Origin: Candidatus Aminicenantota bacterium
Lineage (GTDB): Bacteria > Acidobacteriota > Aminicenantia > Aminicenantales > Saccharicenantaceae
Assembly: GCA_017999365.1 (NCBI GenBank)
Contig: JAGNLW010000004.1
Coordinates: forward strand, 62,001 to 126,000
DNA length: 64,000 bases
Reading direction: 5' to 3'
Position 1 is the stretch's first letter, and each line of letters opens with the position of its first letter. The translations under genes were made by a program, and so were the position numbers. Shown one piece after another: positions 1 to 64,000 of this stretch. Below the pieces are notes generated by a model. It was given only the letters and a program-made list of their open reading frames with translations, ran no database searches and was not told the DNA's origin.

Positions 1-973
1 CGCCTACCAGCTCTGGAAGTTCGGCCTGCTCGGCCGCGACTTCTTCTACGAGCCCTTCGCCGAACGGGACGGCCGGACCCTGTGGATCTCGACGCCGGAG
101 CCCTCGTCCGCCTCGCCGTCCTTCGGCGGAGCGGGCAAGGTCTACAACGTCATCGACACCCGCCAGTCCTACCTGCAGAAGGTCGTCGTCCAGGGCCTGC
201 GGTCCCTGAAGTTCGACGAGCAGGCCGCCAAATCGGTCCACTTCTCCTACGAGATGGTCGCCCTGTCCCCCAAGAGCCTGGCCGAACTCGGCTACGCCGC
301 CTCCGACGAGGAGAAGGAGCGCTCCTTCCTCGAGGTCTCCGGCCGCAAGGGCCTGGGGGTCAAGGCCGACGATCTCCTCGACCGGCTCGAGGACAAGGCC
401 GGGGCCGAGATCGCCAAACGCAATCCCGAGCTTCCCGAGGACGAACGGCGCCGCATCGCCCGCCAGATCGCCACGGGGGCCCTGCGCTACTTCATGCTCA
501 AGTTCGCCCGCAACTCGGTCATCGTCTTCGACTTCGAGGAGGCCCTGAGCTTCGAGGGCGAGACCGGGCCCTACCTCCAGTACACGGCCGTCCGCCTGGC
601 CAGCATCTTCCGCAAGCTCAAGGAGCGCTTCGGCCTGGCCGAAGCCGACGTCGGGCCCGCGGCGGGCCGCGCCCCGGCCCTCCCGGCGGGGCTCTCCGAG
701 ACGGAGACGGCCGACTTCTGGGACCTCGTCCAGACGGCCGCCTCCCTCGAGGAGGAGGTCCTGCGGTCGATCTCGGCCCTGGAGTTCTCGCACCTGGCCA
801 AGTTCGCCTTCCTCCTCTGCCAGAAGCTCAACGGCTACTACCATAAATACCCCATCCTGGCCGAGGCGAACGGCGAGGTGCGGGGCTTCCGCCTGCTCGT
901 CCTCAAGACGGTCAAGGACCAGCTCCACGCCGCGCTCGGCCTGATGGGCATCCCGCCCCCCGAGCGCATGTGA
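1..973 (+). CDS. argS: Arginyl-tRNA synthetase, C-terminal part (5' end outside window)
   Basis: The reading frame is open from base 2 with no start, so this is the last ~323 residues of a class I arginyl-tRNA synthetase, which charges tRNA-Arg with arginine in the cytosol. The first ~60 residues carry the end of the catalytic region, including a stretch reading VYNVIDTRQSYLQKVV that matches the conserved block late in the Rossmann domain. The remainder is the all-helical anticodon-binding (DALR) domain, with the family-typical run ETGPYLQYTAVRLASIFRK. The HIGH signature would lie upstream and cannot be checked. The gene ends with TGA 53 bases before the ABC operon. Confidence 0.93.
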   Translation, partial: AYQLWKFGLLGRDFFYEPFAERDGRTLWISTPEPSSASPSFGGAGKVYNVIDTRQSYLQKVVVQGLRSLKFDEQAAKSVHFSYEMVALSPKSLAELGYAASDEEKERSFLEVSGRKGLGVKADDLLDRLEDKAGAEIAKRNPELPEDERRRIARQIATGALRYFMLKFARNSVIVFDFEEALSFEGETGPYLQYTAVRLASIFRKLKERFGLAEADVGPAAGRAPALPAGLSETETADFWDLVQTAASLEEEVLRSISALEFSHLAKFAFLLCQKLNGYYHKYPILAEANGEVRGFRLLVLKTVKDQLHAALGLMGIPPPERM

Positions 974-1025
974 CGCAACGCCCCTCGCCTTCCGGCGGTT
1001 CATTTACCTTATAGCGGAGGTGAAC

Positions 1026-1949
1026 ATGATCGATGTCCAAGGGCTCACCAAACGATACGGGGAGCTCGTCGCCGTGGCCGACCTGACCTTCAAGGTCGAG
1101 CCGGGCCGCATCTGGGGCCTGCTCGGCCCCAACGCGGCCGGCAAGACGACGACGATGCGCGTCCTGACCGGCTACCTCCCGGCCACGTCGGGCCGGGCCA
1201 CGGTGGCCGGCCACGACGTCTTCGACCAGCCCGACGGGCTCAAGCGGTCCATCGGCTACCTGCCCGAGGTCGTCCCCCTCTACCAGGACATGACCGTCGC
1301 CGGCTACCTCGGCTTCGTGGCCGAGATCAAGCAGGTCCCCAAGGCCAGGCGCAAGGCCGCCGTCGACCGCGTCCTGGCCTCGGCCGGCCTCGGGGACGTC
1401 GCCCGCCGGCTCATCAAGAATATCTCCCGCGGCTACAAGCAGCGGGTCGGCATCGCCCAGGCCATGATCCACGATCCCCGGGTCCTCGTCCTCGACGAGC
1501 CGACCATCGGCCTCGACCCCGGACAGATCCGGGAGATCCGCGAGCTCATCCGCGGCCTCAAGGGCGAGCACACCATCCTCCTGTCGACCCACATCCTGCC
1601 CGAGGTCACCCAGGTCTGCGACGGCGTCGTCATCATCAACCAGGGCCGGCTCATGGCTTCGGGGTCCCTGGCCGACCTGGCCGCCTCCTTCGAGAAGCGG
1701 GACGGCGTCGTCCTCCGCCTGCGCCGGGCCGGGGACGAGGAGGCCGCCCTGTTCCGCGGCCTCCCCGGCGTCGAGCGCGCCGAGGCCGTCGGCGGCGAGG
1801 TCCAGGTCGAATGGGCCCGCGGCCGCGACCTCCGCGAGACCGTCGCCCGGACCGCCCTGGACAAGGGTCTCGGCCTGGTCGAGATGCGCTCCCTCGGCGG
1901 CATCGAGGACCTGTACCTGAAGATCGTGTCGGGAGGGCTCGAATCATGA
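1026..1949 (+). CDS. ABC-2 type transporter ATP-binding protein (GldA-like)
   Basis: This is the cytoplasmic ATPase of an ABC-2 export system, 307 residues. It shows Walker A (GPNAAGKTTT, about residues 35-44), the signature region SRGYKQRVGIAQAM, Walker B (VLVLDEP) and the H-loop (LLSTHI), followed by a ~90-residue C-terminal extension typical of this subfamily. A GTG at 1020 is in frame, but GGAGG at 1016-1020 lies 5 bases before the ATG at 1026 and overlaps that GTG, so 1026 is the better start. It is the first gene of a four-gene operon and its stop overlaps the permease start (ATGA). The substrate is unknown. Gliding-motility GldA is the best-known relative, but no other gliding genes are visible here. 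Confidence 0.92.
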   Translation: MIDVQGLTKRYGELVAVADLTFKVEPGRIWGLLGPNAAGKTTTMRVLTGYLPATSGRATVAGHDVFDQPDGLKRSIGYLPEVVPLYQDMTVAGYLGFVAEIKQVPKARRKAAVDRVLASAGLGDVARRLIKNISRGYKQRVGIAQAMIHDPRVLVLDEPTIGLDPGQIREIRELIRGLKGEHTILLSTHILPEVTQVCDGVVIINQGRLMASGSLADLAASFEKRDGVVLRLRRAGDEEAALFRGLPGVERAEAVGGEVQVEWARGRDLRETVARTALDKGLGLVEMRSLGGIEDLYLKIVSGGLES

Positions 1950-2713
1950 CGAACATCTGGTCCCTGACGAAAAAGGAGCTGCGCTCCTACTTCAGCTCGC
2001 CCGTGGCCTACGTCGTCCTGTTCGCCTACAGCCTCATCTTCGGCTACTTCTTCTACAACCTGGTCATGTGGTTCAACCTCCAGGCCATGCAGATGGCCCA
2101 GAACCCCTATTACGCCCAGCAGATCAACGTCAACGAGATGGTCTTCACGCCCCTGTTCCACAACATGGTCCTCGTCCTGGTCCTCCTGACGCCCCTGCTG
2201 ACCATGCGCCTGCTGGCCGAGGAGAAGAAGAACGGCACGGACGAGCTCCTCTACACCTCGCCCCTCTCGGTCGGCCAGATCGTCCTCGGCAAGTACCTGG
2301 CCGCCCTGGTCATGCTGGCCGTTATGCTCGGCCTGACCGCGCTGCTTTCTCTCTTCGCCTTCGCCTTCGGCAATCCCGAGCTGGCGCCCTGGCTGACGGG
2401 CTACCTGGGCCTGTTCCTGCTCGGCGCGGCAGCCCTGGCCGTCGGCCTGTTCTTCTCGTCCGTGACCGAGAACCAGATCGTCGCCGCCATCCTGACCTTC
2501 CTGACCCTGCTGCTCTTCCTCGTCCTCAACTGGCTGTCCCAGATCGGCAGCGGCTCTTGGCAGGGCGTCGTCGGCTACCTGTCCCTGTCGTCCCACTTCG
2601 AGGACCTGCCCAAGGGCATCTTCGACCTCAAGGACGCCGTCTACTTCCTGAGCCTGGCCGGTTTCGGCCTGTTCCTGGCCCACTCGGTCCTCCAGTCCCG
2701 GCGGTGGAGGTGA
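1946..2713 (+). CDS. ABC-2 type transporter permease (GldF-like)
   Basis: This 255-residue integral membrane protein is the permease partner of the preceding ATPase. About six hydrophobic segments are visible. The first follows the conserved N-terminus (SLTKKELRSYFSSPVAYVV), a hallmark of the GldF/NosY-like ABC-2 permeases, and the others occur around residues 60-80, 100-130, 150-170, 180-200 and near the C-terminus. A central motif, LAEEKKNGTDELLYTSPLS, matches the cytosolic coupling loop of the family. The start is the ATG inside the ATGA overlap with the ATPase stop, which implies translational coupling. The frame is open further upstream, but that part lies inside the ATPase gene and is not protein-like. 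Confidence 0.92.
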   Translation: MTNIWSLTKKELRSYFSSPVAYVVLFAYSLIFGYFFYNLVMWFNLQAMQMAQNPYYAQQINVNEMVFTPLFHNMVLVLVLLTPLLTMRLLAEEKKNGTDELLYTSPLSVGQIVLGKYLAALVMLAVMLGLTALLSLFAFAFGNPELAPWLTGYLGLFLLGAAALAVGLFFSSVTENQIVAAILTFLTLLLFLVLNWLSQIGSGSWQGVVGYLSLSSHFEDLPKGIFDLKDAVYFLSLAGFGLFLAHSVLQSRRWR

Positions 2714-2717
2714 TCCC

Positions 2718-4298
2718 ATGTCCAAGCTGACCAAGAATCTCAACCTGGCGGCCGCGGCCCTCATCGGCGCGGCCCTCGTCGTCGCGGCCGTCTGGCCCCA
2801 CCTCAAGACCCCCTTTCTCGTCCTCGGCGGACTGGGCCTCGTGGCCCTCGCCGCCCACGTCGTCCTCAACCGCGAAGCGCTCAAGCGCTCCTTCACCCGC
2901 AAGTCCTTCCTCTATTCCGGCAACCTGGCCCTCGTCGTCGTCCTGGTCCTGGCCATCCTCGTCCTGGTCAACTACTTCGTCTCCAAGCACGACTACCGCA
3001 TGGACTTCACCGTGGGCAAGCTCCACAGCCTGTCCGATCAGTCGGTGGCCGTCCTCAAGAACCTCAAGACGGAGGTCTCCTTCAAGGGCTTCTTCCGCGA
3101 GGGCAACTACGGCCGGGCGGCCATGGAGAACCTGCTCAAGCTCTACGCCTACCATTCCGGCAAGGTCAAGTACGAGTTCGTCGATCCCGACAAGAATCCC
3201 GGCCTGGTCAAGCGCTACGACGTGACCCAGGACGGCACGACCGTCATCGAGGCCGGCGACAAGGAGGGCCGCATCACGACGACCTCCGAGGAGGACCTGA
3301 CCAACGCCCTCATCAAGGCCACGCGGGCCCAGAAGAAGGTCATCACCTTTCTCGAGGGCCACGGCGAGGCGACCGTCGAGGATTCGGGCGACAACGGCTT
3401 CTCGACCGTCAAGGCCGAGCTCGAGAAGCTCGGCTACGAGGTCAAGAAGCAAAGCCTGGCCCTGGCCGACCGCTTCCCCAAGGACTGCGCCCTCCTCGTC
3501 GTCCCCGGACCGCAGAAGGACCTCCTGCCGAACGAGTACGAGACGATCAAGGTTTATCTCGCGGACGGCGGCCGGGTCCTGTTCCTGGTCGACCCCGAGA
3601 CTCCGACGCTGCTGCCCCTGTTCCTGGCCGACTACGGCTTCAAGCTCGAGAACGACATCGTCGTCGATACCGTCTCGCGCCTGCTCGGCGGGGACTATTT
3701 CATGCCCGTCGTCAGCGAGTACGAGCCCCACGCCATCACCTCCCAGTTCGGCTACGCCACCTTCTTCCCCTACGCCCGCTCCGTCGAGCCGGGCGAGACC
3801 AAACCCGAGGGCGCCACGGTGGCCGCCCTGGCCAAGACCAGCCCCAACTCCTGGTCCGAGCGCGAGCTCGACCAAAAGGAGGTCAAGTTCACGGCGGACA
3901 AGGACAAGCAGGGCCCCATCGGCCTGGCGGCCGTGTCCTCGTTCAAGACCAAGCCCGCCTCCCCCGCCCCGGCGGAAGGCGCCGCTCCGGCCGAGACGCC
4001 CGCGGCCAAGCCCGACGCGGCCGAGAAGGAAGCCCGCGTCGCCGTCATCGGCGACTCCGACTTCGTCAAGAATCGCTATTACGGGCTCTCGGGCAACGGC
4101 AACTTCTTCCTCAACGTCGCCAACTGGCTGACCGAGGAGTCCGACCTCATCGCCATCCAGCCCAAGACGCAGACGCCGCGGACCGTCCAGATGACCCCGT
4201 CCCAAGGCCGCCTGCTCATGCTCGTCAGCCTGGTCCTGCTGCCCCTGGCCGTGCTGGCCGCGGGCATCGCGGTCTGGCTGCGGAGGAGGGCGCTGTGA
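2718..4298 (+). CDS. GldG-family ABC transporter auxiliary protein
   Basis: This 526-residue protein has three hydrophobic N-terminal segments (roughly residues 8-27, 32-50 and 68-90), a large extracytoplasmic domain, and one C-terminal membrane helix (about 496-518) followed by Arg residues. The middle matches the ABC_transp_aux/GldG family, including VITFLEGHGE and a segment rich in VDPE-type motifs. In such operons the protein sits with the ATPase and permease at the membrane and is thought to handle the exported or extracytoplasmic substrate. It starts 4 bases after the permease stop behind a GGAGG. An Ala/Pro-rich low-complexity linker lies near residues 415-440. The transported molecule cannot be inferred. 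Confidence 0.88.
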   Translation: MSKLTKNLNLAAAALIGAALVVAAVWPHLKTPFLVLGGLGLVALAAHVVLNREALKRSFTRKSFLYSGNLALVVVLVLAILVLVNYFVSKHDYRMDFTVGKLHSLSDQSVAVLKNLKTEVSFKGFFREGNYGRAAMENLLKLYAYHSGKVKYEFVDPDKNPGLVKRYDVTQDGTTVIEAGDKEGRITTTSEEDLTNALIKATRAQKKVITFLEGHGEATVEDSGDNGFSTVKAELEKLGYEVKKQSLALADRFPKDCALLVVPGPQKDLLPNEYETIKVYLADGGRVLFLVDPETPTLLPLFLADYGFKLENDIVVDTVSRLLGGDYFMPVVSEYEPHAITSQFGYATFFPYARSVEPGETKPEGATVAALAKTSPNSWSERELDQKEVKFTADKDKQGPIGLAAVSSFKTKPASPAPAEGAAPAETPAAKPDAAEKEARVAVIGDSDFVKNRYYGLSGNGNFFLNVANWLTEESDLIAIQPKTQTPRTVQMTPSQGRLLMLVSLVLLPLAVLAAGIAVWLRRRAL

Positions 4299-5678
4299 AA
4301 GCCAAGACGACCCTCGTCCTCCTCGGCGTCTTCGCCGCCCTGCTCGCCGTCGTCCTCTATTTCGACTCCAAGGGCGAGAAGAAGAGCGCGGCCGAGGAAA
4401 AGACCAAGGCCCTCGTCGACATCGCCGAGGACGACCTGCGCAAGATCGAGATCGACCGTCCCGGCGAGACGCTGGCCCTGGAGAGGGACGAGGCCGGCGC
4501 CTGGCGCCTGACCTCTCCGCTCGCCGCGGCCGCCGACGAATACGAGGCCAAGGCCCTGGCCGGCGCCCTGGCCGGGCTGCGCCTCGAGCGCGTCGTCGAG
4601 AAAGAGGTCGAGGACCCGGCCGCTTACGGCCTGCCGGGGACCGAGGTCCGCCTGTGGGCCAAGGGCATGGACGCCCCGGTCAAGGTCCACATCGGCATGG
4701 AGAACCCTCTCGACAAGAGCCTGTTCGCCAAGCGCGAGGACGACCCGCGGCTGGTCCTGCTGGCCGCGACCGTCAGACCGCAGCTCGACAAGAAGGTCCT
4801 CGACCTGAGACAGAAGGACATCTTCAAGTTCGCCGTGTCGGACGTTCGGAAGATCCGGGTCAGGGCCAAGGACGTCGCCTGGGAGGCGGCCCGGACCGAG
4901 TCCGGCTGGGCCCTGACCTCGCCCGTCGCCGCCCTGGCCGCCAAGACCAAGGTCGATTCCCTCCTCGACGCCCTGTCGGGCCTGCGGGCCAAGGACTTCG
5001 CGGCCGAGGACAAGGACGCCGGCGTGCTGGAGAAGTTCGGGCTGGCCAAGCCCGAATACGAGGTCGCCCTGTCCCTCCCCGCGGCCAGCCAGGAGATCGT
5101 CTTCATCCTCCACAAAGAGGGCGAGGCCCAGTACGCCACGACCTCGCTCGCGACCAAGGTCGTCGCCTTCGAGGGCACCGTCCTCACCGACCTCGACCGC
5201 AAGGTCGAGGAGCTGCGCGAAAAGAAGCTGGCCGACTTCTACGCCTGGGACGCCCATTCCGTCCTCGTCAAGCGGGACGGCGCCGAGATCGCCGCGGTCA
5301 AGGTCAAGGCCGGCGACGCCGAGACCTGGTACCTCGACGCCGCGGCCAAGGAGGAGGCCGACCGCGTCAAGCTCGAGGACTTCGTCCGCAAGGTCGAGGG
5401 CCTCGAGGCGGCCGCCTTCGTCGATGCCCCCGGTCCCCTCGGCGCCTACGGCCTCGACCCGGGCACGGAGGTCCGCGTCAAGACCAGGGACTTCCAGGAC
5501 AAGGAGAAGGAGGTCGTCCTCTTCATCGGGCGGGAGGACGCGGCCAAGAAACAGGTCGCCGTCAAGGCCGCCGGGCTCGACTATCTCTTTCTCGTCGACT
5601 CCGGGTTCCTGGCCGACCTGCCCAAGGCCAAGGCCGACTGGAAGGCCGCGGCGACCGCTCCCCCGGAAGGCCAGGGCG

Positions 5679-5689
<11 letters not shown>
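4295..5689 (+). CDS. DUF4340 domain protein, membrane-anchored
   Basis: This 464-residue protein has one N-terminal membrane anchor (about residues 5-22) followed by an extracytoplasmic region. I can see three related DUF4340 units, each with a conserved W-x-L-(T/D) core followed by a helix ending in L-x-(A/G)-L: around residues 55-95, 185-250 and 315-375. The GTG start overlaps the previous stop (GTGA) and is preceded by GGAGGAGG. DUF4340 proteins commonly follow GldA/F/G-type ABC genes, and the role here is presumably periplasmic support of that transporter. No enzyme motif is visible. The last bases overlap the likely start of mutY. Confidence 0.88.
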
Positions 5690-6727
<1,038 letters not shown>

Positions 6728-6731
<4 letters not shown>

Positions 6732-7909
6732 GCCGCCAGGCCGATCCCGCGGTGCTTGGACGCGATGGCCTCGACCAGCCGGTCGATCGCTTCGAGGTCG
6801 GCCGCCTTCGGTATGCCCTTGCAGATGACCGGGGGGATGATCTCGACCTTGAGGTTGGGTATGGCCCCCTTGACGGCGTCGACCATCCGGCTGCCCCAGC
6901 CGAAGGACCCGACGAACGAGGCGAAGCGGGCCTTGGGCCGTAGGGCGTTGGCCAGGACGACGGCGTCGAGGACGGCCGGGTGGGGCCCGACGTGGACGGT
7001 CGGGGCGGCCACGACGACCGTCGCCGCGTCGACCAGGGCCATGGCCAGCTGGCCGATGTCGGCCGTGGCCATGTTGAAGGGAAAGACGCTGACCCCCTTG
7101 GCGACCAGGCCGTCGACGAGGCGCCCGACCAGGATCGCCGTCGAGCCGTGCATGGTCACCCAGGGGATGACGACGCTGTTGTGGGGCATGTCGTCGGTCC
7201 AATCGCGGTAGGCCTGGACGATGGTCGCGGGATCGCGGTGGATGGGGCCGTGGCTCGGGGCGATCATGCGGATGTCGAGGTCCTTGATCTTGTCCAGGTT
7301 CTTCTGGACGATCTTGCGGAAGGGCATCATGATCTCGGCGTAGTAGCGCTTGGCCTCGGCCAGGATGCAGTCGGAGCAGTCGGCGAACAGGTCCGTCTGG
7401 GCGACGTGGGCCCCGAACCAGTCGCAGCTGAACAGGATGCGGTCCTCCTCGAGATAGGTCGACATCGTCTCCGGCCAGTGGACCCAGGGCGTGTAGACGA
7501 ACCGGAGGGTCTTGCCGCCGAGGGGCAGCCGCTCGCCGTCGGCGACGGCGCGGACGCGGGCGGGGTCGATCCCCAGGTGGTCGACGAGCATGGGCTTGGC
7601 CGGCTCGGAGGCCAGGACGACCGCGCCGGGATAGCGCTCGAGGAGCCAGGGGATGCCGCCCGAGTGGTCCTGCTCGGTGTGGTTGGAAACGATATAGTCG
7701 ATGCGCGGCACGTCCTCGAGGTAGGACCGCAGGACGGGCAGCATCTCGGGCTCGATGGAGTCGACCAGGGCGACCTTGTCGCGGCCGGTGACGAGATAGG
7801 AGTTATAGCTCGTCCCGTCGGGCAGGGGGATGAGGGCGTCGAAGAGCCGGCGGTCGAAGTCCGGGGCTCCGACGTAGTGGACATCGGGAACGATCTCGCG
7901 GGGTTTCAT
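6728..7909 (-). CDS. Flavodiiron protein (FprA family A-type flavoprotein)
   Basis: This 393-residue soluble enzyme reduces O2 to water and/or NO to N2O in anaerobes. The N-terminal metallo-beta-lactamase-like domain (about 1-250) carries the diiron ligands: H-x-E-x-DH in SNHTEQDHSGG, a later His/Asp pair around VHWPETMST and FSCDWFG, and His in APSHGPIH. The C-terminal ~140 residues form a flavodoxin domain that binds FMN. AAGGAGAG lies 7-8 bases before the ATG. The upstream region holds a predicted promoter whose -10 overlaps a 15-bp motif shared exactly with the Rrf2 regulator gene at 44.9 kb. I see no rubredoxin domain, so an external electron donor is needed. Confidence 0.95.
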
Positions 7910-7937
7910 GAAGGACTCTCTCCTTGGTTACCGGTAT

Positions 7938-7978
7938 TAATTCCTATCAATTCTATAGTAATTGAGCCGAAAAATAAA
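7938..7978 (-). promoter_or_regulatory. Predicted promoter and Rrf2-type operator of the flavodiiron gene
   Basis: On the minus strand TTTATT (7978-7973) and TAGAAT (7955-7950) are 17 bases apart. The 15-bp sequence TAATTCCTATCAATT (plus-strand 7938-7952) overlaps the -10. The same 15 bases occur, with no mismatch, at 44859-44873 upstream of the Rrf2-family gene. The AT-rich run stands out strongly from the GC-rich surroundings. The factor and its effect are inferred. Confidence 0.55.
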
Positions 7979-7988
7979 GGGGGGAGAT

Positions 7989-8447
7989 TCAGACGTCGGG
8001 GCGGCGGCGCTTGGCGAAGTAGATGATCTCGGGGTGCTTCTTGTACCCGAGCGACTCGAAGACGGCCATGGACACGGCGTTGCCGTCCTCGATGAGGCAG
8101 GCCAGGATGTCGAGGCCCTGGGCTTCGAGCCAACGCTCGGCCTCGGCGACGAGCCGGGCGCCCAGGCCGCGGCGGCGCAGGCCCGCGTCGACGGCCAGGC
8201 GGTTGATCCAGCCCTTGCGGCCGTCGTGGGTGGCCAGGACCGTGCCGACGACCCGGCCGTCCGCCTCCTCGGCCAGGAGGAAGCGGACGTTCGGCAGGGC
8301 GACCTGAAGGACGATGTTCTCCCGGGTGTCGCGGCCGCGGGGCTTGAGGGGCAGGCCGCCCTCGGCCCAGAGCTCCATGACCCGGTCGTAGTCCTCGGGC
8401 CGGAATTCGCGGAAGACGATACCGTCGAGAACGACGCCGTCGGCCAT
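7989..8447 (-). CDS. GNAT family N-acetyltransferase
   Basis: This 152-residue protein has a single GNAT fold. It carries the acetyl-CoA pyrophosphate-binding loop as RRRGLGARL (about residues 91-99), preceded by the strand WINRLAVDAGL, and ends with the typical FESLGYKK segment of motif B. It would transfer an acyl group from acyl-CoA to an amine, but the substrate cannot be told. AAGGGGAT precedes the ATG. It lies between a membrane-protein gene (50 bases upstream) and the flavodiiron gene (79 bases downstream), which appears to have its own promoter, so the two may not be co-transcribed. Confidence 0.88.
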   Translation of the reverse strand: MADGVVLDGIVFREFRPEDYDRVMELWAEGGLPLKPRGRDTRENIVLQVALPNVRFLLAEEADGRVVGTVLATHDGRKGWINRLAVDAGLRRRGLGARLVAEAERWLEAQGLDILACLIEDGNAVSMAVFESLGYKKHPEIIYFAKRRRPDV

Positions 8448-8497
8448 GGCCTATCCCCTTTCCCGGGGCCGCGATCCCGCCGGCCCCGCCCGCCGTC

Positions 8498-9094
8498 TCA
8501 GCGGATGAACAGAACGAAGGCGCCGATCGCCAGGGCCGCCGCGGCCGTCCCGGTCAGGACCGCCGCAGGCCAGGGCTTCTTGTGCACAGTCCGGGCGACC
8601 AGGATGAAGTCGCGGACGGCCAGGGCCGCCGCCGCCGCGTAGAAGGCCAGGTAACCCGTTTGCCAAGGGCCCGGCTCCGAGAACAGCGTCACCCACTCCT
8701 CCTGGCCCATGCCCAGGGCCATGAAGGCGGCCTGGACGAGGGCCGGGACCCAGGCCACGAGGAGCGGCCCGCCCCAGGCCCAAGCCGTCTCGGCCAGGAG
8801 CTGGCTCCGCCGGCAGCCCTTCTTGCCCAGGACCAGGATGACGCCCGACGAAAGGACCCAGACCGTGAAGATCAGGGGGACGATGAACAGGGCCTGCCAG
8901 ACGTGGTAGTTGACCGGATCGAGGCCGATCAGGACGGGCGCGGTCGGGACGGCCCCCGTCGCGGCCAGGACGACCGAGGTGACGATATGAGCGGCCCCCA
9001 CGCCGCCCAGGAAGGCCGAGGCCCGCCGCAGGGGATGTCTTCCCTTGGCGATGCCGTGGTCGAGGCCGCGGGGCCGGAACAGGGCCGGAGCCAT
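8498..9094 (-). CDS. Multi-pass membrane protein, unknown function
   Basis: I do not recognise this 198-residue protein. It has about five hydrophobic segments (near residues 25-48, 60-88, 100-125, 140-160 and 172-195) separated by short loops, a Lys/Arg-rich loop (GKKGCRRS) after the second, and no obvious catalytic motif. The layout loosely resembles small Yip1-like or cytochrome-b-like membrane proteins, but no histidine pattern for heme is evident. GGGGGAGG precedes the ATG by a few bases. The DUF1846 gene ends 16 bases upstream, so the two are likely co-transcribed. Confidence 0.72.
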   Translation of the reverse strand: MAPALFRPRGLDHGIAKGRHPLRRASAFLGGVGAAHIVTSVVLAATGAVPTAPVLIGLDPVNYHVWQALFIVPLIFTVWVLSSGVILVLGKKGCRRSQLLAETAWAWGGPLLVAWVPALVQAAFMALGMGQEEWVTLFSEPGPWQTGYLAFYAAAAALAVRDFILVARTVHKKPWPAAVLTGTAAAALAIGAFVLFIR

Positions 9095-9110
9095 GTCGTC
9101 CTCCCCCGCC

Positions 9111-10628
9111 CTAGCCCACGACCAGGCTGTGGCCCGCGAACTGCGGATCGGTCGTCAGGTTGATGCCGAACCGCCGCAGTCCCGCGTCGTCGCCGGGCGT
9201 CGGGATGTGGGTGATGTGGACCTCCGTTCCGGACATCTCCTTCATCTTCTCCAGGGCCAGGTGGGCCATCGGGTTGGCCGCCGCGGTGATGCTCAGGCAG
9301 ATGAGGACCTCCGACAGGTCCAGGCTGACCGACTTGGCCCCGAAGACGCTCTTCTTGAGCTCGCCGACCGATTCCACGATCGAGGGCGAAAGGAGCGGGA
9401 TCCTGTCGGGGATGCCGGCCAGGGTCTTGACGGCGTTGAGGACCAGGGCCGAGGCCGCGTGCATGAGGGGCGAGTTCTTGCCGGTGACGATGGTGCCGTC
9501 GCGAAGCTCCATGGCCGCGCCGACGAAGACCCCCTTGTTGCCCTTGCCCGCCGCCCGGGCCTCCTCGGCCGCCCGGCGGGCCGGCTCGACGACGCGGCGG
9601 TCCTCGGGCTTGACGCCGAGCTCCTTCATGAGCAGCTCGGCCCGCTGGACGGTCTCCTTCTCGACGAAGCCCAGCGTGTACTCGCAGGAGTAGCGGAAGA
9701 AGCGGCGGATGAGCTCCTGCTTGGCCGCCTCCCGGCACACGCCGTCGTCCATGATCCCGAAGCCGGCGGCGTTGCAGCCCATGTCCGTCGGCGACTTGTA
9801 GAAGGACGGGGCGCCCGTGATCCTCTCGATGATGCGCCGCAGGACCGGGAAGACCTCGACGTCGCGGTTGTAGTTGACGGCCGTCTGGCCGTAGGCCTCG
9901 AGGTGGAAGGGGTCGACGAGGTTGAAGTCGCCGATGTCGGCCGTGGCCGCCTCGTAGGCCACGTTGACCGGGTGCTTGAGGGGGATGTTCCAGATGGGGA
10001 AGGTCTCGAACTTGGCGTAGCCCGTCTCCAGTCCGCGGCGGTGCTCGTGGTAGAGCTGGGACAGGCAGGTGGCCAGCTTGCCGCTGCCGGGCCCCGGCCC
10101 GGTGACGATGACCAGGGGGTGCTCGGTCTCGATGTAGTCGTTGGCCCCGTAGCCCTCGTCGCTGACGATGACGTCGACGTCGGTCGGGTAGCCCTTGGTG
10201 AAGCTGTGGGTGTAGACGCGGATGCCCTGCCGCTCGAGCTTGTTCTTGAAGATGCGGGCGGCCGGCTGGTTGTCGAACCGGGTGATGACGACGGCCTTGA
10301 TGCGGATGCCCCACTCGCCGAGATCGTCGATGAGCTTGAGGGCGTCCACGTCGTAGGTATGGCCGAAATCGGCCCGCATCTTGCGCCGCTCGATGTCGCC
10401 GGCGTAGATGCAGAGCAGGAAGTCGGCCCGGCTGCGGAGCTCCTGGAGGAGCTTCATCTTGACGTTGGGGTCGTAGCCGGGCAGGACCCGGACGGCGTGG
10501 TAGTCGAAGAAGAGCTTGCCGCCGAACTCGAGGTAGAGCTTGTTCGGGAACCGGGTCATCCGGTCGAGGATGGCCTTCTTCTGTTCCTGGAGGTAGCGGG
10601 CGTTGTCGAAGCCGGGCAGGGATGTCAT
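9111..10628 (-). CDS. DUF1846 domain protein
   Basis: This 505-residue cytosolic protein matches DUF1846 over its full length, including the N-terminus GFDNARYLQEQKKAI, the region PLVIVTGPGPGSGKLATCL with a P-loop-like glycine-rich stretch (about residues 173-187), and KSPTDMGCNAAGF. The biochemical role of the family is not established to my knowledge. The G-x-G-x-G-K segment suggests nucleotide or phosphate binding. Its ATG overlaps the stop of the upstream GH106-like lipoprotein (ATGA), which implies coupled translation with a secreted glycosidase, an unusual partnership. Confidence 0.9.
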   Translation of the reverse strand: MTSLPGFDNARYLQEQKKAILDRMTRFPNKLYLEFGGKLFFDYHAVRVLPGYDPNVKMKLLQELRSRADFLLCIYAGDIERRKMRADFGHTYDVDALKLIDDLGEWGIRIKAVVITRFDNQPAARIFKNKLERQGIRVYTHSFTKGYPTDVDVIVSDEGYGANDYIETEHPLVIVTGPGPGSGKLATCLSQLYHEHRRGLETGYAKFETFPIWNIPLKHPVNVAYEAATADIGDFNLVDPFHLEAYGQTAVNYNRDVEVFPVLRRIIERITGAPSFYKSPTDMGCNAAGFGIMDDGVCREAAKQELIRRFFRYSCEYTLGFVEKETVQRAELLMKELGVKPEDRRVVEPARRAAEEARAAGKGNKGVFVGAAMELRDGTIVTGKNSPLMHAASALVLNAVKTLAGIPDRIPLLSPSIVESVGELKKSVFGAKSVSLDLSEVLICLSITAAANPMAHLALEKMKEMSGTEVHITHIPTPGDDAGLRRFGINLTTDPQFAGHSLVVG

Positions 10629-13600
10629 CGGGGGATCGTGCCTTTCATGAGCTTGAAGTCCTCGAACAGTCCGTAATCGACGAAGCTGTACGCCGCTCCC
10701 GGCGGCAGGCCGCCCTTGGCCCCCTGCTGGAAGGAGCCGGGCCAGGCCCGGCCGAGGGGCGGCGCGTTGTGGAAGGGGCCGAGCGTGTTCTTGAGCGTGC
10801 CCGTGACGACGACGGCGATCTCGTTGGCGCCCGCCGTCAGGGCGGCCGTCAGGTCCAGCCGGTGGGGCGGGAAGGCCGCCGTGCCGGCCGGGCGGCCGTT
10901 GACGAAGACCTCGGCCGTCGCCCCGAGCCAGGGCCCGAGGTCAAGGCGGTAGGACTCGCCCGCCGCCAAAGCGGGGATGGTGAAGGTCCGGGTGTAGCGG
11001 ACGCCGGCCGCATCGAACGGCCGTCCCTGGGCCTTCCAGGAGCCGGCGGCCAAGGGGGCCGGCGGATGGACCTCGAAGCCCCGGGCGGCCGGGACGAGGC
11101 GGAAGTCGCCGCGCAGATAGACCGGCTCGAGCTCGGAGTGGATGGTGAACGGCCGGGCCCGGACCGTGAGCCGGTTGAGGCCCGAGACGAGGTGGGGCCC
11201 GATCGGGAAGACGCCGAAGCCGCGGTCGAGCCACCATTCGCCGGGAAGGGCCGTGACCTCCTTCCCGTTGATGGCCACGCGGAAGAGAGCGGGGCGCTCG
11301 ACGACGGCCTTGAGGCCGGCGAAGTCGTGGGCGTCGCCCTTGACGGCCCGGAAGGCGAAGACGGCCTCGAAGCCCGAGCCGGCCGGGAACTTGTCCTTGT
11401 CGAGGATGTTCGTCTTGTACTGGACGGCGCTGTCCCAGGGATTGCGGTCGAGGCCGTGGGCCTGGAAGGTCTTGCGCTGGGCGTCGTAGAAGTAGAGGTC
11501 CTTCTCGGTCCGGCCGTCGAGGACGAGGTCGCAGTAGTCCAGGGTCAGGACGTTCGGCCCGAGCGGCTCGACGGCGAGAACCCCCTCGGGGACGACCTCC
11601 TGCCAAACGGGGGCCGGCGCCGGGGCGAACGGCTTGGCCTTGGCATCCTTGACGCAGAGGAGGAGGCTGCCGGCCGGCGGGAGCGAGAAGGACAGGCCGA
11701 CGCGCCCGCCGCGGCGCTCGAACGGATAGGGCTTGACGGCGCCTGAGAACGGGTCCCACTCCTCGGCCGAACCGCCGGTGAGCTCGAGCGAGGCCTCGAC
11801 CGCCGCGGCCGGGTCGGCGTTGGCCAGGAAGACGAGCCGGAAGCCGTCGAACTCCCGCCGCTGATGGAAGAGCCGGTTGCCGGGGAGAAGGCCCGCGAGG
11901 ACGAGGTCCTGCGGGCTCATGGCCCGGAGCCGGTCGAAGCCGTCGGGCCCGGAGTTGCGCCAGCGGTCGCCGAAGGACTCCTGGAGGATGCGGACGTCCT
12001 CGGTCAGCAGGCCGTTGACGTAGTCGGGCGGGGCGACCCAGGACAGGACCTGGCCGTCGCGGATGACGTAATCGCGGATGAGGGCCAGGGTGGTGTCCTC
12101 GAGGTTGCGCAGGCCCGGGGGCAGGACGATCAGCCCGTAGGAGCCCTGGCCGACATTGAGCCGGGCGTGGGCGACCGAGCCGAACTCCTGGAGGGCTTTT
12201 TCGCTGACCAGGTCGTACTCGATCTGCTCGGCCTCGAGGAGGCGGACGAAGGCCTGGAAGTCGGTCCCGACGGAGGCGAACTCCTCGGAGGCGCCCGCCG
12301 GAGAGTAGAGCATCCAGGCCGTGGTCGTGGGCTCGATGACCAGGACCCGGTTGACCTGCCGGCCGAGGCTCATCGCGACCGACAGACGCCCGAAGTAGTC
12401 GGCCAGGAGGTTGTAGCGGGGCCACCAGGGCTCGACGTCCGAGAACGACAGCGGGTGGTCGCGCTTGCGGGCGCCCTGGATGGTGGCGTACGAAAGGTGC
12501 TGGTTGAGGAAGTTGACGCCCAGGGCATACTCCCAGTCGCCGATGCGCTTCTGGTCGGCGAAGGTCAGGTCCCAGCCGCCGGCGCCGTAGGTCTCGGACA
12601 TGGTCCGTTCCCGGCCGTGCTGGTTGGCGGCGCTGCGGATCTCGCGGACGGCGCGGGCGTTGCCGAACTGGGCGTCGGGGGCGTCGCTCCACTCGTTCAT
12701 CAGGATGTCGATGCCGGGCATGTGGGCGTAGGAGGCCATGGCCAGGCTGTCGGGCGAGACGCGCGGCCGGGGCCATTCGTGCTCCCAGTAATGGCCGGTG
12801 AAGGCCAGGGCGTTGTCCGTGGCGTAGGCGTAGTAGGGCTTGGCCCAGTTCTCGATGAACAGGTCGAGGAGGGTGGCGTAGAAGTCGTGGCGGACCCGTT
12901 TCCAGTTGCCGGTCTCCTCGTAGAGGGAGAGCAGGCTCGTCTTGAGGTCGTACCCCCAGCGCGTCTGGAAGGCCGCGAACAGGGCCGGGGTGTAGTTGAC
13001 GGTGTCGGCGCCGCCGGGCGGAGCGATCTCGGCCTCGTCCTGGAAGACGCCGGGCACGGTCTTGCCGAACTCGGCCCCGATCACGGCCTTGTAGCCGTCG
13101 AGGGTCAGGTCGAGGAACTTCTCGGTGACGTCCTTGCGCATGACGTCGACGTAGGTGAAACCGCCGTGCCAGGGCGACGGCGTGGCCTTGACGACGTCGA
13201 AGACGAAATACTTGGCGGCGTCGGCCCCGAGCGCGGCGACCTTGTTCGTGACGTCCTCGATGCCGGTCAGGGTGCGGCGCAGGACGACGAGCGGCGCGGG
13301 GTCGAGGGGGGCCGGCGGCGGGCCGTCGAACGTCCGCAGCCGCAGGCCCGAGCGGGCCGCGTCGGGCATGGCCGCGGGCACGTGGCCGCCGGCGAAGCCC
13401 GAGGGATAGGAGTTCTCGTCGTAGAGCCAGATCTTGAGCCCGAGGGCCTTGCCCTTCTCGACGGCGTGGGCGCACAGGGCGAACCACTCGTCCGTGAGAT
13501 AGGGCGTGATGAGCCCGGGCCGGGGGTGGATGAAGGCGCCTCCGATGCCCCGGGCCTTGAAGTCCTCGAGCTGGCGGTCGATCTCCTCGCGGGTCATGCG

Positions 13601-13777
13601 GTCATTCCAGACCCAGAGAGGGGCGCTGCGGTAGGCGGCCGGCGGGTCGGCGAAGGCGGCCCGGACGGCGTCGTAGGACGGCCCTTCGGCCTTCTTGGCG
13701 CAGGCCGGGAGCGCGGCGGCGACGGCCGCAAGGAGCAGGCAGAGTGCCCCGACGGGGATACGGCGGTTCATGGTCAT
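10625..13777 (-). CDS. GH106-like glycoside hydrolase, lipoprotein
   Basis: This is a predicted secreted alpha-L-rhamnosidase-type glycosidase of 1050 residues. It starts with a lipoprotein signal peptide (hydrophobic stretch, then lipobox ALPAC at about residues 22-26) and continues with the GH106-like N-terminal barrel: SAPLWVWNDRMTREEI, GGAFIHPRPGL and WLYDENSYPSG. The C-terminal ~150 residues look like beta-sandwich, galactose-binding-like domains (GESYRLDLGPWLG, VFVNGRPAGT). The frame is open to 13846, but the signal peptide begins at ATG 13777, about 7 bases after AAAGGGA. The catalytic glutamates cannot be assigned without a structure alignment. Rhamnosidase specificity is a family-level inference. 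Confidence 0.85.
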   Translation of the reverse strand: MTMNRRIPVGALCLLLAAVAAALPACAKKAEGPSYDAVRAAFADPPAAYRSAPLWVWNDRMTREEIDRQLEDFKARGIGGAFIHPRPGLITPYLTDEWFALCAHAVEKGKALGLKIWLYDENSYPSGFAGGHVPAAMPDAARSGLRLRTFDGPPPAPLDPAPLVVLRRTLTGIEDVTNKVAALGADAAKYFVFDVVKATPSPWHGGFTYVDVMRKDVTEKFLDLTLDGYKAVIGAEFGKTVPGVFQDEAEIAPPGGADTVNYTPALFAAFQTRWGYDLKTSLLSLYEETGNWKRVRHDFYATLLDLFIENWAKPYYAYATDNALAFTGHYWEHEWPRPRVSPDSLAMASYAHMPGIDILMNEWSDAPDAQFGNARAVREIRSAANQHGRERTMSETYGAGGWDLTFADQKRIGDWEYALGVNFLNQHLSYATIQGARKRDHPLSFSDVEPWWPRYNLLADYFGRLSVAMSLGRQVNRVLVIEPTTTAWMLYSPAGASEEFASVGTDFQAFVRLLEAEQIEYDLVSEKALQEFGSVAHARLNVGQGSYGLIVLPPGLRNLEDTTLALIRDYVIRDGQVLSWVAPPDYVNGLLTEDVRILQESFGDRWRNSGPDGFDRLRAMSPQDLVLAGLLPGNRLFHQRREFDGFRLVFLANADPAAAVEASLELTGGSAEEWDPFSGAVKPYPFERRGGRVGLSFSLPPAGSLLLCVKDAKAKPFAPAPAPVWQEVVPEGVLAVEPLGPNVLTLDYCDLVLDGRTEKDLYFYDAQRKTFQAHGLDRNPWDSAVQYKTNILDKDKFPAGSGFEAVFAFRAVKGDAHDFAGLKAVVERPALFRVAINGKEVTALPGEWWLDRGFGVFPIGPHLVSGLNRLTVRARPFTIHSELEPVYLRGDFRLVPAARGFEVHPPAPLAAGSWKAQGRPFDAAGVRYTRTFTIPALAAGESYRLDLGPWLGATAEVFVNGRPAGTAAFPPHRLDLTAALTAGANEIAVVVTGTLKNTLGPFHNAPPLGRAWPGSFQQGAKGGLPPGAAYSFVDYGLFEDFKLMKGTIPR

Positions 13778-13954
13778 GGCGGATCCCTTTCGCGCCCAGG
13801 GGACGGTGCGGCCAGGGAACATGGATGGCCGCGGGCGAGCGCACATTTGTCCTCAAATCTAGGGGAACGGGAGGCCAAAGTCAAGCGGACTCTCCCCTGT
13901 CGCCGGGCATGGGGCGACGGCGCGGCGGGGCGCGGTCAGCGGGGAAGGAGAGAA

Positions 13955-14048
13955 TGGCGGAGAGGGCGGGATTCGAACCCGCGGCCCCGGTTTGAGCCAG
14001 GGCAAACGCTTAGCAGGCGTTCCTGATCGACCACTCCAGCACCTCTCC
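13955..14048 (-). tRNA. tRNA-Ser (GCT anticodon), CCA encoded
   Basis: The minus strand folds as a 94-nt tRNA. The 7-bp acceptor stem is GGAGAGG/CCTCTCC with a G discriminator and an encoded CCA. The anticodon arm is AACGC-CTGCTAA-GCGTT, giving anticodon GCT. A long class II variable arm follows, and the T arm is GCGGG-TTCGAAT-CCCGC. The long variable arm and GCT identify serine (AGC/AGU codons). It lies ~1 kb from a second tRNA-Ser and 1.1 kb from serS, all on the same strand. Confidence 0.96.
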
Positions 14049-14108
14049 GCGGTCGGGGAACCGGGCTATTCTAGCATGAGACCGGGGCCAAAGCCAAACG
14101 GAGGGCCG

Positions 14109-14375
14109 TCAGCAGGGGCCCCAAGTGTGACGGGGGTGGCGCCGCTCGTACTCGGCGGCCGTCTTCTTGGTGATCTTGTGCCAGGGCTCCCTCGTCTTGG
14201 CGCCGACGATGCCGGCCAGGGCGCAGCGGCAGAGGGTCTTGTCGACCTTCGTCCTGAGCTCGTGGAAGACGTCGTAGGGGTCGCGCGCGAGGAAGTCCTC
14301 GGCCGTCTTGATGCCGATCTTCTCGAGCTTGGCCGCGGTCGTCTTGCCGATGTTGGGCAGTCCGGTCAGATTCAT
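14109..14375 (-). CDS. Cdd1-like helix-hairpin-helix protein
   Basis: This 88-residue protein has an N-terminal helix-hairpin-helix (LTGLPNIGKTTAAKLEKIGI, residues ~3-22) of the kind that binds DNA non-specifically. The following segment, with LCRCALAGIVGA and ending in a His/Pro-rich tail, resembles the short 'pathogenicity locus Cdd1' family. The start at ATG 14375 is supported by AGGAGG six bases upstream. The ATG overlaps the stop of the DUF1697 gene (ATGA). The function of the family is not known to me. Cysteines at positions ~49 and ~51 stand out in such a small protein. Confidence 0.8.
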   Translation of the reverse strand: MNLTGLPNIGKTTAAKLEKIGIKTAEDFLARDPYDVFHELRTKVDKTLCRCALAGIVGAKTREPWHKITKKTAAEYERRHPRHTWGPC

Positions 14376-14899
14376 CGTCCGCCTCCTGCGAGCTTGAGGA
14401 CCGTGCGCCAATTCCGGGTCGTCACGGCAGGGCCGAGGTTCCGGTCGAGGTATTTCATGAGATCGGGGGTCCGACCGCCCCGGGACCGCATGACCACGCT
14501 GAAGATCTCGCCCGGATCGACCCGGACGACGCGCGTCTCCTTGGGTGGATCCGGCAATCGCGCCCCGGGTCTTGCGCTCCCCTTCCCGCCGAGAAAGGTC
14601 ACATAGAGCTGGTCCTCGGGGGCGGCGGGAACGCCCTTGAAGGGTTCCGAGCGGATGATCCCCTCGAGCTCCCGGACCGTCCGGGTGACGACGACGACGG
14701 GGAAGCCCAGGGCCTTCTCGAGGCCGGCCGTAAGCTTTCGAACGATGTCGGGACTCTGCCGGGGCGGGTTGAAGACGACATTCCCGCTGGCCAGGACGGT
14801 CCGGACGTTCTTGCCGCCGAGGTCTTCGAAGGCCTTCTTGAGGGCGGCCATGGTCACCCGGCGGCTGCCGACGTTGTTGATCCCCCGCAGCAGAACGAC
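14372..14899 (-). CDS. DUF1697 protein lacking a recognisable start codon
   Basis: The frame encodes ~175 residues matching DUF1697 from its first strand (VVLLRGINNVGSRRVTM) through LASGNVVFNPP to FSVVMRSRGG. Homologs normally begin a few residues before LLRGIN. Here those codons would lie inside tRNA-Ser(TGA), whose encoded CCA ends at 14902. No ATG, GTG or TTG occurs in frame between the tRNA and VVLLRG. Candidates are a CTG (14893 or 14890) or the far upstream ATG 15007, which would read through the entire tRNA. The coupled ATGA junction with the next gene argues that it is still translated. It may be an N-terminally eroded gene. The family's function is unknown. Confidence 0.7.
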   Translation of the reverse strand, partial: VVLLRGINNVGSRRVTMAALKKAFEDLGGKNVRTVLASGNVVFNPPRQSPDIVRKLTAGLEKALGFPVVVVTRTVRELEGIIRSEPFKGVPAAPEDQLYVTFLGGKGSARPGARLPDPPKETRVVRVDPGEIFSVVMRSRGGRTPDLMKYLDRNLGPAVTTRNWRTVLKLAGGGR

Positions 14900-14901
14900 G
14901 G

Positions 14902-14991
14902 TGGCGGAGGGAGAGGGATTCGAACCCCCGTTCCGGAGGACCGGAAAGCGGTTTTCAAGACCGCCGCCTTCAACCACTCGGCCATCCCTCC
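14902..14991 (-). tRNA. tRNA-Ser (TGA anticodon), CCA encoded
   Basis: The minus strand gives a 90-nt class II tRNA. The acceptor stem is GGAGGGA/TCCCTCC with a G discriminator and an encoded CCA. The anticodon arm is GCGGT-CTTGAAA-ACCGC with anticodon TGA, followed by a long variable arm, and the T loop is TTCGAAT. It reads UCN serine codons. It sits between serS and the DUF1697 gene, whose coding sequence starts immediately at its 3' end. Confidence 0.96.
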
Positions 14992-15074
14992 GCGCCACGG
15001 CCTTCATTCTACGTGCCGGGAGGCCGGCTGGCAAGCGCCGGGAGAATAGGAGGGGGCGGGCGCCGGCCCGGACG

Positions 15075-16352
15075 TCAGGACCGGACGATCCGCTCCAGGC
15101 CGTTCATATAGGGCCGCAGGGCCTCGGGCACGACGACCGAGCCGTCGGCCTGCTGGCAGTTCTCGAGGACGGCGCTGACCGTCCGGCCCACGGCCAGGCC
15201 CGAGCCGTTGAGGGTGTGGGCGAACTCGGGCTTGCCCTTGGCCTCGCGCTTGAAGCGGATGTTGGACCGCCGGGCCTGGAAGTCGGCGCAGTTCGAGCAG
15301 GACGAGATCTCCATGAAGCCCTCGCGGCTGGGCATCCAGACCTCGAGGTCGTAGGTCTTGGCGCTGGCGAAGCCCATGTCGCCCGTGCAGAGGAGGACGA
15401 CGCGGTGGTGGAGGCCCAGGCGCTTGAGGACCTCCTCGGCCGAGGCCGTCATGTGCTCGAGCTCGTCGAAGGACGACTCGGGCCGGCTGAAGATCATCAT
15501 CTCGACCTTGTTGAACTGGTGCTGGCGGATGAGGCCGCGGACGTCCTTGCCGTAGGAGCCCGCCTCGCTGCGGAAGCAGGGCGTCCAAGCGACGAAACGG
15601 GCCGGCAGGGCGGCGCCGTCGAGGATCTCGTTCCGGTAGAGGTTGGTCAGCGGCACCTCGGCCGTCGGGATGAGGTACCAGTCGAAGCCCTCGAGCTTGA
15701 ACAGGTCCTCCTTGAACTTGGGCAGGTTGCCCGTGCCGGTCAGGCTGTCGGCGTTGGCGATGAAGGGCGGCAGGACCTCGGTGAAGCCGCGCTCGCGCGT
15801 GTGGAGGTCGAGCATGAAGCCGATGAGGGCCCGCTCGAGCCGGGCCGCCGCCCCGAAGTAGACGGTGAAGCGGGAGCCGGTGATCTTGGCCGCGCGTTCG
15901 AAGTCGAGGAGGCCGAGCTTCTCGCCGACGTCCCAGTGGGCCTGGGGCTTGAAGGCGAACTCGGGACGTCTCCCCCACCGCCGGACCTCGCGGTTGTCCT
16001 CGGCGCTCTTGCCGGCGGGGACGGACTCGTGGGGGATGTTGGGGATGTTGAGCAGGGTCGTCCGGAGCTCCTCGTCGAAGCCCTTGAGGCGCTCCTCGAG
16101 GGCCGCGATCTCGTCGCCGACCGTGCGCATCTCGGCGATGAGGCCGGAGGCGTCCGCGCCGGCCCGCTTCAGCCGGGAGACCTCCTCGGAGGCCTTGTTC
16201 TTGACGGCCCGCAGGTCCTCGGCCTTCTTGAGGACCTCCTTCTTCTCGCGGGAGACGCGGACGAAGTCGTCGAAGGAGATCCGCGGGCCGCGCGCGGCCA
16301 GCCTATTCTGAACGGATTCAAGGTTTTCCAGGACGAATTTGGGGTCGAGCAT
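15075..16352 (-). CDS. serS: Seryl-tRNA synthetase
   Basis: This 425-residue class II synthetase charges tRNA-Ser (and tRNA-Sec where present). The N-terminal ~110 residues form the long antiparallel coiled coil that grips the tRNA-Ser variable arm. The catalytic domain shows [15 protein letters not shown], motif 2 as [21 protein letters not shown], and motif 3 as [19 protein letters not shown]. Two tRNA-Ser genes lie just downstream on the same strand. An extended -10 (TGATATAAT) ends only 6 bases before the ATG and there is no ribosome-binding site, so the mRNA is predicted to be leaderless. Confidence 0.97.
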
Positions 16353-16358
16353 GGGGCG

Positions 16359-16413
16359 ATTATATCACGGAAAAGTCCGTTTTTTTGACAGCGGGGCGAG
16401 TTTGTTCAACAAT
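16359..16413. promoter_or_regulatory. Divergent serS / cobO promoters, both predicted leaderless
   Basis: Minus strand: extended -10 TGATATAAT with TATAAT at 16364-16359, six bases before the serS ATG. Plus strand: TTGACA (16385-16390), 17-base spacer, then AACAAT (16408-16413), seven bases before the cobO ATG at 16421. Neither start is preceded by a Shine-Dalgarno sequence. Transcription would begin at or within a base or two of each ATG. Confidence 0.6.
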
Positions 16414-16420
16414 AGGCGGG

Positions 16421-16945
16421 ATGACCACAGGATACGTTCAGGTCTATACGGGAGACGGCAAGGGCAAGACGACCGCGGCCATGGGCCTGGCCTTCCGGGC
16501 CGCCGGGCGCGGCCTGCGGACCTTCGTCGCCCAGTTCCTCAAGGGCCGGCCGACCGGCGAGATCGAGGCGGCCAAGAAGCTGGCCCCGCTCGTCGTCATC
16601 GAGCAGTTCGGCCGCGAAGGCTTCCTGACGGCCGAGGCCGGCCCGGCCGCCGAGGACGTCGCCCTGGCCCGCGCCGGCCTCGACCGGGCCCGCAAAGCCC
16701 TGCTCTCGGGCGCGTACGACATCGTCGTCCTCGACGAGGTCAACACGGCCGTCCACCTCAAGGTCCTGGCCGAAGCCGACGTCCTCGACCTCATCGACCG
16801 CAAGCCGTCCGCCGTCGAGCTCGTCCTGACCGGGCGCCGCGCCCCGGCCTCCTTCGTCGAGCGGGCCGACCTGGTCACGGAGATGAAGGCCGTCAAACAC
16901 TATTTCGACCGCGGCGTCCCGGCCCGCGAGGGCATCGAGTCATGA
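16421..16945 (+). CDS. cobO: Cob(I)yrinic acid a,c-diamide adenosyltransferase
   Basis: This 174-residue CobO/BtuR/CobA-type enzyme adenosylates Co(I) corrinoids with ATP to make the adenosylcobalamin form. It has the family's modified P-loop TGDGKGKTTAAMGLAFRAAG (about residues 9-28) and the Walker-B-like VVLDEVNTAVHLKVL (about 102-116). No other corrin biosynthesis gene is in the window, so salvage of imported corrinoid is as likely as synthesis. An upstream in-frame ATG at 16385 overlaps the promoter TTGACA. The ATG at 16421 matches family N-termini. The stop overlaps the next start (ATGA). Confidence 0.94.
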   Translation: MTTGYVQVYTGDGKGKTTAAMGLAFRAAGRGLRTFVAQFLKGRPTGEIEAAKKLAPLVVIEQFGREGFLTAEAGPAAEDVALARAGLDRARKALLSGAYDIVVLDEVNTAVHLKVLAEADVLDLIDRKPSAVELVLTGRRAPASFVERADLVTEMKAVKHYFDRGVPAREGIES

Positions 16946-17361
16946 ACCGGCGGCCCAACCCCTTCGGCCGCAGCCCCTTCCGGCCGTCCATGGACCCCGC
17001 CCGGTTCGAGGAGCTCGTCGCCGCGGCCCTCGACGAGATCCCGGCGAAATTCCGCAAGCTCATCGACAACGTCAACGTCCAGGTCGAGGACGACTGCCCG
17101 CCGGGGACGAACCTGCTCGGCATCTACCACGGCGTCCCCTACACCCACCGGAGCCCGGGTTCCTACGGTAATTACCCGCCCGACGTCATCGTCATCTACC
17201 GGCGGCCCATCGAGTCCATTTCGCGCTCCGACGAGGACATCAAGGACCACGTCCGGGACACGGTCCTCCACGAGGTCGGGCACTATTTCGGGCTGGGCGA
17301 GGCCGAGCTCCGGGAGATCGAGCGGGCGGTCCGCGAGATGCGCAAAGGAGAACGCCCGTGA
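16942..17361 (+). CDS. Zincin-like metallopeptidase family protein (HExGH)
   Basis: This 139-residue protein carries HEVGHYFGLGE (about residues 111-121), an HExxH zinc motif followed by a downstream Glu, as in the small bacterial zincin family often annotated as 'metallopeptidase family protein' (DUF1025-like). The preceding segment, DVIVIYRRPIE, is also typical. Substrate and biological role are unknown. It overlaps the cobO stop by ATGA and the next gene by GTGA, so all three are probably co-translated. Confidence 0.9.
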   Translation: MNRRPNPFGRSPFRPSMDPARFEELVAAALDEIPAKFRKLIDNVNVQVEDDCPPGTNLLGIYHGVPYTHRSPGSYGNYPPDVIVIYRRPIESISRSDEDIKDHVRDTVLHEVGHYFGLGEAELREIERAVREMRKGERP

Positions 17362-18251
17362 CCCAGCCCCTCGAAGGCATCTTCGTCGCCCTGACGACGC
17401 CGTTCGACGGCGACCGCGTCGCCCCGGACAGGATCGCGGCCAACGTCGGCCGCCTCAACGCCACCGGCGTGGCCGGCTACCTCGTCCTGGGCTCGACCGG
17501 CGAGAGCGTCTCGCTCACCGACGCCGAGTCGCTCGCCCTCGTCGAAGCCGTCGTCGACGCGGCCGGCCCCGGAAAACGGGTCCTCGTCGGCACGGCCCGC
17601 GAGTGGACCAAGGGGACCATCGACTTCACCGCGAGCCTGCCGGCCCGCGGCGTCGACGCCGTGCTCGTCCGGCCGCCGTCCTACTTCAAATCCAAGATGA
17701 CCCGAGAGGCCCTGCGGGCCCATTACCTGGCCGTGGCCGAGGCCAGCCGCTATCCCGTCCTCGTTTACAACATGCCGGCCAACACCGGCATTTCCCTCGA
17801 GCCGCGCCTGGTCGTCGAGCTGGCCGCCCACCCGAACGTCGCCGGGCTCAAGGAGAGCTCGGGCAGCATCGCCTTCCTGGAGGAGGTCCGCCGCGAGGTG
17901 CCGGAGAGCTTCCTCTATTTCGTGGGCTCGGGGCACGTCGTCTATCCCGGGCTCGAGATGGGGGCGTCCGGCGCCATCCTGGCCGTGGCCAACGCGGCTC
18001 CCGAGGTCCCGGCCGAGATCTTCCGCCTGTTCAAGGCCGGCCGGAAGGACGAAGCCCGACGGCTCCAGCTCGACCTGGTGCCCCTCAATCGGGCCCTGAT
18101 GGAGACCTACGGCATCGCCGGGCTCAAGTACGCCCAGGACCTGCGCGGCTTCTACGGCGGCCCGACCCGCCTGCCCCTGCTCCCCGTGGCCGACGCGGCC
18201 AAGGCCGAGATCGCGGGGCTCCTGCGGGCCCTCGGCCTGCTCACTTCTTGA
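17358..18251 (+). CDS. 4-hydroxy-2-oxoglutarate aldolase-like (DapA superfamily)
   Basis: This 297-residue class I aldolase of the DHDPS/NAL superfamily has the Schiff-base Lys in AGLKESSG (about residue 164) and the catalytic Tyr in VYNMPANTG. The Arg that binds the aspartate-semialdehyde carboxylate in true DHDPS (PSRTG) is replaced here (PANTG). The C-terminal run YGIAGLKYAQDLRGFYGGPTR also resembles HOGA-type aldolases. A 2-oxo-acid aldolase cleaving 4-hydroxy-2-oxoglutarate or a related sugar acid is therefore more likely than lysine synthesis. The GTG start overlaps the zincin stop and follows AAAGGAG. The 3' end overlaps the convergent OmpA-family gene by 11 bases. Confidence 0.85.
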   Translation: MTQPLEGIFVALTTPFDGDRVAPDRIAANVGRLNATGVAGYLVLGSTGESVSLTDAESLALVEAVVDAAGPGKRVLVGTAREWTKGTIDFTASLPARGVDAVLVRPPSYFKSKMTREALRAHYLAVAEASRYPVLVYNMPANTGISLEPRLVVELAAHPNVAGLKESSGSIAFLEEVRREVPESFLYFVGSGHVVYPGLEMGASGAILAVANAAPEVPAEIFRLFKAGRKDEARRLQLDLVPLNRALMETYGIAGLKYAQDLRGFYGGPTRLPLLPVADAAKAEIAGLLRALGLLTS

Positions 18252-19059
18252 CGACCTCGACCCGCCGGTTCCGGGCCCGTCCCGCTTCGGTCCCATTGTC
18301 CGCGACCGGCTTGTCCTGGCCCCAGCCGACGGCGCCCATCCGGGCGGCCGCGATCCCTTTGGCGGCCACCGCGGCGACGACGGCCTTGGCCCGTTCCTCG
18401 GACAGCGTCTTGTTCCCCTGGGCGGTCCCCGTGTTGTCGGTGTGGCCTTCGATGGACACCTTGAGGTCCGGGTTCTGCCCGAGGAGCGCGGCGATCTCCC
18501 CGACGATCCTCTCCGATTCCGGCCGGATCGTCGCTTTCCCCGTGTCGAAGTGGATCTCCAGGGCGATGCGGCCGTCCTTCTCGAGCGCGGCCAGCATGTC
18601 GCCGGCCGTGACCTCCTGGACCATCTCCCCGACCTCGAGGACGGTCAGCGTGTAGAAGGTGCCGTTGTTGGCCGTGTCGACGGCCACCCAGATCTCGCCG
18701 CCTCCTTTGACGATCTGCAGGGAGACGTAGATGTCCGTCTGGTAGACGACCTTGCCGCCGGCGGACTGGGCCGCGTTGATGAAGTTCCGCAGGATCTGGA
18801 GCTCGGACGGCGCCGGCCGGCCTTCGGGCAGCGAGTAGCCGAGGACCGTCTTCCGTCCCTCGATCGTCCGGGTCTTATCCTCGCCGACATAGAACTCGAC
18901 GGCGTCGAAATTCGACTCGCAGGAATAGAGGACGAAGCCCTTCATGCGGTTGAACAGCGGGTGGTCCTTGCAGCCCTCCTCATCGGTCTCCTGGGCCCGG
19001 AGAACGAGCGGGAGCAGGCAGTGAATGGCCAATAGGAACGACAGGGAACGTCTGGTCAT
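18241..19059 (-). CDS. OmpA-family cell-envelope protein
   Basis: This 272-residue exported protein has an N-terminal signal peptide (MTRRSLSFLLAIHCLLPLVLRA), a ~130-residue N-terminal domain I do not recognise, and a C-terminal OmpA peptidoglycan-binding domain (about residues 165-272) with IEGHTDNTG, LSEERAKAVV and the final NRRVEVV. The Asp and Arg of the diaminopimelate-binding site are present. GAGGAGGG precedes ATG 19059. Upstream in-frame starts lack a binding site and would bury the signal peptide. It probably anchors the outer membrane or a complex to peptidoglycan. Confidence 0.9.
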   Translation of the reverse strand: MTRRSLSFLLAIHCLLPLVLRAQETDEEGCKDHPLFNRMKGFVLYSCESNFDAVEFYVGEDKTRTIEGRKTVLGYSLPEGRPAPSELQILRNFINAAQSAGGKVVYQTDIYVSLQIVKGGGEIWVAVDTANNGTFYTLTVLEVGEMVQEVTAGDMLAALEKDGRIALEIHFDTGKATIRPESERIVGEIAALLGQNPDLKVSIEGHTDNTGTAQGNKTLSEERAKAVVAAVAAKGIAAARMGAVGWGQDKPVADNGTEAGRARNRRVEVVKK

Positions 19060-19119
19060 GGGTCCCTCCTCGAGCGATGAGGGCATGGTAGACCGGGGCC
19101 TGACGGGAGTCAAGAGTGG

Positions 19120-19237
19120 CCGCTCGCTGACGCTCAAGAAGGAAATGCAGGTCAGGCGGAGTTATCTATTCCGATATTTCGCAGAAACCTCGCTCCGCGT
19201 GCCTCCGCTAGGTTTCTGCCTCCGCTCGCTGACGCTC
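19120..19237. repeat. 16-bp direct repeats flanking a 10-bp stem-loop (REP-like)
   Basis: CCGCTCGCTGACGCTC occurs exactly at 19120-19135 and 19222-19237. Between the copies, GCAGAAACCT (19181-19190) and AGGTTTCTGC (19210-19219) form a perfect 10-bp inverted repeat with a 19-base loop. No gene is visible. The layout resembles a small intergenic repeat element. Other genomic copies cannot be checked here. Confidence 0.5.
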
Positions 19238-19251
19238 GCGGCAAAGGAAAA

Positions 19252-19520
19252 ACCGTGCACCCTGCTCCGACAGCACTCTCCCCGCGTGCTCCGGGCCGCC
19301 GGCTCCGGCGAGGCGGACTGCCGCACAAGGGACCCTCCCGTTACCGCTGCTGCCTTCCGGCCCTGACGGGTTTCGCGGGCGGCCCTTCGCGCAGGGCCCC
19401 GGCCTTCGACGCCACGTGCCCGGGCACCGGCCAGAAAGAGGGAAGCCTCGGCAGGGAGTTCGACCCCACTGGAGCGGATCGTGGGTTACAGGGCACCGCT
19501 AGCTCCCCGTCTAGCACGGT
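19252..19520 (-). ncRNA. ffs: Large bacterial signal recognition particle RNA with Alu domain
   Basis: The minus strand carries the universal SRP helix 8 core GTCAGGGCCGGAAGGCAGCA with a GGAA tetraloop, which binds Ffh. Upstream is an Alu-domain sequence, GCTAGCGGTGCCCTGTAA then ATCCGCTCCAG, closely resembling the 5' part of Bacillus scRNA. The 5' ACCGTGC (19520-19514) pairs with the 3' GCACGGT (19258-19252), closing a ~269-nt RNA, against ~271 nt in B. subtilis and 114 nt for E. coli 4.5S. A T run follows the 3' end. TATAAT at 19533-19528 places the transcript start at about 19521. It targets nascent membrane and secreted proteins. Confidence 0.93.
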
Positions 19521-19527
19521 CCCTTCT

Positions 19528-19533
19528 ATTATA
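19528..19533 (-). promoter_or_regulatory. -10 element of the SRP RNA promoter
   Basis: TATAAT on the minus strand lies 7 bases before the predicted 5' nucleotide of the SRP RNA. No convincing -35 is visible at the right distance. Confidence 0.6.
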
Positions 19534-19585
19534 CATTTTTTCTCCGGGATGGGGTAAAATGGATATTCGACCAAGGAGGGATGAT

Positions 19586-20275
19586 ATGTTCTTCGGTGAC
19601 CCGACCTTTCTTCTGGCCATCCCGGCCCTCATCCTGGCCTTTTACGCCCAGGCCAGGGTCAAGAGCGCCTACCGGAAATACAGCCAGGTCTTCGCCGCTT
19701 CCCGGATGACCGGGGCCCAGGCCGCCCACCAGCTGCTCCAGGCGGCCGGAGCCGGCGCCGTGACCATCGAGCGCCAGCCGGGCCAGCTGACCGACCATTA
19801 CGACCCCCGCAAGAAGGTCCTGCGCCTGTCCGAGGGCGTCCACGACAGCACGTCGATCGCCGCGCTGGGCATCGCCGCCCACGAGACCGGCCACGCCATC
19901 CAGCATCACACCCAGTACGGCCCGATGGGCCTCCGCTCGCTCATCTATCCCGTCGCCAACCTCGGCTCGGGCCTGGCCTTCCCCCTCTTCCTGGCCGGGT
20001 TCTTCTTCGGCGGCAAGACCTCGACCACGCTCATGGACATCGGCATCGTTCTCTTCGCCGGAGCCGTGGCCTTCACGGTCGTCACCCTGCCGGTCGAGTT
20101 CAACGCCTCCAAGCGGGCCGTGGCCCTGCTCGAAGAGCGGCGCTTCCTCTCCGGCGACGAGCTCGTCGGGGCCAAGAAGGTCCTCGGCGCGGCGGCCCTG
20201 ACCTACGTGGCCGCGACGGCCTCGGCCGCCTCCCAGCTCATCCGCATGCTCGTCCTGCGATCTTCGCGCGACTAG
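19586..20275 (+). CDS. Membrane zinc metallopeptidase (YugP / Zn_peptidase_2 family)
   Basis: This 229-residue membrane-bound protease has an N-terminal helix (about residues 5-20), the zinc motif HETGHAIQH (about 97-105), and three C-terminal hydrophobic segments (about 118-145, 150-172 and 200-220). These match the YugP family, including the preceding KKVLRLSEGVH and the later LPVEFNASKRA. The substrate is unknown. Stress or membrane-protein quality control is a common guess. AAGGAGGG five bases before ATG 19586 fixes the start. In-frame upstream starts run into the SRP RNA. Confidence 0.9.
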   Translation: MFFGDPTFLLAIPALILAFYAQARVKSAYRKYSQVFAASRMTGAQAAHQLLQAAGAGAVTIERQPGQLTDHYDPRKKVLRLSEGVHDSTSIAALGIAAHETGHAIQHHTQYGPMGLRSLIYPVANLGSGLAFPLFLAGFFFGGKTSTTLMDIGIVLFAGAVAFTVVTLPVEFNASKRAVALLEERRFLSGDELVGAKKVLGAAALTYVAATASAASQLIRMLVLRSSRD

Positions 20276-20383
20276 CACGGATGGCGCCCCGCCGCGGGCC
20301 GGTCCGTCGACGGCCCGGCGCCTTGACAGCCGCTCCGGCCCGGTGATAGATAGACCTCTTTGATCTTCGTCAGGAGGTCGCCC

Positions 20384-23008
20384 ATGAAACGCTCCCCCGT
20401 CGTTGCACGCCTATCCCTGGCCCTGGCCGCGCTGGCCCTCGTCGCCGGCGCGCTCGCGGCCCAGACCCCGCCCGACAAGTTCCTCGGCCACAAGGTCGGC
20501 GAGGACCGCAAACTCGCCGATTACGGCCAGATCAAGGCCTACTTCGAGAAGCTGGCCCAGGAGACGAACAAGCTCAAGCTGTTTACGATCGGCGAGTCGG
20601 TCCTCAAGAGGCCGATCGTCATGGCCGCGATCTCCACTCCCGCCAACCTGGCCAAGCTCGACCGCTGGAAGGAGATCACCCGCAAGCTCCGCGATCCGCG
20701 GACGACTTCCGTCGAAGAGGCCCGCAAGCTGGCCAAGGAAGGCAAGGCGATCGTCCTCATCACCTGCTCTCTCCACGCCACCGAGGTCGCCGCCTCGCAG
20801 ATGTCCATGGAACTGGCCTACGACCTCGTCATCGGCAAGACCTTCTTCGACGCCGGCAAGGTCCTCGACGACGTCGTCGTCCTGCTCGTCCCGTCCCACA
20901 ACCCCGACGGCAACCAGATGGTCGTCGACTGGTACGAGAAGTACGTCGGCACGCAATACGAGGGCGCCAACATGCCCTGGCTCTACCACCACTACGCCGG
21001 GCACGACAACAACCGCGACTGGTACATGTTCAACCTGCCCGAGACCCGGGCCGTGACCAAGGTCCTCTACCACGACTGGCTGCCCCAGATCCACGTCGAC
21101 GAGCACCAGCAGGGCTCCAACGGCGCCCGGCTGTTCGTGCCGCCGTTCATGGACCCGCCCCTGCCCAATATCCAGCCCTCGGTCTGGCGCGGCGTCAACC
21201 TCGTCGGCACGGAGATGAGCTACGACCTCCAGAAGCACGGCCTGAGCGGCGTCGTCAACGGCCGCTCGTACACGGCCTGGTGGATCGGGGCCTGCGACGA
21301 CACGTCCTGGCTCCACAACGTCCTCGGCATCCTCAGCGAGGCCGCCTCGGTCCGGACGGCCACGCCCATCTATATCGAGCCGAATGAGCTCCAAACGGGC
21401 TTCCACGAGAAGCGCATGGACTTCGTCGACCCCTGGCCCGGCGGCTGGTGGCGCCTGCGCGACCTGGTCGACTACGAGCTCGTCCTGTCCAAGAGCATGA
21501 TCAAGACGGCCGGCCTCCACAAGGAGGACTTCCTCTTCAACTTCTACCAGATGTATAAGAACTCGATCGAGAAGGTCGAGCCCGGCCAGCCCTACGCGTT
21601 CGTCATCCCCGCCGTCCAGCGCGACTACCCGACCATGCTCAAGATGCTCGAGGTCCTCAGGATGGGCGGGGTCGAGCTCCACCAGGCCAAGGCCGACTTC
21701 GTCGCCGGCGGCCGCTTCTACACGGCCGGTTCGTTCGTGGTCAAGACGGCCCAGCCCTACAAGACCTTCGCCTGGGCCCTGCTCGAGAAGCAGAAATACC
21801 CCGACATGCGCCAGTACCCCGGCGGCCCCCCCGTCCCGCCTTACGACAACGCCGCCTGGACCCTGCCCCTCCAGATGGGCGTCCTGTGCGACGAGATCGA
21901 GGAGCCCTTCGAGGCCAGGCTCGAGCGTCTCGAGGCCGTCCCCTACCCCAAGGTCCCGGACCAGGGCAAAGCCGGCTTCTTCATTCTCGATGCCCGCGTC
22001 AACGCTTCCTACGCGATGGCCGTCGCCCTCCTCAAGGACGGGGCCGAGGTCTGGCGGACCAAGGCCAAGGCCGCGGTCAAGGGCCACGACCTCCAGCCCG
22101 GCGGCTTCATCGTCAAGAACTCCGCCGCCGTAAAGAAGGCCCTGCCCGCCCTGGCCGCCAAGCTCAACCTGGCCGTCCTTGACGTCGACGACGTCTCGGG
22201 GCTGGCCAAGGAGCCGGTCAAGTTCCCGCGCCTCGGCCTCTTCCAGTCCTGGCGCGGCAACATGGACGAGGGCTGGACCCGCTACGTCTTCGACGACCTG
22301 GGCATCCCCTTCAAGACCCTCCACAACGCCGACATCAAGGGCGCCAAGGACCAGAAGGTCGACCTGCGGGCCGACTTCGACGTCATCGTCTTCGCCGACG
22401 AGAACGCCAACACCATCAAGGGCACCCGCCCCGGCGCGGCCCCCGGCGGCGGCGCCGAGTCGCCTATGGCCCGGATGTTCCGCCAGAGCCCCATGCCGCC
22501 CGAATACGAGGGCGGCATCGGCCAGGAGGGCGTCGACGCGCTCAAGGCCTTCGTCGAGAAGGGCGGCCGCCTGGTGGCCCTCAACGGCGCCTCGGAGTTC
22601 GCCATCGCCGAGTTCGGGGCCCCGGCCCGCAACGCCCTGGCCGGCGTCGACCGGACCAAGTTCTTCTGCCCGACCTCGCTGCTGCGGATCCTCGTCGACA
22701 ACGAGTCCCCCATCGGCTACGGCCTGCCCAGGGAGACCGCGGCCATGTTCGTCAACAGCCTGGCCTTCGACACCTTCTCGCCGGGCTACGGCTGGGACCG
22801 CAAGGTCGTCGCGACCTATCCCCCGGACGAAATCCTGATGAGCGGCTGGCTGCTCGGCGAGGAGTACCTCTCCCGCAAGGCCGCCGTCGTCGACACGAAG
22901 TGGAAGGACGGGCGCGTCATCCTCATCGGCGTCCGCTGCCAGAGCCGGGCCCAGTCGCACGGGACCTACAAGTTCCTGCTCAACGCCCTGCTCTACCCGG
23001 GCATGTGA
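20384..23008 (+). CDS. Secreted M14 family metallocarboxypeptidase
   Basis: This 874-residue exported zinc peptidase has a signal peptide (MKRSPVVARLSLALAALALV, cleavage probably after ALAA). The M14 catalytic domain (about residues 40-380) has zinc ligands in the H-x-x-E motif of SLHATEVAAS and a later HVDEHQQG. The long C-terminal region (about 500-874) is typical of ~850-900-residue M14 proteins; it includes a glycine-rich segment near residue 690 and may adopt a GATase-like fold. It would release amino acids from the C-termini of peptides outside the cytoplasm. AGGAGG precedes ATG 20384. It is convergent with the GH95-type gene. Confidence 0.88.
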   Translation: MKRSPVVARLSLALAALALVAGALAAQTPPDKFLGHKVGEDRKLADYGQIKAYFEKLAQETNKLKLFTIGESVLKRPIVMAAISTPANLAKLDRWKEITRKLRDPRTTSVEEARKLAKEGKAIVLITCSLHATEVAASQMSMELAYDLVIGKTFFDAGKVLDDVVVLLVPSHNPDGNQMVVDWYEKYVGTQYEGANMPWLYHHYAGHDNNRDWYMFNLPETRAVTKVLYHDWLPQIHVDEHQQGSNGARLFVPPFMDPPLPNIQPSVWRGVNLVGTEMSYDLQKHGLSGVVNGRSYTAWWIGACDDTSWLHNVLGILSEAASVRTATPIYIEPNELQTGFHEKRMDFVDPWPGGWWRLRDLVDYELVLSKSMIKTAGLHKEDFLFNFYQMYKNSIEKVEPGQPYAFVIPAVQRDYPTMLKMLEVLRMGGVELHQAKADFVAGGRFYTAGSFVVKTAQPYKTFAWALLEKQKYPDMRQYPGGPPVPPYDNAAWTLPLQMGVLCDEIEEPFEARLERLEAVPYPKVPDQGKAGFFILDARVNASYAMAVALLKDGAEVWRTKAKAAVKGHDLQPGGFIVKNSAAVKKALPALAAKLNLAVLDVDDVSGLAKEPVKFPRLGLFQSWRGNMDEGWTRYVFDDLGIPFKTLHNADIKGAKDQKVDLRADFDVIVFADENANTIKGTRPGAAPGGGAESPMARMFRQSPMPPEYEGGIGQEGVDALKAFVEKGGRLVALNGASEFAIAEFGAPARNALAGVDRTKFFCPTSLLRILVDNESPIGYGLPRETAAMFVNSLAFDTFSPGYGWDRKVVATYPPDEILMSGWLLGEEYLSRKAAVVDTKWKDGRVILIGVRCQSRAQSHGTYKFLLNALLYPGM

Positions 23009-23041
23009 GCCGCGGCGGGCGGGGCCGGCGCGCCGGCCCCG

Positions 23042-25393
23042 TCAGCGCGGGGCGAGGCGAAGGACGTCGCCGGGACCGAACTCGGCCTCGAGGACGGGCC
23101 CGACGGCGCGCGCGGAGGAGGCCGCTTCTCCGGCCGGTCTGAAGGCGCCGCCGGCGAACGGGTTCTCGAGACGGAGGCATCCCCCTTTCTCGGCGACGAC
23201 ACGGACCTCGACGACCGCGCCGTCCCTGCGGACCGCCGAGACGAGGAAGGCGCCCTCCGCCCGCAGCGCGTCGAACGAGACGTCCCGCCAGCCGGCCGGC
23301 ACGGCCGGGAAGACCCGCACGGTCCCGCCGTGGCTCTGGAGGAGCATCTCCTGGACGCCCGCCGCGAAGGCGAAGTTCCCCTCGAGCGTGAAGGGGCGGT
23401 AGGTCATCTTGGATTTGCCGCTCTTGGACTGATCGCCGTTGGCGTGGAAGCTGTTGGGGAGACAGAAGCAGTCCGCGAACGTCCGCAGGGCCGTCGCGGC
23501 CCGGACGCCGTCCCCCGCCCGGGCGGCCATGTTGCCGAGCCAACTGTAGGAATAGCCGCACCACCAGTCCGGGCCGAGACGGTCGAGCTCGTCCAGGGAC
23601 GCGGCGACGGTCCGCGCGTCCGCCTCTCCCCCGCGCGGGTCGATGAGCCCCAGCGGATGGATGGCCATGAGGTGCGAGAAGTGCCGGTGGGATTCCTTGA
23701 GCGGATAGCCGGGCGCCACGAGGAGCCGGCCGTCCTCCTCGGCCCGGGCCAGGTCCGGCCACTCGCCGAGGACGGCCCGCCACCGCGCGGCGTCGGCCAT
23801 CACGCCCAGCTCGTCGGCCATAGCCGCCGCGGCGCCGTAGAGCCAGCGGACGAGGGCCAGGTCGAAGTTGGTGGTCTCGGGGAACCAGGCGTCGACGCGA
23901 TTGTCGTTGATCTCGGGGCTCGAGCTGAGCGGCAGCCGTCTCTTGCCGTCGGCGCGCCGGATCGAGATGTTATCGAGGAAGACGGCGACGCCCTTGATGT
24001 AGGGGTATGCCCGCTCTTCGAGGAAATCCCGGTCGCCGCTGTAGCGCCAGTGGAGCCAGAAGTGCTGGGCCAGCCAGGCCGAGACCGTGGGGCCGAGCGA
24101 ATATTGGATCCAGCCGCCCATCGGGGCGCCGTCGAGCGCGGCCACGCCGGGGACGTTGAGGCCGTCGACGCCGAAGTAGGTCCGCGTGTAGTCCTCGCAC
24201 CGCGGCTTGATGGCCCACAGCCAATCCAGAAAGGCCAGGCCCTCCTCCAGCCGGTTCCCGCTGTAGCAGGGCCAGTAGGAGAGCTGGGTGTTGAGGTCGT
24301 TGTGGAAGTCGCCCTTCCACGGCGGCAGGCCGCCGTCGTCGGCCGTCCAGACGGCCTGGAGCGTGATGGGGGGGGCGCCCCGGCGCGAGGCCGCCCCGAA
24401 CTTGTAGGTCTCGAGGTACCACTGCTTTTCCAGGACGGGATCGGGCAGGCGGACGGTGGCTTTGGCCCAGTACGCCCGCCACCAGGCCAGGTGGGCGGCG
24501 AGGTCGCGGGCCATAGTCCGCTTCAGGGCCCGGGCGGCCTCGTCCGGGGCCAGCTCGGCGTCGCGCGGTTCCCGCCCGGGAACGGCGGCGTCGTCCGGAT
24601 AGCGCGAGCTGACGCTCCAGGCCCCCGTGAGCATCCCGTAGTCGGGCATGTCCCAGTCGGCGGCCACCTCGTAGCTCATGCCGCCCCAGCCCTCCTGATG
24701 GTAGCGGACGGAGGTCTCCTCGGCGACGAGATCGGGCTCCGGGTAGCCCAGCCGGGCCAGAGAGCCCGGGGTCAGGGAATTCGGGGCGCCCCCCGGCCCG
24801 GCGGCCGGCGCGGCGTAGGCGGGGGGAACGAGCTTGGGTCTCTTCCCGGCCGGCCAACCTTCGAACTGGAACCAGCCGACGGGCTCCGTGGCCTGGACGA
24901 AGGCGGTCAGCCGGGCGCCATTCTTCCATCTCACGCGGCAGACGGCTTCGGCCAGGGACAGCCGTACAGACTCGATCTCGCCGAACCCCGAGACGTCGAA
25001 CTCGAGGGCCGCGGCCGGGATCTTGGTCGGCGCGGGATCGCGGTCGTAGGGCTCGTCGCCCATGCGGTGGACGGGCCCGTAGTCGTTCCTGAGCACGTGG
25101 TCGCGGACCCAAGAGAACCGGAACTCGGGGCCGGCGAATTCGGCCACGGGGCGCAGGTCCCAGAGGTCGGCCCGGTCGAGGGACAGGCGCAAGACCCCGC
25201 CCTTCTGCCAGACCAGGGCCCCGACGAGGCCGTTCCCCAGGGGGATGCCCTCGTCCCAGGTCGTCGCGAGACGTTCGAAGACGAGGTCGTGGCGAGGCGC
25301 GGGGTAGGCGTCCTTGTCCCCGGCCGGAGTGCACGCCGCCGCCAGCGCCAGGGCCGCCAGGAGCGCCTGGAGGGGTCGGGTCCGGAGGATCAT
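23042..25393 (-). CDS. GH95-type glycoside hydrolase, lipoprotein
   Basis: This 783-residue protein has a lipoprotein signal (MILRTRPLQALLAALALAAAC) and GH95-like architecture: an N-terminal beta-sandwich beginning WDEGIPLGNGLVGALVW, an (alpha/alpha)6 barrel with GDFHNDLNTQLSYWP, and a C-terminal domain with TVRVFPAVPAGWRDVSF. GH95 enzymes are inverting alpha-1,2-L-fucosidases or L-galactosidases acting on plant or host glycans. The exact sugar cannot be inferred. The frame is open to 25687, but ATG 25393 begins the signal peptide, with AAAGG about 9 bases upstream. Confidence 0.87.
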   Translation of the reverse strand: MILRTRPLQALLAALALAAACTPAGDKDAYPAPRHDLVFERLATTWDEGIPLGNGLVGALVWQKGGVLRLSLDRADLWDLRPVAEFAGPEFRFSWVRDHVLRNDYGPVHRMGDEPYDRDPAPTKIPAAALEFDVSGFGEIESVRLSLAEAVCRVRWKNGARLTAFVQATEPVGWFQFEGWPAGKRPKLVPPAYAAPAAGPGGAPNSLTPGSLARLGYPEPDLVAEETSVRYHQEGWGGMSYEVAADWDMPDYGMLTGAWSVSSRYPDDAAVPGREPRDAELAPDEAARALKRTMARDLAAHLAWWRAYWAKATVRLPDPVLEKQWYLETYKFGAASRRGAPPITLQAVWTADDGGLPPWKGDFHNDLNTQLSYWPCYSGNRLEEGLAFLDWLWAIKPRCEDYTRTYFGVDGLNVPGVAALDGAPMGGWIQYSLGPTVSAWLAQHFWLHWRYSGDRDFLEERAYPYIKGVAVFLDNISIRRADGKRRLPLSSSPEINDNRVDAWFPETTNFDLALVRWLYGAAAAMADELGVMADAARWRAVLGEWPDLARAEEDGRLLVAPGYPLKESHRHFSHLMAIHPLGLIDPRGGEADARTVAASLDELDRLGPDWWCGYSYSWLGNMAARAGDGVRAATALRTFADCFCLPNSFHANGDQSKSGKSKMTYRPFTLEGNFAFAAGVQEMLLQSHGGTVRVFPAVPAGWRDVSFDALRAEGAFLVSAVRRDGAVVEVRVVAEKGGCLRLENPFAGGAFRPAGEAASSARAVGPVLEAEFGPGDVLRLAPR

Positions 25394-25409
25394 GGAGACC
25401 GCCTTTCGC

Positions 25410-26636
25410 TTATTCGGCCCGACCGGCCACCAGGCCGGAGGCCCAGGCCCAGCCGAGGTTGTAGCCGCCGCGGCCGGCCTGGACGTCGAGGACCTCGCCG
25501 GCGAAATAGAGCCCGCGCCGGAGCCGGGACTCGAGCGTCCCGGGCAGGACCTGCCGGGCGTCGACGCCGCCGGCGGTGAATTCGGCCTCGTTCCAGCCCC
25601 GCGTGCCCTGGACGCGGAATTCCCTGGCCTTGAGCAGCCCGGCCAGCCGCCCGGTCGCCGCCCGCTCGTCGCCGGTCCCCGCGGCATACCCCTGTTCCTG
25701 GAGCAGGCGCGCCAGGAAACGCGAGAACCTCTCCGGCAAGATGCCCGTCCCCAGGTCCTCGGCCGCCCAGCCGGCGGCCAGCCGGTCGCGGAAGAGGGCG
25801 GCCAGTTCCTCTTGGCCGACGAAGGGCGCGAAGTCGACGACGACGGCCGTGTCGTCGCGGCCGTCCCGGTTCAAGGCCACCGACAGGCTTTCGCTGACGT
25901 CGAGGACGGCCGTGCCCGACAGCCCGTACTGGGTGAACAGGAGCTCGCCGTCGGCGGTCTGGGCGGCCCGGCCGCCGATCCGGCTCTCGACCCGGGCCCG
26001 CATCCGCAGCCCCTGGAGGAAATGGCACATCCGGACCCTGACGAGCAGGGGCACGGCGCTCGGCACGGGCGGCACGATGCGGTGCCCGGCGGCCGTGGCC
26101 AGGGCGTAGCCGGAGCCGTCCGATCCCAAAGCTGGGTAGGACCGGCCGCCGGCGGCCAGGACGACGGCCCGGGCCCGGACGGTGCGGCCGTCCTCGGAGA
26201 CGACGTCCAAGGCCCCCGCGGGGCCCGCGATCGAGCGGACCGTGAAGCGCGTCTCCACGGCCACCCGGAGCCGCCGGAGCTCGATCTCGAGGACCCGCAG
26301 CACCGAAGCCGCCTGGTTCGTCGCCGGCCAGACCCGGCCGCTTTCGTCCGTGGTCAGCCGCAGGCCCAAGCCCTCGAAGAAGGAGCGGATCTCCGCCGCG
26401 CCGCAGCGGGCCAGGACCGAGGCGACGAGCCCCGGATCGGTCGAAGTGAAGGCCGAGGGCGCGAGCCTCTCGTTCGAGATGTTGCAGCGGCCGCCGCCTG
26501 TCGCCAGGAGCTTCTTGCCGGTCGAGGGCAGCCGCTCGAGCACGGCGACCGAGGCGCCTCCGCGGGCGGCGGCCACGGCCGCGGTCATACCGGCGGCCCC
26601 GGCCCCGACAACGGCGACATCGACTCGTTCGGGCAC
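25410..26636 (-). CDS. HI0933/BaiN-family FAD-dependent oxidoreductase
   Basis: This 408-residue flavoprotein begins with a dinucleotide-binding fold (VAVVGAGAAGMTAAVAAARGG, residues ~6-26) and carries the family signature TGGGRCNISN (about residues 47-56). It ends with YFAGEVLDVQAGRGGYNLGWAWASG, which contacts FAD. The family includes BaiN, proposed in bile-acid dehydroxylation, but most members have no proven substrate. The start is inferred as GTG 26636 from alignment. No strong ribosome-binding site is visible. It lies 16 bases upstream of the GH95-type gene, so co-transcription is possible. Confidence 0.88.
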   Translation of the reverse strand: MPERVDVAVVGAGAAGMTAAVAAARGGASVAVLERLPSTGKKLLATGGGRCNISNERLAPSAFTSTDPGLVASVLARCGAAEIRSFFEGLGLRLTTDESGRVWPATNQAASVLRVLEIELRRLRVAVETRFTVRSIAGPAGALDVVSEDGRTVRARAVVLAAGGRSYPALGSDGSGYALATAAGHRIVPPVPSAVPLLVRVRMCHFLQGLRMRARVESRIGGRAAQTADGELLFTQYGLSGTAVLDVSESLSVALNRDGRDDTAVVVDFAPFVGQEELAALFRDRLAAGWAAEDLGTGILPERFSRFLARLLQEQGYAAGTGDERAATGRLAGLLKAREFRVQGTRGWNEAEFTAGGVDARQVLPGTLESRLRRGLYFAGEVLDVQAGRGGYNLGWAWASGLVAGRAE

Positions 26637-26695
26637 GGGGGCAGTGTAGCCCAAGAGGGCGGCCCGGTAAAGGGCGGGGCGTGGGCGCTGGGCGG

Positions 26696-27082
26696 CTAGG
26701 CGCCCAGGACCTGGCAGGCCCGCTCGATGTTGGAGACGTCCAGGACGACCGAGACGCCGTTGCCCTTGCGCGACAGGGTGCCGTAGATGTACTCGATGTT
26801 GATGCCCTCGTCTCCGAGCTTGGTCGTCAGCTCGGCCAAGGCCCCCGGCCGGTTCTCCAGGTCGACCCGGATGACATCCCGGAGCTCGGTCGTATAGCTG
26901 AGCTTGCCGAGCAGCTTGACGGCCTTGTTGAGCTGCTGGACGACGAGCTTGGCCGTGTCGTGGAAGACGCCGATGGCGTCGATGTTGATCTCGTTCTCGG
27001 CCAGGAAGCTGCACAGGTCCCCCAGCTGGGACGGCTTGTTCTCGAGGATGACGTAGATCTCGGTGATGCGTTCGACGACCAT
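26696..27082 (-). CDS. Tandem ACT-domain protein
   Basis: This 128-residue cytosolic protein is made only of two ACT domains (about residues 5-65 and 70-128). The first contains ENKPSQLGDLCSFLAENEINI and the second ENRPGALAELTTKLGDEGINI, each the classic glycine-turn plus helix of an amino-acid-binding ACT fold. Such stand-alone double-ACT proteins are thought to sense amino acids. No enzyme is fused and the ligand is unknown. It lies 59 bases upstream of the BaiN-like gene and 68 bases downstream of glcD on the same strand. Confidence 0.88.
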   Translation of the reverse strand: MVVERITEIYVILENKPSQLGDLCSFLAENEINIDAIGVFHDTAKLVVQQLNKAVKLLGKLSYTTELRDVIRVDLENRPGALAELTTKLGDEGINIEYIYGTLSRKGNGVSVVLDVSNIERACQVLGA

Positions 27083-27150
27083 GACGGACCCCCTATGACG
27101 AAGGATTGATCATAGCCCCTTGCGCTCCAGGTATAGCACGAAGGCCTGTC

Positions 27151-28569
27151 CTAGTCAAAGATCTTGCCGGGGTTCATGATGCCCCGGGGATCGAAGACCT
27201 TCTTGATGCCGCGCATGATCTCGATCTGCCGGGCGTCGAAGACGAGCGGCAGATAGGGCTTTTTGACCAGGCCGATGCCGTGCTCGCCGGAGATGACCCC
27301 GCCGCGGCGGCGGCAGTCCTCGAAGATCTCCCGCCGGACGCCGTCGGCCTTGTCCCGCCAGGCGGCTTCGGGGATAGGGACCATGGCCCCGTTCTCGTAG
27401 CGGGCCTTCATGATGTGGGTGTGGACGTTGCCGTCGGCGGCGTGGCCGAAGGTCGGCAGCCACAGGCCGGTGCGGGCCGCGATGTCCCGGACGGCGCGGA
27501 CGTGCCCGGCCACCTCGGCCCGGGGCACGGCGATGTCGAGGATCTCGACGGTCCCGGCCTTGATGGCGTCGTAGATCTGGGAGCGGATGGCCAGGACCTC
27601 CTCCTGCTTGCTGGGCGTGTCGGCGATGAAGACGTCGATGGCCCCCTTCTCGCAGCAGATCTCGGCCACGGCCTGGGACAGCCGGTCCATCTCCTCGTCC
27701 GACGAGGCGTCGAGGATGATCAGGAGATGGGTCCGGCCGAGCTTGGTCGGCCAGGTCTTGCGGATGTGGGCTTCGGTCAGGACGATGGGCTCGATCTCCA
27801 GGAACTCCACGGCCAGGGGGACGATGCCCCGCTTCATGATCAGGGGCACGGTCTCCAGGGCCGGCTCGAGGGCGTCGAAGGGCACGACGAGCGAGCGCGT
27901 CTGGCCGGGCCGGGCCTTGAGGTGGAGGACGATCTCGGTGACGACGCCGAGCGTGCCCTCGGAGCCGATGACGAGGTGCATGAGGTTGTAGCCCGTGCTC
28001 GATTTCTCGAGCTTGCCGCCCAGGCGCAGGACGTCCCCGGACGGCGTCACCAGGGTCAGGCCGCGCACGTAGGTCCGGATGGTCCCATACTTGACGGCCC
28101 GGCTGCCGCCGGCGTTGGTGGCCACCAGGCCGCCCATCATGGCGCTCTCGTCGCCCGGGTGGGGCGGGAAGGTCAGCCCGGCCTCCTCGACGGCCCGGGC
28201 GAAATCGGCCAGCCGGACGCCGGCCTCGGTCACGGCCATCTGGTTGTCGGCGTCGACCTCCAGGACGCGGGCCATGCGCTCGAGCGACAGGACGATGCCG
28301 CCCCGGACGGGAACGCAGCCGCCGCACAGGCCGGTCGCCCCGCCGCGCGGGGTGACGGGGACGCCGTGCGCGTCGGCCAGGCGCAGGACGGCCGCGACCT
28401 CCTCGGTCGAGCCCGGCTTGACGACCAGGTCCGGGTCGCGGGCGATCTCGCGGAGCGAAAATTCGTCGTGGCCGTAGTCGGCCGTGCGCTCGGGATCGGA
28501 GTCGACATGGGCCGCTCCGACGGCGGCCTCGAGGGCGGCCCGGAGGTCGGGCGAAAGGATCGCGGACAT
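27151..28569 (-). CDS. FAD-linked oxidase, glycolate/D-lactate dehydrogenase GlcD type
   Basis: This 472-residue enzyme oxidises a 2-hydroxy acid (glycolate, D-lactate or D-2-hydroxyglutarate) to the 2-oxo acid. The N-terminal PCMH FAD-binding domain has PRGGATGLCGGCVPVRGGI (about residues 75-93) and GGLVATNAGGSRAVKYG. The C-terminal FAD_oxidase_C domain ends with FGHAADGNVHTHIM and ISGEHGIGLVKK, which bind metal and substrate. No GlcE or GlcF subunit lies nearby, so it may act alone or with an electron-transfer flavoprotein. It follows the thermonuclease gene by 3 bases. Confidence 0.9.
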   Translation of the reverse strand: MSAILSPDLRAALEAAVGAAHVDSDPERTADYGHDEFSLREIARDPDLVVKPGSTEEVAAVLRLADAHGVPVTPRGGATGLCGGCVPVRGGIVLSLERMARVLEVDADNQMAVTEAGVRLADFARAVEEAGLTFPPHPGDESAMMGGLVATNAGGSRAVKYGTIRTYVRGLTLVTPSGDVLRLGGKLEKSSTGYNLMHLVIGSEGTLGVVTEIVLHLKARPGQTRSLVVPFDALEPALETVPLIMKRGIVPLAVEFLEIEPIVLTEAHIRKTWPTKLGRTHLLIILDASSDEEMDRLSQAVAEICCEKGAIDVFIADTPSKQEEVLAIRSQIYDAIKAGTVEILDIAVPRAEVAGHVRAVRDIAARTGLWLPTFGHAADGNVHTHIMKARYENGAMVPIPEAAWRDKADGVRREIFEDCRRRGGVISGEHGIGLVKKPYLPLVFDARQIEIMRGIKKVFDPRGIMNPGKIFD

Positions 28570-28572
28570 GGG

Positions 28573-29391
28573 CTACTCCTGGCCGCCCGTCCGGACGAGT
28601 TGGACGGGCAGGCCGATCATGATCTGGGGACGGCCTTTGTAGAGCTCGACGAGGCCGGTGGCTTCGAGCGTCCGGCCCGCGAAGTCGAGGGAGCCGGGCA
28701 GGGTCTTGAAGACCTCGGGGGGGATGGCCGCGTCGAAGGCGGCCCCCTCGGCCTCGAGGAGGTGGAAGCCGCCCCGCTTGAACTGGCGGCGACAGCGGAA
28801 GCGGACGGTCAGGACCTCGCCCACGCGGGCCGAGGCGGCCTCGGCGGCGATCACGGGATAGGGCTCCTCCCGCCACAGCCCCCGGCCGGCCCGGCGGGCC
28901 TCCGCTTCGGCCTCCCGCAGCTGCCGCCTGAGGTCCTCGTCGAAAGGGAACTTCAGGAAGGCGTGGGCGTAACCGTCCCGGACGAGCCGGACGTTGAAGC
29001 TCTCGCCCCCCTCGGTGCGGACGAAGGCCAGGAGCCGGCCGTAGTCGTCGCGCTCCTCGGGGCCGCGGACGAGCTCGACGGTGGTCCGGTAGAGCCGGCT
29101 GAAGGCGTAACGCTTGGCCAAAAAGGCCAGGAGCCGGACCGGTTCGCGCTCGTCGTCGAGCTCGGGGGTGTCGACGCCGATGAGCCGGACCTTCTCCTCG
29201 CCCAATCCGTGCAGGCGGACCCTGATGGTGTCGCCATCGTAGACCGTCGTCACCAGGCCCTTGAGGACGTCGCCGGGGCGGGCCGAGGGACGCGGCGGGG
29301 CCGGGGCCTGGGAACGGATGGCGGCGGCGCACACGACGGCCAGGACGGCCGACGCCGCGGCGATCGAGGGCGCGAGGCGGCGGGCGCTCAA
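28573..29391 (-). CDS. Thermonuclease-family protein with a C-terminal OB-like domain, TTG start
   Basis: This 272-residue protein starts at TTG 29391 (TTGA overlap with the transketolase stop). A signal or anchor helix (about residues 8-22) is followed by a staphylococcal-nuclease-like domain (about 40-175) with YDGDTIRV, RLIGVDTPELDDEREP and DDYGRLLAFV. These supply the calcium-binding Asp residues and catalytic Arg positions. The last ~80 residues, ending in VELYKGRPQIMIG, look like an OB-fold nucleic-acid-binding module. It is probably exported and degrades external DNA or RNA. Coupling to transketolase is unexpected functionally. Confidence 0.85.
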   Translation of the reverse strand: MSARRLAPSIAAASAVLAVVCAAAIRSQAPAPPRPSARPGDVLKGLVTTVYDGDTIRVRLHGLGEEKVRLIGVDTPELDDEREPVRLLAFLAKRYAFSRLYRTTVELVRGPEERDDYGRLLAFVRTEGGESFNVRLVRDGYAHAFLKFPFDEDLRRQLREAEAEARRAGRGLWREEPYPVIAAEAASARVGEVLTVRFRCRRQFKRGGFHLLEAEGAAFDAAIPPEVFKTLPGSLDFAGRTLEATGLVELYKGRPQIMIGLPVQLVRTGGQE

Positions 29392-31217
29392 CGGCCGAGG
29401 AGCTCCCGGACGGCCCGGACGATGTGCCCGGCCGAGATGCCGAAGCGCTCCAGGAGCTCGTCGGGCTTGCCCGACCGCGGCAGCTCGCGGACGCAGAGGT
29501 GGACGACCTTGGCCTCGCCGGCCAGGGCGGCCGCCACGGCCTCGCCCAGACCGCCGGCCGGGAAGTGGTCCTCGACCACGACGACCCGGCCGCCCGTGGC
29601 CGCGGCCTCGCGGCGGAGGCCCTCGACGTCGAGCGGGGCGACGGAATAGGCGTCGAGGACGCGCAGGCCGATGCCCTCCTTCTTCAGCAGGTCGCAGGCC
29701 TTGACGGCCTCGTGGAGCGTGACGCCGGCGGCGACGGCCGTGACGGCGTCCCCCTCCCCTTTCCGCAGGACCTTGGAGCCGCCGATCGGAAAGGTCTCTC
29801 CGGCGGGATACAGGAGGGGCGTCGCCGGGCGCGAGGTCCGGATGTAGCACAGGCCCCTGTGGGCCGCCGCGGCCGCGACGCAGGCCTCGGACGAGACGGC
29901 GTCGCCCGGGTAGAGGACGACGCAGCCCGGGATGGGCCGGAACATGGCCAGGTCCTCGAGCCCCATCTGGGACGGGCCGTCCTCGCCGATGCTGACCCCG
30001 ACGTGGGAGCCGCAGAGCTTGATGTTGGAGAACGAGTAGGCGGCCATACGGACCTGGTCGTGGGCCCGGGTCAGGAAGGCGGCGAAGGTGGCCATGAAGG
30101 GGATGTAGCCCTTGGCCGCCAGGCCCATGCCCACGCCGACCATGTTCTGCTCGGCGATGTAGCCCTGGAAGGCGCGGTCCGGGAAGGCCTCGAAGAACTT
30201 GTCGGCGTAGGTCGAGTTCTTGACGTCGCCGTCGACGGCCACGACCCGGGGGTCGACCTTGGCCAGGTTGAGGAGGGCGTTGCCGTAGGCCAGGCGGGTC
30301 GCGGTCTTTTCCGTGTAGGTCGTCCGGGGGAAACCCATGGCCACGACGATCTTCATCTTGCGGAACGGCTTGGGCTTGTGGATGAAGCGGCGGGCGTCGA
30401 CCTCCGGCGTCGGCCCGAGCTCTTCGAGGGCCCGGGCCAGCTCGTCGGCCTTGAGGGGCTTGCCGTGCCAGCCGTTGCGGTCCTCGATGAAGCTGACGCC
30501 CTTGCCCTTGAGGGTCCGGGCCAGGACGGCGGTGGGCCGGCCCTTCTTGCCGGCCCGCTGGAGGCCGGCCAGGACCTTGTCGATCTTGTGACCGTCGACG
30601 ACGACGGCGTCCCAGCCGAAGGCGGCGAACTTGCGCTTGAGGGCGGCCAGGTCGTGGCCGTGCATGGTCCAATCGGACTGGCCGAGCCGGTTGACGTCGA
30701 CGACGGCGACGAGGTTGCGGAGCTTCCAGTGGGCCGCCGCGGCCGCGGCCTCCCAGACCTGGCCCTCCGCGCACTCGCCGTCGCCGAGAAGCACGAAGGT
30801 GCGGCCCGGCGACCGGTCCAGGCGCTGGGCCAGGGCCAGGCCGGCCCCGACCGACAGGCCCTGGCCGAGAGAGCCGGTGGCGGCCTTGATCCAGGGCATG
30901 CGGGGCGTCGGGTGGCCCTCGAGGTCGCTCGAGATCTTGCGCAGGTCAAGGAGGCTCTCGGGCGGCAGGATGCCGGCTTCGGCGTAGGCCGCCCAGAGTA
31001 GGGGCGCGGCGTGGCCCTTGGACAGGACGAACTCGTCGGCCGCCGGGTCGTGCGGATCGGCCGGGTTCCAGCGCATCTCGCGGAAGAACAGGCAGGCCAC
31101 GAGGTCGGCCGCGGAGAGACAGGTCGTCGGGTGCCCCGAGCCGGCCGCCGTGGTCATGCGCAGGGAGTGGGCGCGGAGGCGGGCGGCGATGCGGGCGAGG
31201 TGTTTGGTTCTGGCCAT
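29388..31217 (-). CDS. Transketolase (single-chain)
   Basis: This 609-residue TPP enzyme transfers two-carbon units between ketose and aldose phosphates in the non-oxidative pentose phosphate pathway. The N-terminal half shows GSGHPTTCLSAADLVA, FVLSKGHAAPLLWAAY and the TPP/Mg site GDGECAEGQVWEAA. The second half has the pyrimidine-binding domain (RVVAVDGDVKNSTY, YIAEQNMVGVGMGLA) and a C-terminal domain. The length and motifs resemble the shorter animal-type transketolases (~620 residues) rather than the ~660-residue E. coli type. It lies 13 bases downstream of the dGTPase gene. Confidence 0.93.
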   Translation of the reverse strand: MARTKHLARIAARLRAHSLRMTTAAGSGHPTTCLSAADLVACLFFREMRWNPADPHDPAADEFVLSKGHAAPLLWAAYAEAGILPPESLLDLRKISSDLEGHPTPRMPWIKAATGSLGQGLSVGAGLALAQRLDRSPGRTFVLLGDGECAEGQVWEAAAAAAHWKLRNLVAVVDVNRLGQSDWTMHGHDLAALKRKFAAFGWDAVVVDGHKIDKVLAGLQRAGKKGRPTAVLARTLKGKGVSFIEDRNGWHGKPLKADELARALEELGPTPEVDARRFIHKPKPFRKMKIVVAMGFPRTTYTEKTATRLAYGNALLNLAKVDPRVVAVDGDVKNSTYADKFFEAFPDRAFQGYIAEQNMVGVGMGLAAKGYIPFMATFAAFLTRAHDQVRMAAYSFSNIKLCGSHVGVSIGEDGPSQMGLEDLAMFRPIPGCVVLYPGDAVSSEACVAAAAAHRGLCYIRTSRPATPLLYPAGETFPIGGSKVLRKGEGDAVTAVAAGVTLHEAVKACDLLKKEGIGLRVLDAYSVAPLDVEGLRREAAATGGRVVVVEDHFPAGGLGEAVAAALAGEAKVVHLCVRELPRSGKPDELLERFGISAGHIVRAVRELLGR

Positions 31218-31230
31218 GGATCGGTGCTCC

Positions 31231-32265
31231 TTAGAGGATGGGCCAGGCCTTGGGGAGGAAGACCTGCTCGTAGAGGGCCATGGCGTAGCGGTCGGTCATG
31301 CCGGCGATGAAGTCCCCGACCCGGACGATCTCCGGGTCGCCGGCCGGATACGGCCGGATGTATTCCTGGGGACGCTCCGTGATGTAGCCGAAGAGGTCGG
31401 TGATGATCTTCTCGGTCTTGCGCAGCTCGTCCCGGGCGGCGGAGTTGAAGTAGACGTTCCGGTAGAGGAACTCGCGCAGCTCGACGACGGCCCTCATGAT
31501 GCGGTCGCTCATGGCGATGCGCTCGAGGCCCGCGGCCAGGCTGGCCTCGACGACGTCGAGGACCATGCGGTCGATGCGCGTGGCGTGCCATTTCCCCAAG
31601 ACCTTGACCAGTCCGGCCGGGATGTCCTCTTCCCTGATGATGCCGGCCCGGAGCGCATCGTCGACGTCGTGGTTGACGTAGGCGATGACGTCGGAGACCC
31701 GGACGATCTGTCCCTCGAGGGTCGAGGGCATGTCCTCGGCGTCCTGGTCGAAGATCTCGCCCCGGCCCTTGGAGTGGCGGTGGATGCCGTCGCGGACCTC
31801 GAAGGTCAGGTTGAGGCCCTTGCCCTCGTACTCGAGCTTCTCGACGACCCGCAGGCTCTGGTCGGCGTGGTGGAAGCCGAGGGGCAGGAGCTTGCGCAGG
31901 GTCTGCTCGCCGGCGTGGCCGAACGGGGTGTGGCCGAGGTCGTGGCCGAGGGCGATGGCCTCGGTCAGGTCCTCGTTGAGGCGCAGGGCCTTGGCGATGG
32001 TCCGGGCGATCTGGGAGACCTCGAGGCAGTGGGTCAGCCGCGTCCGGTAGTGGTCGCCGAACGGCGACAGGAAGACCTGGGTCTTGTGCTTGAGGCGGCG
32101 GAAGGATTTGGAGTGGATGATGCGGTCGCGGTCGCGCTGGAAATCCGTCCGCAGGACGTGCGGCGCTTCGGACCGGACCCTCCCCCGCGAGGCCGAGCTC
32201 AGGCAGGCTTTGGGCGAGAGGACCTGGCGCTCGGTCCGTTCCAGCTCTTCGCGGATGGTCATCAT
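31231..32265 (-). CDS. dgt: Deoxyguanosinetriphosphate triphosphohydrolase-like protein (HD domain)
   Basis: This 344-residue HD-domain phosphohydrolase removes triphosphate from dNTPs. It shows the family N-terminus SEAPHVLRTDFQRDRDRIIHSKSFRRLKHKTQVF, then the metal ligands H..HD in RTRLTHCLEVSQ and IALGHDLGHTPFGHAGE, and a later Asp in IVRVSDVIAYVNHD. The start is the first of two adjacent ATGs (32265), with GGAG five bases upstream and a TATAAT at 32292-32287 on the minus strand. The open frame extends upstream through the divergent yggS gene and is not real there. Confidence 0.92.
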   Translation of the reverse strand: MMTIREELERTERQVLSPKACLSSASRGRVRSEAPHVLRTDFQRDRDRIIHSKSFRRLKHKTQVFLSPFGDHYRTRLTHCLEVSQIARTIAKALRLNEDLTEAIALGHDLGHTPFGHAGEQTLRKLLPLGFHHADQSLRVVEKLEYEGKGLNLTFEVRDGIHRHSKGRGEIFDQDAEDMPSTLEGQIVRVSDVIAYVNHDVDDALRAGIIREEDIPAGLVKVLGKWHATRIDRMVLDVVEASLAAGLERIAMSDRIMRAVVELREFLYRNVYFNSAARDELRKTEKIITDLFGYITERPQEYIRPYPAGDPEIVRVGDFIAGMTDRYAMALYEQVFLPKAWPIL

Positions 32266-32286
32266 GGTTCTCCGGAGGAAGGGCCG

Positions 32287-32327
32287 ATTATAACCCAGCC
32301 GCGCCCATAAAAGAAGTGTGCTAGAAT
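32287..32327. promoter_or_regulatory. Divergent dgt / yggS promoters
   Basis: Minus strand: TATAAT (32292-32287), about 22 bases before the dgt ATG, giving a short leader with a ribosome-binding site. Plus strand: TAGAAT (32322-32327), seven bases before the yggS ATG at 32335, giving a predicted leaderless mRNA. No good -35 is visible for either. Confidence 0.5.
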
Positions 32328-32334
32328 GCTCCCG

Positions 32335-32994
32335 ATGAGCGCCATCGCCGCCAGCGTCAAGGCCGTCCTGAGCGAGCTGCCCCCCGGCGTCGAGCTCGTG
32401 GCGGCCGCCAAGACCAGGACCCCGGCCGAGATCCTCGAAGCCGTCGAGGCCGGGGTCCGGATCGTCGGCGAGAACTACGTCCAGGAGGCGGCCGCCGTCG
32501 CCCCGGAGGTCGGCCGACGGGTCCGCTGGCACCTCATCGGCCACCTCCAGACGAACAAGGCCAAAAAGGCCGTCGAGCTCTTCGACCTCGTCGAGACCGT
32601 CGATTCCCTCGGCCTCGGCCGGGAGCTCGACAGGCGGGCCGCCGCCGCCGGTCGGACGATCGACGTCCTCGTCGAGGTCAACAGCGGCCGCGAGCCCCAG
32701 AAGGCCGGGGTCATGCCGGACGACGCCGAGGCCCTGGTCCGGGACCTGGCCGCCCTCCCCTCTCTGCGCGTCCGGGGCGTCATGACCATGGGACCGTTCG
32801 AAGGCGACCCCGAGGACTCCCGCCCCTACTTCAAGGAGACCCGCCGCGTCTTCGAAGCCCTCGAAGCCGCCGCCCTGCCGGGCGTCGAGATGAGGCTGCT
32901 GTCGATGGGCATGAGCCATTCCTGGCGGGTGGCCGTCGAGGAGGGCGCCACGCTGATCCGACTCGGCACGGCCCTGTTCGGCCCGCGGGCCTAG
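32335..32994 (+). CDS. yggS: YggS-type PLP homeostasis protein
   Basis: This 219-residue cytosolic protein of the YggS/PLPBP family binds pyridoxal phosphate and buffers vitamin B6 and amino-acid pools. The PLP lysine is in LVAAAKTRTPAE (about residue 25). Other family marks are VRIVGENYVQEA, WHLIGHLQTNKAKKA, LSMGMSHSW and the final IRLGTALFG. An ATG at 32326 also exists but overlaps the TAGAAT -10, so 32335 is preferred. The 3' end overlaps the truncated ABC ATPase frame by 4 bases. Confidence 0.93.
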   Translation: MSAIAASVKAVLSELPPGVELVAAAKTRTPAEILEAVEAGVRIVGENYVQEAAAVAPEVGRRVRWHLIGHLQTNKAKKAVELFDLVETVDSLGLGRELDRRAAAAGRTIDVLVEVNSGREPQKAGVMPDDAEALVRDLAALPSLRVRGVMTMGPFEGDPEDSRPYFKETRRVFEALEAAALPGVEMRLLSMGMSHSWRVAVEEGATLIRLGTALFGPRA

Positions 32995-33308
32995 CCCCGC
33001 CGGGCATGATCGCCCGCCCCGTCGACGAAGCAGTCGCGGTCCTCGAGCAGCCCGCGGGCCGCATCGATCCCCTTGTCGGCGACCCGGAAGGACTTGCAGA
33101 TGCGGCCGTCGACGAGGAGGGTTCCCGCCGTCGGGCTTTCGAGCAGGCTGACGATGTTGAGCAGGGTCGTCTTGCCCGAACCCGAGGGCCCGATGACCGC
33201 GGTCAGGGCGCCGCGCTCGAACGAGACGTCGATGCCATGCAGGACCTCGGTCGGCACGACGTCGCCGAAACGCTTGGCCAGGCCGCGGGCCTCGATGATG
33301 TCAGCCAT
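32991..33308 (-). pseudogene. ABC transporter ATPase (LolD/MacB type), truncated after Walker A
   Basis: The 105-codon frame starts as a normal LolD-type ATPase: LAKRFGDVVPTEVLHGIDVSFERG, then Walker A GPSGSGKTTLLNIVSLLESPTAGTLLVDG. After residue ~70 it runs into unrelated sequence (ICKSFRVADKGID...) and stops. The Q-loop, ABC signature, Walker B and H-loop, some 150 residues, are missing, so it cannot hydrolyse ATP as a complete NBD. Its ATG overlaps the permease stop. The deletion endpoint lies close to the convergent yggS 3' end. Confidence 0.85.
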
Positions 33309-34499
33309 TGCGGATGACCTCGATCGGGGACAGGCGAGCGGCCTCGCGGGCCGGGATGACCGAGGCGACGGCGGCGCCGAAGACGGCCGGGACGACCAGG
33401 TTGAAGGCGCCGAGCTGGAGCCCGAGGGTCCCGTCCCGAAGAAGCGCAGGAAGGCCAGGCCGATGCCGTAGCCCAGCCCGAGGCCCAGGACCGACCCGCC
33501 GGCGCCGAGGACCAGTCCCTGGATGAGGAAGATGCGGGCCGCCCCCCGGTCGTCGACCCCCATGGCCTTGAGAATGCCGATCTGGCGGGATTTCTGGACG
33601 GCGGCGATACGCAGAACGGAGGCGATGCCGAGCGAGATGGCGAAGAGGACGAAGAACTGGATGACGCCGGACGAGCCGCTCTGCGACCACAGGGCCGTCA
33701 GCAGCTCTTTGTTGCGGGACTGCCAGGACTCGAACTTGACCCGCGAGAACTCCCGCCGCAGTCCCGCGGCAACGGCCTCGGCCCGGAACGGGTCCGCCAC
33801 CCGGACCTCGACGGCGCTGATCCCGTCGAGGCCGAGGAAGCTGCGGGCCCGGTCGAGCGACAGGAAGACCAGGGCGTTGGCCTGGACGGCGCCCAGGTCG
33901 ACGATCCCCTCCACGGTGAACGTCTCCCCCGCCCCCTTGCTGTTGCGGACGAAGAACCGGTCGCCGAGGTCGAGGCGCAGCTTGTCTGCGACCGAAAGGC
34001 CGACGATGGCCGCGTCGCCGGTCAGGCCCGCCCGGCCCGAGCGGAGGTTGCGGTCGAAACGGTAGACGCGGGCGCCCTCCTCGGCCAGGATGCCCTTGAT
34101 GGCCACGGTCTCGGTGGCCCCTCCCCGCTCGATGAAGCCCTGGCCCCCGGCCACTGGGCAGGCGGCCTCGACGCCGGGAGTCGTCTTTAGGAAGTCGTAG
34201 TACGGCCGCCAGGACAGGACCTCGGTCAGCTCGGAATAGGGCACGCGCCGCGAATCGACGGTCTGCCCGTCGCCGGCGAGGAGACTCGTCGGCAGGTCGT
34301 CGGGGGGGAGGAGGAAGATATGGGGGGCCGAGACGACCGTGCGCTCGATGAGGCTCTCCTGGAGCCCGCCGATGAGGGCCGACAGGAAGAACGGCACGGC
34401 CACGCCGACCGCGATGCCGACGAGCAGGAGGACGGACTGGCCCCGCCCCTTCAGGAGGAACCGGAAGGCGATGTGGGTCTCGTACGGACGGACGAACAT
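33301..34499 (-). pseudogene. ABC transporter permease (FtsX/MacB-like) with a frameshift
   Basis: The frame from ATG 34499 encodes a permease with an N-terminal membrane helix (SVLLLVGIAVGVAVPFFLSALIG), a large extracytoplasmic domain, and two further helices (IQFFVLFAISLGIASVL, GLVLGAGGSVLGLGLGYGIGLAF). At about 33425-33445 the protein-like sequence jumps to the -1 frame (LGLQLGAFNLVVPAVFGAAVASVIPAREAARLSPIEVI), which supplies the last helix and the normal FtsX ending. One base appears to be missing. Read straight through, the last helix is lost. It lies between a broken ATPase and a broken membrane-fusion gene. Confidence 0.85.
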
Positions 34500-35737
34500 C
34501 TCTCCCCGGCGGCCGCGGGCCCCGGCACCCGGCGGCCCGGCTTGAGCCGGCGCGCCGCGGCCGCCGCGTCGGCGTCGAGGACCAAGGTCCCGGCCTCGAG
34601 GCCCTCGACGAGGACCCAGCGCTCGCCGACCGGCTTGAGCGCCGCCGGGACGAGCTCGGCCCTCTGTCCGTCCCACCGCCAGACGGTCCCGCCGCCGGCT
34701 CTGGTCTTGGCGAACCGCGCGGGCAGGGCCAGGGCCTTCTCGAACCGGGCGGCCAGGATCTCGGCCCGTCCGGCCATCCCGGGCTTGATGAAGGCGGGGG
34801 GGTCGACGAGCCGGATGCGCCGCTCGCAGGTGTTCTTCTCCTTGTCGACCTCGCTGCAGACATAGGACACCTCGCCGCGGATGCGGTCGCCGGGGTAGGC
34901 GTCCATCGTCACCAGGGCGGCCAGGCCCTCCTTGAGGAAGGGCAGCTCGCGCTGGTCGACGTAGAGGCCCAGCTCCCAGGGCGCTTTCTCGATGACCGTG
35001 AAGGCCCGCGTGGCCAAGGTCGCCTTCTGCCCCGGCTGGACGTCGACCTTGAGCACCGTCCCCTCGAAAGGCGCGGCGATCCGGGTGTTCTCCAGGTTCC
35101 GCCGGGCCAGGTCGAGCCGGGCCCGGCCGATGGAGACCTGGTACTCGAGGTCGGCCAGCCGCCCGCTCCGGGAGTAGCTCTCGAGCTCGAGCTTCTGCTG
35201 GTTGTACTGGGACAGGGCCCGCTGGTATTCCTTCTCGGCCTTCTCCAGGTCGGCCTTGGACACGCCGCCGGCGGCCAGGAGCTCGGTGAAGCGGTCGCGG
35301 TTCCGCTCGGCCTGCCGGAGGTTGACCTCGTACTCGTTGAGCTTCTCCCCCAGGTTCGGCAGGACCTCCTCGCGGGCGTTCCGCAGCTTGAGCTCGGCCG
35401 AGCGGAGGTTGTCGGCGCTGATGGCCAGGTTCCGCTCGGCGTCGAAGTCGTCGATGCGGGCCAGGACGAGGCCCTTCGCCATCGGGTCCCCGTCCTAGAC
35501 GGCCACCTCGCTGACGATGCCCTCGCGGAGGAAGGTCAGGTCGAGCGGCTTGGGATAGTCGACCGTGCAGTTGGCCAGCACGGTGTAGTCGAGATCGAAG
35601 GGCTCCAGGACGTAGGCATCGACGGCCGTCCGTTTCGTCGCCCCGCGGACGATGAGCGCGGCCAGGACGAGGACCGCGGCCGCCGGGACGACCGCGCCCC
35701 GGGGGAGCTTCCGGGCTTTCTTCCGGGGTGTCTCCAT
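34451..35737 (-). pseudogene. HlyD/MacA-type membrane fusion protein with an internal amber codon
   Basis: The N-terminal part (35737-35498) has a membrane anchor (VVPAAAVLVLAALIVRGA) and the start of the biotinyl-lipoyl domain (LREGIVSEVAV). It is interrupted by TAG at 35495-35497. The same frame continues directly with DGDPMAKGLVLARID, a long coiled-coil hairpin (about 34950-35430), and the barrel domain (GTVLKVDVQPGQKATLATRA). ATG 35482 could restart translation, but the product would lack anchor and signal. Other genes in the window use TAG as a normal stop, so general recoding is unlikely. The 3' end overlaps the permease start by 49 bases. Confidence 0.85.
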
Positions 35738-35740
35738 CTC

Positions 35741-36979
35741 TCACTCCTCCGTCGCGTCGTCGCCGCCCGGCTCCAGGGCCGGGACCTCGGCCTCGGCCTC
35801 GAGCGCCCCGGCCTCGCCGATCCCCTTCAGCCGCCTGAGGTCCTCGATCTTGCGCAGGGAGCGGTCGAGCTTGTCCTTGCGCGTCCCCGTCATCTGGCCG
35901 AACTCCTTGCGGGCGGCCTCGAGCCTGTCCCCCATCTTGGCCATGGAATCCGTGAACTTCTCCCACTCCCGCTCGAAGTTCCGCACCAGGCCGAGGATCT
36001 CGCCGGCCGTCTTCTCCATGCTGAAATTGTCGAGGGACTGCCGGATGATGGCCAGGATGGCGAAGAGCGTGAACGGCGAGCAGAGGATGACCTTGGCCTT
36101 CAGGGCCTCGTCCACGAGGCCCGGGTCGTTCTCGTTGATGAAGGCGTAGACCTGCTCGTTGGGGATGAAGACCAGGACGTAGTCGAGCGTCCGCTCCTCG
36201 GGATTGATGTAGTCGCGGGTCGTCACTTCCTTGATCCGGGTGCGGACGTCGCGCAGGAACTGGGCCCGGTGGCCTTCCCGGGCGGCCTCGTCGCCGGCCT
36301 CGAGGTAGCGCAGGTAGCTGTTGAGGGGGAACTTGACGTCCATGTTGACCTTCAGGCCCTGGGGCAGCCGGAAGGTGTAATCGGGCCTCGAGGCGGCCAG
36401 GTCGAGGACCGTCTGCTTGATGTAGTTGACGCCCTCGACGAAACCGGCCAGCCGCAGGACGTCCTCGGCCATGCGCTCGCCCCACTGGCCGCGGGCCTTG
36501 GTGCTGACCAGGGCCTGGCGGAGATGGTCGGCCGTGTCCTGCAGACGCGAGGTCTCGCGGGCCGCCGTCTTGAGCTGGGCGTCGAGCTGGCCGTACTGGC
36601 GGGCCCGCTCGGACTCGAAGCGGGCCACGAGGTCCTGCATCTTCTGGAGGTCGCCCTTCATGGCGGACAGGTTCTGGTCGATGAGTTGTTTCTTGGTCTC
36701 CAGCTCCTTGGCGCCGACCTGCATCCGGCCGTCCAGGTTCTCCCGGGCCAGCTTGAGGAGCTCGCCCGTGCTGGACTTGAGGGCCTCCTGCGACAGGGCC
36801 CCGAAGCTGTCGCGGACCCGGCCGATGAGGGCCTCGAGGTCCCGGACCTTTTCTGACTCCGTTTCGCGGGCCAGGGCCAGGGCGATCTCGCGGGTGTCCT
36901 TCCTGCGGATGAGGTGGACGACGAGGACGACCAGGGCCCCGAACACGGCCCCGCCGGCGAACAGCCCGATCTCCGTCAT
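35741..36979 (-). CDS. rmuC: RmuC-family DNA recombination protein
   Basis: This 412-residue protein has an N-terminal membrane helix (LFAGGAVFGALVVLVVHLI), a long coiled coil (about residues 30-165) and the RmuC nuclease-like domain (about 165-365). The domain contains KARGQWGERMAEDVLRLAG, NMDVKFPLNSYLRYLEA and FIPNEQVYAFINENDP. RmuC limits inversions and is predicted to be a restriction-endonuclease-fold protein. The D-x-K core in MDVKFPL is present. The acidic C-terminal ~50 residues are variable. The DUF362 gene ends six bases upstream and the broken MFP gene starts 3 bases downstream. Confidence 0.93.
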   Translation of the reverse strand: MTEIGLFAGGAVFGALVVLVVHLIRRKDTREIALALARETESEKVRDLEALIGRVRDSFGALSQEALKSSTGELLKLARENLDGRMQVGAKELETKKQLIDQNLSAMKGDLQKMQDLVARFESERARQYGQLDAQLKTAARETSRLQDTADHLRQALVSTKARGQWGERMAEDVLRLAGFVEGVNYIKQTVLDLAASRPDYTFRLPQGLKVNMDVKFPLNSYLRYLEAGDEAAREGHRAQFLRDVRTRIKEVTTRDYINPEERTLDYVLVFIPNEQVYAFINENDPGLVDEALKAKVILCSPFTLFAILAIIRQSLDNFSMEKTAGEILGLVRNFEREWEKFTDSMAKMGDRLEAARKEFGQMTGTRKDKLDRSLRKIEDLRRLKGIGEAGALEAEAEVPALEPGGDDATEE

Positions 36980-36985
36980 GGCGGC

Positions 36986-37894
36986 CTAGACCAGGATCCC
37001 GTCGTCCCAGCCGAGCTTGACGAGCTCGATGCGGGCCGGATCGGCCACGCCGAGATGGTGGCGCGTCTCGGCCAGCGCGATGTGGTGGGGCGTCATCGGC
37101 AGGGGCCGGTCGTCCCCGAAGTGGGCCCGGCGCTTGGCCTCGATGATGCGCAGCCCGACGGCGTCGGCGGCCACGGGATCGCGGCTGACGACGAGGCCCT
37201 TGTACTCCCAGACGTAGTCCTTGGCGTAGTTGTGCGGCCCTACGCTGTGGAACAGGGGCGTGAACATGACCAGGACGTTGAGCCGGGTCTTGCCCTTGAC
37301 GGCCGGGAGGTCCCAGATGGCGGCCAGGTCGGCGCAGGTGTCGCCGTGCCAGGCCGAAGGCTGGGGGGTGAACATGATGTAGTTCTTGATCAGGCTGCCG
37401 ACGCCGGACCAGTGGTGGGTCCGCATGGGGCGGGCGTTGACGAGGGCGGTGGCCCGCTGGAAGACGGGATGGCGGAGGACGCCGCGGTCGTCAATGCCGA
37501 TGTCGGTCTCGGCCACGCCCGCGTCCATGACCCGCCGTTTGATGGCCTGCTCGACCTCGGCCGTCGTCGGGATGTAGCGCCAGGCGTTGGTCTTGATGCC
37601 GACGACGTCGTCAGGCCGGATGAGCGTCTTCCAGGCCTTGACGATGTCGGATTCGCCGAGCAGGGCCTTGACGGCGTCGTCGAGCATCCGCTGGACGACT
37701 TCGGCCGGCGGCGCGCCGCCGGCGCCGAGAGGGGCCGGGTCGCGGACGAGGACGACGCGGACCCTGTCGGCGGCGGGCGCGGCCGAGGGCGCGAGCGGGG
37801 CGGGCTCTCCGGAGAGGCGCGGCAGGACCGCGCCGGCCAGCGGGGCGGCGGCGGCGGTCTTGAGGAAATCCCGGCGGGTGAAGGTCTTGGCCAT
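36986..37894 (-). CDS. DUF362 domain protein with a Tat signal
   Basis: This 302-residue protein starts with a twin-arginine signal peptide (TRRDFLKTAAAAPLAGAVLP), so it is probably exported folded with a cofactor. The DUF362 domain follows: LIRPDDVVGIKTNAW, VNARPMRTHHWSGVGSLIKNYIM and VSRDPVAADAVGLRI. DUF362 proteins often accompany Fe-S proteins, but no CxxCxxC cluster motif is present here. The function is unknown. AAGGAGG lies eight bases before the ATG. It lies 23 bases downstream of the DUF6599 gene and is probably co-transcribed with it. Confidence 0.88.
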   Translation of the reverse strand: MAKTFTRRDFLKTAAAAPLAGAVLPRLSGEPAPLAPSAAPAADRVRVVLVRDPAPLGAGGAPPAEVVQRMLDDAVKALLGESDIVKAWKTLIRPDDVVGIKTNAWRYIPTTAEVEQAIKRRVMDAGVAETDIGIDDRGVLRHPVFQRATALVNARPMRTHHWSGVGSLIKNYIMFTPQPSAWHGDTCADLAAIWDLPAVKGKTRLNVLVMFTPLFHSVGPHNYAKDYVWEYKGLVVSRDPVAADAVGLRIIEAKRRAHFGDDRPLPMTPHHIALAETRHHLGVADPARIELVKLGWDDGILV

Positions 37895-37917
37895 GGTCGT
37901 GTCCTCCTTTTTTGTTT

Positions 37918-38826
37918 CTAACGGACGGCCCGGCCGCGGGCCAGGGCGAAGACGGCATCGAGCCGGTCCAGGGCCTCCCGTTCGGAGGCCGCGTCGAAGA
38001 CGACCGCGACGAGGGCCCCTCCGGTGCGGACGGCCGTCCACCGGCCGTTCTCGGTGCGCAGGGCGCCGCTCGCCCCCGCTTCCGGCAAATAGGCCGCGGC
38101 GAACGAGTCCCGGGCCCGGGCCGCGGCCGCGGGCGCGCCGTAGGCCGCCACGAAGAGCCGGCCCGACCCGTACGGGGCCAGGACGGCGTCGGTCTCCGGG
38201 CCGAGGAGCAGGACGTTGGCCTCGGCGACGAAGAAGTGGTAATTGAGGACGGCGTGCGAGTGGAAGAAGCGGACCCGGCCTCCCTCGAGCCCGTCGGGCG
38301 GCAGGAGCGCCAGCAGGGCCGGCCTCTCCCCCGTCCCCGGGATGGCCGCGGCGATGCGCCGGCCGAGATCGAGCACCAGGGCCTTGGTTTCCGGCGTCTC
38401 CTCCTCGGCGTAGACCGACACGAAATAGCGGTCCTTCCAGAACGACAGCAGACCGGCCTTGTAGGCCGAGCCCTGGCCGATCGCCGCGTCCTCGCCGTCG
38501 AGGTCGTGGGTGAAGACGCCGAAGGCGTCCTCCGCCGAGCCCATGTCGAAGGCATCGACGACGAGGTCCGGGCGGCCGTCCTTGTGGAAGCGCCGGGCCA
38601 CGAGTCCGCGCATGTTGTAGGAGCGGTAGACCTCGCCGGCGCCGTCGATGTAGTCGAAGACGGTCTCGGCGTCGAAGACCTGGTCGGCCTCCGAGAGCCA
38701 GGGGCCGGCCGTGACGGGGATGAAGGAGGCCAGGAGGCGGGCGTCGGGCGTCTGCGGTCGGCTCATGAGGATACCCCCTCCCATCCACCAGGCCAGGACG
38801 GCCGCGAGGACGGGGACGCGCTTCAT
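37918..38826 (-). CDS. DUF6599 family exported protein
   Basis: This 302-residue protein has an N-terminal signal (MKRVPVLAAVLAWWMGGGIL) and a DUF6599-like body: FDAETVFDYIDGAGEVYRSYNMRGL near the N-terminus, DAFDMGSAEDAFGVFTHD in the middle, then FFHSHAVLNYHFFVAEANVLLLG. I know no biochemical function for the family. It often occurs beside DUF362 genes, as here. A TACAAT -10 (38840-38835, minus strand) ends eight bases before the ATG with no ribosome-binding site, so the message is predicted leaderless. It is divergent from the octaheme cytochrome gene. Confidence 0.85.
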   Translation of the reverse strand: MKRVPVLAAVLAWWMGGGILMSRPQTPDARLLASFIPVTAGPWLSEADQVFDAETVFDYIDGAGEVYRSYNMRGLVARRFHKDGRPDLVVDAFDMGSAEDAFGVFTHDLDGEDAAIGQGSAYKAGLLSFWKDRYFVSVYAEEETPETKALVLDLGRRIAAAIPGTGERPALLALLPPDGLEGGRVRFFHSHAVLNYHFFVAEANVLLLGPETDAVLAPYGSGRLFVAAYGAPAAAARARDSFAAAYLPEAGASGALRTENGRWTAVRTGGALVAVVFDAASEREALDRLDAVFALARGRAVR

Positions 38827-38834
38827 GTCGCCCG

Positions 38835-38918
38835 ATTGTACCACGGGCACCGGGGCCGGACAAGGAAACGGTCCGGCCGCGGCCGTCGTTTGCAAATTGG
38901 GACGTTTCAGGGAATAAT
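38835..38918. promoter_or_regulatory. Divergent promoters: DUF6599 (-) and octaheme cytochrome (+)
   Basis: Plus strand: TTGCAA (38890-38895), 17-base spacer, then AATAAT (38913-38918), 19 bases before the cytochrome ATG, with AAGGAGAG in between. Minus strand: TACAAT (38840-38835), 8 bases from the DUF6599 ATG. Confidence 0.55.
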
Positions 38919-38937
38919 AGCCCGGAAGGAGAGCCGT

Positions 38938-40266
38938 ATGCCGAAGCGCCGCACCCCTGCCGCCGTCGCCGTCCTGGTCCTGGCCGCGTTCCTCGCCTCC
39001 TGCCAGACCAAGGACGATACCGATGTCACGCCCGTCGTCATCCCGGCCGAGTCGATGTCCTATGTCGTCCTGGCCTGGAACGACCTCGGCATGCACGAGA
39101 TCAACGCCACCTACGAGGCCGAGGTCTTCCAGCCTCCTTACAATACCCTGTGGGCCCAGGTCGTCCGGCGCGGCGACCCGCCCCAGATCGTGACCTCCGG
39201 CGTCACGGTGGAGTACGCGCTCGTCGACAACACCTCTTCCTACGGCAAGACGACCGCGGACCCGGTCCGCGATTACCGGGGCTTCTGGGACGACTCCCTC
39301 GACCTCTTCGGCGTCGCCCTGGCCCCCGACACCGGCCTCAACCTGGTCGACCCGGGCGTCAACAACGGCCTCACCGGGGACATGCTCCTGAAGGGCACCC
39401 ATTTCCAGGCCGACGGAATCCCCGTCGTGCCCCTGAAGGACGACCTGACCTGGGAACCCTACCAGGTCGCCGAGATCACCGTCCGCGACGCGTCCACGGG
39501 GGACGTCCTGGCCCGGACCCGGGCCACGGTTCCGGTCTCGGACGAATGGGGCTGCGCCTCCTGCCACAACGGCGACGACGCCGAATCGGTCCTGGCCACG
39601 CACGACGAGGCCGAGGACACGACCTTCGTCGAGGACGGCCTGCCCGTCCTCTGCGCCGACTGCCACGGTTCCCCGGCCCTCGGCCAGACCGGCGAAGGCA
39701 CTTCGGGCTCGTACCTGTCCAAGGCCGTCCACGGCTTCCACGCCACCCAGACCGGCATCTCCTGCTACAGTTGCCACGCCGGGGCCCAGACGCGATCCCA
39801 CCGGAGCACGGCCCACACCGACGCCGACGGCAACTGCACGAACTGCCACGGCTCCCTGACGACGCTGACGACGATGATCTATGCCGGCCGGGTGCCCTGG
39901 GTCGGCGAGCCGTCCTGCGTCAATTGCCACACGTTCGTGGCCGAGGTCGGTACGGGCGACGCCCTCTACCGCAACGCCGCCGGCCACGGCGGGATAGCCT
40001 GCCCGGCCTGCCACGGCAGCCCCCACGCCCAGGTGCCTTCGAACGAGCCGTCCGACCACTACATGTTCACCCAGTACCAGAACAAGGCCGTGCCCCTCGG
40101 CAGCTGCAAGGTCTGTCACGCCAGATCGAAGGGCGGCGGGATCAACGGAGTGGTGGACGCCCACGGCGGGACCCTGGCGACGTCGTGCCGGGTCTGCCAC
40201 ACGGGCTCGATCACGACCAACGACCCGTCCGGATTCCCCCACCGCTTCCAGGGCCGGGTCCGCTAG
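38938..40266 (+). CDS. Octaheme c-type cytochrome, lipoprotein
   Basis: This 442-residue exported protein has a lipoprotein signal (AAVAVLVLAAFLASC, lipobox LASC). The ~200-residue N-terminal domain begins YVVLAWNDLGMHEINATYEAEVFQPPYNT. It resembles the 'LGMHC' domain seen in some multiheme proteins of sediment bacteria, but with Glu in place of the Cys. The C-terminal half carries eight CxxCH heme sites: CASCH, CADCH, CYSCH, CTNCH, CVNCH, CPACH, CKVCH and CRVCH. It is probably an envelope electron carrier for extracellular or periplasmic reduction. No catalytic CxxCK site of nitrite reductase is visible. AAGGAGAG precedes the ATG. Confidence 0.9.
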   Translation: MPKRRTPAAVAVLVLAAFLASCQTKDDTDVTPVVIPAESMSYVVLAWNDLGMHEINATYEAEVFQPPYNTLWAQVVRRGDPPQIVTSGVTVEYALVDNTSSYGKTTADPVRDYRGFWDDSLDLFGVALAPDTGLNLVDPGVNNGLTGDMLLKGTHFQADGIPVVPLKDDLTWEPYQVAEITVRDASTGDVLARTRATVPVSDEWGCASCHNGDDAESVLATHDEAEDTTFVEDGLPVLCADCHGSPALGQTGEGTSGSYLSKAVHGFHATQTGISCYSCHAGAQTRSHRSTAHTDADGNCTNCHGSLTTLTTMIYAGRVPWVGEPSCVNCHTFVAEVGTGDALYRNAAGHGGIACPACHGSPHAQVPSNEPSDHYMFTQYQNKAVPLGSCKVCHARSKGGGINGVVDAHGGTLATSCRVCHTGSITTNDPSGFPHRFQGRVR

Positions 40267-40290
40267 GGACCGGACCTCCGAACGGCCACG

Positions 40291-42585
40291 CTAGCGGGCC
40301 GTCCGTCCGACGAACATCCTCATGAAGCGCAGGGCCTCGTCCGCCCGCCTGAAGACGGGCACCCCCGCCGCCTCGAGATGGGCGGCCAGGGGGTCGTAGA
40401 GCGCCCCGGCGTCGATGTTGACGACGAGGGGTTTCGCCGTCGACCGGAAGATGTCGACGACCCGCGAGGCGAAGCTCCCCGGCGCGGCCAGGTCCTCGGC
40501 GTGCCCCGGTCCCGGCGGCAGGGTCTGCATGGCCCGCGTCAGCGGCACGTTGGACAGGACGGCGCAGTCGACGCCGGGGTCCTCGACGAAGGCCCGGGCG
40601 CTCTCCGCGAAGGCGGCGTCGTCGGCGACGGGCGTCACGTCGAGCGGATTGTGGACGTCGAGGAGCCGGTCGATGCCGAGGGGCCGCAGGCTCGCGAGGA
40701 TGCGCTCGTGCGTCGCCGGGGAGAACGAGGCCAGGTCGAGGCCGTCGCCGTCCTTGAGGTTGTCGGCCATCATGACGCACTCGAAGCCGGCGTTGCTGAT
40801 GAGCCCGACCCGCCGGCCCGCCGCGGCCCGCCCTTCGAGCAGGGCCAGGCCCTTCATGAAGCTCTCGAAGGCGAACAGGTCCTCGGCCACGACGGCGCCG
40901 GCCCGGGCGCAAAGGGCCTTGAAGACGCCGTAGTCGCCGGCCACCGAGGCCGTGTGGCTCGAGGTCGCCGAGCGGCCCTCGGGGCTGCGGCCGGCCTTGT
41001 AGACCAGGACCGTCCGGCCCGAGGCCGCGATCTCGCCGATGGCCCGGGCGAAGGCCAAGCCGTCGCCGGGCTTGAAGCCCTCCATGTAGACGAAGAAGCT
41101 GCGGACGGCGGGATCGTCTTTGAGAGAACGCAGGTAGTCCGAGGCGGTCAGGTCGAGCTGGTTGCCCAGGGAGACCGAGTAGACGGGCTCCAGGGCCGGC
41201 ATCTTGCTCATCCGGCAGATCATGAAGGCGCCGCTCTGGCTGATCATGGCCGAGGCCGTGCCGGCCGTGGCCGGCCGGGGCAGCTTGTGGCCGGGGATGA
41301 AGAGCGTGTCGTAGCGGCCCGGCTTGGAGACGACGCCCAGGCAGTTGCCGCCGTTGACCACGGGCGTCGTCCGGCCGGACCGGCGGCCCTCGGCGAGGAC
41401 GCCGCGGATGCGGTCCTCGATGGAGGCCCCGCCCTCCTTCTCCCCCATTCCGCCGGCGATGAGGATGACCGAACGGGCCTTGCCGTGGGCGACGAGGTCC
41501 TCGACGACCCCGGCGCAGAGGTCCGCGCCGAGGGTCAGGACGAACAGGTCGACCGTCTCGGGCATGGCGGCGACGCTGGGGACGCAGCGGCAGCCGTCGA
41601 TCGCGTCGAGCCCGGGCTTGACCACGGTGACCCGGTCCGGCGGGAAGCCGGCCTTGAGGATGTTGGCCAGGATGACCCGGCCGATGTTCATCTTCTCGGA
41701 AACGCCGATGATGCCGATCGACCCTGGCCTGAGGAGCTTGCCGACGCCCTCGATGGGGCGCTCCGCGAGGACCGCCTTGCGGCGGGAAAAGCGGCAGACG
41801 CCGTCGAGCGGCACGAGCCGGCCGCGCCGGACGACGAACGGATTGACCTCGGCCTCCTCCAGGACGAACGGGGTCCCGGCCGCGAACGGCGAGAAGGCCG
41901 CGGCCAGGTCGCGGAACCGCAGCAGCGTCGCCACGAGCGCCTCGGGAGAGACGAGAGGCGGGCGTCCCCGGAACGGGGCGGCCATCTTGCCGAAGAAGGC
42001 CAGCGGCTCGAGCAGGGCCCGGGCCCCGGCCTCGTCGAGAAGGTGGGCCGAGGCGATGCCGGCGGCCCGCCCCTCCTTGAGCCGGGCGTTCATGTACTCG
42101 ACGTCGAGACCGCCCGAACCGACGGTCAACACCGGCCCGAAGTCGGGCGAATTGCGCAGGCCGAACAGGATCTCGGAACCGAAGCCCGCGTCCTCGAAGG
42201 CGACCTTCTCGACGACCAGGAAGCCGCGGACGGACTCCCGGACGGCCTCGCGGTCGGCGGACCGGGTGCGGGCGACGACCGTCCGCAACATGGTCTCACA
42301 GGTCTTCCGGACGGCCGCCGGAGCGGCCTCACAGACGGCGACGCCGCCGACGTCGGACTTGTGGATGACGCGCGGCGAGACGATCTTGACGACGGCCTTC
42401 GGCGAGCCGAGGGCGTCCAGGCGGGCCCGAAGGACCCGGCCGTCCGGCCCGGCCAGGATGTGGCGGGGCGTGGGGATGCCGGCCTCGCGCAGGACGGCGT
42501 AGACCTCTGGCTCGAGCAGGAAGTCCCGGCCGTCTTTCTCGGCCCGCTCGAGGATGCGGAGGGTCCGGGCCCAGGGGGTCCTCAT
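40291..42585 (-). CDS. ADP-forming acyl-CoA synthetase, fused, ATP-grasp domain first
   Basis: This 764-residue enzyme converts acyl-CoA + ADP + Pi to acid + CoA + ATP. The N-terminal ~270 residues are the ATP-grasp (beta) part: VVKIVSPRVIHKSDVGGV and EILFGLRNSPDFGPVLTVGSGG. The CoA-binding and ligase (alpha) part follows, from GSIGIIGVSEKMNIGR to the end, with the phosphohistidine region SSHTASVAGDYGVF. Most fused enzymes of this family have alpha before beta, so the order is reversed. It is translationally coupled (ATGA) to iorB. Together they fit aromatic 2-oxo-acid fermentation. The acyl preference is inferred from context only. Confidence 0.88.
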   Translation of the reverse strand: MRTPWARTLRILERAEKDGRDFLLEPEVYAVLREAGIPTPRHILAGPDGRVLRARLDALGSPKAVVKIVSPRVIHKSDVGGVAVCEAAPAAVRKTCETMLRTVVARTRSADREAVRESVRGFLVVEKVAFEDAGFGSEILFGLRNSPDFGPVLTVGSGGLDVEYMNARLKEGRAAGIASAHLLDEAGARALLEPLAFFGKMAAPFRGRPPLVSPEALVATLLRFRDLAAAFSPFAAGTPFVLEEAEVNPFVVRRGRLVPLDGVCRFSRRKAVLAERPIEGVGKLLRPGSIGIIGVSEKMNIGRVILANILKAGFPPDRVTVVKPGLDAIDGCRCVPSVAAMPETVDLFVLTLGADLCAGVVEDLVAHGKARSVILIAGGMGEKEGGASIEDRIRGVLAEGRRSGRTTPVVNGGNCLGVVSKPGRYDTLFIPGHKLPRPATAGTASAMISQSGAFMICRMSKMPALEPVYSVSLGNQLDLTASDYLRSLKDDPAVRSFFVYMEGFKPGDGLAFARAIGEIAASGRTVLVYKAGRSPEGRSATSSHTASVAGDYGVFKALCARAGAVVAEDLFAFESFMKGLALLEGRAAAGRRVGLISNAGFECVMMADNLKDGDGLDLASFSPATHERILASLRPLGIDRLLDVHNPLDVTPVADDAAFAESARAFVEDPGVDCAVLSNVPLTRAMQTLPPGPGHAEDLAAPGSFASRVVDIFRSTAKPLVVNIDAGALYDPLAAHLEAAGVPVFRRADEALRFMRMFVGRTAR

Positions 42586-43160
42586 CGGCCGAGGGCCGCC
42601 TGCTTGCCCAGGGCGAAGGCCTTGAGGTTGGCCTCCAGGACGGTCGGGCCCCGGCCGCGGAAGAGGTCCTCGATCGTCCGCAGGAGCGAGGCCTCGGCCA
42701 GGATGAGGCTGGGCGCGGCCGCTCCCAGCAGGACGATGTTCTGGGCCTTGACCGTGCCGGCCTCCTTGGCCAGCTTCTCGGCGTCGACGACGACGGCCCG
42801 GGGCGCCTTGCGGACCGCGGCCAGGACGGCCTCGACGTCGGGGTAATCGGGGATGTTGCGGAAGGGCGTCGAGCTGGTGACGACGATGCCGTCGGGCCGG
42901 AGGTAGTCCAGGTAGCGCAGGGCCTCGAGCGGCTCGACGCTGAGGATCATGTCGGCCTCGCCCTTGGGGATGAGGTCGCTCCAGATGGCCCCCTTCGAGA
43001 GCCGCATGTGGGACTGCACGGCCCCGCCCCGCTGGGCCATGCCGTGGACCTCGGCCTGCTTGAAGGACAGGCCGTCGGCCAGGGCGGCGTTGTCGATGAC
43101 GTAGGCGATCGACAGGATGCCTTGCCCCCCGACCCCGGCCAGGATGATGTCCTGTTTCAT
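42582..43160 (-). CDS. iorB: Indolepyruvate:ferredoxin oxidoreductase, beta subunit
   Basis: This 192-residue gamma-domain subunit of a 2-oxoacid:ferredoxin oxidoreductase begins with MKQDIILAGVGGQGILSIAYVI, the CoA/TPP-contacting glycine motif, and continues with AEVHGMAQRGGAVQSHMR, the IorB signature. With IorA it decarboxylates aryl pyruvates to aryl-acetyl-CoA and passes electrons to ferredoxin. It follows iorA by 3 bases and overlaps the ADP-forming synthetase start. Confidence 0.93.
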   Translation of the reverse strand: MKQDIILAGVGGQGILSIAYVIDNAALADGLSFKQAEVHGMAQRGGAVQSHMRLSKGAIWSDLIPKGEADMILSVEPLEALRYLDYLRPDGIVVTSSTPFRNIPDYPDVEAVLAAVRKAPRAVVVDAEKLAKEAGTVKAQNIVLLGAAAPSLILAEASLLRTIEDLFRGRGPTVLEANLKAFALGKQAALGR

Positions 43161-43163
43161 GGC

Positions 43164-44756
43164 CTAGCTCCTTTTCTTCCGCTGTTCCTGGACGCACTCG
43201 CGGACGGCGACGACGACCGACAGGCCGCGGTGGTCGATCTCCTCCCGCAGGACCTGGACGTTCTTCTCGTGGTTCTTGGGCAGGGGCTCGATGGTCCGGA
43301 TGTGCTCCTTGGGGACGCCCAGGCCCTCGACGAGCCGGAGCAGGCCCTGGCCCGAGCCGTAGGTCGGCTGGCCGCCGGTCATGGCCGTCGTGGCGTTGTC
43401 GAGGATGACAACGGTCATGTTCGTGTCGGCGGCGGCCGCGCCGAGCAGGGGCGTGATGCCCGAGTGGGCGAAGGTCGAATCGCCGATGACCGAGACGGCC
43501 GGGTGGAGACCGACGTCGGCCGCGCCCCGGGCCATGCCGATGCTGGCCCCCATGCAGACGCAGCTGTGGATGGCGCTGTAGGGCGGCAGGGCGCCCAGGG
43601 TGTAGCAGCCGATGTCGCTGAAGACGTTGGCCCCGGCGGCGCCCTCGAGGACCTTGTTGAGGGCCTTGAAGGTGTCGGCGTGGGGGCAGCCGACGCACAG
43701 CTGGGGCGGGCGGCCGGCCAGCGGCAGGCCGCTCGCGCCGAGGGCCGGGAGCGGCGGCAGGCCCAGGGCGGCCCGGACGATGTCGGGGGTCAGCTCGCCG
43801 GAGGCCGGCAGGGTGCCGTCGGTCTTGCCGCGCACGGTCTTGCCGGCGATGCCGAAGAGGCCCTTGAGCTGGCGTTCGATGAAGGGGTAGCCGTCCTCGA
43901 GGACCAGGACCGTGTCGACGCTCTCGACGAGCCGGCGAACGAGGCCCTCGGGGATGGGATAGGTCGAGACCTTCACAAAGGGCGGCGGAGAGGCCTGACC
44001 GGCCACGGCCTCGCGGAAGTAGTTGTAGGCGACGCCCGAGGCGATGACGCCGAAGGCGCGGTCCCGGCCGGCGGTCTCCAGGACGTTGAAGCGGGAGGTC
44101 TCCGAGAGCCGGACCATCTCGGCCTGCAGGTCGAGGAGCCGGGCGAAGCGCCGGCGGGCGTTGACCGGCAGCAGGATCCAGTCCTTGGCGGCGCTCTTGC
44201 GCAGGGAGTTCTGGGGACGGGGCTCGCCGACCTCGACGGCCGAGCGGCTGTGCGAGAGCCGGGTGACCATACGGACGAGCACCGGGACCTCGAGGCGCTC
44301 GGACAGGTCGTAGGCCTCCCGGGTCATGTCGTAGGCCTCCTGTTGGTCGGAGGGCTCGCAGGCGTAGATGTGGGCGAATTGGGCGTAGTAGCGGCTGTCC
44401 TGCTCGTTCTGCGAGCTGTGCATGCCGGGGTCGTCCGCGCTGACGACGACCAGTCCGCCGTTGGCGCCGGTGATGGCCGAGTTCATGAACGGGTCGGCCG
44501 CGACGTTGAGGCCGACGTGCTTGAAGGACACCAGGGCCCGCTTGCCGGCGAACGAGGCGCCAAGGGCCTCCTCGTAGGCCGTCTTCTCGTTGACGGACCA
44601 GACGGCCGTGAAGCTCTTGGTCTCGGCCGCTTTGCGGACGAGGAACTCCAGGATCTCCGACGCGGGCGTGCCGGGGTAGGAATAGGCCGCCGAGAGGCCG
44701 GCGTGGACGGCCCCCAGGGCGACGGCTTCGTCACCGAGAAGGATCTGACGGGGCAT
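43164..44756 (-). CDS. iorA: Indolepyruvate:ferredoxin oxidoreductase, alpha subunit, no ferredoxin domain
   Basis: This 530-residue TPP-dependent subunit has an N-terminal pyrimidine-binding domain (YSYPGTPASEILEF, WSVNEKTAYEEALGAS), a transketolase C-like middle, and a C-terminal TPP domain with CVGCPHADTFKALN, FSDIGCYTLG and VIGDSTFAHSGITPLLGA. IorA is usually ~600-650 residues and ends in a two-cluster ferredoxin domain. Here the protein stops after VVVAVRECVQEQRKKRS, with no CxxCxxCxxxC. Electron exit must use another protein. It starts the iorA-iorB-synthetase operon. Confidence 0.92.
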   Translation of the reverse strand: MPRQILLGDEAVALGAVHAGLSAAYSYPGTPASEILEFLVRKAAETKSFTAVWSVNEKTAYEEALGASFAGKRALVSFKHVGLNVAADPFMNSAITGANGGLVVVSADDPGMHSSQNEQDSRYYAQFAHIYACEPSDQQEAYDMTREAYDLSERLEVPVLVRMVTRLSHSRSAVEVGEPRPQNSLRKSAAKDWILLPVNARRRFARLLDLQAEMVRLSETSRFNVLETAGRDRAFGVIASGVAYNYFREAVAGQASPPPFVKVSTYPIPEGLVRRLVESVDTVLVLEDGYPFIERQLKGLFGIAGKTVRGKTDGTLPASGELTPDIVRAALGLPPLPALGASGLPLAGRPPQLCVGCPHADTFKALNKVLEGAAGANVFSDIGCYTLGALPPYSAIHSCVCMGASIGMARGAADVGLHPAVSVIGDSTFAHSGITPLLGAAAADTNMTVVILDNATTAMTGGQPTYGSGQGLLRLVEGLGVPKEHIRTIEPLPKNHEKNVQVLREEIDHRGLSVVVAVRECVQEQRKKRS

Positions 44757-44854
44757 GGGCGTTCCTTTGCTCGTGGGATCAAGAGAAGGTTAGGATACCC
44801 ATTCGCCGAGGAGGGTGTCAAGGCGGGTCCGGGCCCTTTTCAAAAACTAGTAAG

Positions 44855-44906
44855 TTGATAATTCCTATCAATTTGAGTTGATATTGGGGGAAAAGCCGTA
44901 TAGAAT
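44855..44906 (+). promoter_or_regulatory. Rrf2 gene promoter with triple half-site operator
   Basis: Half-sites alternate as TTGATA (44855-44860), five bases, TATCAA (44866-44871), six bases, TTGATA (44878-44883), giving two overlapping inverted repeats. The last half-site is also a -35, with TAGAAT at 44901-44906 after 17 bases. TAATTCCTATCAATT (44859-44873) is shared exactly with the flavodiiron promoter. Autoregulation is inferred. The leader would be ~10 bases, with AGGAG at 44913-44917. Confidence 0.6.
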
Positions 44907-44923
44907 GGGACCAGGAGCCCGCG

Positions 44924-45373
44924 ATGATCAGACTATCGACCAAGGGGCGCTACGGCACCCGCTTGATGCTCAACCTAGCCCGCCACTACGGCAACGGCAG
45001 CGACGCCGTCATCCTCAAGCGCATCTCCGAGGACGAGCGCATCTCCATCCGCTACCTCGAGCAGATCATCATCCCCCTCAAGATCAACCGCCTCGTCAAG
45101 AGCATCCGCGGCGCCGGCGGCGGCTACACCCTGGCCCGCCGGCCCGAGGACATCCGGCTCAGCGAGATCCTCCACGCTCTCGAGGGCAACTGCTGCCTCG
45201 TCGAGTGCGTCGAGGACGGCGGCTACTGCGAGCACCTCGAGACCTGCCCGACCTTCGAGATCTGGAAGGGCGCGACCGACCTGCTGAAGGGCTATTTCGA
45301 CGGCCTGACTCTCAAGGACGTCGCCGTCCGGGCCGAAAAGAAGGCCAAGAAAGCCCGCGCCAAGGCCCGCTGA
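44924..45373 (+). CDS. Rrf2-family transcriptional regulator with Fe-S cysteines
   Basis: This 149-residue protein has the Rrf2 winged helix-turn-helix (MIRLSTKGRYGTRLMLNLARHYG, then RISIRYLEQIIIPL and the wing GAGGGYTLAR). The loop NCCLVECVEDGGYCEHLETC (about residues 88-107) has cysteines positioned as in Fe-S-sensing IscR/NsrR-type members. A basic Lys/Ala-rich tail follows. It probably senses Fe-S status, O2 or NO and represses its targets. A shared operator upstream of the flavodiiron gene suggests that gene is one target. No isc/suf genes are nearby. Confidence 0.92.
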   Translation: MIRLSTKGRYGTRLMLNLARHYGNGSDAVILKRISEDERISIRYLEQIIIPLKINRLVKSIRGAGGGYTLARRPEDIRLSEILHALEGNCCLVECVEDGGYCEHLETCPTFEIWKGATDLLKGYFDGLTLKDVAVRAEKKAKKARAKAR

Positions 45374-45409
45374 GGCCTCCCCCCTCCCCGTCTGCGGGCG
45401 GGGCTCCGC

Positions 45410-46444
45410 TCACGATTTTCCAAGCCCCTCGAAGAAGGCCGGCCAGAACGGGTCCTGCTCCGGGATGGCCAGGGGCTCGGTCCGGCCGTCGCGGCGGACG
45501 AGGGTCCGGCGGCGCTTGTCCGCGACCACCCGCCCGACGACCGACGCGGCGATCCTCTTGCGCTTGAGCCGGGCCAGCAGGTCGGCGCTCCGGCCCGGCC
45601 GGACCGTCACGAGGAGGCTGCCCTCGGCGATGGCCCTGACCGGATCGATGGCGAAGGCCTCGCAGACCATGCGGACCTCGTCGGGATAGACGAACAGGCG
45701 CTCGTCGACCTCCATGCCCACGCCGCTGGCCGCGGCGATCTCGTAGAGCCCGCCGACGACGCCGCCCTCCGTGGCGTCGTGCATGGCCGTGACCCCGCCC
45801 GAGGCGGCCGCGGTCAGCGCGTCGGCGACGACCGTGATGGACCGGGTCAGCGCTTTGGCCTTGGCCACCAACTCCGCGGGATAGCGACCCGGGAGCTCCG
45901 CCTCCCGGAGCGAGGCCAGCAGGGCGGCCGTCTCGATGGCCGGGCCCTTGGTCAGGACGACCGCGTCGCCGGGCCGGGCCCCGGCCGGCGTGATGATGTC
46001 CTTCTTCCGGGCCAGGCCGAAGACGGCGATGCCGCCGATCGTCGGGGCGGTAAAGCCCGGATAAAAGCCGGTGTGGCCCCCGACGATGGCGATGCCCAGC
46101 CCGCGGGCGGCCTCGTGGATGGAATCGACGATCCGCCCGACCTCGGCCCGCCCGGTCTCGGGCGGCAGGAGGAGGGTGTAGGTCATGTAGCGGGGCTTGA
46201 CGCCCATCACGGCGACGTCGCTGGCCCCGATGTGGACGGTGAACCGCCCGAACGTCTCGAGGGACAGGCGGGGCATGGTGAAGATGGGGTCCTCGGCCAC
46301 GACCAGGGCCCGCCCGCCGCCGATGTCGACGACGGCGGCGTCGACGCCCGTCCGCGGCGGGACGAGGACCGAGGGGTCGCGCCGGCCGAACTTGCCCTGG
46401 ATCAGGGCGCGGAAATCGGCTTCGTCGATCTTGCCGATCTTCAC
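45410..46444 (-). CDS. AIR synthase (PurM/HypE superfamily) related protein
   Basis: This 344-residue protein has the two-domain PurM/HypE/ThiL fold. The N-terminal ATP-binding part includes TGVDAAVVDIGGGRALVV and FTVHIGASDVAVMGVKPRYM. A second half contains ITPAGARPGDAVVLTKGPAIE and MHDATEGGVVGGLYEIA. HypE ends in a reactive Cys (PRIC). This protein ends EGLGKS, so it is not the hydrogenase maturation factor. It probably phosphorylates or ATP-activates an unknown small molecule. It follows folD by 13 bases. Confidence 0.85.
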   Translation of the reverse strand: MKIGKIDEADFRALIQGKFGRRDPSVLVPPRTGVDAAVVDIGGGRALVVAEDPIFTMPRLSLETFGRFTVHIGASDVAVMGVKPRYMTYTLLLPPETGRAEVGRIVDSIHEAARGLGIAIVGGHTGFYPGFTAPTIGGIAVFGLARKKDIITPAGARPGDAVVLTKGPAIETAALLASLREAELPGRYPAELVAKAKALTRSITVVADALTAAASGGVTAMHDATEGGVVGGLYEIAAASGVGMEVDERLFVYPDEVRMVCEAFAIDPVRAIAEGSLLVTVRPGRSADLLARLKRKRIAASVVGRVVADKRRRTLVRRDGRTEPLAIPEQDPFWPAFFEGLGKS

Positions 46445-46457
46445 GTCGGTCCTCGGC

Positions 46458-47348
46458 CTAGACGGCCAGGCCGGCCTTGCGCTCGGCCGCCTCGATGGTG
46501 TTCATCATGAGCATGGTCACCGTCATCGGGCCGACCCCGCCGGGGACGGGCGTGATGGCCGAGGCCTTCTCCTTGACGGGCTCGAAGTCGACGTCGCCGA
46601 CCAGCCGGAAGCCCTTGGCCGCCGCGGCGTCGGCGACCCGGTTGACCCCGACGTCGATGACGACGCAGCCCGGCGGGACCATCTCGGCCTTGATGGCCCG
46701 CGGCACGCCCATGGCCGCGACCAGGATGTCAGCCTGCAGGGTGAACTTGACCAGGTCGGGCGTGGCCGTGTGGCAGACGGTGACCGTGGCGTTGGCCCCC
46801 TTGCGCTTCTGGATGAGCATGGCCGCCAGGGGCTTGCCGACGATGTTGCTCCGGCCGCAGACGACGACGTGCTTGCCGTCCGGGCCGTAGCCGCCGCGGA
46901 CGAGGAGCTGGACGACGCCGTAGGGCGTGCAGGGCAGCGGGCAGGGCTCGCCGCGCAGCATCTTGCCGACGTTGACGGGATGGAAGCCGTCGACGTCCTT
47001 GTCCGGCGAGATGAGGTTGATGACCTTCTCGGCGCTGACATATTTCGGCAGCGGCAGCTGGACGAGGAAGCCGTTGTAGCGGTCGTCGCGGTTGAGGCTG
47101 TCGACCTGCCGGAGGATGTCCGCCTCCGACGAGTCGGCCGGCATGCGGATGGTCGTCTCGAACATGCCCAGCTCGGCGGCCGCCTGGGCCTTGGCCGTGA
47201 CGTAGGAGACCGAGGCGGGGTCCTCGCCGACGAGGACGACGGCCAGGCCGGGGACGTGCCCTTTCTCCCTCAGGCGGGCCGTCCGCTCCTTGAGCTCGGC
47301 CCGGATCTGGCTGGAGACCTCTTTTCCGCTGATGATCGTTGCCGGCAT
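46458..47348 (-). CDS. folD: Methylenetetrahydrofolate dehydrogenase/cyclohydrolase
   Basis: This 296-residue bifunctional enzyme interconverts 5,10-methylene-, 5,10-methenyl- and 10-formyl-tetrahydrofolate with NADP(H). It shows the catalytic Lys region VSYVTAKAQAAAELG, the folate-binding YNGFLVQLPLP, DKDVDGFHPVN, the NADP loop VVVCGRSNIVGKPLA, and PVPGGVGPMTVTML at the end. AGGAGG lies seven bases before ATG 47348. The frame stays open upstream, but no family sequence is there. Confidence 0.96.
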   Translation of the reverse strand: MPATIISGKEVSSQIRAELKERTARLREKGHVPGLAVVLVGEDPASVSYVTAKAQAAAELGMFETTIRMPADSSEADILRQVDSLNRDDRYNGFLVQLPLPKYVSAEKVINLISPDKDVDGFHPVNVGKMLRGEPCPLPCTPYGVVQLLVRGGYGPDGKHVVVCGRSNIVGKPLAAMLIQKRKGANATVTVCHTATPDLVKFTLQADILVAAMGVPRAIKAEMVPPGCVVIDVGVNRVADAAAAKGFRLVGDVDFEPVKEKASAITPVPGGVGPMTVTMLMMNTIEAAERKAGLAV

Positions 47349-47470
47349 GGTGTCCTCCTGTCGCTGGGTGTCGTGCGCGGTCCCCCCTACCATAAAGAAA
47401 ACGCCCGGCCCGGTCAAGGCCGCCGGCGGCGCCGCCGGCGGCGCGCCCCGGCGGACCACCTCGGGACCGC

Positions 47471-47515
47471 GTTGGACCGGTCCAACTTGAAATGGCCGGA
47501 CCGGGCGGGTATAAT
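47471..47515 (+). promoter_or_regulatory. Phosphofructokinase promoter with an abutting 16-bp palindrome
   Basis: TTGAAA (47487-47492), 17 bases, TATAAT (47510-47515) is a strong sigma-70-type promoter. Directly upstream, GTTGGACCGGTCCAAC (47471-47486) is a perfect 16-bp palindrome ending one base before the -35, a good position for a regulator site. Confidence 0.65.
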
Positions 47516-47562
47516 CCCTGCCGACCTGGGGGGCCGTGATGAGCGTTTTACGGAGGTCGAGC

Positions 47563-48591
47563 ATGAGAGTCGGGATCCTGACGGGCGGCGGCGACTGCCC
47601 CGGGCTCAACGCGGTCATCCGGGCCGTGACCCGGAAGGGCATCGTCCACTTCGGCTACGATATCCTGGGCATCAAGAACGGCTGGCTCGGGCTCATCGAA
47701 GGCAAGATCTTCCCGCTCGACCTCAACGCCATCTCGGGCATCCTGCCGCGCGGCGGCACCATCCTCGGCACCTCCCGGACCAATCCCTTCCGGGTCGAGG
47801 ACGGCGTCGGCAAGATCTTCTCCCAGGTCGAGAAGTTCGAGCTCGACGCGGTCATCGCCGTCGGCGGCGAGGACACCCTCGGCGTCGCCAAGAAGCTCTT
47901 CGACAAGGGCCTTCGCTGCGTCGGCGTGCCCAAGACGATCGACAACGACCTGGCCGGGACCGATTACACCTTCGGCTTCGACACGGCCGTGTCCATCGTC
48001 GCCGAGGCCCTCGACCGGCTGCACACGACGGCCGAGGCCCACCACCGGGTCATGGTCGTCGAGGTCATGGGCCGGCATGCCGGCTGGATCGCCGTCGAGG
48101 GCGGCCTGGCCGGCGGGGCCGACATCATCCTCATCCCCGAATTCCCCTTCGACATGGACGACATCTGCGCCCAGATCCAGAAGCGCCGCGAGCGCGGCAA
48201 GATGTTCAGCATCGTCGTCGTGGCCGAGGGCGCCAAGCCCCAGGACGCCAGCCTCATCACCCAGTCGGGCGAGAAGGACGCCTTCGGGCACGTCCGCCTG
48301 GGCGGCATCGGCAACATGATCGCCCGCGAGATCGAGATGCGCACGGCCATCGACACCCGGGTCACGGTCCTCGGCCACATCCAGCGGGGCGGCTCGCCGA
48401 CGGCCTTCGACCGCATCCTGGCCACCCGTTTCGGAGTGGCCGCGATCGAGCTCGTCCACAAGGAGACCTTCGGCCACATGGTCGGCCTGCGGGGCAACCG
48501 GATCGTCCCCGTCCCCTTCGAGGAGGCCCTGGCCGAGCCGAAGACCGTCGACGCCGAGCTCTACGAGATCGCCAAGGTCTTCTTCGGCTAG
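47563..48591 (+). CDS. 6-phosphofructokinase, predicted PPi-dependent
   Basis: This 342-residue PFK-A enzyme phosphorylates fructose 6-phosphate in glycolysis. Motifs are LTGGGDCPGLNAVIRA, the catalytic PKTIDNDL, MGRHAGWIA and HIQRGGSPTAFDR. The cofactor-selecting positions are diagnostic. The loop reads GGEDTLG, with Asp where ATP enzymes have Gly (E. coli position 104), and PKTID has Lys where E. coli has Gly (position 124). This pair marks PPi-dependent PFKs, which are reversible. ATG 47563, six bases after GGAGG, matches family N-termini. An upstream ATG at 47536 is less likely. Confidence 0.92.
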   Translation: MRVGILTGGGDCPGLNAVIRAVTRKGIVHFGYDILGIKNGWLGLIEGKIFPLDLNAISGILPRGGTILGTSRTNPFRVEDGVGKIFSQVEKFELDAVIAVGGEDTLGVAKKLFDKGLRCVGVPKTIDNDLAGTDYTFGFDTAVSIVAEALDRLHTTAEAHHRVMVVEVMGRHAGWIAVEGGLAGGADIILIPEFPFDMDDICAQIQKRRERGKMFSIVVVAEGAKPQDASLITQSGEKDAFGHVRLGGIGNMIAREIEMRTAIDTRVTVLGHIQRGGSPTAFDRILATRFGVAAIELVHKETFGHMVGLRGNRIVPVPFEEALAEPKTVDAELYEIAKVFFG

Positions 48592-48643
48592 TCCGTCCGG
48601 GCCGAAAAGGCTTGATCTTAAACGACTTGACGCCCGAGGGGGA

Positions 48644-48673
48644 TTGACATCCCGGTCCGGGCCGTGGTAGCCT
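48644..48673 (+). promoter_or_regulatory. Weak promoter before the beta-barrel gene
   Basis: TTGACA (48644-48649) is followed after 18 bases by TAGCCT (48668-48673), a poor -10. AGGAGG follows before the ATG at 48699. Confidence 0.35.
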
Positions 48674-48698
48674 TCCTCCCGCCAGGAGGCGCCAAGAC

Positions 48699-49550
48699 AT
48701 GATCCGGAAGCTCGCTCCGCTCCTCGCTCTTTTTCTCGTCCTCGCGGCGGCCGCCCCCCTCGCGGCCGACATCCGCTTCGAGCTCGGATTCGGCTGGACC
48801 CTGGTCCGGCCGAACATGAACGCGACCTACCTCAACCGCTTCCAGCCGGCCTTCGCCCCGCCCGACCGGTTCATCGCCGGCCTGGCCGAGCAGACGGTCC
48901 GCTTCCGGGGCCGCACGACCTACGGCCTGAACGGCTACTTCAACGTCCTGTTCGGCGAGAACTTCGGCCTCCAGGTCCTGGCCGACTGGCACCGGCCCAA
49001 GCTCGGCGGCTCGAACGGTCCCTACACCTACACCATCCAATTCCAGGCCTTCGAGCCGGAGACGTACGCTGACGAGATCGACTGGGAGGCCTCGACCGGG
49101 AACCTGACCACGACGGCCTTCAGCCTCAACGCCCTGGCCCGCTTCCGCGTCGCCGACGACCTGTCGTTGAGCGTCTCGGCCGGCCCCAGCGTCTTCCACT
49201 TCGAGGGCAAGGCAGGGCACATCGGCTACACCTTCTTCGACCTGGCTCAGAACGGGGACGAGTTCGTCCTGAGCGGCGGGACCTACCGCATGGTCGTCGA
49301 TTTCGGCCCCCAGACCAAATACGGCGCCAACCTCGGCGTCGAGGCCGCCTACGAGGCTTTTCACAACGTCATCCTGGCCGTCGACCTGCGCTACTACGCG
49401 GCGCCCAAGACCCCGCTCCAGCTCCATATCGTCGAGGACGAGATCATCACCCGGCCCATCGACGAGATCGAGGCCGCCATCGGCCTGGGGACGCTCGACG
49501 TGAACCCCTCCTACCTGCGGGCCGGACTGGCCCTCCGGTTCGTCTTCTGA
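48699..49550 (+). CDS. Predicted outer-membrane beta-barrel protein
   Basis: This 283-residue protein has a clear signal peptide (MIRKLAPLLALFLVLAAAAPLAA). The mature part is rich in alternating aromatic/polar strands (FELGFGWTLVRP, TTYGLNGYFNVLFGENFGLQVLAD, ALARFRVADDLSLSVSAGPSVFHF) and ends YLRAGLALRFVF, a terminal Phe as in outer-membrane barrels. I recognise no specific family. It could be a porin-like or structural barrel. AGGAGG lies about 10 bases before the ATG. It is convergent with copA. Confidence 0.75.
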   Translation: MIRKLAPLLALFLVLAAAAPLAADIRFELGFGWTLVRPNMNATYLNRFQPAFAPPDRFIAGLAEQTVRFRGRTTYGLNGYFNVLFGENFGLQVLADWHRPKLGGSNGPYTYTIQFQAFEPETYADEIDWEASTGNLTTTAFSLNALARFRVADDLSLSVSAGPSVFHFEGKAGHIGYTFFDLAQNGDEFVLSGGTYRMVVDFGPQTKYGANLGVEAAYEAFHNVILAVDLRYYAAPKTPLQLHIVEDEIITRPIDEIEAAIGLGTLDVNPSYLRAGLALRFVF

Positions 49551-49556
49551 TCGGGC

Positions 49557-51791
49557 TCAGAACCGGGCCCGGCGGAGCCGGAGCGAGTTGGTGACGACCG
49601 AGACCGAGCTCAGGGCCATGGCCGCCGAAGCGATCATGGGATCGAGGCGCAGGCCCAGGAACGGATAGAGGCCCCCCGCCGCGACCGGGATGCCGACGAC
49701 GTTATAGGCGAAAGCCCAGAACAGGTTCTGCCGGATGGTCCGGATGGTCCGCCGGCTGAGCTCCCGGGCCGCCACCACCCCTTCCAGGTCCCCGGAGATG
49801 AGGGCCACGTCCGCCGAGGCCAAGGCCACGTCGGTGCCCGTGCCCAGGGCCACTCCGACGTCGGCCCGGGCCAGGGCCGGGGCGTCGTTGATGCCGTCGC
49901 CGACCATGGCCACCTTTCTCCCCTCGCTCTGAAGCCGGCCGATTACGGCCGCCTTGTCGCCGGGCAGGACCTCGGCGACGACCTCGTCGATGCCGGCCGC
50001 CGCGGCCACGGTCCGGGCCGTCCGCTCGTTGTCGCCGGTCAGCATGACGATCCTCAGGCCCTGCCGGCGGAGCCTGTCGACGGCCGCGCGGGCGCCCGGC
50101 TTGAGGGTGTCGGACAGGCCGAACAGGCCGGCCAGCCGGCCGTCGACCGCGGCATAGGCGGCCGTCTTGCCCTCGGCGGCCAGCCGGGCGGCCTCGGCCG
50201 CGAGGGGCGCGAGGTCGACCCCGGCCGAGGCGACCAGGCGCGGGCTGCCGACGAGGACGCGCCTGCCGCCGACCACGGCCTCGACCCCCATGCCCTCGAG
50301 GGCCCGGAACTCGTCGACCTTCTCCGGCGCGAGGCCCGATGCGGCGGCCCGGCGGACGACGGCCTGTCCGAGCGGATGCTCGGAGGGCGCCTCGACCGAA
50401 GCGGCCAGGCGGAGGAGCTCTTCGAGCCCGACGCCCGGCGCGGCCGCGGCGTCGGTGACCTCCGGCCGGCCCTCGGTCAGGGTGCCCGTCTTGTCGAAGA
50501 CGACCGTGTCGACCTTGTGGAGGGTCTCCAGGCTCTCCCCGCTCTTGATGAGGACGCCCCGCTCGGCCCCCTTGCCCGTCCCGACCATGATGGCCGTCGG
50601 CGTGGCCAGGCCCATGGCGCAGGGACAGGCGATGATGAGGACGGCCACGAAGTTGAGCAGGGCCGTGACGAGACGGGGCTCGGGCCCGAACAGGGCCCAG
50701 GCCGCGAAGGTCAGGACGGCGACGCCGATGACGGCCGGCACGAAGACCCCGGCGATGACGTCGGCCAGGCGCTGGATGGGGGCCTTGGTGCCCTGGGCCT
50801 CCTCGACCAGCCTGATGATGCGGGCCAGCGCGGTGTCCTCGCCGACGCGTTCGGCCCGGAACCGGAAGCTGCCCCACTTGTTGAGGGTGGCCCCGACGAC
50901 GGACGCGCCGGGCGCCTTGTCCACGGGCAGGCTCTCGCCGCTGATCATGGACTCGTCGACCGACGACCGGCCTTCGACGACGACGCCGTCGACCGGGACG
51001 GTCTCGCCGGGCCTGACGACGAGAATGTCGCCGGCCCGGACGTCCTCGACGGGCATTTCGCGCTCCCCGTCGGGGCCGAGGACGCGGGCCGTCCGCGGCC
51101 GCAGGCCCATGAGCCGCCGCACGGCATCGGACGTCCGGCCCTTGGCCCGGGCCTCGAGCAGGCGGCCGAACAGGATGAGCACGATGATGACGGCCGAGGT
51201 GTCGAAGTAGACCTGGGGCTCGATGCCCGCGAGCGCGAACAGGCCCGGCCAGACGGTCGCGGCGACGCTGAAGAGGTAGGCGGCCGAAGTGCCCACGGCC
51301 ACGAGGGTGTTCATGTTGGCCGCGCCGTGCTTGAGCGCGCTCCAGGCCCCTTTGTAGAAGCGCAGGCCCAGGACGAACTGGACGGGCGTGGCCAGGGCCC
51401 AGAGGACGAAGAAGTCCTGCAGCAAGGCAGGCATCCAGGGGAACCAGTGCCGCATGCTGCCGAGGAAGATGACCAGGGCCAACGCTCCGCCCCAAAGGAC
51501 GTCGCGGCGGAGCGAGAGGTACTCCGCGTCGCGGGTCTCTTCGACCTCGGCGGCCTCGTCGGCCACGTCGTATCCGGCTCCCCGGACCGCTGCGACGAGG
51601 GCCTCGCGCCCGGCGAAGGACGGGTCGACGACGACGGTGGCCTTGGACGTGGCGATGTTGACGGCGGCCTCGCGGACGCCGGGGACCTTGCGCAGGGCCC
51701 GTTCGACGTTGGCCGCGCAGCCCGCGCAGCTCATCCCCGTCACGGCCAGCTCGACGCGGACGCCGGGCTTGGGATCGGGTGCGCTCGTCAT
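49557..51791 (-). CDS. copA: Copper-translocating P-type ATPase
   Basis: This 744-residue P1B-type ATPase exports Cu(I). It has one N-terminal HMA domain with [11 protein letters not shown] (CxxC about residues 17-20), eight predicted membrane helices, the ion-channel motif CPC in [15 protein letters not shown], the phosphorylation site [20 protein letters not shown], and the late-helix [15 protein letters not shown] and [15 protein letters not shown] typical of copper pumps. HP and TGE motifs are also present. The small DUF2892 gene is 26 bases upstream on the same strand and probably heads the operon. Confidence 0.95.
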
Positions 51792-51817
51792 GACGGCCTC
51801 CCCGCCCGGTCGCGGGC

Positions 51818-52045
51818 TCAGTGCGGACAGCAGGCGCCCTTCTTGTCCTTCTTCTTCGTCGACAGCCCGAACGGGACGTAGGCCGGGCAGACGCCGACGA
51901 GCGTGGTGATGATGAAGACCGCGGCCACGACGGCCAGGACGATGGCCGCCGCGCCCTTGACGGCGTGCAGGATGAGCAGGACGGCGATGACGGCCGCGGC
52001 GGCGAGCCGCAGGGTGCGGTCGAGACCTCCCATGTTCGTCTTCAT
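51818..52045 (-). CDS. DUF2892 (YgaP-like) small membrane protein
   Basis: This 75-residue protein begins [20 protein letters not shown], the conserved DUF2892 start, has two membrane helices (about residues 12-30 and 34-52) with the typical [10 protein letters not shown] segment, and a Lys-rich tail ending GACCPH. The CC near the C-terminus could bind thiophilic metal, fitting its place directly before copA. The family function is unknown. AAGGAGG precedes the ATG and a TATAAT lies upstream at 52075-52070. Confidence 0.85.
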
Positions 52046-52069
52046 GCGGACCTCCTTCGGGTGCGGGGA

Positions 52070-52099
52070 ATTATAGCATATTCATCAGTCTAGCATATT
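52070..52099 (-). promoter_or_regulatory. Copper operon promoter with a 9-bp direct repeat
   Basis: On the minus strand TATAAT occupies 52075-52070. Plus-strand TAGCATATT occurs at 52074-52082 and again at 52091-52099 (17-base period), covering the region just upstream of the -10 and the place where a -35 should be. No consensus -35 is present, consistent with activator or repressor control, possibly copper-responsive. Confidence 0.45.
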
Positions 52100-52133
52100 T
52101 CCTACTGTTATACTAGTGTATCCGGCCGCAGGG

Positions 52134-52162
52134 TTGCGCCGGCCGACCGTTTGTGCTACTTT
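52134..52162 (+). promoter_or_regulatory. Predicted yebC-ruv operon promoter
   Basis: TTGCGC (52134-52139), 17-base spacer, TACTTT (52157-52162) with an extended -10 TGC before it. AAGGAG at 52181-52186 precedes the yebC ATG at 52193. Confidence 0.45.
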
Positions 52163-52192
52163 AGGGGGGCTCGAAACCTCAAGGAGACGACC

Positions 52193-52948
52193 ATGTCCGG
52201 ACATTCCAAGTGGGCCTCGATCAAGCATAAAAAAGCCGCGACCGACGCCAAGAAGGGCAAGATCTTCACCCGCCTCATCCGCGAGATCAGCATGGCGGCC
52301 CGGGCCGGCGGCGGCGACCCCGACAAGAACGCCGCCCTGCGCAAGGCCATCAACGACGCCAAAGCGGCCAACATGCCGGCCGACAACGTCAAGCGGGCCA
52401 TCATGAAGGGCACCGGCCAGCTCGAGGGCGCCACCTACGAGGAAGTGTCCTACGAGGGCTACGGCCCCGGCGGCGTGGCCGTCTTCATGCAGGCCGTCAC
52501 CGACAACAAGAACCGGACCGTGTCCGAGATCCGCCACATCTTCCAGAAGTGCGGCGGCCAGATGAGCGAGAAGGGCTCGGTGGCCTGGATGTTCAAGCGC
52601 ATGGGCTACATCGACGTCGAGAAGGCCAAGGCCTCCGAGGACATCCTCATGGACATCGCCCTGACGGCCGGGGCCGACGACCTCAAGGACGAGGGCACCC
52701 TGTTCGAGGTCACGACCTCGCCCGAGAAGTTCGAGGCCGTGCTCGAGGCCATCAAGAAGGCCGAGATCGAGATCGCCGCCTCCGAGGTCGGGTTCCTGCC
52801 CCAGAACTACGTCAAGGTCGAGGGCAAGGAGGCCCAGCAGGTGCTCCGCCTCGTCGAGGAGCTCGAGGACCACGACGACGTCCAGTCCGTCTCCTCCAAC
52901 TTCGACATCTCCGAAGAGGAGATCGCCGCCTTCTCGCAGGCCGGGTGA
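52193..52948 (+). CDS. yebC: YebC/PmpR family protein (TACO1 type)
   Basis: This 251-residue cytosolic protein has the invariant N-terminus MSGHSKWASIKHKKAATDAK and the middle GYGPGGVAVFMQAVTDNKNRT, followed by SEKGSVAWMF. YebC proteins act as transcription regulators or, as shown for some members, help ribosomes through polyproline stretches. It heads a yebC-ruvC-ruvA-ruvB-queA cluster with a 16-base gap to ruvC, a common bacterial arrangement. An upstream in-frame ATG at 52151 overlaps the promoter and is not used. Confidence 0.95.
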   Translation: MSGHSKWASIKHKKAATDAKKGKIFTRLIREISMAARAGGGDPDKNAALRKAINDAKAANMPADNVKRAIMKGTGQLEGATYEEVSYEGYGPGGVAVFMQAVTDNKNRTVSEIRHIFQKCGGQMSEKGSVAWMFKRMGYIDVEKAKASEDILMDIALTAGADDLKDEGTLFEVTTSPEKFEAVLEAIKKAEIEIAASEVGFLPQNYVKVEGKEAQQVLRLVEELEDHDDVQSVSSNFDISEEEIAAFSQAG

Positions 52949-52964
52949 CGCCCCGGCGGCATCC

Positions 52965-53468
52965 ATGCGGGTCCTCGGGATCGATCCCAGCCTCCGGTCG
53001 ACGGGCTTCGGGATCGTGGACGAGGACGGCGGCCGCCTCGTCCCCGTCGCCTTCGGCGTCATCGCCCCGACCGCCAAGCACCCTCTGCCCCTGAAGCTGG
53101 CCGAGATCAAATCCGAGATCGAGGGTCTCATCCGGACCTACGCCCCGGCCGAGGCGGCCATCGAGAACGCCTTCTACGCCCAGAACATGAAGACGGCCCT
53201 CCTGCTCGGGCAGGTCCGCGGGGCGGTCCTGGTCGCCGTGGCCGAGACCGGCTGCGCCCTGGCCGAGTACTCGGCCCTGGAGATCAAGAAGGCCGTCACC
53301 GGCTACGGACAGGCCGACAAGGACCAGGTGCTGACCATGGTCCGCTCCCTCCTCGGCCTGGCCGACGACGACGTCCCCCTCGACGCCTCCGACGCCCTGG
53401 CCGCGGCCATCTGCCACCTCAACGCCCGACAGTATCGAGCCAAGATCGACAGCGAGGACGCGACATGA
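52965..53468 (+). CDS. ruvC: Holliday junction resolvase RuvC
   Basis: This 167-residue endonuclease cuts Holliday junctions symmetrically. The four acidic catalytic residues are visible: Asp7 in GIDPSLRSTGFGIV, Glu in AAIENAFYAQN (about 66), and the two Asp of DASDALAAAICH (about 139 and 142). The stop overlaps the ruvA start (ATGA), coupling resolvase and branch-migration proteins. The length equals the family norm. Confidence 0.96.
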   Translation: MRVLGIDPSLRSTGFGIVDEDGGRLVPVAFGVIAPTAKHPLPLKLAEIKSEIEGLIRTYAPAEAAIENAFYAQNMKTALLLGQVRGAVLVAVAETGCALAEYSALEIKKAVTGYGQADKDQVLTMVRSLLGLADDDVPLDASDALAAAICHLNARQYRAKIDSEDAT

Positions 53469-54052
53469 TCGCCTATCTCAAGGGCACGCTCATCCACAAG
53501 ACCCCCGGCCACGTCATCGTCGAGACGGGCGGCGTCGGCTTCGCCGCGGCCATCCCCGTCTCGTCCTTCGTCCGCCTCGGCGAGGTCGGCGGCACGGTCG
53601 AGCTCCTCGTCCACACCCACGTCACGGACGACGCCATCGCCCTGTTCGGCTTCCTGGCCCAGGACGAGAAGGACATGTTCCTCAAGCTCATCGGCATCTC
53701 CGGCATCGGGCCCAAGCTGGCCATGAACGTCCTGTCGGGCATCGCCCCCGACGACCTGGCCGACGCCGTCCGGGCCAGCGACGTGGCCCGCATCTCCCTC
53801 GTCCCCGGCATCGGCAAGAAGACGGCCCTGCGCATCACCATGGAGCTCCAGGACAAGCTCGAGAAGAAGGAGAAGCTCCTGGCCGCGAAGGGCTCGCCGG
53901 AGAAGGAGGACCTCCTCTCGGCCCTCCAGAACATGGGTTTCCGGCGCAAGGAGGCCGAGCGGGCCGTCGACCAGACGCTGGCCGCGAACAAGCCGGGGGC
54001 CGAGTTCGAGAAGCTCCTCCGCGACTGCTTGAAGCGCCTGGCCAAGATCTGA
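53465..54052 (+). CDS. ruvA: Holliday junction DNA helicase subunit RuvA
   Basis: This 195-residue protein forms a tetramer that holds the four-way junction and loads RuvB. Domain I is an OB fold (residues 1-62), domain II has two helix-hairpin-helix motifs (ISGIGPKLAMNVLSG and VPGIGKKTALRITMEL), and domain III (about 145-195) is the flexible RuvB-binding helix bundle with ALQNMGFRRKEAERAV. It starts inside the ruvC stop. Confidence 0.96.
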   Translation: MIAYLKGTLIHKTPGHVIVETGGVGFAAAIPVSSFVRLGEVGGTVELLVHTHVTDDAIALFGFLAQDEKDMFLKLIGISGIGPKLAMNVLSGIAPDDLADAVRASDVARISLVPGIGKKTALRITMELQDKLEKKEKLLAAKGSPEKEDLLSALQNMGFRRKEAERAVDQTLAANKPGAEFEKLLRDCLKRLAKI

Positions 54053-54072
54053 GAGGCGGCGACGGCCCGTCC

Positions 54073-54101
54073 TTGCGGCGCTGCCGCTCTTGAATTAGAA
54101 T
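54073..54101 (+). promoter_or_regulatory. Internal promoter before ruvB
   Basis: TTGCGG (54073-54078), 17 bases, TAGAAT (54096-54101), 17 bases before the ruvB ATG, in the only sizeable gap (66 bases) of the ruv cluster. CGGAG lies between. Confidence 0.45.
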
Positions 54102-54118
54102 AGCCCGGAGCGACACCG

Positions 54119-55171
54119 ATGCCCGCCATCCTCAGCCCCATCCGCACCCGCGAGGACGTCCTGTTCGAGGACAGCCTGCGGCCGCGCTCGTTCGACGAGT
54201 TCGTCGGGCAGGACAAGGTCAAGGCCAACCTCAAGGTCTTCATCGAGGCGGCCAAGAAGCGCGGCGAGCAGCTCGACCACGTCCTCCTCTACGGCCCGCC
54301 CGGCCTCGGCAAGACCAGCCTGGCCTACCTCATCGCCAAGGAGATGGGCGTCGGTATCAAGCCCACGGCCGGGCCGGTCATCGAGCGGACCGGGGACCTG
54401 TCGGCCATCCTGACCAACATGCAGGCCAAGGAGACCCTGTTCATCGACGAGATCCACCGCCTGCAGCCCTCGGTCGAGGAGATCCTCTACTCGGCCATGG
54501 AGGACTTCAGCCTCGACATCGTCATCGGCCAGGGGCCGGGGGCCCGCAGCCACAAGCTCAAGATCAAGAAGTTCACCCTCATCGGGGCCACGACCCGGGC
54601 CGGCCGCATCACCGCCCCCCTGCGCGGCCGCTTCGGCATCATCCACCGCCTCGACTACTACCGGGACGAGGACCTCAAAAAGGTCATCCGGCGCTCGGCC
54701 GGCATCCTCAAGGTCAAGGTCGACGACGCCGGGGCCGGCGAGATCGCCCTGCGCTCGCGGGGCACGCCGCGCGTCGCCAACCGGCTCCTGCGGCGGGTCC
54801 GCGACTACGCCGACGTCAAGGGCGGCGGGGTCATCACCGCCAAGGAGGCCCAGCGGGCCCTCGACCTCATGGAGGTCGACGCCCTGGGCCTCGACGACGT
54901 CGACCGCAAGATCCTCTCGACCATCGTCGAGAACTTCGGCGGCGGGCCGGTCGGGATCGGCACCATCGCCGCGGCCATCGACGAGGAGAAGGACACCATC
55001 GAGAGCATCTACGAGCCCTTCCTCATGCGCATCGGCTTCCTCGACCGGACCATCCGCGGCCGCGTCGTCACGCCCCGGGCCTACGCCCACCTGGGCTACG
55101 AGTTCAGGGAGCCCGGCGCGCGCGGCCGGGCCGCCCGCCCGGCCGGGCAGAAGAAGCTGTTCAAGGACTGA
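54119..55171 (+). CDS. ruvB: Holliday junction branch-migration ATPase RuvB
   Basis: This 350-residue AAA+ motor drives branch migration with RuvA. It shows [21 protein letters not shown], Walker [16 protein letters not shown], Walker [15 protein letters not shown], sensor [18 protein letters not shown] with the arginine finger, and a C-terminal winged helix ([17 protein letters not shown], ending [14 protein letters not shown]). The Arg/Ala-rich tail of ~20 residues is extra. It is followed 17 bases later by queA. Confidence 0.97.
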
Positions 55172-55188
55172 GGCCCCCGCCGACTGCC

Positions 55189-56241
55189 ATGCCTCCCGGC
55201 CCTCCCCTCCGCGTCGCCGACTACGATTACGACCTGCCGCCCGAGCTCATCGCCCAGCGGCCCCTCCCCCACCGAGACGACTCGCGCCTGATGATCGTCG
55301 ACCGCCGGACAGGCGCGCTCCGCCACGGCCGCTTCCGCGAGTTCTCGGGCCTGATGGCCGCCGGCGACGTCCTCGTTCTCAACGACACCCGGGTCCTGCC
55401 GGCCCGGCTCTGGGGAACGAGCGGCGAAGCGAAGATCGAGTTCCTGTTCGTGCGGGAAACGGCCGCGCCGGGGACGTGGGAGGTCCTCTGCCGCCCGGCG
55501 AAAAGGGTCCGGCCCGGCGACGTCGTGCGCTTCCCCGGCGGGGTCACGGCGCGGGCGGCCGGAGCGGCCGGGGAAGGCCGGCGCCTGCTCGACTTCGGCG
55601 CGACGGACGTCCGGGCCCTGCTCCGGAAGCACGGCTACGCTCCCCTGCCTCCCTACATCAAGAGGCCCCGCGAGGACGAGAGCGCCCGGCCCGGCGACAT
55701 CGACCGCTACCAGACGGTCTTCGCCAGGAAGGAGGGCGCCATCGCAGCTCCGACGGCCGGCCTGCATTTCACCAAGGGCGTCCTGCGCGCCCTCGGCGAC
55801 CGGGGCGTCGAGGTCCGGCGGGTCACCCTCGATGTCGGCCTGGCCACCTTCCAGCCCGTCCGGGCCGAGCTCGTCGCCGACCACCGGATGCTCGAGGAGA
55901 CCTATGACGTCGCCCCGGCCGTCGCCAAGGCCGTCAACGCCGCCAAGGCCGATGGCCGCCCGGTCACGGCCGTCGGCACGACCGTGGTCCGGACGCTCGA
56001 GAGCGCCTGGCGGGACGGAGCCGTCCGAGCCGGCCGCGGAGCCACCTCGCTCTTCATCACCCCGGGCTACGCGTTCCATGCCGTCGACCGGCTGTTGACG
56101 AACTTCCACCTGCCGCAGTCGACTCTGCTGATGCTCGTCTCGGCCTTCGCCGGCTACGATCTGACGAGGGCGGCCTACCGGGAGGCGGTCAGGGAGCGCT
56201 ACCGCTTCTTCTCCTACGGCGACGCCATGCTGATCCTCTAG
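55189..56241 (+). CDS. queA: S-adenosylmethionine:tRNA ribosyltransferase-isomerase
   Basis: This 350-residue enzyme builds epoxyqueuosine on tRNA by transferring the ribosyl part of SAM. It shows the family start VADYDYDLPPELIAQRPLPHRDDSRLM, VLNDTRVLPARL, GLHFTKGVL, TLDVGLATFQPV and NFHLPQSTLLMLVSAFAGYD. It is the last gene of the yebC-ruvCAB-queA cluster. tgt, the next queuosine gene, is not in the window. It is convergent with the secreted glycosidase gene only 4 bases away. Confidence 0.96.
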   Translation: MPPGPPLRVADYDYDLPPELIAQRPLPHRDDSRLMIVDRRTGALRHGRFREFSGLMAAGDVLVLNDTRVLPARLWGTSGEAKIEFLFVRETAAPGTWEVLCRPAKRVRPGDVVRFPGGVTARAAGAAGEGRRLLDFGATDVRALLRKHGYAPLPPYIKRPREDESARPGDIDRYQTVFARKEGAIAAPTAGLHFTKGVLRALGDRGVEVRRVTLDVGLATFQPVRAELVADHRMLEETYDVAPAVAKAVNAAKADGRPVTAVGTTVVRTLESAWRDGAVRAGRGATSLFITPGYAFHAVDRLLTNFHLPQSTLLMLVSAFAGYDLTRAAYREAVRERYRFFSYGDAMLIL

Positions 56242-56245
56242 GCCC

Positions 56246-58600
56246 TTATCTCCCGACCGGTTCGACCCGTCCCGCGACCCGCACGATCCCCTTGATGACC
56301 GCGCCGTCGCCTTCGAGCTTGGCGTCGACGGCGACCGTGTGCGTCCCCTCCCGCAGGAGGGGCAGGCCCTTCCCGACGTCGACCGCCCCGGTCTTACGCC
56401 CTTTGTCGTCGTAGAGGAGGATGCGGTCCGAGCCGTCCCAGACGAGCGAGGCGCCGGCGGAGAGGACGTTCGGCACGGCGACCCGGAAGAAGCGGTCGAC
56501 CTCGAGCGTGATGTCCCTGGCCTCCGCGCCCTCGCCCGCGACGAGGAGCTGAAGATGGAGCGGCCGGGCCTCGGACCCGGTGGCGAAGCGCCACTCGGAG
56601 CCGGCCGGCTCGCCCGGCTGGAGGACCTTGCGGCGGTGCTCGAAGCGGAACTTGTCGACGCTCCGCAGGACCCATCTCCCCTGCCCGGCCTTCTCCAGCC
56701 GGAAGTCGCGCTCGGGGTCCTTGAGCCGGGACCTCTGCTCGTCGCTGAAGGCCCCGCTCGCCTTGGCCTCCTCCCAGGTCCGGACGGCCTCGACGATGGC
56801 GTCGGTGGCCGGGTTCTGGCGCAGCGAGGCGAGCTCGGCCACGAAGGCGTAGCCGGCGTCGAAACCGGCCGCCCGGGCCAGCATCCACTCGATGTCCTCG
56901 AGCCGGGTGTCCGGGGTCATCAGGAACCAGCCCAGCATGTGCGGCATGTAGTTGCGCTCGTAGAGGGCTTGGTTGTCGATGCGGTAGCCGGATTGGCTCT
57001 CCCGGAAGCTCGCGTACCACGGCTCGCCCCAGTTGATGTAGCTGTTGAAGTGCCAGTAGTAGTGGCCGATGTTGCTCGAGCCGTTGACGACGGGGTGGCC
57101 GACCCGGCCGAGGAAGGCCTCGACGAAGTGGACGTGGCCGAAGTCGCCCCGGCCGAGGTAGCAGGTCCCCTCGTGGCCGTCGAAGTCCATCTGGGACGCC
57201 CCGGTCTCCGCGAAGAAACCGGCCAGGTTGGCGATGAGCTCCTCCTGCATGGGCCAGTCCGGGAAGAAGGTCTTGTAGGGATGGTCCATGAGCTTGCGGA
57301 CCTCGACGCCCGCGGCGTGGGCCGCGGCCGGGGTCCCGAAGGCGCCGCGGACGCAGTCGGTCAGGGTGTAGGGGCCCGTCCCGGTCACCTCCCGGTAGCG
57401 GACGATCTCCGTCCCGATGAGCGCGCTCTGGAGCGTCGAGGCCTGCCGGAAGAGGTCTTCGCGGTCGACGACGATCTCGGTCGCCGCGGCGTCGATCGCC
57501 CGCCCCAGGGTCGCGGCGCCCGCGCCCATCAGCCCGCGGTTGGCGCCCGTGGTCACGAAGGGATCGTTCGTGGTGATGAAGTTGGTCAGCGTGTGCGCGC
57601 CGACGCGGAGGCCGCGGGCCCGGGCCTTGTCGACGCAGGCCTTGAAGCCGGCCCGGCCGTTCGGGAAGAGGTCCTTCCGGAGGTCGAAGTGCCCCCAGGT
57701 CTCGAAGGGGCCGCTGTGATAGACGGCCGGGAACCCCAGCCGCAGGGCGTACTCGAGCAGGGCGTCGAAGCCGTCCTCGCCGAACTCGGCGATGAGGTAG
57801 GGCCGGCCGGGGGCCTTGGACGTCTTGACCCATTCCCCGTCGATCGTCGGGTGCGGCAGGCCCTCGGCCCGCTCGATCTCGCCGATGAGCGGCAGGGCCC
57901 GGTCGGGAGTTGCGCCGAACAGGGCCAGGGCGCTCCCTTCCAACTTGAAGCCGGGCAGTGCCCTGACCGGCACGTCCGCGAACTGCCCCCAGACGGGGAT
58001 GACCCGGTCCCGGGCCTGATTGACGGTGAAAGCCTGGAGGCTCGAGCCGTAGGCTTCTTTTGTCGCCGTCGTCCGGCCGCCCGTGGTCCCCTCGGCGTTG
58101 ACGAGCTTCCCGCCGCAGGTCTTGGTGTTGAGGGTTTGTATGCCGACGGCGTGATCGGCGTCGCGCACGACGCCGACGACTTCGCCGACCGTGTCCCCGA
58201 TGGTCGTGGGGATGGGCCCCCAGAGCACGGCGTCGATCCGCTCCGGCCGGACGGCTCTGACCAGCTCGAACCTGAGGTAGCCCGATTTCCGGGAGGCCCT
58301 GACCGTCAGGGCGATGCCGCCGTCGAAAGTGAACGTCCACAGGTCCTTGGCCGGTTTTAAGGAGACGGGGGCGAGCTCGGCGCCGCCGGCCTCCCGGACC
58401 CGGACGAGATATCCGGGGACGCCTTCGGGGAGGTATTCCCGGCCGGTCCGGGGATCGGCCAACCGGGCGATGGCCCCGCGGCCGTCGATCTCCAGGCGCA
58501 ATCCGGCGCTCTCGAGGACCGTCTGGGCCGCCGCCCGTGACGCTCCGACCAACCCCAGGCCCAGGACCAGGATCACAACGGCTTTCACGCGCGTGCCCAT
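56246..58600 (-). CDS. Secreted putative glycoside hydrolase, family not recognised
   Basis: This 784-residue protein has a signal peptide (MGTRVKAVVILVLGLGLVGASRAAA), an N-terminal beta-rich domain (about residues 30-240), and a likely TIM barrel (about 270-620) with LGFPAVYHSGPFETWGHFDL, GLRVGAHTLTNFITTNDP and SQMDFDGHEGTCYLGRGDFG. The conserved acidic and His residues on strand ends suggest carbohydrate binding. A C-terminal beta-sandwich (about 640-784) includes ASLVWDGSDRILLYDDKG. I cannot assign a GH family. AAAGGAG precedes ATG 58600. Confidence 0.75.
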   Translation of the reverse strand: MGTRVKAVVILVLGLGLVGASRAAAQTVLESAGLRLEIDGRGAIARLADPRTGREYLPEGVPGYLVRVREAGGAELAPVSLKPAKDLWTFTFDGGIALTVRASRKSGYLRFELVRAVRPERIDAVLWGPIPTTIGDTVGEVVGVVRDADHAVGIQTLNTKTCGGKLVNAEGTTGGRTTATKEAYGSSLQAFTVNQARDRVIPVWGQFADVPVRALPGFKLEGSALALFGATPDRALPLIGEIERAEGLPHPTIDGEWVKTSKAPGRPYLIAEFGEDGFDALLEYALRLGFPAVYHSGPFETWGHFDLRKDLFPNGRAGFKACVDKARARGLRVGAHTLTNFITTNDPFVTTGANRGLMGAGAATLGRAIDAAATEIVVDREDLFRQASTLQSALIGTEIVRYREVTGTGPYTLTDCVRGAFGTPAAAHAAGVEVRKLMDHPYKTFFPDWPMQEELIANLAGFFAETGASQMDFDGHEGTCYLGRGDFGHVHFVEAFLGRVGHPVVNGSSNIGHYYWHFNSYINWGEPWYASFRESQSGYRIDNQALYERNYMPHMLGWFLMTPDTRLEDIEWMLARAAGFDAGYAFVAELASLRQNPATDAIVEAVRTWEEAKASGAFSDEQRSRLKDPERDFRLEKAGQGRWVLRSVDKFRFEHRRKVLQPGEPAGSEWRFATGSEARPLHLQLLVAGEGAEARDITLEVDRFFRVAVPNVLSAGASLVWDGSDRILLYDDKGRKTGAVDVGKGLPLLREGTHTVAVDAKLEGDGAVIKGIVRVAGRVEPVGR

Positions 58601-58670
58601 GACCCGACTCCTTTCGCGCCTCCGCGGCGGGCCCCATCTTAGCACAGGCGGCCCATCGGAAATCCCGTCT

Positions 58671-58700
58671 TTGACAACTTTTTCCCGCCTGCATTATCAT
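58671..58700 (+). promoter_or_regulatory. Promoter of the M20-racemase-ligase cassette
   Basis: TTGACA (58671-58676), 18-base spacer, TATCAT (58695-58700), 15 bases before the ATG at 58716. The leader would be very short (~9 bases) and no clear ribosome-binding site is visible. Confidence 0.55.
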
Positions 58701-58715
58701 AGGTGCCGGATCGTT

Positions 58716-59882
58716 ATGGACATCAAGGACCGGATCGCCGCCGCCGTCGAGGAGCGCCGCGCCGCCATCCTCGGCCTCAGCCGCCGCATCCACGCCGAGC
58801 CCGAGCTGGCCTTCGAGGAGCACGCCACCTCGCGCCTTCTCCGGGCGACGCTCGCGGCCGAGGGCTTCGCCGTCACGGAGAACCTGTCCTCCTATCCGAC
58901 GGCCTTCCGGGCCGTCCGCTCCGGCGCGGACGGCGGGCCGCGCGTGACCTTCACGGCCGAGATGGACGCCCTGCCCGGATTGGGGCACGCCTGCGGGCAC
59001 AACATCATCGGCGCGGCCGGCGTCTACGCCGCCGTCGTCCTCGGCGCCGTCCTCCCTCCCGGAACGCCCGGCACGGTCGAGGTCGTCGGCACGCCGGCCG
59101 AGGAAAAAGGGAGCGGCAAGGTCCGCCTCGTCCGGGACGGCGTCTTCGCCGGCTCGGACGCCGTCCTCCAGATCCATCCCCACGCGCTCGACTCCGTCAT
59201 CTGCCAGGCCATGGCCCGGCGGACCTTCGTCGTCGAGTTCTTCGGCCGCAAGGCCCACGCCGCGGCCGCGCCCGGGGCCGGGGCCAACGCCCTCGACGCC
59301 CTGGTCGACTTCTATCACGCGGCCGTCCTGCCGCGGACGAAGCTCCCGCCGGGGACGCTCTTCCACGGCATCATCGAGGCCGGCGGCGAGGCGCCCAACA
59401 TCGTCCCCGACTACGCCCGGGGCCGGTTCTCCCTGCGGGCCGACGCCATGGCCAAGCTCGACAGCCTGGCCGAGCACGCCTCCTGCCTGGCCCGGGACGC
59501 CGCGGCGGCCGCCGGCTGCCGGGTCGAGATCACCGAACCGGGACCCGGCGTCACGACCTTCAAGCGCAACGCCGTTCTGGAGGACCTCTTCGCCGGGTTG
59601 TTCGAGGAGCGCGGCCGGCTCGGGCCCCGCCGGTTCCGGGACGCCTACGGCTCGACCGACCTGGCCAACGTCTCCTGGGCCGTGCCCACCATCGAGCCGA
59701 TGGTCAAGGCCGCCGACGCGCCCATCCATACCGAGGAGTTCGCCCGGGCCGCGGCCGGCGAGGGCGGCGAACGGGCCCTCCTCGACGGCGTCTACTTCCT
59801 GGCCCGGGCCGGCTACCGCCTGCTCACCGAGCCCGCTCTCCTCGACGAGGTCCGCCGGGACTTCCAGACAGCCGCCGAATGA
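58716..59882 (+). CDS. M20-family amidohydrolase/aminoacylase
   Basis: This 388-residue metal-dependent enzyme cleaves N-acyl or dipeptide bonds (the M20D group includes AbgB-like and aminoacylase-type enzymes). It shows RRIHAEPELAFEEHATSRLL, the metal site FTAEMDALPGLGHACGHNIIG, GTPAEEKGSGKV with the catalytic Glu pair, IHPHALDS, and the dimerisation lid around FFGRKAHAAAAPGAGANALDA. It is cytosolic, with no signal peptide. It heads a three-gene operon with an Asp/Glu racemase and an ATP-grasp ligase. The racemase start overlaps its stop (ATGA). Confidence 0.9.
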   Translation: MDIKDRIAAAVEERRAAILGLSRRIHAEPELAFEEHATSRLLRATLAAEGFAVTENLSSYPTAFRAVRSGADGGPRVTFTAEMDALPGLGHACGHNIIGAAGVYAAVVLGAVLPPGTPGTVEVVGTPAEEKGSGKVRLVRDGVFAGSDAVLQIHPHALDSVICQAMARRTFVVEFFGRKAHAAAAPGAGANALDALVDFYHAAVLPRTKLPPGTLFHGIIEAGGEAPNIVPDYARGRFSLRADAMAKLDSLAEHASCLARDAAAAAGCRVEITEPGPGVTTFKRNAVLEDLFAGLFEERGRLGPRRFRDAYGSTDLANVSWAVPTIEPMVKAADAPIHTEEFARAAAGEGGERALLDGVYFLARAGYRLLTEPALLDEVRRDFQTAAE

Positions 59883-60802
59883 CGACCCTGCTCGACGTCA
59901 TCGGCCCCGACCGCGACGGGCGCGTCGTCCTGACCGACTCCGGCCTCGGCGGCCTGTCCATCTGCGCCGGGCTCGAACGGCGGCTGCGGACGGCGGGCGG
60001 CGGGCGGCGGTTCGATCTCGTCTACGTCAACGCCTGGCCCGACGAGGGCCGCGGCTACAACGACCTCCCCGGCGACGCCGCACGGGCGGCCGTGTTCGAC
60101 CGGGCCCTGGCGGCCATGGCCCGCTACCGGCCCGATCTCGTCGTCATAGCCTGCAACACCCTGTCGGTCGTCTACGAAAAGACGGACTTTGCCCGCTCCC
60201 CCGTCGCGCCCGTGACCGGCATCGTCGACGCCGGCGTCGAGCTCTTCGCCGAGGCCCTTTCCGGGGACCCGGCGGCGACGCTCGTCCTCTTCGGGACCAG
60301 GACGACGGTCGCGTCGGGCGAGCACGTCCGCCGGCTGGCCGCCCGGGGCATCGACCCCCGGCGCGTCCGGGCGGTCGCCTGCCACGGCTTGGCCGCGGCC
60401 ATCGACAGGGACCCCGACGCCGACGCCCTGCCCGGCCTCGTCGAGGCCTGCGTCGCCCGCGCCCTCGAAGCGGGGCCGGCCGGCCCCGCGCCTCTCGCCG
60501 GTCTGGCCTGCACCCACTACGGCTACGTCGCCGCCGAGTTCGGCCGGGCCTTCGAGCGCCTGGCCGGAGCCCCCCCTGTCCGGATCCTCGACCCGAACGA
60601 GCGGCTCGTCGCGGGGCTGACGGCCGGACTGGACGACGACGCGTTCGCCGGAGCGATCCCTTCTGCCGTCACGGTCGAGGTCGTCTCCAAGGTCGCCTTG
60701 GCCGAAAGCCAGCGGCGGGCCGTGGCCCGCCGGCTCGAGCCCGTCTCGCCGGCGACGGCCCGGGCCCTGCTCGACTACACCCATATCCCCACGCTGTTCT
60801 GA
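59879..60802 (+). CDS. Aspartate/glutamate racemase family protein
   Basis: This 307-residue cofactor-independent racemase resembles glutamate racemase. It has LTDSGLGGLSICAGL (like DSGVGGLSV in MurI), the first catalytic Cys in VVIACNTLSVVYE, and the second in GLACTHYGYV. Both cysteines are present, so it should be active. ACNT replaces the more usual ANNT, which argues against housekeeping MurI and leaves the substrate (Glu, Asp or another) open. It is embedded in an operon with an M20 hydrolase and a ligase. Confidence 0.87.
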   Translation: MTTLLDVIGPDRDGRVVLTDSGLGGLSICAGLERRLRTAGGGRRFDLVYVNAWPDEGRGYNDLPGDAARAAVFDRALAAMARYRPDLVVIACNTLSVVYEKTDFARSPVAPVTGIVDAGVELFAEALSGDPAATLVLFGTRTTVASGEHVRRLAARGIDPRRVRAVACHGLAAAIDRDPDADALPGLVEACVARALEAGPAGPAPLAGLACTHYGYVAAEFGRAFERLAGAPPVRILDPNERLVAGLTAGLDDDAFAGAIPSAVTVEVVSKVALAESQRRAVARRLEPVSPATARALLDYTHIPTLF

Positions 60803-60812
60803 GGAGACGTTC

Positions 60813-61793
60813 ATGAAGATCCTGCTGCTGACCGGACCCGGCGGCGATGCCCAGGGCTGGGGGGACATGAAGGTCACCGAGTCCGTCCGCCAGGCCTGCG
60901 GATCCCTCGGCCACCCGACGCGCATCGCCTATGTCAACGACGAGGCCGAGTTCCTCCGCCTCGTCGACAAGCCCGACTTCGACATCGCCTGGAGCGCCCT
61001 CTACCACATCACCCCGAACGAAGCCTTCATCGGCCGCAACGCCGAAGGTCTGTGGGTGGCCGACGTCTTCGACGAGCGCGGCATTCCCTACATCGGCTCC
61101 GACAGCCGGACCATGAAGGCCATGATCGACAAGTTCCGGACCCACGAGATCCTGGCCGCGGCCGGCGTGGCCGTCCCCTCTCACGTTCTCCTGCGCTCCG
61201 GGGACGACGCCTCGTCCGTCACCTACCCGGCCTTCGTCAAACCCATCTGCGAATCGCGCTCGGTCGGCATCTCCGACGAGAGCGTCGTCCACGACGAGTC
61301 GGAGCTCCGGCGCCGGGTCGCCTTCGTCGAGAAGGAGTTCGACGAGCCGGCCCTGGTCGAGGAGTTCCTGCCGGGCGACGAGTACACGGCCCTCGTCCTC
61401 GGCAACGGCCGGACGCGGGAGGTCCTGCCGGGACAGGTCACGGTCGAGGACAGCCACTTCCGCAACTACCGCATCCTGCGGAGCGACCTCCGCGGCGTCG
61501 GGCTGACCAAGGTCGGCCTGGCCGGGGAACGGACGAAGGAGGCCCAGGCGCTGGGCGACGCCGCCGCCGAGGCCATGGGCTGCCTCGACCACATCCGCAT
61601 CGACATGCGCGTCGACCGGGCCGGCCGCCTGCGCATCATCGAGGTCAACGGCATCCCCGGCCTCAAGCCGCACAAGAGCTGGTCGCCGCAGATCTACACC
61701 CTCTACCACGGCTCGCCGCTCGGCGAGGACGAGGACTATCGGCGTCTCATCGGGGCCATCGTCGAAGCGGCCGGCCGGCGCTACGGTCTCTGA
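60813..61793 (+). CDS. D-Ala-D-Ala-ligase-like ATP-grasp enzyme
   Basis: This 326-residue ATP-grasp ligase has the Ddl-like layout: an N-terminal Rossmann-like domain (MKILLLTGPGG), an ATP-binding lobe with TYPAFVKPICESRSVGISDES, PALVEEFLPGDEYTALVLG, and the Mg/ATP residues in HIRIDMRVDRAGRLRIIEVNGIPGL. The usual Ddl serine-rich substrate loop is not obvious. It probably joins two amino acids, one perhaps a D-amino acid supplied by the adjacent racemase. It begins 10 bases after the racemase stop. The 3' end overlaps convergent capA by 13 bases. Confidence 0.87.
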   Translation: MKILLLTGPGGDAQGWGDMKVTESVRQACGSLGHPTRIAYVNDEAEFLRLVDKPDFDIAWSALYHITPNEAFIGRNAEGLWVADVFDERGIPYIGSDSRTMKAMIDKFRTHEILAAAGVAVPSHVLLRSGDDASSVTYPAFVKPICESRSVGISDESVVHDESELRRRVAFVEKEFDEPALVEEFLPGDEYTALVLGNGRTREVLPGQVTVEDSHFRNYRILRSDLRGVGLTKVGLAGERTKEAQALGDAAAEAMGCLDHIRIDMRVDRAGRLRIIEVNGIPGLKPHKSWSPQIYTLYHGSPLGEDEDYRRLIGAIVEAAGRRYGL

Positions 61794-62971
61794 GCCGGGC
61801 CGCCGGGCACGGTCCGGGTGAACCACTCCCGGACGGTCCCCGCCAGGTCCGCCGGGACGCGCGCCGGCTTCCCGGCCATGGACCGGGTCAGGGCGTCGCG
61901 CCAGAGCTCGCGGTGCTGGAGGGTCGTGATCCGGTTGCGGAACATGGCCGCCCCCTTGCGCGGCTCGGTCTCCATCCGGTCCAGGATGCCGCGGACCTCG
62001 GCTTTGAAGCCCTCGGGACCGTAATAGGCCAGATAGGCCTGCCAGGCCGCCTCCACCCCACCCTTGCTGCGGAGAGGCCGGGAGATGCGCCCGAGCGTCC
62101 TCCGGAACGCCGCCGATTCATTCCCCCGGAGCGAGCGAAGGCCCGACTCCGAGATGCGGTAGGGATGGACGGTGTGGGAGGCCAGCCGGCCGCCGCGGAC
62201 GCGGAGCTCGAGGAGGAAGCCGGCCTTCCTGTAATAGAGGTCGGAGAGCTGGAAGAAGGCGAAGTTGCCCAGGCTGTAGGCGATGAGCCGGCCGCTCCGC
62301 GTCTCCAGTCCTTGCGGCACGTGGGGATGGTGGCCGACGACGGCGTCGGCTCCCGCGTCGGAGAGGGCCCGGTAGGCGGCGACGACGTAGGGCGGCGGGA
62401 AAGGGATGTACTCGAGCCCGGCGTGGGCCACGACGACGACGAACCGGCCGCGCGCCTTGGCCTTGCGGATCTCGGCCGCGAGGCGGTCGATCTCCCAGCC
62501 GCAGACCCCGGGGCCGCCGGTCGAGGCCGTCAGGTCCTCCCCTTCGCCGAAGGCCAGCACGGTGACCGGGGTGCCGCCGGCCGTCAGCTCGAGCGGGGCG
62601 GCGGCTTCGTCGAGGGTCGGGCCGGCGCCCACCGTCCGGACGCCGGCGCGGCGGAGGACGTCGAGCGTCTCGCGAAAGCCCTCGAGGCCGTAGTCGAAGA
62701 CGTGGTTGTTGGCCAGGGTGGCGGCCTCGAACGGGACGGCCGTGAGGCCCGCGACGTGGCCCGGCAGGCCCTTGAAAACGGCCCCGCTCTTCCAGACCGG
62801 CCGGCGGGCCGCGGTCAGGGCGCACTCGCAGTTGACCAGGCGCAGATCGGCCGCCCTCAGGACGGGCAATAGGTCGCCGTAGACCGCTTCGGGCGTCCGG
62901 GTGAAAACGGGCTCGAGAGCCCGGATGGGGGCCCAGTCGGCGGCGACGACGATGGTGTCGGACCGGGTCAT
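61781..62971 (-). CDS. CapA-family (poly-gamma-glutamate synthesis type) metallophosphatase-like protein
   Basis: This 396-residue protein matches the CapA/PgsA calcineurin-like family: DTIVVAADWAPI at the N-terminus, ADLRLVNCECALT, FEAATLANNHVFDYGLEGFRETLDVLRRAGVRTVGAG, VVVAHAGLEYIPFP, and ADAVVGHHPHVPQGLE. In poly-gamma-glutamate producers CapA helps export or anchor the polymer, but many homologs have no such role. No membrane anchor or signal is visible at ATG 62971. The start overlaps the GH5 stop (ATGA). Confidence 0.88.
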   Translation of the reverse strand: MTRSDTIVVAADWAPIRALEPVFTRTPEAVYGDLLPVLRAADLRLVNCECALTAARRPVWKSGAVFKGLPGHVAGLTAVPFEAATLANNHVFDYGLEGFRETLDVLRRAGVRTVGAGPTLDEAAAPLELTAGGTPVTVLAFGEGEDLTASTGGPGVCGWEIDRLAAEIRKAKARGRFVVVVAHAGLEYIPFPPPYVVAAYRALSDAGADAVVGHHPHVPQGLETRSGRLIAYSLGNFAFFQLSDLYYRKAGFLLELRVRGGRLASHTVHPYRISESGLRSLRGNESAAFRRTLGRISRPLRSKGGVEAAWQAYLAYYGPEGFKAEVRGILDRMETEPRKGAAMFRNRITTLQHRELWRDALTRSMAGKPARVPADLAGTVREWFTRTVPGGPAQRP

Positions 62972-64000
62972 CGCGTCCGCCCGGCGACCGCCGCGGCGTG
63001 GGCCCGGATCAGGGCCAGCGTCGAGAGGTCGGCGTCGTAGACGGAGTACCATCCGGCCGGCTCGTGGGGCGGATCGCCCACCCAGGACATGCCCGGCCGG
63101 GCCTCCCCCGCCCAGGCCCAGAAGTTATCGCCCTGGCAAGGGCCGCCGGAGGCGACGGACTCCTCGACGAGCGCGTACAGGGCGGCGTAATAGAGGTCCT
63201 TGGTCGCCGTCGTCGAGGCCGGGTCGAGGTTGTTCTTCCGGCTGGCCCAATCCCGGGCCAGGCCGAACTCCTCGAGGACGAGGGGCTTGCCCAGGGCCTT
63301 GGTCTCGTCGGCCAGCTTGCGGAAATAGGCGGCGGCCCGGGGCTCGGCCACGGCCTTGTAGGTCGCCGGCCGCTTGGGGTCGTACCAGTCCCAGTTCTGC
63401 GGCCAGATGTGGATGGTCGCGTAGTCGATGCCCGGCGAGCGGTGGGTGGCGGTGAAGTCCTGACCCGGCTCGCCGGGAGGGGCGCCCTCGGATCCGGTCG
63501 TGACCGGGTGGTTGGGGTCGAGCGAATGGATGTAGGCCGCGGTCTCGTCGATCCAGCTCTGCGGGTAGCGCCGCGGCTCGTTGGCCAGCTCCCAGGAGAA
63601 CACGGCCGGGTCATCCCGGTACTTGCGGCCGGTATAGGGATTGATGCGGCCGACGACCATGGCGATGTGGTCCCGGAACCAGTCCTGGCACTCCGGGTAG
63701 CCGTAGAACCTGGCCGCGTAGGCGATGAATTTCTCATAATCGCCGGGATACGGGATGGGCGAATGTTCCTTCCAGGAGACGTATTGGGCCATGCCCCCCG
63801 ACCATTGCCAGAAGTTGTTGAGGACCATGACCGCCCTCATCCCCCGTTTGCCCATCTCGGCCAGCAGGAAGTCGAGGCCGTCGAGGACGCTGCCGTCGTA
63901 CTCGCCGGGAGCCGTCATCAGGGCCGGGACCATGCGGTAGGGCTCGGTGTTGGGGCCTTCGGAGGAGGCCATGACCCGCAGATTGGTGACGCCGAGGCCG
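62968..64000 (-). CDS. GH5-like glycoside hydrolase (mannanase type), 5' end outside window
   Basis: At least 343 residues are visible. The frame is open to the window end (GLGVTNLRV precedes an internal Met), so the N-terminus is missing. The (beta/alpha)8 barrel shows MRAVMVLNNFWQWSGGM, the acid/base Glu in FSWELANEPRRY, the His-containing IDYATIHIWPQNWDWYD, and the nucleophile Glu in KPLVLEEFGLARDW. These fit GH5 subfamilies acting on mannan. Substrate specificity is inferred. It is translationally coupled to the CapA gene. Confidence 0.88.
   Translation of the reverse strand, partial: GLGVTNLRVMASSEGPNTEPYRMVPALMTAPGEYDGSVLDGLDFLLAEMGKRGMRAVMVLNNFWQWSGGMAQYVSWKEHSPIPYPGDYEKFIAYAARFYGYPECQDWFRDHIAMVVGRINPYTGRKYRDDPAVFSWELANEPRRYPQSWIDETAAYIHSLDPNHPVTTGSEGAPPGEPGQDFTATHRSPGIDYATIHIWPQNWDWYDPKRPATYKAVAEPRAAAYFRKLADETKALGKPLVLEEFGLARDWASRKNNLDPASTTATKDLYYAALYALVEESVASGGPCQGDNFWAWAGEARPGMSWVGDPPHEPAGWYSVYDADLSTLALIRAHAAAVAGRTR

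Follow-up and report, generated by a model that had tools for sequence, protein, structure and literature searches.

A conserved 23-bp inverted repeat at oxygen-defence promoters in Aminicenantia and its proposed Rrf2-family regulator

The same AT-rich 15-base sequence, TAATTCCTATCAATT, stands at two promoters about 37 kb apart in a 64,000-nucleotide stretch of Candidatus Aminicenantota DNA (the window). One copy lies at the gene of a flavodiiron protein (FDP) and the other ahead of the gene of an Rrf2-family regulator, here called Rrf2A. The question is whether the pair marks an operator of Rrf2A. The original prediction held that the pair is unlikely by chance and suggested that the regulator controls O2/NO detoxification and its own gene. 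As listed in Table 1, both copies were confirmed, and the window had no other site at up to 3 mismatches. The expected number of copies was 0.05, and 0 of 100 dinucleotide shuffles gave two. In the whole genome (a Ca. Aminicenantes MAG of the Acidobacteriota; 2.82 Mb, 7 contigs) the exact 15-mer was found at these two places only, and at up to 3 mismatches it was found at 13 places versus 0 for the reversed control.

The match could also be mere chance between two AT-rich promoters of a GC-rich genome. Both copies lie in AT-rich promoters, and several of the 3-mismatch places are repeats: L005, L009 and L010 have GGGGGACATGATACC in common, and L003 and L004 an identical stretch. Moreover, the exact 15 bases are not kept even in congeners, where the common part is the core (A)ATTCCTA. 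The exact identity is partly a coincidence of this species; what is conserved around the core is described below.

Two repeats of this genome were recorded on their own account. Identical segments of ~70 bp ending in AAATTCCTATCAAT occur at L003 (C1:48731) and L004 (C1:58402), 9.7 kb apart, and a dispersed repeat with GGGGGACATGATACCTATTTCC, or its counterpart GGGTATCATGTCCCCCAT, occurs at L005, L009, L010 and L294.

Table 1. Positions in the window of the two genes, their putative promoter elements and the proposed operator sequences.
Feature	Position	Strand	Basis
FDP (FDP/ROO-type, 393 aa), proposed repressed target	6728..7909	-	Pfam ODP 6e-25
15-mer, first copy; includes one operator arm	7938..7952	.	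exact match search
Full FDP operator ATTCCTA-TCAATTCTA-TAGTAAT	7940..7962	.	14/14 to relaxed half-site pair A[AT]T[AC]CTA-N9
Putative FDP -10 TAGAAT, inside operator	7950..7955	-	read from sequence; TATAAAAT-type -10 conserved in orthologs
Putative FDP -35 TTTATT, spacer 17 bp	7973..7978	-	read from sequence
15-mer, second copy, upstream of rrf2	44859..44873	.	exact match search
ATTCCTA half-site of rrf2 operator, second arm weak/different	44861..44867	+	WWWTCC[TG]AT in 30/30 family orthologs
Putative rrf2 -35 TTGATA, directly downstream of operator	44878..44883	+	read from sequence
Putative rrf2 -10 TAGAAT, spacer 17 bp	44901..44906	+	read from sequence
Rrf2-family regulator Rrf2A (149 aa), invariant C95-x6-C102-x5-C108	44924..45373	+	Pfam Rrf2 3e-31

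Profile and pattern searches led to the strict pattern AWTCCTA-N9-TAGGAWT. The model R1 was used solely to find new sites, because it recovers the two sites of this genome by construction. For scoring out of 14, the half-site was relaxed to A[AT]T[AC]CTA after some sites had been seen, which makes the scores mildly circular. When the window was scanned with the relaxed palindrome, the FDP operator reached 14/14 and the next best site 11/14; across the upstream regions of 99 ORFs in the window, more than 11/14 was found at the FDP site alone (counted for two nested starts). A weak palindrome, TTTCCTACTGTTATACTAGTGTA, at window positions 52098-52120 has 11/14, which is chance level. The 15-mer is not the functional unit: at FDP it is one arm, half of a conserved 23-bp inverted repeat.

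The FDP operator covers the putative -10 of the promoter, with which the 15-mer had been predicted to overlap and does. All 10 readable FDP promoters of the genus have TACTATAAAAT-N-AnTAGGAAT or a near variant at the -10. The palindrome overlaps this conserved -10 in part, which is a point against the preferred reading given below. FDP orthologs are present in most genomes of the family; with the NCBIfam flavorubredoxin models the protein gave 5e-62, below the cut-off.

Across 13 congeneric genomes the palindrome AWTMCTA-N9-TAGKAWT recurs at the genes of FDP, superoxide dismutase (SOD), a DUF438-hemerythrin-PAS protein and a YtkA-like protein; fewer of the genomes have it at a thioredoxin (Trx) gene. 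Within the genome of the window, the strict pattern at up to 1 mismatch gave three sites only, at FDP, SOD (Fe/Mn type, with a photolyase-family gene after it) and the YtkA-like gene. SOD promoters of the genus scored at least 11/14 in 11 of 12 genomes (shuffle means 7.5-8.1, maxima 9-11). YtkA-like promoters scored at least 12/14 in 8 of 11 genus genomes and in 4 of 6 of the sister genus. The hemerythrin-PAS promoters have a related palindrome, AAYACTACTAATTTNGTAGTATT, just upstream of an extended -10, with at least 12/14 in 11/11 genomes of the genus, and thioredoxin promoters reached that score in 5 of 12. It counts against the preferred reading that some congeners are without one or other target (Trx in 7/12, SOD in G007). 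Together the FDP, SOD, YtkA, hemerythrin and Trx sets comprise 47 CTA-N9-TAG sites with ~36 bits.

Two of these target genes were noted further. The YtkA-like operon (L216:146-3503, own C3) continues with two proteins without a Pfam match and a MacB/FtsX-type permease, and is putatively redox-linked. The DUF438-hemerythrin-PAS gene with its own operator (L292:794-1996, own C5:215093-216295) lies on the contig of the window, outside the window.

G020 and G024 of the sister genus each have rrf2 and FDP operators (TACTATTCCTATAGAATTATAGTA, TACTATTCCTATCGGAATATGGTA) that agree with one another at 20 of 24 positions (shuffle maximum 17), so that more than a single genome links the two promoters. 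Against the preferred reading, the dyad of these sister-genus sites differs from the genus palindrome. Relatives too have the motif ahead of rrf2 and FDP, and in palindromic form it stands ahead of the defence genes for SOD, hemerythrin-PAS and thioredoxin. A search of the genomes for scattering of the motif over unrelated positions, or for its lack of conservation upstream of orthologs, left the original prediction standing. Coincidence is therefore very improbable and largely refuted by the comparative data: many genomes conserve the half-site and the palindromes at orthologous promoters of a functionally coherent set of genes, rrf2 and FDP have near-identical operators in the sister genus, and the negative controls (Rrf2B promoters, described below, hemerythrin promoters outside the genus and the 99 ORF upstreams of the window) speak against it.

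The reach of the palindrome is narrower than that of the rrf2 footprint. The operator was absent from sister-genus SOD promoters, and none of 22 hemerythrin homologs outside the genus had a promoter site of at least 12/14, for which reason a hemerythrin operator in other families was rejected. Outside the family an operator was found at the rrf2 site only. Because these SOD and hemerythrin promoters are without the palindrome, target membership is largely a genus-level feature, though the rrf2 footprint is class-wide.

At up to 2 mismatches the strict pattern gave 104 matches in the genome of the window versus 61 for reversed controls, a modest excess. Candidate sites present in some genomes only, at the nuoA/SSF intergenic region and at the genes of a 192-aa secreted protein, FeoAB and an SQR-like protein, are treated as leads only because the reversed control is high at this threshold. 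Other matches were rejected: the AATTCCTGTCAATT site that precedes a PilB-like gene (L217, L222-L225) reads as an ordinary TTGACA-17-TAAGAT promoter without a palindrome, and the AATTCTTATAATTT matches in G005 and G011 are paired inverted repeats. In these two genomes many paired inverted AATTCTTATAATTT copies lie ~40-85 bp apart (e.g. G005:C2:11121/11174) and are MITE-like.

At rrf2 itself, a ATTCCTAT-type half-site abutting the -35 box was found in 30/30 family orthologs, where WWWTCC[TG]AT stands 64-96 bases ahead of the start codon. Among 80 rrf2 loci, nearly all from Aminicenantia, many promoters carry the footprint ATTYCTATAAAATTATGTTGAAA, and TTCCTAT is exact in 26. The -35, as TTGATA or TTGAAA, is kept in many orthologs. 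Read as a palindrome, the rrf2 site scores ~10/14, which is chance level, and its dyad differs from that of FDP. Inverted half-sites at Rrf2-type spacing were found at FDP, SOD, YtkA, hemerythrin and Trx, and the rrf2 site deviates. The case for autoregulation therefore rests on the conserved half-site: the part of the prediction that places a motif upstream of rrf2 holds, whereas only one arm is clear there.

The deviating rrf2 site also leaves room for another redox regulator (PerR/Fur-type, CRP/FNR-type or another Rrf2) that owns the palindromes and controls rrf2A as one of its targets. Such an arrangement would fit the lack of a full palindrome at rrf2 and the distance of rrf2A from the targets, and Rrf2A is the binder by inference. 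We nevertheless consider it improbable: the half-sites are spaced as in Rrf2 operators, and the ATTYCTAT footprint at rrf2A spans the class, farther than any tested target. The other Rrf2 proteins were compared as well. Rrf2B, the only other family-wide Rrf2, has an operator of its own, of the GACTWAGTC type; its 17 family promoters had 0 palindromes at 12 or more and instead carry TTGACA with GTTAAATGACTTAGTCTATTGACTTAGTCAACTAA or a relative, so that Rrf2B was rejected as the regulator of the palindrome. A third Rrf2 occurs in G000 and G015 only and is thus absent from nearly all family genomes. This argument covers Rrf2 proteins.

Both paralogs have features of their own. Behind TTGACA at Rrf2B (G000:C2:106861-107262, L229; also L311-L328), GTTAAATGACTTAGTCTATTGACTTAGTCAACTAA is strongly conserved and probably marks another regulon. 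The rare third Rrf2 (27% identity; G000:C4:812751-813604) adjoins a hemerythrin-like frame and is possibly NsrR-like.

Rrf2A belongs to the Rrf2 family (Pfam PF02082, 108.6 bits, cut-off 30), and its named relatives are from Candidatus Aminicenantes genomes. Its AF2 model (pLDDT 91.5) matches CymR, IscR, RsrR and NsrR structures. The cysteine loop seen in the original prediction is well conserved, with C95, C102 and C108 invariant across 37 aligned homologs, as expected of Fe-S Rrf2 proteins. With the curated NCBIfam models the scores were 108.8 bits for CymR (cut-off 195), 107.6 for IscR (cut-off 207.55) and 27.9 for NsrR (cut-off 182). The His ligand that follows the third cysteine of IscR is not fixed here (C-P-T-F in Rrf2A, F/Y/H across homologs), and in place of the Asp8 ligand of NsrR the homologs have an invariant G8. 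Because these cut-offs were missed, and Asp8 and a fixed IscR-like His are absent, Rrf2A is best called a putative Fe-S-type Rrf2 subfamily outside IscR, CymR and NsrR. That Rrf2A regulates these genes with a thiol switch or in response to a metabolite, like CymR or SifR, and not through an Fe-S cluster, is unlikely. In favour of this alternative, the closest solved folds are CymR and then T. potens IscR, and CymR gives the best NCBIfam score; against it stands the C-x6-C-x5-C in the cluster loop of 37/37 homologs.

Taken together, the preferred reading, to which we give a probability of about 0.7, is that Rrf2A represses O2/ROS/NO-defence genes and its own gene through the 23-bp operator, and that damage to a putative Fe-S cluster ends the repression. 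Rrf2A would be an IscR/CymR-like winged-helix repressor, probably with the cluster on its three cysteines, that binds AWTMCTA-N9-TAGKAWT set on core promoter elements. At FDP, SOD, YtkA and hemerythrin the operators lie on the -10 or spacer, and at rrf2 the site lies against the -35, so repression by occlusion is favoured. In a reduced, anoxic cell FDP, SOD, DUF438-hemerythrin-PAS, the YtkA-like operon, thioredoxin and rrf2A itself would be repressed; O2, superoxide or NO would damage the cluster and release repression, and scavenging of O2 and radicals would be induced when needed. As the targets remove O2, superoxide and perhaps NO, a repressor inactivated by oxidant damage to its cluster is the simplest model. 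NO as a signal is suggested by analogy only; in Desulfovibrio, NO induces a YtfE-like hemerythrin-PAS protein (PMC5701242). The original prediction is partly supported: its motif stands at promoters of O2/ROS/NO defence, while binding by Rrf2A, the cluster, the sign of regulation and the signal are inferred. A wider claim, possible but doubtful, gives Rrf2A an Fe-S Rrf2 subfamily of its own and makes it the main repressor of the O2/superoxide/NO response in this Aminicenantia genus; if true, one cluster-based sensor would do what OxyR/SoxR/PerR and NsrR do elsewhere. The proposed circuit is a concrete and testable one for oxygen defence in an uncultured, mostly anaerobic group, with a regulator, an operator and five or more target promoters, and as a search motif the operator ties the YtkA-like operon and the 192-aa secreted protein to redox stress.

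Among known systems, the CymR box contains ATNGGAATT, which resembles ATAGGAATT. CymR of B. subtilis and S. aureus is also the best fold and profile match to Rrf2A, but it controls cysteine metabolism and binds no Fe-S cluster (PMC9338935), and Rrf2A falls below its cut-off. The E. coli IscR type 2 site is xxWWWWCCxYAxxxxxxxTRxGGWWWWxx, i.e. CC-N13-GG (PMC4055776). With IscR our system shares the Rrf2 fold, the CC-N13-GG geometry flanked by A/T, the O2/redox theme and likely autoregulation, whereas Rrf2A lies below the IscR cut-off and outside an isc/suf operon, lacks the conserved His and has defence enzymes as targets. NsrR has a 23-bp operator and acts in NO/O2 defence, with enzymes of the hemerythrin and flavodiiron type among its targets (PMC9338935). 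The likeness is one of targets and of operator length; Rrf2A differs in its NsrR score (27.9 bits vs 182) and in the Gly that replaces the Asp8 ligand. HypR and SifR are likewise Rrf2 repressors of redox-stress genes with N9 between half-sites, but their sites are TGTAA-N9-TTACA (PMC9218516) and they sense through a single cysteine.

A search of the literature found nothing on Rrf2 with hemerythrin or SOD, nor on Rrf2 in Aminicenantes. The regulon is new and the regulator type is already known. Rrf2 control of FDP has a precedent in gut Clostridia: the available portion of a 2026 preprint (PMC13404960) proposes it for the Lachnospiraceae Rrf2 C0FN14, which adjoins FDP in the BOOR system. As described in that portion, C0FN14 is likewise a three-cysteine Rrf2, with Trx and rubrerythrin nearby; it differs in having Asp8 as in NsrR, no operator is defined for it there, and its genes are adjacent, whereas the regulon here is dispersed. 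To that extent, the circuit proposed here parallels the recent proposal of Rrf2 control over flavodiiron proteins in gut Clostridia.
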